Both the position numbers and the translations under genes were made by a program. Under the pieces are notes generated by a model. The model was not told where the DNA came from and ran no database searches. It saw only the letters and a list, made by a program, of their open reading frames with translations. Positions 1 to 27,258 of a DNA stretch of 27,258 nucleotides are shown here, piece after piece (the first letter of the stretch is position 1; each line of letters opens with the position of its first letter). The DNA comes from a virus, in IMG/VR virus record IMGVR_UViG_3300028284_000025, positions 1 through 27,258 of that record; one strand, 5' to 3'.

Positions 1-1
1 C

Positions 2-31
2 TTGACAGTGACAGGTCACAACTTAAATTAA
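2..31 (+). CDS. C-terminal end of an upstream gene (partial)
   Basis: Frame 2 is open from the window edge and reads LTVTGHNLN before a TAA stop at 29-31. The gene at 56 follows 24 bases later. The LTVTG string matches the style of the tail-fibre proteins downstream, so this is probably the end of another fibre or structural gene. Nine residues cannot establish a function, and the frame could be open by chance. Confidence 0.3.
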   Translation: MTVTGHNLN

Positions 32-55
32 ATAAATTTTATAGGAAATATAAAA

Positions 56-1714
56 ATGGCAACAGTAATTCAAATCAAAAGAAGTACGTCTGCATCAGCT
101 CCATCCATTTCGGATTTGAGTAATGGTGAGTTAGCGTACGTCCAAGATGCGAGTAATGACGGTGCTTCTGCAAAATTATTTATTGAATCAGTAGATTCCT
201 CTTCTAACCCAGTTATCCATACAATCGGTGGTAAATATTATACCGATATCGTTGGTGCAACTAAGGGTGTTAGTGGAACTGCAGGTTTTCTAAAATTTCA
301 CGAAGACACAGACAATGGAACATCATCAGTAACCCTCAGCTCTCCAGCTGCTCTAGGTGCTGACGTATCATTGGTTTTACCTACAGCTGACGGTAGTGCT
401 AACCAAGCACTTATTACCAATGGTTCAGGTCAATTATCATTCGCTTCTACAACATCTACACTAGCAGGTGCAACGGATTCAGATATCTCATCTCCTTCAA
501 CAGGTCAAGTACTTGTTCATGACGGAAGTGATTCATTTGACAACGTATCTTTCAGTGGTGATGTAACATTAGCATCTAACGGTGCTGTAACAATCGGTGC
601 AAGTGCAATATCAACAGGGAAAATTGCTAATGACGCAGTTGACGCTGACAAACTTGCTTCTAACGCAGTAGTAACTGCTTCTATAGTAGATGATGCTGTA
701 ACAGCAGCTAAACTTGCTTCTAACGCAGTAGTATTTGCGTCAGTAGACGGTGCAGCGGTTATCACTGCAGCTGAAGGTGTATCTTCAAACAGTACGTCTG
801 ATGTAACATTCCCAACAACAAAAGCAGTATTCGATTACGTTTCTGCAATTGATGTTGATGATGCCCTAGGACTAGCAGGTGACAGTGGAACAGGTTCAAT
901 CGACCTTGATACTCAATCTCTAACAGTTTCAGGTACAGCAAATGAGATTGATACTTCAGTTTCAGGACAAACTGTAACAGTTGGTCTTGTAGCTAACCCT
1001 ACAGTTTCAGGAAACTTAACAGTTTCAGGTAACTTAATCACAGATGATATCACAACTGCTACTTTAACAACTTCAGGTAACTTAACGGTTACTGGTGATT
1101 TAGCTGTTAACGGAACAACAACTACAGTAAACAGTACAACTGTTTCTATCGCAGACCCAGTTTTTGAAATTGGTTCAGATAGTTCAGATGATAACTTAGA
1201 CCGTGGTATTAAGTTTGTATATAACGATGGAACTGCGAAAGTTGGTTTCTTCGGTATGGACGACTCAACAGGTAAATTTGTCGCTCTTTCTAGTGCAACA
1301 GACACATCTTCAGTATTCAGTGGAACAGCAATGGCTGCAACATTCGGTGCTACAGAAGTTTCTAGTCTTGCTCTAAGTGGGTCAATCAGTTCTTATGCTG
1401 GTTCAGCTCCAACAGATGGACAAATCTTAATCGGAGATACAGCTTCAGGATTAATGGATGCCGCAACTCTAACTGCTGGTGAAGGTATGACCATCACTAA
1501 CGGTGCTGGTGCAATCACATTAGCCGTTGAAGATGCAACAGTCTCTAACAAAGGTATCGCAAGTTTTGCTACAGCAATCTTCGATGTTACTTCAGGTGCA
1601 GTATCTATTAAAGATGCGACTTCTTCAGTTAAGGGTATTGCTTCGTTTGGTGGTGACTTCACAGTATCTTCGGGTGCAGTGTCAGTTACTTCACTAGACG
1701 GTGGTACATTCTAA
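56..1714 (+). CDS. tail fibre-like structural protein
   Basis: This 552-residue Ser/Thr/Ala/Gly-rich protein has no cysteine and fits a fibrous, trimeric-type virion protein. The N-terminal cap (MATVIQIKRSTSASAP, then SDLSNGELAYVQD) is nearly repeated at the start of the next gene, so it probably marks a shared attachment module. The middle has direct repeats (two copies of KLASNAVV near residues 199-225 and several SGNLTVSG units). It is followed by a module seen in many marine T4-like fibres (GDLAVNGTTTTVNSTTVSIADP, then DRGIKFVYNDGTAKVGFFGMDD, about residues 345-410). The C-terminus carries two copies of a KGIASF...F.V.SGAVS repeat. An AGGAAA element lies upstream of the ATG. The role in host adsorption is inferred from composition and context. 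No receptor-binding tip is recognisable. Confidence 0.8.
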   Translation: MATVIQIKRSTSASAPSISDLSNGELAYVQDASNDGASAKLFIESVDSSSNPVIHTIGGKYYTDIVGATKGVSGTAGFLKFHEDTDNGTSSVTLSSPAALGADVSLVLPTADGSANQALITNGSGQLSFASTTSTLAGATDSDISSPSTGQVLVHDGSDSFDNVSFSGDVTLASNGAVTIGASAISTGKIANDAVDADKLASNAVVTASIVDDAVTAAKLASNAVVFASVDGAAVITAAEGVSSNSTSDVTFPTTKAVFDYVSAIDVDDALGLAGDSGTGSIDLDTQSLTVSGTANEIDTSVSGQTVTVGLVANPTVSGNLTVSGNLITDDITTATLTTSGNLTVTGDLAVNGTTTTVNSTTVSIADPVFEIGSDSSDDNLDRGIKFVYNDGTAKVGFFGMDDSTGKFVALSSATDTSSVFSGTAMAATFGATEVSSLALSGSISSYAGSAPTDGQILIGDTASGLMDAATLTAGEGMTITNGAGAITLAVEDATVSNKGIASFATAIFDVTSGAVSIKDATSSVKGIASFGGDFTVSSGAVSVTSLDGGTF

Positions 1715-1734
1715 GATAGTTAAGGAGACAAAAC

Positions 1735-2562
1735 ATGGCAACAGTAATTCAGTTTAAAAGAAGTTCTACTCAGAACGCAGTTCCAGCTACTAGTGATTTA
1801 TCACTTGGTGAAATTGCAGTAAATACCTACCACGGTAGATTTTACACTGAAAAGAATGACGGAAGTGCTGCCATTGTTGAAGTTGGGTCTAACCCATCTT
1901 CTTTAACTATCAACGATGCACTGGTATTCCCAACTGCAGACGGTTCTAGTGGACAGTTATTGTCCACAGATGGTTCGGGTAACTTAGACTTTGTCGATGC
2001 AGCTAGTTCTGCATTAACACAATTCTATTATACAGTTTCGAGTTCAACTCAAACTGTATTTTCGGGTAGTGACGATAATAGTAACACATTGAGTTACACT
2101 GCGGGTCTTGAGGGTGTTTATTTGAACGGTATTAAATTAGTAAGTGGAAGTGACTATGTCACGACTTCTACTACTGTAATAACACTTCAAGCAAATGCAG
2201 TCTCAGGGGATATACTACAAGTTGTAGCTCAGACTTCAGTATCAAACTTAGTGCAGGGATTCTTTTCGAATACCTCACTAACAGCGACTACTGCAGACCA
2301 AGTATTGAGTTCTAATTCAGTTGCAAACAAAACGATAAAATATGTTATCGTTGGGAAACATGCATCTTTAGGAACTCATGCAACTGAGGTACTATTAATT
2401 AACGATGGTTCGAATGCACATTTCGTCCAGTATGGTGATGCTTTCTCAGCATCTTCATTGTTCTCACTTTCGAGTGATATAAACAGTGGAAATATGAGAT
2501 TACTAGTAACACCTGCTAATACGAACACTGATTTCACCACCTTCCAAATTAGATTAACATAG
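1735..2562 (+). CDS. tail fibre-like structural protein with shared C-terminal domain
   Basis: This 275-residue protein opens with the same cap as the gene before it (MATVIQFKRSSTQNAVP, then SDLSLGEIAVN). About residues 97-170 form a module with the string GVYLNGIKLVSGSDYVT, a type common in marine myovirus fibres. The last 80 or so residues (IKYVIVG...HATEVLLINDG...QYG...DINSGNMRLLVTPAN) are paralogous to the C-termini of the next two genes. It has a strong AAGGAG Shine-Dalgarno and lies 20 bases after the previous stop, so it is probably cotranscribed. It is likely an adhesin or fibre component; the exact virion position is unknown. Confidence 0.75.
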   Translation: MATVIQFKRSSTQNAVPATSDLSLGEIAVNTYHGRFYTEKNDGSAAIVEVGSNPSSLTINDALVFPTADGSSGQLLSTDGSGNLDFVDAASSALTQFYYTVSSSTQTVFSGSDDNSNTLSYTAGLEGVYLNGIKLVSGSDYVTTSTTVITLQANAVSGDILQVVAQTSVSNLVQGFFSNTSLTATTADQVLSSNSVANKTIKYVIVGKHASLGTHATEVLLINDGSNAHFVQYGDAFSASSLFSLSSDINSGNMRLLVTPANTNTDFTTFQIRLT

Positions 2563-2574
2563 GAGAATTAACAA

Positions 2575-2985
2575 ATGGCTAAGACAAATAGTTTTAAAAT
2601 TGCTGAGTTAATTCGAGGTATTGAGTATGATGTCGCAACAGACACGATTACTTCTTCCAAAAATATTAACTCTAAGAATAAGAAGACTGGTTCTGAGACA
2701 AAAACATCTACTACACAGTTTGATTTAGATACATTTGCGAAAGCAACGTATCGTGCAGCTAGATATATTGTCGCAATGAGTGAGGGGTCAAACTTTCATT
2801 CTACAGAAATCATGCTCATACATGACGGAACTGATGTGACATTGACTTCATATGGAACATTGAAAGACACAAATCTTGCGACTTTCGATGCAGACATACA
2901 GGGTTCAAACCTTCGTTTAAGATGTACGCCAGCGAGTACAAACTCAACGGTCATCAAATTTGATAGAACATTGGTAGAAGCTTAA
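2575..2985 (+). CDS. short structural protein, nearly only the shared C-terminal fibre domain
   Basis: This 136-residue protein is preceded by AGGAG and starts 12 bases after the previous stop. Residues 1-50 are a short lead-in (MAKTNSFKIAELIRGIEYD, then a Lys/Ser-rich linker). Residues about 54-136 are the C-terminal domain shared with its two neighbours: RYIVAMS, FHSTEIMLIHDGTD, TSYGTL, TFDADIQGSNLRLRCTPAS, NSTVIKF. It looks like a minimal subunit carrying that domain alone, perhaps a tip or accessory adhesin. It ends the first transcription unit, with an intrinsic terminator 25 bases downstream. Confidence 0.7.
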   Translation: MAKTNSFKIAELIRGIEYDVATDTITSSKNINSKNKKTGSETKTSTTQFDLDTFAKATYRAARYIVAMSEGSNFHSTEIMLIHDGTDVTLTSYGTLKDTNLATFDADIQGSNLRLRCTPASTNSTVIKFDRTLVEA

Positions 2986-3010
2986 GCTTTTAAATATATC
3001 ATAAAACTAA

Positions 3011-3039
3011 AAGGGGTCTTCATTGACCCCTTTTTTTTT
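3011..3039 (+). terminator. rho-independent terminator
   Basis: AAGGGGTC (3011-3018) pairs with GACCCCTT (3025-3032) across a six-base loop. A run of nine T (3031-3039) follows. It lies just after the 136-residue gene and only about 20 bases before a late box, so it separates the first fibre operon from the next one. Confidence 0.93.
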
Positions 3040-3057
3040 GTTTAAGATATTTTAAGG

Positions 3058-3065
3058 TATAAATA
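3058..3065 (+). promoter_or_regulatory. T4-type late promoter, leaderless geometry
   Basis: An exact TATAAATA lies in the short gap between a terminator and the ATG at 3071. Spacing from the box to the ATG is five bases (GTACT). With the usual T4 late start six bases after the box, transcription would begin on the A of the start codon. There is no Shine-Dalgarno in the gap. Confidence 0.85.
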
Positions 3066-3070
3066 GTACT

Positions 3071-3889
3071 ATGGGAACTCAAACAAAATTCTTTACCGAG
3101 TATGGTCATAAGGACTTAGGTAATACCGAGATAGATGGGAGTTTGGTCGTAAGTGGAAACTTAACGGTCAATGGTACTCAGACTATTATCGATTCCACAA
3201 CGACCTCAGTTACCGATTCAATGTTGGAACTTGCAAGTGGTAACACTACTGCAGATTTAATTGACATTGGTTTCTATGGTAACTATAATGATGGTTTGAG
3301 TGGTGAGTCGGGAGTATCAGAATACACAGGTTTATTCAGGGATGCAAGTGATTCAACATGGAAGTTATTTGATGGTCTAGAAACAGAACCAAGTACTACA
3401 GTAGATTTATCGGGTGGAAACTATTCACTTGCTGATTTACAATTGGGTGATTTAACCTCATCTACATTGACTGCAGCTGGTCTATCTTACCCGTCTAGTG
3501 ACGGTTCTAACGGACAAGTTTTAACTACCAATGGTAGTGGGACACTTTCCTTCCAAGATGCAGGAGGTGGACTTACAGCAGGTTCTATAACAACAACATC
3601 AACAGCTCAAGCAACTTTAGACTCATTTGCAATTGCAAGTTATAGAAGTGTAAAGTATCAAGTTCAAGCAACAGATTCCACTTCGGGTGAATACCATGTC
3701 ATTGAGATAATGGTCTTACATGATGGTACTACTGCATATCATTCACAATATGGTGAAATGTATACAGGGTCGTCTCCTTTGGGGACATTTACGGTAGATG
3801 TCAATATTAGTAGTGCAAGATTGAGGGTGACTCCTGCGAGTTCCAACTCAACAGTATATAAATTTAAAAAGATTGAGATATCTGTCTAA
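3071..3889 (+). CDS. tail fibre-like structural protein with shared C-terminal domain
   Basis: This 272-residue protein belongs to the second cap class: MGTQTKFFTEYGHKDLGNTE resembles the starts of the genes at 3979 and 4197. A module with GSLVVSGNLTVNGTQTIIDS and TDSMLELASGN follows (about residues 24-60). Next comes a DGSNGQVLTTNGSGTLSFQD segment typical of fibre proteins. The C-terminal domain (about residues 184-272: VKYQVQA, YHVIEIMVLHDGTTAYHSQYG, VDVNISSARLRVTPASSNST) is shared with the two genes upstream, across the terminator. The start is chosen because the late box sits five bases before it. The likely role is a virion fibre or adhesin. Confidence 0.75.
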   Translation: MGTQTKFFTEYGHKDLGNTEIDGSLVVSGNLTVNGTQTIIDSTTTSVTDSMLELASGNTTADLIDIGFYGNYNDGLSGESGVSEYTGLFRDASDSTWKLFDGLETEPSTTVDLSGGNYSLADLQLGDLTSSTLTAAGLSYPSSDGSNGQVLTTNGSGTLSFQDAGGGLTAGSITTTSTAQATLDSFAIASYRSVKYQVQATDSTSGEYHVIEIMVLHDGTTAYHSQYGEMYTGSSPLGTFTVDVNISSARLRVTPASSNSTVYKFKKIEISV

Positions 3890-3916
3890 TATAAGACGTT
3901 TACAGCATCCTATTAT

Positions 3917-3924
3917 ACTAAATA
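3917..3924 (+). promoter_or_regulatory. possible late promoter, CTAAATA variant
   Basis: ACTAAATA lies in the 89-base gap before the ATG at 3979. The same CTAAATA variant recurs at 13244 and 8900, each time between genes. A start near 3930 would give a leader of about 50 bases with TAGGAA as the ribosome site. One mismatch from TATAAATA makes the call tentative. No other element is visible in this gap. Confidence 0.45.
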
Positions 3925-3978
3925 CTTGCATAAGAATTTAAAGAATTTTAAAACCATTCACAAATAGGAATCACACAC

Positions 3979-4197
3979 ATGGCAACACAGAACAAATTCG
4001 TAATAGAATATGGTTTAAGCGTTGGGTCAACTGATGTTATCGACTCTAATGGAAAGGTGGTTGCAGCTGCAATCTCTAACTTAGACACGGATGACTTATC
4101 AGAAGGTTCAACCAACCTCTTCTTCACAAACGCAAGATTTAACTCAAGCTTTGATACAAGACTATCAAATGCAACTGTTGATGGAGGTACTATCTAA
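3979..4197 (+). CDS. mini fibre protein, 72 residues
   Basis: The N-terminus (MATQNKFVIEYGLSVGSTDV, then IDSNGKVVAAA) is a close paralogue of the start of the next gene (MAGEKNFIIKNGLTVGTTEI, then INSSGIVAGSA). The rest holds one copy of the repeat found several times there (LSEGSTNLFFTNARF). The protein then stops, and its TAA shares one base with the ATG of the next gene, so translational coupling is likely. It reads as a one-repeat version of the 792-residue neighbour: either a truncated duplicate or a small cap or adaptor subunit. The weak ribosome site TAGGAA is upstream. Confidence 0.65.
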   Translation: MATQNKFVIEYGLSVGSTDVIDSNGKVVAAAISNLDTDDLSEGSTNLFFTNARFNSSFDTRLSNATVDGGTI

Positions 4198-6575
4198 TGG
4201 CTGGTGAAAAGAATTTCATAATCAAGAATGGTCTAACAGTAGGAACTACTGAAATAATCAATTCTTCAGGTATAGTTGCTGGTTCAGCAGTTAACGAAGC
4301 AATTGATGACAGACTTAACAGTACACTTGTTGCTGGTTCGGGTATCTCACTTGCATATGATGACAGTGCAAATACTTTAACAGTTACAGGTAATGTTGGT
4401 GATATCACTGGTGTGAATGCTGGTGCTGGTTTGACTGGTACTGCTACTTCAGGTGATGCAACACTAAACATTGGTGCTGGAACAGGTATTACAGTTAATG
4501 ATGATACAATCGAGATTGATACAACTTTGGTTGCAACATTAACAGGTACACAGGGTTTAACAAATAAAACAATCACAAGTCCAGTAATAAACACTGGTGT
4601 AAGTGGTTCTGCAATACTAGACTCAGACACTATGACAGGTGCAAGTGCAACAACACTTTCATCTTCAGAATCTATTAAAGCATATGTTGACTCACAAGTT
4701 CAATCAAAAGATGCATTATCAGAACTTTCGGGTTCTACGGATGATGTTTCAGAAGGCGGAAGTAACCTATACTTCACAAACGAAAGAGTTGACGACAGAG
4801 TTAATTCATTAATCGTTGGTGGAACAGGAATCACATCTACATACGATGACACTGCTGGAACACTAACACTTACTTCAGAAGTTGGAGATATCACTTCGGT
4901 AGTTGCTGGAGATGGTCTAACAGGTGGTGGAACTACTGGTGACGTTACACTTGCAGTTGGAGTAGATGATTCTTCTGTAGAATTATTTTCAGATGCACTA
5001 AGAGTTAAAGCTAGTGGTATTACAGATGGTATGTTAGCTGGTAATATTTCAAACAGTAAACTTACTAATTCGGGTCTAACAGTTAACGGTGCAACAATAC
5101 CATTGGGTTCAAGTGGGTCATTTAATACAGATGCAACTTCAGAAGGTTCGTCAAATCTTTATCATACAACAGAAAGAGTTCAAGATGTTGTTGGTACAAT
5201 GGCGACTGCTGGAACAAACATAACACTTACATACGATGACTCTGCTGGAACACTTACAATTAACTCTTCAGGTAAAACACAAGAAGAGATAGAAGACATC
5301 GTAAACGGATTAGTAGTTGGTGGAACAAACATCACTTCTACATACGATGACTCTGCTGGAACACTTACACTTGCTGGTTTATCAGATGCCGATATAAGAG
5401 GTCTAGTATCTGCTGGTGGTGATTTATCATACAACAGTAGTACTGGTGTAATCTCGTTCACAGAAAGAACAGATGCAGAGGTTAGAGGTTTAGTTTCAGT
5501 AACAGATGCGGGTGGAGATGGTTCACTTGCATACAATAGTTCAAATGGTGTAATAACATACACTGGTGCAAGTCAGGCGGAAACAAGAGCTCACTTTAGT
5601 GCTGGAACTGGTGTTGGATACAATAATGGTGTTATCAGTATTGGTCAAGCAGTTGCAACTTCGAGTGATGTTGCATTCAACGACTTGACACTTGCTGGTG
5701 ACCTAGTTGTTAATGGTACTACTACTACAGTTAGTTCAACTAACACAACCATGACAGATGGTTTAATCGAACTTGGATACGGAACTACAGGAACACCTAC
5801 TAACGATACTGGTATCGTTATAGAAAGGGGTGATTCTGCAAACGCATTCATCGGTTTTGATGAGAGTGCAGATAAGTTTACAATGGGTACTGGTACATTT
5901 ACTGGTGCAACCACAGGTAACCTATCAATCACTACAGGAACTTTAGTTGCTAATGTTGAAGGAAACTTAACAGGAAACGTAACTGGTACAGTTTCTAGTT
6001 TATCTAATCATTCTACTAGTAATGTATCTGAAGGGTCAAACCTCTACTTTACAAACGAAAGAGCTCAAGATGCAGTCGGTGGTATGTTTACAGGTAATAC
6101 TGAATCAGGTATTACAGTTACATATAATGATGGTGACGGTACAGTAGACTTTACAGTCGGAACACTTAACCAATCTACATCAGGAAACGCTGCAACTGCT
6201 ACAACATTGCAAAATGCAAGAACTATATCAGGTGTATCATTCAATGGTTCTGCAAATATTACACTAAACACTAGTGCCATTACTGAAAACGGTAATTTAT
6301 ATCACACCACTGCAAGAGCAAGAAGTGCATTATCACACACTGCAGGAACAGGTGGATATAATAGTTCTACAGGTGTTATTTCAGCACCTACACATACTTC
6401 ACACTTGACAAATAACTCAAATTTTGCAGTTACAGGTGCAAGTGCGTCGTTTACAACATTGAGTACTACTAACGCATCCAATAGTGGTGGTGTTGCTAGG
6501 AATGTTTACCAATCAACATCAGCCCCAGCAGCAGGTGATGGTATGGTGGGTGATTTATGGGTACAATATTCTTAA
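4197..6575 (+). CDS. large repetitive tail fibre protein
   Basis: This 792-residue Thr/Ser/Gly-rich fibre protein is translationally coupled to the 72-residue gene (TAATG overlap). Two interleaved repeats can be read. SEG-NLYFTNER-like units lie near residues 182, 312, 608 and 700. TYDDxAGTLT-like units lie near residues 53, 214, 344, 381 and 641. About residues 500-590 hold a DLVVNGTTTTVSSTNTTMTD module with IGFDESADKF, a diverged copy of the module in the gene at 56. The C-terminus (VYQSTSAPAAGDGMVGDLWV) is a common end for such proteins. This is likely a long trimeric side fibre or adhesin. No chaperone domain is visible. Confidence 0.8.
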   Translation: MAGEKNFIIKNGLTVGTTEIINSSGIVAGSAVNEAIDDRLNSTLVAGSGISLAYDDSANTLTVTGNVGDITGVNAGAGLTGTATSGDATLNIGAGTGITVNDDTIEIDTTLVATLTGTQGLTNKTITSPVINTGVSGSAILDSDTMTGASATTLSSSESIKAYVDSQVQSKDALSELSGSTDDVSEGGSNLYFTNERVDDRVNSLIVGGTGITSTYDDTAGTLTLTSEVGDITSVVAGDGLTGGGTTGDVTLAVGVDDSSVELFSDALRVKASGITDGMLAGNISNSKLTNSGLTVNGATIPLGSSGSFNTDATSEGSSNLYHTTERVQDVVGTMATAGTNITLTYDDSAGTLTINSSGKTQEEIEDIVNGLVVGGTNITSTYDDSAGTLTLAGLSDADIRGLVSAGGDLSYNSSTGVISFTERTDAEVRGLVSVTDAGGDGSLAYNSSNGVITYTGASQAETRAHFSAGTGVGYNNGVISIGQAVATSSDVAFNDLTLAGDLVVNGTTTTVSSTNTTMTDGLIELGYGTTGTPTNDTGIVIERGDSANAFIGFDESADKFTMGTGTFTGATTGNLSITTGTLVANVEGNLTGNVTGTVSSLSNHSTSNVSEGSNLYFTNERAQDAVGGMFTGNTESGITVTYNDGDGTVDFTVGTLNQSTSGNAATATTLQNARTISGVSFNGSANITLNTSAITENGNLYHTTARARSALSHTAGTGGYNSSTGVISAPTHTSHLTNNSNFAVTGASASFTTLSTTNASNSGGVARNVYQSTSAPAAGDGMVGDLWVQYS

Positions 6576-6583
6576 CATAAATA
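6576..6583 (+). promoter_or_regulatory. late promoter, CATAAATA variant
   Basis: CATAAATA begins right after the stop of the 792-residue fibre gene and 34 bases before the ATG at 6617. A start near 6589 would give a leader of about 28 bases with AGGA at 6604-6607, well placed for the ATG. The first base deviates from TATAAATA. Confidence 0.6.
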
Positions 6584-6616
6584 AGATTAATAATTTCTTT
6601 TATAGGATAAAATAGG

Positions 6617-8878
6617 ATGAGTCAAAAGGTAAAAACACCTTCGGGTTGGAATTCAACCCAAGGTGCTTGGGTTAAAACCGCATCAGGTACATGGAAAGCT
6701 GTATCTGATATACAAATAAAAACGCCGACTGGGTGGGTTGCAGCCTCAGGTCAACGAAACACACAACAACCATACCCTGCAAATAGTCAGACATCGTACC
6801 CTGCTTCGAGTCAAACTGCCTATCCTGCAAGTAGTCAGACACCGTTTACTTATCCTGCTTCAAGACAGAATACTTATCCTGCAGCTGCTCAGACACCGTT
6901 TACTTATCCTGCTTCAAGACAGAATACTTATCCTGCTTCGAGTCAGACACCGTTTACTTATCCTGCTTCAAGACAGAATACTTATCCTGCTTCGAGTCAG
7001 ACACCGTTTACTTATCCTGCGTCAAGACAGACAGCATATCCTGCAAGTTATCAGATACCGTTTACATATCCTGCAAACAGTCAGACACCATATCCTGCTG
7101 GGTATCAGATACCATTTACTTACAGTGCGAATGCTCAAAGTACATATCCTGCGATATATCAGATACCATTTACTTATCCTGCGTCAAGTCAAACTCCGTT
7201 TACTTATCCTGCGTCAAGACAGACATCATATACAGCAGATACACGGATATCTGCTAGACAACCAGTGAATGGTCAAACACCATATCCTGCAATTTATATC
7301 GCACCTGCTAGACAACCAGTGAATGGTCAAACACCATATCCTGCTGGGTACATTGCATCTGCTAGACAACCAGTGAATGGTCAAACACCATATCCTGCTA
7401 CATATCAAGCAAGACAACCAGTAAGTGGTCAAAATCCATTTACTTATCCTGCTTCGTACACTGCTAGACAACCAGTGAATGGTCAAAATCCATTTACTTA
7501 TCCTGCTTCGTACACTGCTAGACAGCCATTTACTTATCAGATACCATTTACTTACAGTGCTAATTACATTGCTAGACAACCATTTACTTATCAGATACCG
7601 TTTACTTACAATGCAAATTATTCTGCATCTGCTAGGTCTCCAAGAAATGGTCAGACGCCATATCCTGCGATAACAACTTATATAGCATCTGCAAGGACTC
7701 CAACAAGAGTTCCTTCAGGAATACCATATACCTATATTCAGACGATTCCAGTAACGGTGCCTGGCGGCCCGCAAACGCCAGGGTCTTTTCAACAGATTAA
7801 GGGTGGGTCTTATAATTATAGAACACCTAATCCTTTTACTTACCTTTTGCCTGCTAGTGGTAACACCGAAACAAATGCTCAACAGCCGTATACTTATACT
7901 GCGAATACTAATTACACTGCTAGACAACCATTTACTTATCAGATACCGTATACTTACCCTGCTATATATCAAGCACCTGCTAGACAACCAGTGAATGGTC
8001 AAAATCCGTATCCTGCAATTTATATCGCACCTGCTAGGTCTCCAAGAAATGGTCAAAATCCGTATCCTGCAGCCTATCAAGCACCTGCAAGACAACCGTT
8101 TACTTATCAGATACCATATCCTGCAGCCTATCAAGCACCTGCAAGACAACCGTTTACTTATCAGATACCGTATATTGCTAATTACATTGCTAGACAACCG
8201 TATACTTATCAGATACCATTTACTTATCCTGCTTCGTACATTGCTAGACAGCCATTTACTTATCAGATACCATTTACTTACAGTGCGAGTTATCCTGCTA
8301 GACAACCGTTTACTTATCAGATACCATTTACATATCCTGCAACGTATATTGCGAGACAACCTGCAATCTATCAAGCGAGTGCAAGACAACCTGCTATATA
8401 TCAAGCACCTGCTAGGTCTCCACATGCCTATATTGCAAGGTCACCAAGTATATACCAAGCACCTGCAAGACAACCAGCTGGATATGATGCAAGACAACCT
8501 GCTATATACCAAGCACCTGCAAGACAACCTGCAATCTATATTGCAAGACAACCTGCTATATATCAAGCACCCGCGAGACAACCTGCAATCTATATTGCAA
8601 GACAACCTGCAATCTATCAAGCACCTGCTCGTCAACCTGCTATCTATATTGCGAGACAACCTGCTATATACCAAGCACCTGCTCGTCAACCTTCGATTTA
8701 TATTGCGAGACAACCTGCAATCTATCAAGCACCTGCGAGACAACCTGCGATTTATGTTGCGAGACAACCTGCAATCTACATTGCACAACAACCTGCAACT
8801 TATATTGCAAGAACTCCTGTAGATAGATGGGATGGTGTGTTACAACAGAATTGGCCTGCGACACCTATTTCAGGTTAA
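6617..8878 (+). CDS. Tyr/Pro/Ala/Gln/Arg repeat protein, probable virion adhesin
   Basis: This is a 753-residue protein of no family I can name with confidence. Residues 1-46 form a small cap with a twice-used motif (VKTPSGW...WVKTASGTWK...IKTPTGW), probably for virion attachment. Residues about 50-734 are built of 8- and 10-residue units such as QNTYPASS, QTPFTYPASR, QPAIYIAR and QPAIYQAPAR, which often pair into 18-residue blocks. Unit type drifts along the chain: PFTYPASRQ, then ARQPVNGQTPYPA, then ARQPFTYQIPFTY, then ARQPAIYQAP. A non-repetitive, Gly/Pro-rich break lies at residues about 361-420. The end (VDRWDGVLQQNWPATPISG) is unique. It has no cysteine, few acidic residues and many Arg. 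Composition recalls extensins and mussel foot proteins. A late box and AGGA precede it. Open frames in other registers across the repeats are artefacts of repetition. Confidence 0.8.
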   Translation: MSQKVKTPSGWNSTQGAWVKTASGTWKAVSDIQIKTPTGWVAASGQRNTQQPYPANSQTSYPASSQTAYPASSQTPFTYPASRQNTYPAAAQTPFTYPASRQNTYPASSQTPFTYPASRQNTYPASSQTPFTYPASRQTAYPASYQIPFTYPANSQTPYPAGYQIPFTYSANAQSTYPAIYQIPFTYPASSQTPFTYPASRQTSYTADTRISARQPVNGQTPYPAIYIAPARQPVNGQTPYPAGYIASARQPVNGQTPYPATYQARQPVSGQNPFTYPASYTARQPVNGQNPFTYPASYTARQPFTYQIPFTYSANYIARQPFTYQIPFTYNANYSASARSPRNGQTPYPAITTYIASARTPTRVPSGIPYTYIQTIPVTVPGGPQTPGSFQQIKGGSYNYRTPNPFTYLLPASGNTETNAQQPYTYTANTNYTARQPFTYQIPYTYPAIYQAPARQPVNGQNPYPAIYIAPARSPRNGQNPYPAAYQAPARQPFTYQIPYPAAYQAPARQPFTYQIPYIANYIARQPYTYQIPFTYPASYIARQPFTYQIPFTYSASYPARQPFTYQIPFTYPATYIARQPAIYQASARQPAIYQAPARSPHAYIARSPSIYQAPARQPAGYDARQPAIYQAPARQPAIYIARQPAIYQAPARQPAIYIARQPAIYQAPARQPAIYIARQPAIYQAPARQPSIYIARQPAIYQAPARQPAIYVARQPAIYIAQQPATYIARTPVDRWDGVLQQNWPATPISG
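6764..8818 (+). repeat. tandem coding repeats, 24- and 30-base units in 54-base blocks
   Basis: The DNA repeats with the protein. Blocks of 54 bases (18 codons) recur. Near 6836-7010 the copies are almost identical, which points to recent tandem duplication. Toward 8340-8800 the same peptide unit is spelled with different synonymous codons (for example CCTGCAATCTAT and CCTGCTATATAT), so those copies are older and held at protein level. Distances between successive AR(Q/S)P motifs are 8, 10, 16, 18 or 20 codons, never odd in the copies I counted. The array is interrupted at about 7697-7876. Confidence 0.9.
7760..7782 (+). other. GC-rich intragenic hairpin
   Basis: CCTGGCG (7760-7766) pairs perfectly with CGCCAGG (7776-7782) across a nine-base loop. 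It lies in the non-repetitive break of the repeat gene and is by far the most GC-rich patch of the region. GTCTTTTC follows, which is only weakly terminator-like. Confidence 0.6.
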
Positions 8879-8884
8879 AACTCC

Positions 8885-8926
8885 TCTGTTATCTGTTGAC
8901 TAAATATAGGGTCAACAGATAACGGA
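8885..8926 (+). promoter_or_regulatory. 16-bp hairpin with a late box in its loop
   Basis: The left arm TCTGTTATCTGTTGAC (8885-8900) pairs with GTCAACAGATAACGGA (8911-8926): 15 Watson-Crick pairs and one G-U. The ten-base loop is TAAATATAGG. Box ACTAAATA (8899-8906) overlaps the loop, and a start six bases after it would fall at 8912, inside the right arm. Transcripts reading through from upstream would carry the whole hairpin, while transcripts begun here would not. There is no T-run, so it is not a normal terminator. The GGA at the foot of the right arm is the only purine-rich element before the ATG at 8941. Confidence 0.6.
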
Positions 8927-8940
8927 TAACAGATTATATT

Positions 8941-10491
8941 ATGAGATTAAACAGTAGAATAAACCCAATAGACGCTCCCAAAATAGTAGAAAAATACAAT
9001 ATCCCCACATTAGATTGGAGTGCGGATGGAAACGTAGACGCCTATTTACAGGAGTTGGGAAAGGTTAATATAGACCTTGGAAAAATACATCTATATAAAG
9101 ATTCCAAAATTCCCGAAGACAATAGAAAGGTCAAAGTTTATGAAGAAATTCGTAAACAAAATCTTGTACCACCAACTAAAATGTTAACTTGGGGTGAATT
9201 AAAAAAACACGACTTAATTGACATTGATATGGGTTTGGAATATGAGGTTGAAACTTACCTCAACATGAATTACCGTGGTTACACAGGTGGTATTCACAAT
9301 CAAGCTGGTGATACAGGACTGACTGATGATGAGTTGAATTCAGTAGGTAGTACCTTTTACCACTCCACGAAAGCCCATTGGATGATTCATGACATCAAAG
9401 AAAATGGTCTAGTAAATCCAGTACAAGGATGTCTCTACGCATATCGTAGTGATTGGAGTGACAGCGGAATAAGATATAGACTCCATATCCACCCAGGCTC
9501 TATTAGACAATCAATGTATAAAATTTTAGATGATGATTCACTTCCAATTTTGTTAGCAGACCCCTATGATTACCTAGAAAGTCCCGAATTAAGTGTACAA
9601 GAACATTTGGATATTTTTGCAGATTCCTCACTTCAAACTACTGAAATTAGTTTAGATTATCATAATGGATATATGCAAATATGGCCCACCCAGTTGACAC
9701 CTAGACTAGACAGTTGGAGAAAAAGAGTGTCAGAATTTGGTAAGAGTGTGTTTGAATTAACTGAAGGAAAACCCTTTAACATTTATATTGGATACGACAG
9801 TAGACATGAGGAACTTCCAAAGGTTTCTAGAAACAGTATACTAAGACATCTAAATGGTCACCGTTCACGAGGTATGAGTGATTTAGAATGTTTCAAACCC
9901 GAAATTAAATTCCTTGACAAATCAAAAATTCCCGAGTATACTAGAGAATATGCAGGTCAAAGTACTGAGTTTACATACAGTAGATTTTTAATACCATACC
10001 TAGAAGACTATAAGGGAATTTCATTGTTCATTGATGATGATATGATTTTTACTAAAAGTCCTTTACCACTGTTCATGTTCCTACACCCCGATGATGCCGT
10101 TGCAGTGTGTAAGTATGATTATGACAATCTACACACACCTGAAACTAAGTTTGATGGTGAGAAGAATGTCTCTTATCCTAAGAAATTGTGGTCAAGTATG
10201 ATGGTATTCAATAATAGTCATGAAGACTGCAGGAAGTTGACACCTGAAGTTATTAATACCGAAAGTGGAAAGTATCTACACCAGTTTGAGTGGACAGATA
10301 TGGTATCCGAAATACCTACTAAATACATACACAATGAGGGGTATGATGATGTTAAACCCGATGCATTTGGGTTTCATTATACAAGGGGAGGCCCTTGGGT
10401 AAAAGGACAAGACTGTTCTGATATCACAAACTTAAAAAACTACAACATTGAAAAGAATTGTCTTGAACTAGACGGAGAAATTAACTTATGA
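8941..10491 (+). CDS. ParB-like domain fused to GT8-like glycosyltransferase
   Basis: This 516-residue protein has two parts. About residues 1-270 include FYHSTKAHWMIHDIKENGLVNPVQG and RYRLHIHPGSIRQ (139-190), which loosely recall the ParB/Srx pattern (a 'G..PV' strand then 'G..R'). This assignment is weak. Residues about 277-490 look like a GT-A glycosyltransferase of GT8 type: FNIYIGYDSRHEE (279-291), TEFTYSRFLIPYL (342-354), the metal-binding DDD at 365-367 in SLFIDDDMIF, then KKLWSSMMVFNN and a late His motif HYTRGGPW (479-486). It is expected to transfer a sugar from a nucleotide sugar. The acceptor is unknown, and the nearest candidate is the repeat protein just upstream. The gene overlaps the next by four bases (ATGA), heading a coupled cassette. 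Confidence 0.7.
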   Translation: MRLNSRINPIDAPKIVEKYNIPTLDWSADGNVDAYLQELGKVNIDLGKIHLYKDSKIPEDNRKVKVYEEIRKQNLVPPTKMLTWGELKKHDLIDIDMGLEYEVETYLNMNYRGYTGGIHNQAGDTGLTDDELNSVGSTFYHSTKAHWMIHDIKENGLVNPVQGCLYAYRSDWSDSGIRYRLHIHPGSIRQSMYKILDDDSLPILLADPYDYLESPELSVQEHLDIFADSSLQTTEISLDYHNGYMQIWPTQLTPRLDSWRKRVSEFGKSVFELTEGKPFNIYIGYDSRHEELPKVSRNSILRHLNGHRSRGMSDLECFKPEIKFLDKSKIPEYTREYAGQSTEFTYSRFLIPYLEDYKGISLFIDDDMIFTKSPLPLFMFLHPDDAVAVCKYDYDNLHTPETKFDGEKNVSYPKKLWSSMMVFNNSHEDCRKLTPEVINTESGKYLHQFEWTDMVSEIPTKYIHNEGYDDVKPDAFGFHYTRGGPWVKGQDCSDITNLKNYNIEKNCLELDGEINL

Positions 10492-11045
10492 ACGCACTAA
10501 TATTTACAGAAAACAACGATTTAAGAATTACAAAAACAAATGGATTGAGGTATGAATTCAATAATGTTGATAAGCCTAGTTTAGGATTTGACTTTGATAT
10601 TGTCGTATATGACGGAGACGAACATTGGAAAATTGAAAAATTCGATGATAGTCAACCCTTTGAGACACATGAACGAATTGACTTGACTGATGAAGAGATG
10701 GAATCCATTGAAGTTTATATTGATGCATCCGAACCACCACAGGGAGTCTGTCTTAATGACCAACTGATTGATGAATTATATGAGTTTCAAGATGGGAAAA
10801 ATACGGATGCAGCTCGTCAGTATGGGTTTGATAGTTTATTAGAATGTACTTATATAGGAAGACATGGTTCAAATCATCCCAAAAGAACTAATGCAAGATT
10901 GGTCATGGAATGTGCAGATGCAACAGCACATGTTACAGAACAGTTGGTTCAGGAAATTGAAGTTACATCTGAAGATGCTTTAAAAACGCTGAACGAATAT
11001 AGAGGATTCTATCCCGATTTATTCAAACCAACTGCTCAGGATTAA
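10488..11045 (+). CDS. hypothetical protein in the modification cassette
   Basis: I do not recognise this 185-residue acidic protein. It is coupled to the glycosyltransferase by an ATGA overlap and followed five bases later by an oxygenase. It opens with short strand-like segments (ALIFTENNDLRITKTNG, LGFDFDIVVYDGDEHWKIE). The centre reads EPPQGVCLNDQLIDELYEF, and the C-terminal part has ECTYIGRHGSNHP and a helical stretch. No catalytic motif, signal peptide or membrane segment is evident. Its position suggests an accessory or substrate-binding role for its neighbours, which is inference. Confidence 0.7.
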   Translation: MNALIFTENNDLRITKTNGLRYEFNNVDKPSLGFDFDIVVYDGDEHWKIEKFDDSQPFETHERIDLTDEEMESIEVYIDASEPPQGVCLNDQLIDELYEFQDGKNTDAARQYGFDSLLECTYIGRHGSNHPKRTNARLVMECADATAHVTEQLVQEIEVTSEDALKTLNEYRGFYPDLFKPTAQD

Positions 11046-11050
11046 AATTC

Positions 11051-11722
11051 ATGGAAATCTGTGTTATAGATTCTCCTGTAAAAATCGAAAAACTGCCTTT
11101 AGATAAAATATATGTTTTAGATAATTGGTTAGCTCATCCTATTCATAAAAAAGTAGACGAATCTTTAAAAGGAGCTCGGTGGGGTAAAAGTAATGAAGTA
11201 AGGGGAGATGACCCTACTGGTTTACCAATGCATCAGTTTTGGGGAGCTTCTATGTATTGTGATGATAATTGGTCTGACGAAGTGGATAATGGAATAATAC
11301 TTTGGAGTAAATACCTAAATGAAAGAGTGGGAGAAGACTTTGGGTTTGAATGGGAGAATTTTCAGTATATGGGAGGAAACTCTCAAACACAAGGACTTTA
11401 TGGAACTATTCATACTGATTGCCCTCTTGATGAAGACCAAAACTTATCCTTTTTATACTACACAAATACACATTGGGAAGACCATTGGGGTGGAGTTTTG
11501 AGATTATATGAAACTCCTGAAGATGGTATAGAAACAATACAAGGTTTTGATTTAAGGGAAAACGGAATTCAAATCGCAGAAGTGGAATTCAAACCCAATA
11601 GATTGATTATTTTTGATGGAAGAATACCACATGGTGCAGATGCACCAAATCCTTCTGCAAGATATATGGACAGAAGGTCTATAGTAATTCGAGGTGACAA
11701 AGTTAAGTTATGCCAACAATAA
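11051..11722 (+). CDS. 2-oxoglutarate/Fe(II)-dependent oxygenase (prolyl hydroxylase-like)
   Basis: This 223-residue protein is of the usual size for a phage 2OG-Fe(II) oxygenase. The iron-binding HxD is IHTDCPLDED (H121, D123). The distal histidine lies in RLIIFDGRIPHGADAP (H194). The 2OG-binding arginine is R208 or R209 in YMDRRSIVIRG. Between them are NLSFLYYTN and WGGVLRLYE, the strand pattern of the prolyl 4-hydroxylase-like branch. Such enzymes hydroxylate a protein side chain, nucleobase or small molecule. The substrate is not readable here. Overlap by 13 bases with the next gene and a five-base gap before it place it firmly in the cassette. The nearby Pro-rich repeat protein is an attractive but unproven substrate. 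Confidence 0.85.
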   Translation: MEICVIDSPVKIEKLPLDKIYVLDNWLAHPIHKKVDESLKGARWGKSNEVRGDDPTGLPMHQFWGASMYCDDNWSDEVDNGIILWSKYLNERVGEDFGFEWENFQYMGGNSQTQGLYGTIHTDCPLDEDQNLSFLYYTNTHWEDHWGGVLRLYETPEDGIETIQGFDLRENGIQIAEVEFKPNRLIIFDGRIPHGADAPNPSARYMDRRSIVIRGDKVKLCQQ

Positions 11723-12561
11723 AATTCAACACATACCATAAAAATGCATTCGACACAACTAAACCAATTCTTGCAAAATCGTATAAACCCGATTGGTGGA
11801 AAAAAATTCCAGTAAATGATATTGTTCGGGGAAATATAGTTGAGGGAACTATAAAAACTTGTCCTGCTATGCATGACTGGTTGAATATGGGATGGTTGAT
11901 AGTCGCCAATCGGGATATAACAGTAAAACATGGAAAAATTAATGGATACTGTGCGGCCGTAGAAGACCTCAAACAGGGAAAACTGTGTAGTACACTACCA
12001 TCACACCCTAAAGAGCAAGTTGGTGAGGGGACAGATTATCAGTTTAATTACCACACTCAGAATGAAGAGGTATATGATGCATTTAAAGTAAGAGGTGAGT
12101 GGAGTATAAAATTACCAAAAGGTTACAGTATGATGTACCTAGACCCATTCCTATGGCAAAATAAAGACTTTAAAGCATGGAACGGTGTTGTAGATTCGGA
12201 TAAGGGGTTCAATCACGGACACGACAATAGTAATATTATCATGTATCCTAAACATGGTGATGACTTTGTTATCAAGAAAGGAACACCATTAGTACAGGTA
12301 ATACCATTCAAGAGAGAGGAGTGGGAATCTGAGTATCATTTACAAACATCATGGGATTTTTATGAAGACCGCAGTAGTTTACTGCATCCTGATGGGTCAC
12401 TTTCAAATGCAGAATTGATGGAGAGAAACAAGGGTTCTTATAAAAAAAATTTTTGGACTCCGAAACCAAAATTATTTAAAGATGCAAAGGGTGGATGTCC
12501 TTTTGACCACGATACACCTGAGACTAAAAACGAAGTTCAGATGGAGTTTGATTTTAAATGA
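11710..12561 (+). CDS. DUF6065-like conserved protein
   Basis: This 283-residue protein starts inside the end of the oxygenase gene and overlaps the next gene by four bases (ATGA). The pattern fits my memory of the DUF6065 group: SYKPDWWKKIP near the start, TIKTCPAMHDWLNMGWLIV (49-67), KLPKGYSMMYLDP, WNGVVDSD, and IIMYPKHGDDFVIKKGTPL followed by VQVIPFKREEWE. The family has no established reaction that I know of. The GTPLVQVIPFKR end resembles cupin or jelly-roll-like barrels. The C-terminus has CPFDHDTPE. It is often seen near oxygenases in marine phages, so a role in the same pathway is inferred. Confidence 0.6.
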   Translation: MPTIKFNTYHKNAFDTTKPILAKSYKPDWWKKIPVNDIVRGNIVEGTIKTCPAMHDWLNMGWLIVANRDITVKHGKINGYCAAVEDLKQGKLCSTLPSHPKEQVGEGTDYQFNYHTQNEEVYDAFKVRGEWSIKLPKGYSMMYLDPFLWQNKDFKAWNGVVDSDKGFNHGHDNSNIIMYPKHGDDFVIKKGTPLVQVIPFKREEWESEYHLQTSWDFYEDRSSLLHPDGSLSNAELMERNKGSYKKNFWTPKPKLFKDAKGGCPFDHDTPETKNEVQMEFDFK

Positions 12562-13238
12562 GTGTGTCACTATTATTTCCAACTCCTATTTTCTCAAGAA
12601 ATTTTCTTGACCCAAATTTGGCTGCAAATCAGGGTTATAACGAAGATTACGCAGAGATGTTGAAGAACGAAATAGATACAATGAGAAGGAAAGACCCCGA
12701 AGGTAGAAGAATCTCAAATGCATACACTGGATGGCAATCAAATGATGGAGTTGATGGAAACCCCCTTTTTCAGAAATGTATGAATAGAATTGCAACCTTT
12801 TTTCATGAAGAGGTCACTCCATACTTTGGTGTTTCTTCAAAAATTCGTATGGGTAACTCATGGGCAAATATAAATGATAAGGGTGCATGGAATCAACCAC
12901 ATCTTCATAATGGATGTTGGTTTAGTGGTGTTCTATACATAAGTGCAGGAGGGGATGAGGGTGATATTCAGTTTATAGACCCAATGCCAAAGGTAGTAGG
13001 AAATATGCCTCATGGAAGACGTAGTAACGCCAGTCACAGGATTGCACCATCTACAGGAAACTGTGTATTATTTCCTAGTGGTGCGATGCATATGGTAGAA
13101 CCAAACTTCTCAAAATCTAATCGATATAGTATATCCTTTAATGTGGAGTTGGTTGACTACCACAATAAACCGTTGCCTTGGAATGAAAATGAATATACTT
13201 TCGAATTAGATGAGAAAGGTGACCCCATACTGTCATAG
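12558..13238 (+). CDS. 2OG-Fe(II) oxygenase-like protein (TIGR02466/PF13759 type)
   Basis: This 226-residue protein opens with LLFPTPIFSRNF, the usual start of this family. The core follows the double-stranded beta-helix order: WANINDKGAWNQPHLHNG (H115 and H117), SGVLYISAGGDEGDIQFIDP, then NCVLFPSGAMHMVEPN (H178) and NRYSISFNVEL (R189). The HxH in place of HxD is, as I recall, usual in this group, whose activity is predicted rather than shown. It closes the cassette through an ATGA overlap with the DUF6065-like gene. Having two different oxygenase folds in one operon suggests two hydroxylation sites or substrates. Confidence 0.78.
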   Translation: MSVSLLFPTPIFSRNFLDPNLAANQGYNEDYAEMLKNEIDTMRRKDPEGRRISNAYTGWQSNDGVDGNPLFQKCMNRIATFFHEEVTPYFGVSSKIRMGNSWANINDKGAWNQPHLHNGCWFSGVLYISAGGDEGDIQFIDPMPKVVGNMPHGRRSNASHRIAPSTGNCVLFPSGAMHMVEPNFSKSNRYSISFNVELVDYHNKPLPWNENEYTFELDEKGDPILS

Positions 13239-13242
13239 ATTT

Positions 13243-13250
13243 CCTAAATA
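13243..13250 (+). promoter_or_regulatory. possible late promoter, CCTAAATA, leaderless geometry
   Basis: CCTAAATA is followed by exactly five bases (TCCGT) and the ATG at 13256, the same spacing as three exact TATAAATA boxes in this window. There is no Shine-Dalgarno between the previous stop and the ATG. The box has two mismatches to TATAAATA but matches the CTAAATA variant seen elsewhere here. Confidence 0.55.
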
Positions 13251-13255
13251 TCCGT

Positions 13256-13516
13256 ATGGAATTAGTAATCGACCCAAACATGATTTGGAATCTCTTCCTT
13301 ACACTAGTCATAGCACCAGTTGGATTAATTGTAAGAAACGTGATGTCTGAACAAAAACGAATAGATATCCTTCTCAATAAAACAAGAGAGGAGATAGCTA
13401 GAGACTATTTAACGCGTGACCAAATAGAAAAAGACTTCCAAAGGTTGTTTGACACTATGAACAGAATGGACGAAAAGTTGGATAGACTTCAATCTAAAAC
13501 ATACTTCCAAGAATAG
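13256..13516 (+). CDS. small membrane/coiled-coil protein
   Basis: This 86-residue protein has one hydrophobic segment (about residues 9-29, including WNLFLTLVIAPVGLIV). A charged helical tail rich in Lys, Glu, Asp and Arg follows, with heptad-like spacing (residues 31-80), as in a coiled coil. I do not recognise a family. The single membrane span close to the N-terminus suggests an inner-membrane protein with a cytoplasmic coil. It stands alone between the modification cassette and gp13. The start has no ribosome site but lies five bases after a late-type box. Confidence 0.65.
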   Translation: MELVIDPNMIWNLFLTLVIAPVGLIVRNVMSEQKRIDILLNKTREEIARDYLTRDQIEKDFQRLFDTMNRMDEKLDRLQSKTYFQE

Positions 13517-13528
13517 GGTATCAAAGTG

Positions 13529-13536
13529 TATAAATA
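13529..13536 (+). promoter_or_regulatory. T4-type late promoter for the neck/terminase operon
   Basis: An exact TATAAATA lies in the 54-base gap before gp13. The expected start near 13542 gives a leader of about 29 bases without a clear Shine-Dalgarno. It probably drives gp13 through gp17, which are packed with overlaps or gaps of five bases or fewer. Confidence 0.88.
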
Positions 13537-13570
13537 GTAGTAAGATAACTATTACTACTGGATTAAACAC

Positions 13571-14386
13571 ATGGCAGAACCAAATTCAAAAGCATCACTA
13601 AAAGAGTATATCAAGAGAAAACTTGGAGCTCCTGTATTGGAAATCAATATAGATGACGACCAATTAGATGACAGAGTTGATGAAGCACTCCAATATTTCC
13701 GTGAGTATCATTACGATGGTTCTATTAAGTGTTATCTAAAACACCAAATCACTCAAGAAGAACTTACTTCATTCAAGACAAATTCAAGTGTGACAGCTGC
13801 AACAAGTGGTACACAAGCAATTGCAAACCAAACTTATGGTGAACAACAAAACTATGTTACACTACCCGAACATGTACTAAGTGTAATTAATATATTCCCG
13901 TTTAGTAATGGTGTGTCTAATAATATGTTTGATATGAGATATCAACTTAGATTGAATGACTTGTGGGATTTAACATCTACAAGTGTTATGTATTATTCTC
14001 AAGTTCAACAACATCTCTCACTTATGGACGACATGTTAGTGGGTAGAACACCTATAAGATACAATACACATAGTAACAGACTATACATGGATATGGACTG
14101 GGACGGTGTGAATGTGGGTGAGTATATTCTTATTGAGTGTTATAGAAAGTTAGACCCAACAGACATGACTGATATCTATAACGATATGTGGTTAAAGAGA
14201 TATGCAACTTCACTAGTTAAGTATCAATGGGGTGAAAACCTTTCTAAGTTCTCAGGTATGACTTTGCCAGGCGGAGTTACACTAGATGCAGAAAACATGA
14301 AAACAGAAGCCAAAGAAGAGATTACAAAATTAGAAGAAGAGTCTAGACTGAACTATGAAATGCCAGTCATGGACATGATGGGATAA
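13571..14386 (+). CDS. gp13: neck protein gp13
   Basis: This 271-residue protein is somewhat shorter than T4 gp13. The N-terminus (SLKEYIKRKLGAPVLEINID, then LDDRVDEALQYFREYHYDGS) is the strongly conserved start of gp13 in marine T4-like phages. LPEHVLSVINIFPF and YRKLDPTDMTDIYNDMW follow, and WLKRYATSLVKYQWGENLSKF near the end is also typical. gp13 joins the filled head through the portal to the tail as part of the neck with gp14. It is first in the gp13-gp17 run, right after a late promoter, and four bases before gp14. Confidence 0.92.
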   Translation: MAEPNSKASLKEYIKRKLGAPVLEINIDDDQLDDRVDEALQYFREYHYDGSIKCYLKHQITQEELTSFKTNSSVTAATSGTQAIANQTYGEQQNYVTLPEHVLSVINIFPFSNGVSNNMFDMRYQLRLNDLWDLTSTSVMYYSQVQQHLSLMDDMLVGRTPIRYNTHSNRLYMDMDWDGVNVGEYILIECYRKLDPTDMTDIYNDMWLKRYATSLVKYQWGENLSKFSGMTLPGGVTLDAENMKTEAKEEITKLEEESRLNYEMPVMDMMG

Positions 14387-14390
14387 AAAT

Positions 14391-15248
14391 ATGCCTACAA
14401 ATGTATTTTTTAACCATGCAGTATCAACTGAACAACATCTTTATGAGGATATAGTTGTTGAGTCGTTGAGAATGTATGGACATGAGTGTTTCTATTTACC
14501 TAGAGAGGTGGTGGAAGAAGACACTATACTCAATGAAGATGTGCAGTCTACCTTTGGTGATGCATATGCAGTTGAGATGTATATTGAAAATACTGATGGT
14601 TTTGAAGGTGAGGGTGACCTCATGTCTAAATTTGGACTGTCAATTCGTGATACTGCAACATTTGTTATATCATTAAGAAGTTGGGAAAGATTTATATCAT
14701 TAGATTCAAACCTTGCAACATCACTCAGACCAAACGAAGGAGATTTAATTCACTTCCCTATGAGTGGTTCACTGTTCGAAATTAAGTTTGTAGAACACGA
14801 AAATCCATTCTATCAAGTTGGAAAACTATTTACATTTAAAATGCAGTGTGAACTGTTTGAATATAGTGGTGAAGACTTTGATACTGATGTTGCAGGTATA
14901 GATAAAATTGAAGATGAGGATGCATATAACATAGAGATGACCATGCTGCCTGGTGGTAGTGGCGACTACAATGTTGGGGAAAACCTTACTAAGAGTAGTG
15001 TTGTGGTCGGTGAAGTCTTATCTTGGGTTGGTGGAAATACTAGAACACTTAAAGTTAAAGATGTTACCACTACACTTGTAGTTGGTGACGTGTTGGTTGG
15101 TGCAACAACTACTGCACAGTACACTGTGAATTCAATAACAGATGTATTAACAATGTCGAACGATGCACTTGCACAGAATTTAGAATTTGAAGCAACCGAC
15201 TCCACATATCTTGACTTCAGTGAAACCAATCCGTTTGGAGAACCTTAA
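14391..15248 (+). CDS. gp14: neck protein gp14
   Basis: This 285-residue protein is slightly longer than T4 gp14. The start (FFNHAVSTEQHLYEDIVVES, then GHECFYLPREVVEED) and the core (SMSKFGLSIRD-like and ATFVISLRSWERF) are conserved gp14 features. Residues about 190-265 form a Thr/Val-rich, beta-strand-like insert (VGENLTKSSVVVGEVLSWVG and following), which accounts for the extra length. gp14 forms the neck with gp13 and helps join tail to head. Its stop codon shares one base with the gp15 ATG. Confidence 0.92.
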   Translation: MPTNVFFNHAVSTEQHLYEDIVVESLRMYGHECFYLPREVVEEDTILNEDVQSTFGDAYAVEMYIENTDGFEGEGDLMSKFGLSIRDTATFVISLRSWERFISLDSNLATSLRPNEGDLIHFPMSGSLFEIKFVEHENPFYQVGKLFTFKMQCELFEYSGEDFDTDVAGIDKIEDEDAYNIEMTMLPGGSGDYNVGENLTKSSVVVGEVLSWVGGNTRTLKVKDVTTTLVVGDVLVGATTTAQYTVNSITDVLTMSNDALAQNLEFEATDSTYLDFSETNPFGEP

Positions 15249-16294
15249 TGTTTGGAACACATTTTTATAACGAAACTATTAAAAGAAGTGTATCCATTTT
15301 TGGTACACTCTTTAATAATATTACGGTAAAGAAGGTAAAATCAGATAATACTGTATTGACTTCTCAAATTGTACCGATATCATACGGCCCTAAACAAAAA
15401 TGGTTGTCGAGACTTAATGATGAACCCAATCTATCCGATGGAATGAGAAGTTCAATTAGTCTTCCTAGAATAGCATTTGAAATCTCAGGATTTGAATATG
15501 ATGCAACTAGACAACAAAACAAACTTATTCGTGCATCTAAGACCACACTTGACACCGATAATACCAAAAGGTCATTTCAATATGCACCTGCACCATACAA
15601 CATAAATTTTACTTTGTCAATACTTGCAAAGAATGCTAATGATGCATTACAAATATTAGAACAAATTCTTCCGTATTTTCAACCCGAATACACTGTATCA
15701 ATGAAAATGGTAGATTCAATGACGGAGGTTAGAGATGTTCCCATCTCATTGAATTCAGTTACCATGAATGATGAGTACGAGGGTACTTTTGAAGAAAGAC
15801 GTGTAATAGAGTATACACTAGATTTTACTATGAAGTTATACTTCTTCGGCCCTGTTTATACTGGTAAGATTATTAAGAATGTTATAGAAAGAACATATCT
15901 AACTAATGAAAACGGACAGTTCACTTCATCTCAAATCGATGAATCGGGACTTATTAAAGAGGTTAAACACTATGAACCTGCGTTTGCAGAAACATCAAAT
16001 GCAGTTGCCGCATCCACAACAGTGACCTTTGCAACTGCAATAAATAGTTCTATAAGTGTGAATGATGAGGTGTTTGGGACAAACCTAACAACTAATCCAA
16101 CAGTTTCGAGTATTGCATCTGATAAACTAAGTGTAGTGTTATCAAGTGCAATTACAATAAGTGCAAATACGAGTCTTAAATTTGTGGGTTCAGTAGACCC
16201 TGAAGATACATTCGTAGTTGCTGAATCAGTAGATTTTTATGATGACGGTACTTCCCGAGATTTCACAGATGATAAGGTTACCGATGCGAGTTAA
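15248..16294 (+). CDS. gp15: tail terminator/sheath stabiliser gp15
   Basis: This 348-residue protein is clearly longer than T4 gp15 (272). Residues 1-235 carry the conserved core: MFGTHFYNETIKRSVSIFGT, PISYGPKQKWLSR, SISLPRIAFEISGFEYDATR, YAPAPYNINFTLSILAKNAND, ILPYFQPEYTVSM. The remaining hundred residues include a Ser/Thr/Ala-rich module (about 265-325: TTVTFATAINSSISVNDEVF, KLSVVLSSAITISANTSL) absent from the T4 protein. gp15 caps the finished tail tube and sheath and contacts the neck. Coupled to gp14 by TAATG. Confidence 0.9.
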   Translation: MFGTHFYNETIKRSVSIFGTLFNNITVKKVKSDNTVLTSQIVPISYGPKQKWLSRLNDEPNLSDGMRSSISLPRIAFEISGFEYDATRQQNKLIRASKTTLDTDNTKRSFQYAPAPYNINFTLSILAKNANDALQILEQILPYFQPEYTVSMKMVDSMTEVRDVPISLNSVTMNDEYEGTFEERRVIEYTLDFTMKLYFFGPVYTGKIIKNVIERTYLTNENGQFTSSQIDESGLIKEVKHYEPAFAETSNAVAASTTVTFATAINSSISVNDEVFGTNLTTNPTVSSIASDKLSVVLSSAITISANTSLKFVGSVDPEDTFVVAESVDFYDDGTSRDFTDDKVTDAS

Positions 16295-16296
16295 AT

Positions 16297-16707
16297 ATGA
16301 CAAAAGATATAGATTCTAAACTAGATGGTGTTTTAGATATCTCTACAGAAATTACTAAAGAGATTAAAAGAGAGACCAAAATAGTTAAATTACCCAGTCG
16401 TTCAGAAAGTATGGACAACGACTATAAGTATGGTCGTGAGACCCTCTACGGACTCGTAGAGAGGGGACAAGATGCAATTGATGGAATCCTAGACCTATGT
16501 AAAGAAACCGAACACCCGAGGGCGTATGAGGTTGCAGGACAGCTCATAAAGACCGTTGGTGATACTGCAGAGAAACTACTAGACTTGCAGAAAAAAATCA
16601 AAGAATTAGAGAAAGAAGACGAACAAAAGATAGGACAACAACATAATCATTTATATGTTGGTAGCACATCCGAACTACAGAAGTTTCTTAAAAAGAATAA
16701 AGAGTAA
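16297..16707 (+). CDS. gp16: small terminase subunit gp16
   Basis: This 136-residue charged helical protein has the marine-type gp16 sequence (MDNDYKYGRETLYGLVERGQ at about 45-64, then GILDLCKETEHPRAYEVAGQ). A coiled-coil-like Lys/Glu helix follows (IKTVGDTAEKLLDLQKKIKE). Small terminase rings recognise concatemeric DNA and stimulate gp17. It is shorter than T4 gp16 (164). Its stop codon TAA shares a base with the gp17 ATG, so the two packaging subunits are translationally coupled. Confidence 0.88.
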   Translation: MTKDIDSKLDGVLDISTEITKEIKRETKIVKLPSRSESMDNDYKYGRETLYGLVERGQDAIDGILDLCKETEHPRAYEVAGQLIKTVGDTAEKLLDLQKKIKELEKEDEQKIGQQHNHLYVGSTSELQKFLKKNKE

Positions 16708-18305
16708 TGACTGATTCGAAAAATGAAGGCTATCTAGGTAATACTCTAATTAAGAAAGCTGGTGTAGAAGTAAAATACACCAAAAAACAATTAGGTGAGT
16801 ATGTCAAATGTTCAAGTGACCCTTGTTATTTCATAGAAAACTATACAAAAATTATATCCCTAGATGAAGGACTTGTACCCTTTATACTTCGGGGATACCA
16901 AGACAAGTTAATAAACCACTATAATGACGAAAGATTTAGTGTAGTTCTTGCATCACGTCAGAGTGGTAAATCAATCACATCATGTGCATACCTACTATGG
17001 TATCTCCTCTTTACACCCGAAGTTACTGTAGCGGTTCTTGCAAACAAAGGTGCAATTGCAAGAGAGATGATTGCTCGTATGGTAACCATGTTAGAGTCCG
17101 TTCCATTCTATTTACAGCCTGGTGTTAAGATTCTAAACAAAGGTTCAATAGAGTTTGCAAACGATAGTAAAGTAGTTGCAGCTGCAACATCTTCGAGTTC
17201 TATTCGTGGATTGTCTATAAACCTCTTGTATCTTGATGAGTTTGCGTTCGTAGAAAATGCAGAGGAATTCTATACTGCAACATATCCAGTGGTAACATCG
17301 GGTAAAAATTCAAAGGTTATTATCACATCTACTGCAAACGGTGTTGGTAACATGTACCACAAAATTTACGAAAGTGCAGTTAGGGGTGAGAGTGAGTACA
17401 AAAACTTCACTATTAACTGGTATGATGTGCCTGGCAGAGATGAAGAGTGGAAGAAAGAGACTATTGCAAACACCTCGGAAATCCAGTTCCAACAAGAGTA
17501 TGGTAATAGTTTCCTAGGAACGGGTAATACACTTATTAATAGTGCAACACTTCTAGGTATGAGGTCAATAGACCCAACATGGTATAAAGATAACTTCAGT
17601 ATGTACCAAAAACCCATGCCTGACCACACCTACATATGTACAGTAGATGTTGCAAAGGGAAGGGGTATCGACTACTCCACCTTTACGATATTTGATGTAA
17701 GTGTTCAACCATTTAAACAGGCTGCAACATATAGAGACAATATGATATCTCCGATGCTCTTTCCTGATATTATAAATAAGTATGCAAAAGCATACAACGA
17801 TGCCTTGGTTATTATTGAGAATAATGCAGAAGGTAGTATGGTTGCAACACAATTACATTATGATATAGAATACGAGAATGTTTTTGTTCAGGGATTGATG
17901 AAAGCCGAAGATATCGGTGTGACAATGAACAGAAAGATTAAAAGAATCGGTTGTTCAACAATGAAAGAACTGCTTGAGGAAAATAGATTGGAACTAGTTG
18001 ATAGATATGCAATCACTGAACTCATGACTTTCATAAATAAAGGTATGTCTTTCGAGGCAGATAAAGGTTACCATGATGATATGGTTATGAATATAGTATT
18101 GTTTTCTTGGTTTGTAACCACTCAACACTTTACTTACATGACTAATCATGCAGTAAAAGACCTATTATATGCCGAACAACAAAAAATGATAGAAGACGAT
18201 ATGTTACCAGCTGGAGTGTTCGACACTGGTAGTACAACCAATGGACAAGAATCCTTCGTAGAAGGAGGAGATAGGTGGTTTATAACCCAAGAAGAAATTT
18301 CTTAG
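16707..18305 (+). CDS. gp17: large terminase subunit gp17
   Basis: This 532-residue DNA-packaging motor has an N-terminal ATPase and a C-terminal nuclease. Walker A is SRQSGKS (83-89). Walker B is LLYLDE (173-178) with catalytic E178. The coupling motif is TSTANG (about 207-212). Nuclease acidic residues are D314 in CTVDVAKG, E371 in VIIENNAEG, and D457/D458 in GYHDDMVMN. It is shorter than T4 gp17 (610), mainly at the N-terminus. It cuts concatemers and drives DNA into the prohead through the gp20 portal. A CATAAATA box with the leaderless spacing lies before in-frame M447. Confidence 0.97.
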   Translation: MTDSKNEGYLGNTLIKKAGVEVKYTKKQLGEYVKCSSDPCYFIENYTKIISLDEGLVPFILRGYQDKLINHYNDERFSVVLASRQSGKSITSCAYLLWYLLFTPEVTVAVLANKGAIAREMIARMVTMLESVPFYLQPGVKILNKGSIEFANDSKVVAAATSSSSIRGLSINLLYLDEFAFVENAEEFYTATYPVVTSGKNSKVIITSTANGVGNMYHKIYESAVRGESEYKNFTINWYDVPGRDEEWKKETIANTSEIQFQQEYGNSFLGTGNTLINSATLLGMRSIDPTWYKDNFSMYQKPMPDHTYICTVDVAKGRGIDYSTFTIFDVSVQPFKQAATYRDNMISPMLFPDIINKYAKAYNDALVIIENNAEGSMVATQLHYDIEYENVFVQGLMKAEDIGVTMNRKIKRIGCSTMKELLEENRLELVDRYAITELMTFINKGMSFEADKGYHDDMVMNIVLFSWFVTTQHFTYMTNHAVKDLLYAEQQKMIEDDMLPAGVFDTGSTTNGQESFVEGGDRWFITQEEIS

Positions 18306-18317
18306 GGTAAAAAAAGT

Positions 18318-18325
18318 TATAAATA
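18318..18325 (+). promoter_or_regulatory. T4-type late promoter for gp18
   Basis: An exact TATAAATA lies in the 59-base gap before gp18. The expected start near 18331 gives a leader of about 34 bases that contains CAGGAGAA at the right distance from the ATG at 18365. This is a conventional, strong late promoter plus ribosome site, fitting an abundant sheath protein. Confidence 0.92.
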
Positions 18326-18364
18326 AACTAGTAAACAACTCTTTTCATAAACAGGAGAAAAAGT

Positions 18365-20368
18365 ATGACATTTCAAGTTTCACCAGGCGTTCAGGTCAAA
18401 GAGATAGACCTAACAAATGTTGTTCCTGCAGTATCAAGTACAACAGGTGCTTTTGCAGGTTCATTTCAATGGGGCCCTGTTGATGAAGTAGTAACAGTTA
18501 GCGGTTCATCAAAATTAGAACAGACATTCGGTAAACCTTCAAACACAGATATAGGTGCCGAAGACTGGTACACTGCAGAAGGATTTTTAAGATATGGTTC
18601 TTCACTAAGAGTGGTAAGACCTTCGTCTACATCACTTAGTTCTGCAAACGCTGCCGCACACGCATCATCAATCATCAAAAATGGTTCAGAATATGTATCT
18701 ACTTACAGAGACGGTTCACAAAACGGAACAGTTGGTAAGTGGACATCAAAATATGCAGGTGCATTAGGTAATTCACTTAAAGTATCAGTATGTGGTTCTG
18801 CAGATGCCTACTACAAAGATAATCAGGGTAATACAACTGGAGATTTATCAGCTGGTTCAACATCCATTACGGGTGTTACGAATGCATCTACACTATTTTT
18901 AGTTAGAGATATTATCACATTTGACGGACACAACACACAATATAGAGTTACTGCAGCTGCGGGAACTACACTTACAATTGAAGCACTAGGACAACCTGCT
19001 GGTACTGGTCTTACGACTGCAGTAGATGGTTCAGGAAGTGCAGTTAACATTAACAGATATTGGGAATTCCATTCCTACTTTGACAAAAAACCTGAAACAT
19101 CAGCAGTTGCAACTGCAGCTGGAACAACAAATGATGAAATTCATGTTGTTGTGGTAGATGAAGACGGACTTTTCAGTGGTGTTGCAAACACAGTGTTAGA
19201 AACATATGGTTTCGTATCACTTGCTTCAGATGGAAAAGGTGCTGATGGTACAAGTAACTATTACAGAAATGTAATTGAATCTAAATCTGAGTATGTATAC
19301 TGGTCAGGTCATGCAACTACAATGTTGACAACTGCATCAGAACACAGAACACTTGCTGCTTCAATCGGTACTGCATTTGGAAGACCTTCTCTACCTGAGA
19401 ATAGTTCACTAAGTGGTGGAAACAATGGTAACCACACAACTGCAGCTCAAAAGACAGCTGCATGGACAACATTCTTTGCAGATTCAGAAACAGTAGACAT
19501 TTCATTCCTAATCGTAGGTTCTTCAAGAACTGATAACGGTAGTGGAGTGATTCAAGACCTTCTTACAGACTGGACAACTTTAACCAATCAAGCGATTCTA
19601 CTTACAGAAAGTAGAAAAGACTGTATTGCATACATTTCACCTAGACGTGCAGATGTTGTTGGTGTTACTTCAGAGTCAACACAATCATCTAATGTTAAAA
19701 CAACTGCAGATACAGCTACTTCATCTTCGTATGCAGTAATTGATTCGGGTTGGGTATACGTTTATGACAGACACAACGACAAATATTGTTGGGTGCCTGC
19801 TAACGGTCACACTGCTGGTTTATCTGCTAGGTCAGATGTTCTTAGAGATGCATGGTATTCACCTGCAGGATTCTCTAGAGGACAGTATCTAGGAGTAACT
19901 AAACTTGCATTCAATCCGTCACAATCATCTAGAGATGACCTATATCGTGCAAGAGTTAACCCAGTGGTTACATTTGCAGGTCAAGGAACAGTGTTATTTG
20001 GAGATAAAACTGCATTAACATCACCTTCTGCATTCGATAGAATCAATGTAAGAAGATTATTCATCGTCTTAGAAAAAGCAATCGCAACTGCAGCTAAAGC
20101 TCAGTTATTTGAATTCAACGATGCTTTTACTCGTGCTCAATTCAGAAGTTCAGTAGAACCATTCTTGAGAGATGTAAAGAATAGAAACGGTGTTATTGAT
20201 TACTCAGTGGTATGTGATGAAACAAACAATACTGATACAGTTATTGACAGAAACGAATTTGTATGTTCAATATTCGTTAAACCTGCTCGTTCAATTAATT
20301 ATATTACTTTAAACTTTGTTGCTGCTAGAAGCGGTGTTCAGTTTGAAGAAATTTACGGTGCAATTTAA
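18365..20368 (+). CDS. gp18: contractile tail sheath protein gp18
   Basis: This 667-residue protein is close to T4 gp18 (659). The start FQVSPGVQVKEIDLTNVVPA is a canonical sheath N-terminus, followed by SSTTGAFAGSFQWGPVDEV. The C-terminal third has the conserved sheath core: AYISPRRADVVGV, KYCWVPANGHTAGLSARSDV, WYSPAGFSRGQYLGVTKLAF, DRINVRRLFIVLEKAI and FVKPARSINYITLNFVAARS. Residues about 148-230 form a Thr/Gly-rich insert that probably faces outward. The sheath contracts around the gp19 tube during injection. A strong AGGAG precedes it, and gp19 follows 13 bases later. Confidence 0.96.
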   Translation: MTFQVSPGVQVKEIDLTNVVPAVSSTTGAFAGSFQWGPVDEVVTVSGSSKLEQTFGKPSNTDIGAEDWYTAEGFLRYGSSLRVVRPSSTSLSSANAAAHASSIIKNGSEYVSTYRDGSQNGTVGKWTSKYAGALGNSLKVSVCGSADAYYKDNQGNTTGDLSAGSTSITGVTNASTLFLVRDIITFDGHNTQYRVTAAAGTTLTIEALGQPAGTGLTTAVDGSGSAVNINRYWEFHSYFDKKPETSAVATAAGTTNDEIHVVVVDEDGLFSGVANTVLETYGFVSLASDGKGADGTSNYYRNVIESKSEYVYWSGHATTMLTTASEHRTLAASIGTAFGRPSLPENSSLSGGNNGNHTTAAQKTAAWTTFFADSETVDISFLIVGSSRTDNGSGVIQDLLTDWTTLTNQAILLTESRKDCIAYISPRRADVVGVTSESTQSSNVKTTADTATSSSYAVIDSGWVYVYDRHNDKYCWVPANGHTAGLSARSDVLRDAWYSPAGFSRGQYLGVTKLAFNPSQSSRDDLYRARVNPVVTFAGQGTVLFGDKTALTSPSAFDRINVRRLFIVLEKAIATAAKAQLFEFNDAFTRAQFRSSVEPFLRDVKNRNGVIDYSVVCDETNNTDTVIDRNEFVCSIFVKPARSINYITLNFVAARSGVQFEEIYGAI

Positions 20369-20381
20369 CAGGAGTAAATAA

Positions 20382-20879
20382 ATGGCAACAATAGACCAAT
20401 TTAAAGCACAACTAGTCGGTGGAGGCCCTCGTGCCAACCGATTTAGAGTATACTTACCCCGTGCTGGTGAGAAGATAGAATTTCTGTGTAATGCAGCTCA
20501 AATTCCTGCTGGAACACTAGGTGTGATTACACAGCCTTTTAGAGGTCATAACCTCAAACTTGCAGGAGATAGAAGTTTTGCACCTTGGACAGTATCTATT
20601 CTCAATGACGTAGAATTCTCTGCTAGAAACGCCTTAGAAGCGTGGCAAGAAGAGATTCAACAACTAGACAGTGGAGTCGGTTCAACAACTACTGATTACC
20701 TATTGTCTCGTGCGTTTGTAGAACAATTACACAAAGATGACTCAGTCCTAGCGAGATACGAATTCTTCAACATGTTTCCTTCAGAAATTGGTTCAATTGC
20801 ATTGGACTATGGTACTGAAAACGAACTAGAAAAGTTCGATGTTACGTTTGAATTCTCTCACTGGGAAAGAGTGATTTAA
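20382..20879 (+). CDS. gp19: tail tube protein gp19
   Basis: This 165-residue protein is the size of T4 gp19 (163). Typical features are MATIDQFKAQLVGGGPRANR, FRVYLPRAGEKIEFLCNAAQ, IPAGTLGVI, FRGHNLKLAGDRSFAPWTVS and the C-terminal VTFEFSHWERV. It polymerises into the inner tube through which DNA passes. It is preceded by CAGGAG, cotranscribed with gp18, and is the last gene before the gp20 promoter. Confidence 0.95.
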   Translation: MATIDQFKAQLVGGGPRANRFRVYLPRAGEKIEFLCNAAQIPAGTLGVITQPFRGHNLKLAGDRSFAPWTVSILNDVEFSARNALEAWQEEIQQLDSGVGSTTTDYLLSRAFVEQLHKDDSVLARYEFFNMFPSEIGSIALDYGTENELEKFDVTFEFSHWERVI

Positions 20880-20913
20880 GACTCTAAAGTGAAAAATACC
20901 ACCAGCAAGGTGT

Positions 20914-20921
20914 TATAAATA
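20914..20921 (+). promoter_or_regulatory. T4-type late promoter for gp20, leaderless geometry
   Basis: An exact TATAAATA is followed by five bases (TAGTT) and the ATG of gp20. The expected late start is the A of the start codon. The only purine-rich element (AAGG near 20907) lies upstream of the box, too far from the ATG to serve as a ribosome site. Confidence 0.88.
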
Positions 20922-20926
20922 TAGTT

Positions 20927-22489
20927 ATGGAAATATTCGGATTTGAAATATCCCGTAAAAAGGATGAACTACGACAAACAGATGCGTTAATTGCTAACAA
21001 ATCTTTTGTACCACCAGTTGAGGATGACGGTACCCCCGTCATTCAAACACAACAGGGTGGATTTATCTCGGGTGGAGCCTATGGTTCCTATGTAGATATG
21101 GAAGGTGGAATCAAGAATGAGTCCACCCTCATATCGAGATATCGTGAGATATCACTTATACCCGAGTGTGACTCTGCTATCGAAGATATAGTTAATGAAT
21201 GTATCACAGCGGATAGTTCAGATAAGATAGTGTCACTTGACCTTAGAGATGTAAAACTCTCTAGTGGAATCAAAAAGAAGATGGGTGACGAGTTTTACCA
21301 CATCTTATCTATGATGAAGTTCAATCAGAACTCTCATGAATTATTCAGAAAATGGTACGTTGATGGAAGAATCTACTTCCATAAAGTCGTGGACGGAAAA
21401 CGACCAAAATTAGGTATTGTGGATTTAAGAAATGTTGACCCTCTTAGAATTAAGAAAATAAGAAATGTTGACAAGAAAAAAGACCCAAAAACTAATGTAG
21501 ATATCATTACTAAGGTAGAAGAGTTCTTCCTATTTAATGATAAAGGATTTCAAGATGGTGGTGCCGCAGAAGGTAACACTGTCAGAATAGCACCCGAAGC
21601 TGTTACTTATACAACTTCAGGACTATTAGACTACACTAAGAATGTAGTTATAGGATACTTGCATAAAGCATTAAAGACTTCTAACCAGTTGTCAATGATG
21701 GAAGATGCACTTGTTATTTACAGAATATCAAGAGCTCCTGAAAGAAGAATATTTTATATTGACGTAGGTAATCTACCAAAAGCGAAAGCTGAACAGTACC
21801 TTGCAGATGTAATGAATAAGTATAAAAACAAACTTATTTACAATGCAGATACAGGTGAGATTAAAGATGATAGAAAACATATGTCAATGTTGGAAGATTT
21901 TTGGTTACCAAGAAGAGAGGGTGGAAGAGGAACAGAGATTGAAACTCTGCCCGGCGGACAAAATCTTTCAGAGATAGACGATATAGAATACTTTAAGAAG
22001 AAACTATATCAGTCTCTTAATGTACCAGCCTCTAGGATGGAATCAGATAATGGTTTCAACATGGGTAGGTCTTCAGAGATTAATAGAGATGAACTTAAGT
22101 TTAATAAGTTCACTAACAGACTTCAGAAGAAGTTTGCTAGGGTCTTTACAGACATTCTGAGAACACAATTAGTCCTTAAGGAGATTGTTTCTGCAGAAGA
22201 GTTCGATGGGATTAAAGATTTTATACAGTATGACTTTGCAACGGACAACCACTTTACAGAGTTGAAAGACCAAGAAATACTGAAAGAGAGATTAGATACA
22301 TTACAGACTGCATCAGAGTATGTTGGTCAGTACTTCAGTAAAGAGTATGTTAGAAAATATATACTAAGACAGACTGAAGATGAAATTGCACAAATGGATG
22401 CTCAAATAAAAGCAGACAATGATGCAGGTGAAAACGATGATAGTGGAGATGGTTTCTACGATTCAAATGATAATGGAGAGAACAAATAA
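20927..22489 (+). CDS. gp20: portal vertex protein gp20
   Basis: This 520-residue protein matches T4 gp20 (524). Diagnostic strings include LISRYREISLIPECDSAIED, IVNEC, FHKVVDGKRPKLGIVDLRNV, DPLRIKKI, YRISRAPERRIFYIDVGNLP, KAKAEQYL, FWLPRREGGRGTEIETLPGG and SLNVPASRMESDNGFNMGRS. The dodecameric portal is the prohead initiation site, the DNA channel for gp17 and the docking site of the neck. The C-terminus is an acidic Asp/Asn tail. Its stop overlaps the next small gene by one base. Predicted leaderless translation start. Confidence 0.97.
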   Translation: MEIFGFEISRKKDELRQTDALIANKSFVPPVEDDGTPVIQTQQGGFISGGAYGSYVDMEGGIKNESTLISRYREISLIPECDSAIEDIVNECITADSSDKIVSLDLRDVKLSSGIKKKMGDEFYHILSMMKFNQNSHELFRKWYVDGRIYFHKVVDGKRPKLGIVDLRNVDPLRIKKIRNVDKKKDPKTNVDIITKVEEFFLFNDKGFQDGGAAEGNTVRIAPEAVTYTTSGLLDYTKNVVIGYLHKALKTSNQLSMMEDALVIYRISRAPERRIFYIDVGNLPKAKAEQYLADVMNKYKNKLIYNADTGEIKDDRKHMSMLEDFWLPRREGGRGTEIETLPGGQNLSEIDDIEYFKKKLYQSLNVPASRMESDNGFNMGRSSEINRDELKFNKFTNRLQKKFARVFTDILRTQLVLKEIVSAEEFDGIKDFIQYDFATDNHFTELKDQEILKERLDTLQTASEYVGQYFSKEYVRKYILRQTEDEIAQMDAQIKADNDAGENDDSGDGFYDSNDNGENK

Positions 22490-22665
22490 TGGTAAGTGAA
22501 ATATCAAAAGATATAGTTAATAGTATTGAAGATGGAAAATTGGATGTTGCAAAACAACAAATCTTTGATGGTGTTAAAGAGAAAGCTGCAGAAGTAGTAG
22601 ACATGAAAAGAGTAGAACTGCAAGTGGATTGGATGTCCAATCCTGAAGAACACACTGGAGTGTAA
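22489..22665 (+). CDS. gp67: prohead core protein, gp67-like by position
   Basis: This 58-residue frame reads MVSEISKDIVNSIEDGKLDV, then AKQQIFDGVKEKAAEV, and ends EEHTGV. The ATG shares a base with the gp20 stop and the TAA abuts the ATG of the next gene. T4 has 67 and 68 at exactly this place between 20 and 21, and T4 gp67 is likewise a small charged helical core protein (80 residues). The assignment rests on position, size and helical composition, not on a motif. It would be lost by any length cutoff of 60 residues. Confidence 0.65.
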   Translation: MVSEISKDIVNSIEDGKLDVAKQQIFDGVKEKAAEVVDMKRVELQVDWMSNPEEHTGV

Positions 22666-22977
22666 ATGAAAAGTTTTAAGGTAATGCAAAAAGAACTTAG
22701 AGAAGCTAAATCTTTTAAGTTACCTAGTGGGTCTAAAGAACTCAAGACCGACAAGATTAAAGTTGGTAGTCGTAATGCGGATTTAGTATATGCACAGAAT
22801 AAACAAGGTAAGGTTGATGTGTATATAGATGGTAATTTGTTCAGTGGAGACGAACCTTACAAAGATTTAAAGAGTGCAGAGAAGGAGATGAAAGACATTA
22901 GAACTTTAATGTCATCTTCAGATATGCAAGAAGTAACAATCGAGGAAATTATCAATGAAATTAATAGCAGAGTTTAA
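22666..22977 (+). CDS. gp68: prohead core protein, gp68-like by position
   Basis: This 103-residue basic protein starts SFKVMQKELREAKSFKLPSG and has a short beta-like centre (ADLVYAQNKQGKVDVYIDGN) and a helical acidic end. It starts directly after the 58-residue gene and overlaps the protease gene by 23 bases. In T4 this slot is gene 68, a minor prohead core protein (141 residues). I see no stronger evidence than the conserved gene order, small size and charge. Confidence 0.62.
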   Translation: MKSFKVMQKELREAKSFKLPSGSKELKTDKIKVGSRNADLVYAQNKQGKVDVYIDGNLFSGDEPYKDLKSAEKEMKDIRTLMSSSDMQEVTIEEIINEINSRV

Positions 22978-23608
22978 CGAAAATATAACACCTATAATTA
23001 CCGAGGCTAAAGAGGACGGTAAGAAGGACTACTTTATTGAAGGTATCTTCATGCAAGCGGACATTAAAAACCGTAATGGTAGAGTCTATCCAAAAGAAAT
23101 TATGGAGAAAGAAGTAGGTCGTTACGTCAAAGAGTTCGTTGAAAAACAACGCGCATTTGGTGAGTTGGGACACCCTGAAGGGCCAACCATCAATCTCGAT
23201 AAAGTATCACATCTTATCCAATCATTGACTCTAGAAGGGTCAAACTATGTTGGTAAAGCAAAAATTTTAAGTACCCCCAACGGTCAGATTGTAAGAAATC
23301 TAATCGATGATGGTGCGAAATTGGGTGTATCATCTAGAGGTCTAGGTTCACTAGAACAAAAAGGTAATGCACAATATGTCAAAGGCGATTTTCAACTTGC
23401 CACCGCAGGTGACATCGTTGCAGACCCATCAGCTCCTGAAGCATTTGTCGAAGGAATAATGGAAGGTGTTGAGTGGATTATGGGAGACGATGGTATATTA
23501 ACTGCTCATCAAGCAGAAGACTTCCAAAAAACCCTAAAGTCTGCACGACTAAATAACTTAGAAGAAACTAAGTTAAATCTATGGAAAAGGTTCGTTGAAA
23601 ACCTTTAA
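22955..23608 (+). CDS. gp21: prohead maturation protease gp21
   Basis: This 217-residue protein is near T4 gp21 (212). Serine-protease residues of the prohead protease fold are visible: H73 in FGELGHPEG, S126/S127 in LGVSSRGLGSLE, and an acidic residue in GDIVADPSAPEAFVEG. YFIEGIFMQADIKNRNGRVY and PKEIMEKEV near the start are also typical. It sits inside the prohead core and cleaves scaffold and capsid proteins after (L/I)xE-type sites; LQE in gp23 here fits. It starts within the end of the gp68-like gene. Confidence 0.95.
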   Translation: MKLIAEFNENITPIITEAKEDGKKDYFIEGIFMQADIKNRNGRVYPKEIMEKEVGRYVKEFVEKQRAFGELGHPEGPTINLDKVSHLIQSLTLEGSNYVGKAKILSTPNGQIVRNLIDDGAKLGVSSRGLGSLEQKGNAQYVKGDFQLATAGDIVADPSAPEAFVEGIMEGVEWIMGDDGILTAHQAEDFQKTLKSARLNNLEETKLNLWKRFVENL

Positions 23609-23610
23609 TA

Positions 23611-23618
23611 TATAAATA
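23611..23618 (+). promoter_or_regulatory. T4-type late promoter for gp22-gp23
   Basis: An exact TATAAATA begins three bases after the gp21 stop. The expected start near 23624 gives a leader of about 23 bases holding CAGGAGAA before the ATG at 23647. Its sequence after the start (GTAAAC) and ribosome site closely resemble those of the gp18 promoter. Confidence 0.92.
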
Positions 23619-23646
23619 AATAAGTAAACTCAAACAGGAGAAAAAC

Positions 23647-25017
23647 ATGACAGAGTTAGAAAATAACCTAAACACAACTGAAGAAGTTGTTGAGACTATG
23701 GAAGAAGGTGTTCAACCTGATTCTAAGTCAGAAAAAGGTGACGCAAAACCCGTCAAACAAGGTTCATCAGATGCTGAGACTATTGGTCAAGGTAATGTTG
23801 AAGTCGTCAAACCTGAAGAAAATCCTGTTGACAAAGCAGTTGCAGCTCAAAAGAAAGCAGAAAGTGTCCCAGCCGTAAAGGGTGATGCACAACAAAAGAA
23901 TGCTGGAAAAGGTGATGCTCAACCAAAACTGAAGAAAGTTTCAGAAGATGAATCAGAGTCTAAAAAAGACGAAGTAAAATCTTCAAAAATGGAATCTATC
24001 AAAGCTATCGTCAACAATATGAAGGAAATGACTAAGGAAGAAATCTCAACTGTACTGGGAACAGTATCAGAAGAAGAGGTTGACGAAAGTTTGACTAAAG
24101 CAGAAGTTGCTAGAAAAGTGGTAGAATCATTAAAATCAATGTCTGAAGAAGATGTTGCAGAAGCCTATGCTAAAATGAAAGGTAAAGAAGATAAAGAGGA
24201 AGAAGTTAAGTCAGAGTCCGTTGAGGAAGAGTTAACTGCAGACCTAGAGTCTTCTCTTGTTGAAATTGAAATAGATGACGACCTATCAGCAATCTCAGAA
24301 GCATTAGACCTATCAGATGAAAATGCCGAAAAAGCCAAAACAATATTCAAAGCTGCAGTAACTTCTAAAGTTGCTGAAGTTAAAGAATCTCTTGATGCTC
24401 AGTATCAAGAAGAACTAAAGTCCACTGTTGCGACTGTTAAGGGTGACCTTGCAGAAGCCGTAGACAAGTACTTATCTTACACCGCTGAAGAGTGGGTCAA
24501 AGAGAATGAACTTGCAATCGAAAGAGGATTGAGGTCAGAAATGACTGAAAATTTCATTGAAGGATTGAAAACATTGTTCGTAGAACATTATGTTGACGTT
24601 CCTGAAGATAAGTATTCAGTGATTGATGAACTCGCAAATCGTCTCGATGAGATGGAAGTAAAACTTGACAGTGAAGTCTCTAGAAATATGGACATCGCAG
24701 AAGAGTTGGAAACCCTCAAGAGAGAGAACGTGATATCAGAAGCGTCGAAAGACTTGACTGATTCACAAAAAGAGAAACTATCTTCACTTGCAGAAGGTGT
24801 TGAGTACAAAACTGAAGAGGACTTCGCTGAGAAGATTTCTGAAGTTAAGAATGCGTACTTCCCTACTGAAGGTGGAAAAATAGTTGAAGAAACTTTGGTA
24901 CAAGAAGGAACAGGAGAATTCGAAGTAGAGAAATCTGCAGAAGAAGTTCTTGCTAAAACTGACCCTTCTATGTCAAAGTATTCACAAGCAATAAGTAAGT
25001 TAAAACCACTAGGTTAA
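23647..25017 (+). CDS. gp22: prohead scaffold core protein gp22
   Basis: This 456-residue highly acidic Glu/Lys/Ser helical protein sits between gp21 and gp23. Residues about 25-115 are low-complexity and carry three KGDA units (EKGDAKP, VKGDAQQ, GKGDAQP). The rest is a long coiled-coil-like scaffold with AEEWVKENELAIERGLRSEM, the region most like other gp22 proteins. The protein ends in SKYSQAISKLKPLG. It is far longer than T4 gp22 (269). It forms the internal core that shapes the prohead and is degraded by gp21. Strong AGGAG; gp23 follows 25 bases later. Confidence 0.9.
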   Translation: MTELENNLNTTEEVVETMEEGVQPDSKSEKGDAKPVKQGSSDAETIGQGNVEVVKPEENPVDKAVAAQKKAESVPAVKGDAQQKNAGKGDAQPKLKKVSEDESESKKDEVKSSKMESIKAIVNNMKEMTKEEISTVLGTVSEEEVDESLTKAEVARKVVESLKSMSEEDVAEAYAKMKGKEDKEEEVKSESVEEELTADLESSLVEIEIDDDLSAISEALDLSDENAEKAKTIFKAAVTSKVAEVKESLDAQYQEELKSTVATVKGDLAEAVDKYLSYTAEEWVKENELAIERGLRSEMTENFIEGLKTLFVEHYVDVPEDKYSVIDELANRLDEMEVKLDSEVSRNMDIAEELETLKRENVISEASKDLTDSQKEKLSSLAEGVEYKTEEDFAEKISEVKNAYFPTEGGKIVEETLVQEGTGEFEVEKSAEEVLAKTDPSMSKYSQAISKLKPLG

Positions 25018-25042
25018 TACTTACTAAATTAAAGGAAATAAT

Positions 25043-26350
25043 ATGTTTTTATCAGAAAACTTACAAGAGAAGTGGCAGCCGATTCTAGAACACTCCGATT
25101 TACCAAAAATCGAAGACAACTACAAACGTGCCGTTACTGCTGTTATTCTTGAGAACCAAGAAAAAGCTCTTCAAGAGCAAAACTTGCAAGAAGCAGCACC
25201 TTTAAATGCTACTGGAACAGGTGTTTCTAACTGGGATCCGATTTTGATTTCACTAGTTAGACGTGCTATGCCAAATCTCGTTGCATACGACATTTGCGGA
25301 GTTCAACCAATGACTGGCCCAACAGGATTAATCTTTGCTATGAAAGCAAGATATAACGATTATCCTTCAGGAACAAGATTGACAAAATCAGAAGCAATGG
25401 GAATTGACGAAGTTAGAACTGGATACTCTTCAGCTGCTAACCCAACTGCTGACGGTGTCGGAACTAACGACATCTCAGACCCATTCGATACTTCTTCACC
25501 TTCATATGCAGACACTACTGGTAACGGTATGTCTACAGCTTCAGCAGAAGCATTAGGTGATATAGAAGCTACAAACGGTTTTGCTCAAATGGGTTTCTCA
25601 ATTGAGAAAGCTACTGTTACTGCCAAGTCAAGAGCATTAAAAGCAGAATACACATTAGAACTTGCACAAGACCTCAAAGCAATCCACGGTCTTGACGCAG
25701 AATCAGAACTTGCAAATATTCTTTCATCAGAAATTCTTGCAGAGATTAACCGTGAAGTTGTCAGAAGTGTCAACATTCAAGCAAAAACTGGTGCAGCTGA
25801 TACAGCTTCAGCAGGTACTTTCAACTTAGATGTTGATGCTAACGGAAGATGGTCTGTTGAGAAATTCAAAGGATTATTGTTTCAAATCGAAAGAGAGTCA
25901 AACAAGATTGCTAAAGAAACAAGAAGAGGAAAAGGTAACTTTATCTTATGTTCTTCAGATGTTGCTTCAGCACTATCAATGGCTGGTGTATTAGATTACG
26001 CTCCTGCTCTTTCAACTAACCTAAACGTAGACGACACTGGTAATACATTTGCCGGTATTCTAAACGGAAGAGTTAAAGTTTACATCGACCCATATGCTGG
26101 TGTTGATTACTTGACTGTAGGTTATAGAGGAACTAATCCGTATGATGCTGGTATCTTCTACTGCCCATACGTTCCATTACAAATGGTTCGTGCAGTTGGT
26201 GAGAACACATTCCAACCAAAAATCGGTTTCAAAACTAGATATGGTATGGTTGCAAATCCATTTGTCGGAAATACTCCGTCAGATGCTTTGTCTGCTACTG
26301 CAGGTGTTAACCAGTACTACAGAAAATTTGTTGTTTCAAACATTCTGTAA
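25043..26350 (+). CDS. gp23: major capsid protein gp23
   Basis: This 435-residue protein is shorter than T4 gp23 (521), as is common for marine T4-like capsids. The N-terminal delta segment ends at NLQE|AAPLN: cleavage after E50 by gp21 would remove 50 residues. Conserved strings include SLVRRAMPNLVAYDICGVQP, MTGPTGLIFAMKARY, FSIEKATVTAKSRALKAEYT, LELAQDLKAIHGLDAE, YIDPYAGVDYLTVGYRG and FYCPYVPLQMVRAVGE. The last segment, IGFKTRYGMVANPFV, is canonical. AAGGAAAT is the ribosome site. It is followed by two hairpins. Confidence 0.97.
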   Translation: MFLSENLQEKWQPILEHSDLPKIEDNYKRAVTAVILENQEKALQEQNLQEAAPLNATGTGVSNWDPILISLVRRAMPNLVAYDICGVQPMTGPTGLIFAMKARYNDYPSGTRLTKSEAMGIDEVRTGYSSAANPTADGVGTNDISDPFDTSSPSYADTTGNGMSTASAEALGDIEATNGFAQMGFSIEKATVTAKSRALKAEYTLELAQDLKAIHGLDAESELANILSSEILAEINREVVRSVNIQAKTGAADTASAGTFNLDVDANGRWSVEKFKGLLFQIERESNKIAKETRRGKGNFILCSSDVASALSMAGVLDYAPALSTNLNVDDTGNTFAGILNGRVKVYIDPYAGVDYLTVGYRGTNPYDAGIFYCPYVPLQMVRAVGENTFQPKIGFKTRYGMVANPFVGNTPSDALSATAGVNQYYRKFVVSNIL

Positions 26351-26362
26351 GAACTACGGTTC

Positions 26363-26378
26363 ATTACCTTCGGGTAAT
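26363..26378 (+). other. UUCG tetraloop hairpin in the gp23 3' UTR
   Basis: ATTACC (26363-26368) and GGTAAT (26373-26378) pair across TTCG, an unusually stable tetraloop. It starts 12 bases after the gp23 stop and just before the terminator. It probably protects the 3' end of an abundant mRNA or blocks read-through. That role is inference. Confidence 0.7.
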
Positions 26379-26381
26379 ACT

Positions 26382-26411
26382 AAAAACCCCTCTTTCGAGG
26401 GGTTTTTTTTT
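26382..26411. terminator. bidirectional rho-independent terminator
   Basis: CCCCTC (26387-26392) pairs with GAGGGG (26397-26402) over TTTC. A five-base A-run precedes the stem and nine T follow it, so a U-tract exists on both strands, five long on the minus strand. It lies between gp23 (+) and the convergent HAD gene (-), serving both. Confidence 0.93.
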
Positions 26412-26436
26412 GGTCTTGCAGAAACACGTTGCAGTA

Positions 26437-26892
26437 TCAGAAATCTCCCTCAGCAACTTGAACTACTGTAGTACCTCTGTCTCTCCACATTTGAACAACT
26501 TGATTTCTGTCATCAAAGACAATATCAATCTTACCACCCAATGATTCAAACTTGTCTGCAAGTTCCCCTTTAAATACATCATCCTTCCTAAAATCACCAT
26601 CGGGTCTCAAGAACAACCCTTTATGGTCATCCCCAATCCATTCAGAAATCTGTTGTTCTGTAATGTCCCTTTCAGATTCGTTTCTTGCAGAGAAGAATGC
26701 AACATCATCACCAAGTGCAATGTGTCTTTTTGCAATATCACAAACCCATTGAACAGGAGTGTCAAATTTAGTCTGTTCTCTGAATGATTTCCAGTCTTTC
26801 CAGCTATCTGTTCCATCCACAAAATGTCTTCTATGTTCACAGTCTGCAATGGTTCCATCTACATCAAAAATTATTGTTTGTTTTTTCATCAT
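26437..26892 (-). CDS. stand-alone Pnk-type 3'-phosphatase (HAD superfamily)
   Basis: This 151-residue HAD hydrolase resembles the phosphatase domain of T4 polynucleotide kinase (PseT) without its kinase domain. Motif I is FDVDGT (D10, D12). Motif II is FFSAR (S68). RKDDVFK (102-108) and IVFDDRNQVVQMWRDRGTTV followed by the end VQVAEGDF align with the T4 Pnk strings around its RKDDV lysine and DDR aspartates and its VASGDF end. Expected activity is removal of 3'-phosphate or 2',3'-cyclic phosphate from RNA ends; a nucleotide phosphatase is the alternative. I start it at the ATG of 26892. The longer TTG start at 26928 is rejected because that TTG is part of a promoter -35. It is the only minus-strand gene in the window. 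Confidence 0.85.
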   Translation of the reverse strand: MMKKQTIIFDVDGTIADCEHRRHFVDGTDSWKDWKSFREQTKFDTPVQWVCDIAKRHIALGDDVAFFSARNESERDITEQQISEWIGDDHKGLFLRPDGDFRKDDVFKGELADKFESLGGKIDIVFDDRNQVVQMWRDRGTTVVQVAEGDF

Positions 26893-26898
26893 GTATAT

Positions 26899-26928
26899 AG
26901 TATACCACTTTATAGGGGACACTGTCAA
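26899..26928 (-). promoter_or_regulatory. sigma70-type promoter for the HAD gene
   Basis: On the minus strand TTGACA (26928-26923) and TATACT (26904-26899) are separated by 18 bases. Six bases later comes the ATG at 26892, about where transcription should begin, so this mRNA too would be leaderless or nearly so. The -35 is a perfect consensus, implying use of host RNA polymerase early in infection, unlike the late-box genes around it. Confidence 0.72.
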
Positions 26929-26932
26929 GTGG

Positions 26933-26940
26933 TATAAATA
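26933..26940 (+). promoter_or_regulatory. T4-type late promoter, back to back with the HAD promoter
   Basis: An exact TATAAATA lies only four bases from the -35 of the divergent promoter. The expected start near 26946 coincides with the first base of a perfect hairpin, so the mRNA would begin in a stem-loop. A ribosome site AGGAGA follows at about 26978. Confidence 0.88.
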
Positions 26941-26945
26941 CTAGT

Positions 26946-26963
26946 GTAAGGAATAATCCTTAC
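26946..26963 (+). other. 5'-terminal mRNA hairpin
   Basis: GTAAGGA (26946-26952) pairs with TCCTTAC (26957-26963) across ATAA; T26945-A26964 could add a pair. The predicted late start falls on its first base. Stem-loops at the 5' end are known to slow end-dependent mRNA decay in bacteria. Here that role is inferred. Confidence 0.65.
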
Positions 26964-26987
26964 ATGACACACACACAGGAGAATGAC

Positions 26988-27203
26988 ATGTCAGAGAATA
27001 AATCAGGGTTCGAAATTAGAGCCGACTTACTAAACCAAGCACAAGGACTTTTGGAGAACAACTACCAAAGGCAAGTTGACGGAATATTTTTACACAATGA
27101 AAATAATCCAAATGACTTAAAAAGTCTACCACTAAGAGAAATTACTGGTGAAGAGGTTATTGTTGTTGCAAGACAACTAAATGAGTTTGTCACTGAAAAG
27201 TAA
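26988..27203 (+). CDS. conserved small phage protein
   Basis: This 71-residue protein reads MSENKSGFEIRADLLNQAQG and ends ARQLNEFVTEK. The ATG at 26988 is preceded by AGGAG at the right distance. An upstream ATG at 26964 in the same frame would put that ribosome site inside the gene, so I prefer the shorter form. The sequence resembles small conserved hypotheticals of marine T4-like phages that contain a LHNENNP motif. No enzymatic motif or membrane segment is seen. The function is unknown. Confidence 0.75.
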   Translation: MSENKSGFEIRADLLNQAQGLLENNYQRQVDGIFLHNENNPNDLKSLPLREITGEEVIVVARQLNEFVTEK

Positions 27204-27209
27204 CAACTC

Positions 27210-27227
27210 GTGGGGGGAAACCCCCAC
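27210..27227 (+). other. G-C hairpin with GAAA tetraloop
   Basis: GTGGGGG (27210-27216) pairs with CCCCCAC (27221-27227) around GAAA, a stable GNRA loop. It starts six bases after the preceding stop. No T-run follows, so it is not a standard terminator, but it sits directly before the next late box and could protect a 3' end or slow polymerase. Confidence 0.65.
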
Positions 27228-27232
27228 TATGT

Positions 27233-27240
27233 TATAAATA
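27233..27240 (+). promoter_or_regulatory. T4-type late promoter, leaderless geometry
   Basis: An exact TATAAATA is followed by five bases (GTATT) and ATG at 27246. This is the fourth case of this spacing on the plus strand. No Shine-Dalgarno is present near the ATG. Confidence 0.82.
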
Positions 27241-27245
27241 GTATT

Positions 27246-27258
27246 ATGGAAAAGATTA
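27246..27258 (+). CDS. start of a gene cut by the window edge
   Basis: Only MEKI and one further base are visible. The call rests on the late box five bases upstream and on the ATGGAA start shared with the genes at 13256 and 20927. Nothing can be said about the product. Confidence 0.45.

Follow-up and report, generated by a model that had tools for sequence, protein, structure and literature searches.

A repeat protein of a marine T4-type phage, probably the fused form of a two-strand antiparallel fibre

The window analysed here, a 27,258-nucleotide stretch of IMG/VR virus record IMGVR_UViG_3300028284_000025, encodes a capsid protein 67% identical to that of Methylophilales phage Melnitz and 64% identical to those of Pelagibacter phages, and we therefore assign it to a T4-type (Kyanoviridae-like) marine phage. 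Gene order at the locus runs from fibre-like genes through the repeat-protein genes (A/B) to a GT8-like gene, 2OG-Fe(II) oxygenase genes, gp13 and gp14. The upstream structural/tail-fibre-like gene (4197..6575, + strand; phrog_697) is syntenic in 88 of 92 loci, and the GT8-like glycosyltransferase gene (8941..10491, + strand; a weak match to PF01501 and a match to phrog_28018) lies downstream in all 92. A gp13-like head-tail adaptor (13571..14386, + strand; phrog_211) is followed by gp14 and gp15 homologs. The putative fibre locus stands shortly before gp13 in a T4-type late operon, the site of T4 gp12/wac.

Several neighbours deserve mention in their own right. Fibre-like proteins at 56-1714, 1735-2562, 3071-3889 and 4197-6575 form a related run, sharing a short N-terminal module and VNGT-TTV modules (phrog_697, phrog_15769). 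The unbroken linkage of the GT8-like gene to A/B is unusually tight, and its product may glycosylate the fibre; glycosylation of hydroxyproline by the neighbouring 2OG oxygenases and the glycosyltransferase stays a weak idea because genes of the 2OG type occur at scattered sites in phages of this kind. The ORF after the capsid gene (26437-26928, − strand) carries an N-terminal FDVDGTIAD motif (HAD-like phosphatase). The locus also occurs on contigs binned as Bacteroidota MAGs (L146, Sphingobacteriales; L147, Flavobacteriales), possibly a clue to the host and possibly a binning error.

The window's repeat protein is a complete ORF of 753 amino acids (6617..8878, + strand), 92% identical to homologs L001/L002 and 80% identical to L003. 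It opens with an N-terminal base domain (aa 1-46, 6617..6754, KVKTPSGWNSTQGAWVKT...KTPTGW..ASGQ), which aligns at 80-96% identity with protein A of two-gene relatives and has no family match in PHROG or PDB. There follow, all on the + strand, strand A of a proposed hairpin (aa 50-362, 6764..7702), which pairs antiparallel with aa 734-422; the tip (aa 363-421, 7703..7879), which falls outside a two-residue register and is the sole site of odd proline spacings; strand B (aa 422-734, 7880..8818), identified by the pairing and reversed-profile tests below; and a C-terminal base motif (aa 735-753, 8819..8875, VDRWDGVLQQNWPATPISG) that aligns with the conserved end of protein B in two-gene relatives. 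The earlier note had placed its repeat protein at 6764-8818, which is codons 50-734 of the ORF and coincides with the segment now found paired.

Most relatives encode two adjacent genes, A and B, instead of one fused ORF. The conserved N-end of protein A, KVKTPxGWNSTQGAWVKT..KTPTGWNNASGQ, is followed by the repeats and these by an end that varies; in protein B the repeats lead into a conserved C-end, RWDGxxxQQWPATPIS. Among 93 distinct sets, 69 are in the order A-B, 13 in the order B-A, and 11 are fused in one ORF; the fused proteins form two groups, one with the window protein, L001 and L003, the other with L147, L149, L150, L151, L155, L156, L158 and L159. In two-gene relatives the ends of A that stand in place of the window's tip are Hint-like, globular or rich in Gly, and over the sets we counted 43 short or Gly-rich tips, 22 Hint-like, 17 other globular and 11 fused loops.

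The Hint/intein-like domain, which the window protein does not carry, occupies the C end of A in about 22 two-gene sets (for example L028:7240-7761, L027, L037, L038, L142, L171 and L146). In the sequences we read, the residue after their terminal HN is F, Y, M or G and not Cys, Ser or Thr; the domains resemble intein/Hint and bacterial intein-like domains apart from this missing residue, which makes cleavage likelier than splicing. They may serve in self-cleavage or in attaching the tip to something.

A second class has unrelated end domains, N-terminal M(A/S)DEIYINTKN and C-terminal KVKAVYLNDAGTLRKLQEVYVN, and its members (L205, L214, L215, L219 and L229-L259) are likewise fused or two-gene; hhalign lent no support (probability 1.6%) to homology of these end domains with those of the first class. 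The C-end of this class has a weak match to phrog_13729, a degenerate second-class ORF lies at L146:2-748, and some phages seem to encode both ribbon classes.

The repeats keep a strict two-residue register. In the window protein all 31 distances between AR[QS]P motifs are even (8, 10, 16, 18 or 20, plus one of 96 that spans the central interruption), as are the spacings of YPA (28/28), TY (34/34) and ARQP (27/27), and over aa 51-740 the autocorrelation is strong at lags 18, 36 and 54 and depleted at every odd lag up to 60. The rule extends to the family: among 40 non-redundant homologs taken from viral contigs, consecutive prolines stand at even distances 2075 times and at odd distances 60 times, and the odd cases listed all lie outside the repeats: at the N-start of B, in the tip, or in C-ends of A that carry no repeats. 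Within proline runs the non-proline parity is held by Tyr (1425:11), Phe (669:9) and Ala (1221:120); the runs were chosen for parity, a selection from which the Tyr and Phe counts are free. The even spacing that the earlier note saw in the window thus reaches far beyond it, and the segregation of Pro from Tyr and Phe supports, across the family, its reading of the register as extended beta structure with two faces.

Insertions and deletions respect the same register. Between the window protein and L003 they measure 18, 18, 2, 2, 1, 2, 2, 2, 18 and 18 aa, the sole odd one sitting in the non-repeat centre. This single residue puts the second half of L003 on the opposite absolute parity, yet the two halves of that protein still pair P-parity with P-parity, which indicates that the register is set by pairing and not by counting along the DNA.

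The super-period is far less constant. It is 18, 20, 30, 44 or 46 residues in different homologs and also changes along a single chain, so the 18-residue solenoid coil that the earlier note had offered as part of its interpretation is not supported as a general rule; the two-residue beta register survives, and conservation lies in an antiparallel, residue-by-residue match of two strands. The description of the DNA itself was borne out: 54-nt units of the first array are near-identical copies (nucleotide identity 0.94, amino-acid identity 0.93), and the last array has drifted synonymously (0.84 and 0.93).

Compared as sequences, the repeat strands of A and B match, ANTIPARALLEL. Their lengths correlate at r=0.988 across 34 loci spanning 213-551 aa, and again at 0.988 across 57 sets. 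Period spectra correlate at 0.966 between own partners vs 0.504 for others, the own partner ranking first in 18 of 20 cases. The order of shared 6-mers was ambiguous in several loci, and we therefore used local-period profiles and then residue pairing. The local-period profile of A matches that of reversed B (mean 0.84) and not that of forward B (0.02), and the reversed match appeared in 22/22 sets, the window's own two halves included.

For residue pairing we set A residue i opposite B residue c-i, so that i+j is constant, and learned the pair table iteratively. One offset emerged for 54/57 sets, with P-parity facing P-parity; the difference of one in the window's offset there comes solely from an earlier cut, by one residue, of its half. 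With whole clusters left out (16 clusters), the same register was recovered in 56/58 sets and the remaining two were shifted by one 18-aa unit; parallel A-B arrangements all scored negative, and non-cognate partners scored far below cognate ones, close relatives excepted. A table learned from two-gene sets, with fused proteins left out, picked c = ai+bi+1 out of 121 constants in all 11 fused proteins, and gave the base-anchored register in 93/93 A/B sets, part of which were in training. Applied to the second class, this table found a single dominant antiparallel register scoring 68-196, whereas the runner-up scored 16-58 and the parallel arrangement 10-17. The i+j register anchored at the base is thus common to all sets and fused proteins, and the complementarity generalises to held-out viruses, both across left-out clusters and in the second class.

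The pairing approaches a code. Its main pairs are P:Q/R, Y/F:A/G, V:Y, N:T, E:S and H:N. Weighted over 32 clusters, P-parity positions are dominated by P:Q (27.7%), P:R (25.8%) and N:T (16%), followed by I:Q, S:T, I:N, I:S and A:I; the other parity holds A:Y (17.9%), A:F (14.2%), R:Y (9%), Q:T (7.4%), V:Y (5.3%) and G:Y (4.7%), then H:N and E:S. Proline faces Q with frequency.49 and R with.46, E faces S with.95, and R at P-parity faces P with.97. Mutual information is 1.55 and 1.36 bits per pair, and the like pairs Y:Y, A:A and P:P are nearly absent (0.02, 0.07 and 0.07 of expectation). Paired residues complement one another in volume (SD 36.8 vs 49.7 when shuffled; correlation -0.42), and this large-small pairing, Y/F against A/G, is in line with cross-strand preferences known from beta-sheets. 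Such comparisons show the parity rule, the antiparallel match, the universal register and the pairing code, and give the pairing strong support.

Paired positions also change together. In 34 disjoint comparisons we counted 261 co-changes vs 119 expected, with the maximum at offset 0 and swaps that include A:S/S:A, Q:T/T:Q and N:S/S:N; the facing residue could be diagonal, because co-change at offset -2 is nearly as high (245). Lengths change in concert between diverged nearest neighbours, where A/B differences read 18/18, -18/-18, -36/-36, 42/42 and -164/-144. Pooled over all pairs, nearest-neighbour length contrasts correlate at only 0.56, because near-identical contigs sometimes gain or lose a unit in one strand alone (e.g. 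18/0, -20/0, 0/44). Contig pairs that differ by at least one unit in one strand are L121/L122, L124/L128, L099/L101 and L066/L068; such differences may be assembly collapse or recent events still uncompensated.

A hairpin is the best reading of the window protein, with aa 50-362 antiparallel to aa 422-734 and a 59-aa tip. At i+j=784 (1-based) its 313 pairs have a mean score of 0.65, vs -0.05 for the best circular shift and 0.30 for the maximum of 2000 shuffles of 18-aa blocks. Proline faces Q 44 times, R 28, T 15, I 11 and P 2; tyrosine faces A in 72/83 cases; and of 22 phenylalanines 15 face A and 7 face G. Pairs close to the base fit the code less well, at 0.1-0.4 each, than those close to the tip, at 0.8-1.2. 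Indels relative to L003 are mirrored across the hairpin: +2 at 318/319 goes with +2 at 465, summing to ~784, and -2 near 330 goes with -2 near 451. Four unit types follow one another along the chain because each stretch must complement the stretch opposite.

We consider it likely that the window protein is the fused form of a two-strand antiparallel fibre with a fixed register that sets aa i opposite aa 784-i. Across the family, the fibre is likely made of two polypeptides, from two genes or as one hairpin, that run antiparallel and are zipped by a residue code over 150-550 residues. The likeliest structure would be a long antiparallel beta-ribbon, since a slip-free two-residue register and one-to-one antiparallel contact fit it. 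Alternate residues of such a ribbon would point their backbone NH toward the partner or toward the free edge; proline would be tolerated only at free-edge positions, in agreement with the parity seen, and prolines there would block edge-to-edge aggregation. The Y/F/A face would suit the bundling of several ribbons, which is possible, and the opposite face would carry P/Q/R/N/T. The two conserved ends, N-terminal in A and C-terminal in B, would come together at a base for virion attachment, with the variable tip (a short loop, an end rich in Gly, or a Hint-like or globular domain) distal, and 313 pairs at 0.33 nm would give a fibre about 100 nm long. From these patterns we infer a beta conformation, a 1:1 ribbon and a role as virion fibre or whisker in host contact, the last suggested by gene position, with its fibre-gene synteny and gp13 nearby. 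Low-confidence AlphaFold2 monomer predictions, from shallow repetitive alignments, produced no hairpin for the window protein at full length, aligned with 20 homologs (pLDDT 37), or for the shorter fused L147 with 7 fused homologs (pLDDT 35).

The pairing could be real and the object something other than a virion fibre, such as an intracellular scaffold or a secreted filament; in favour of this, the protein has no match in cultured phages. We regard this as unlikely, as the locus always lies between fibre-like structural genes and neck genes, and conserved ends combined with variable tips are what adhesive fibres have. Rather improbable, too, is a multi-chain beta-solenoid or intertwined beta-helix in which A and B are antiparallel neighbours and the chain winds in 18-20-residue coils. 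Super-periods of 18 and 20 are common, even-length units would also suit a coil with alternating inward and outward side chains, and phage fibres are usually trimers; yet an unconserved super-period that changes along one chain sits badly with winding, and a coil should add contacts from i to i+period, whereas the best A-A and B-B scores are 19-46 vs 180-250 for A-B, with no rival register.

Returning to the antiparallel ribbon, two further explanations of the sequence patterns are most improbable. The likeness of A and B could stem from concerted evolution or recombination between repeat arrays whose products never touch, in keeping with the many 6-mers common to both and recent DNA duplication in the arrays; recombination between direct repeats keeps order, however, and here the match is antiparallel in all 22 sets compared, pairs unlike residues (P:Q, Y:A), and holds one register, anchored at both base ends, throughout 93 sets and both classes. 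DNA-level causes (antisense pairing, inverted repeats) left no signal, with a match of 0.28, and were rejected. A disordered Pro-rich linker or spacer, grown by X-P dipeptide expansion and without defined structure, would explain the low-complexity composition, the many prolines and the low AlphaFold confidence, but in disorder neither the partner residues nor a two-residue register should be under selection along 200-550 aa. A PPII repeat is three residues, not two, and dN/dS is 0.32-0.38.

The ribbon has partial counterparts among known systems. T4 fibritin (wac) and gp12 are fibrous virion proteins with one conserved and one variable end, encoded just before gp13, as here by synteny. Beyond gene position the likeness is by analogy: they are homotrimers (a parallel coiled coil in fibritin, a trimeric beta-structure in gp12) in contrast to two different antiparallel strands with complementary residues, we found no sequence similarity to wac or gp12, and the window protein and its N-domain have no PHROG family. 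Triple-stranded beta-helices and triple beta-spirals (T4 gp5 C-terminal domain, gp12, adenovirus fibre) are alike in building rigid rods from short extended units with alternating faces. These shafts are homotrimers of parallel chains with a fixed 8- or 15-residue repeat; A/B, in contrast, has varying unit lengths, needs two chains and scores negative in parallel, a score with no bearing on homotrimers. Beta-solenoids with 18-residue coils, such as the left-handed beta-helix, share the window's 18-residue super-period and even-length units, whereas in this family the period varies and the antiparallel match between halves or genes is conserved. Antiparallel beta-sheets place aromatics opposite Gly or Ala (aromatic rescue of glycine), as found here; such cross-strand preferences are otherwise known as weak statistical tendencies of short strands, in contrast to a pairing that is nearly code-like over 150-550 residues.

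The repeats had no match above cut-off in Pfam, PHROG, NCBIfam or PDB, the PDB search returned no solved relative, and database searches did not find the protein in cultured phages. A match in Arthrobacter phage Atuin lay on the strand opposite an annotated gene and was rejected as chance. In the stretches examined of Melnitz, HTVC008M and Mosig, no ORF had a run of at least seven same-parity prolines. Phage fibres in general are familiar, and as far as can be told a sequence-encoded antiparallel two-protein zipper is new; a literature search conducted mostly outside subscription journals found no account of such a fibre.

We suggest that these proteins probably form ribbons of about 50-180 nm in widespread uncultured marine phages, with length, partner specificity and register written in sequence as in a nucleic-acid duplex. 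Strand pairing in proteins is normally too degenerate to be deduced from sequence. In these proteins complementarity close to a code extends over hundreds of residues and, confirmed by covariation in many virus lineages, makes partner and register readable. If the structure is as proposed, it would let a virus build a long fibre extremely economically, offer natural rules for programming beta-ribbons, and serve as a direct test case for beta-sheet pairing rules and for edge protection by proline. It would also be a likely host-contact structure for widespread uncultured T4-like phages.
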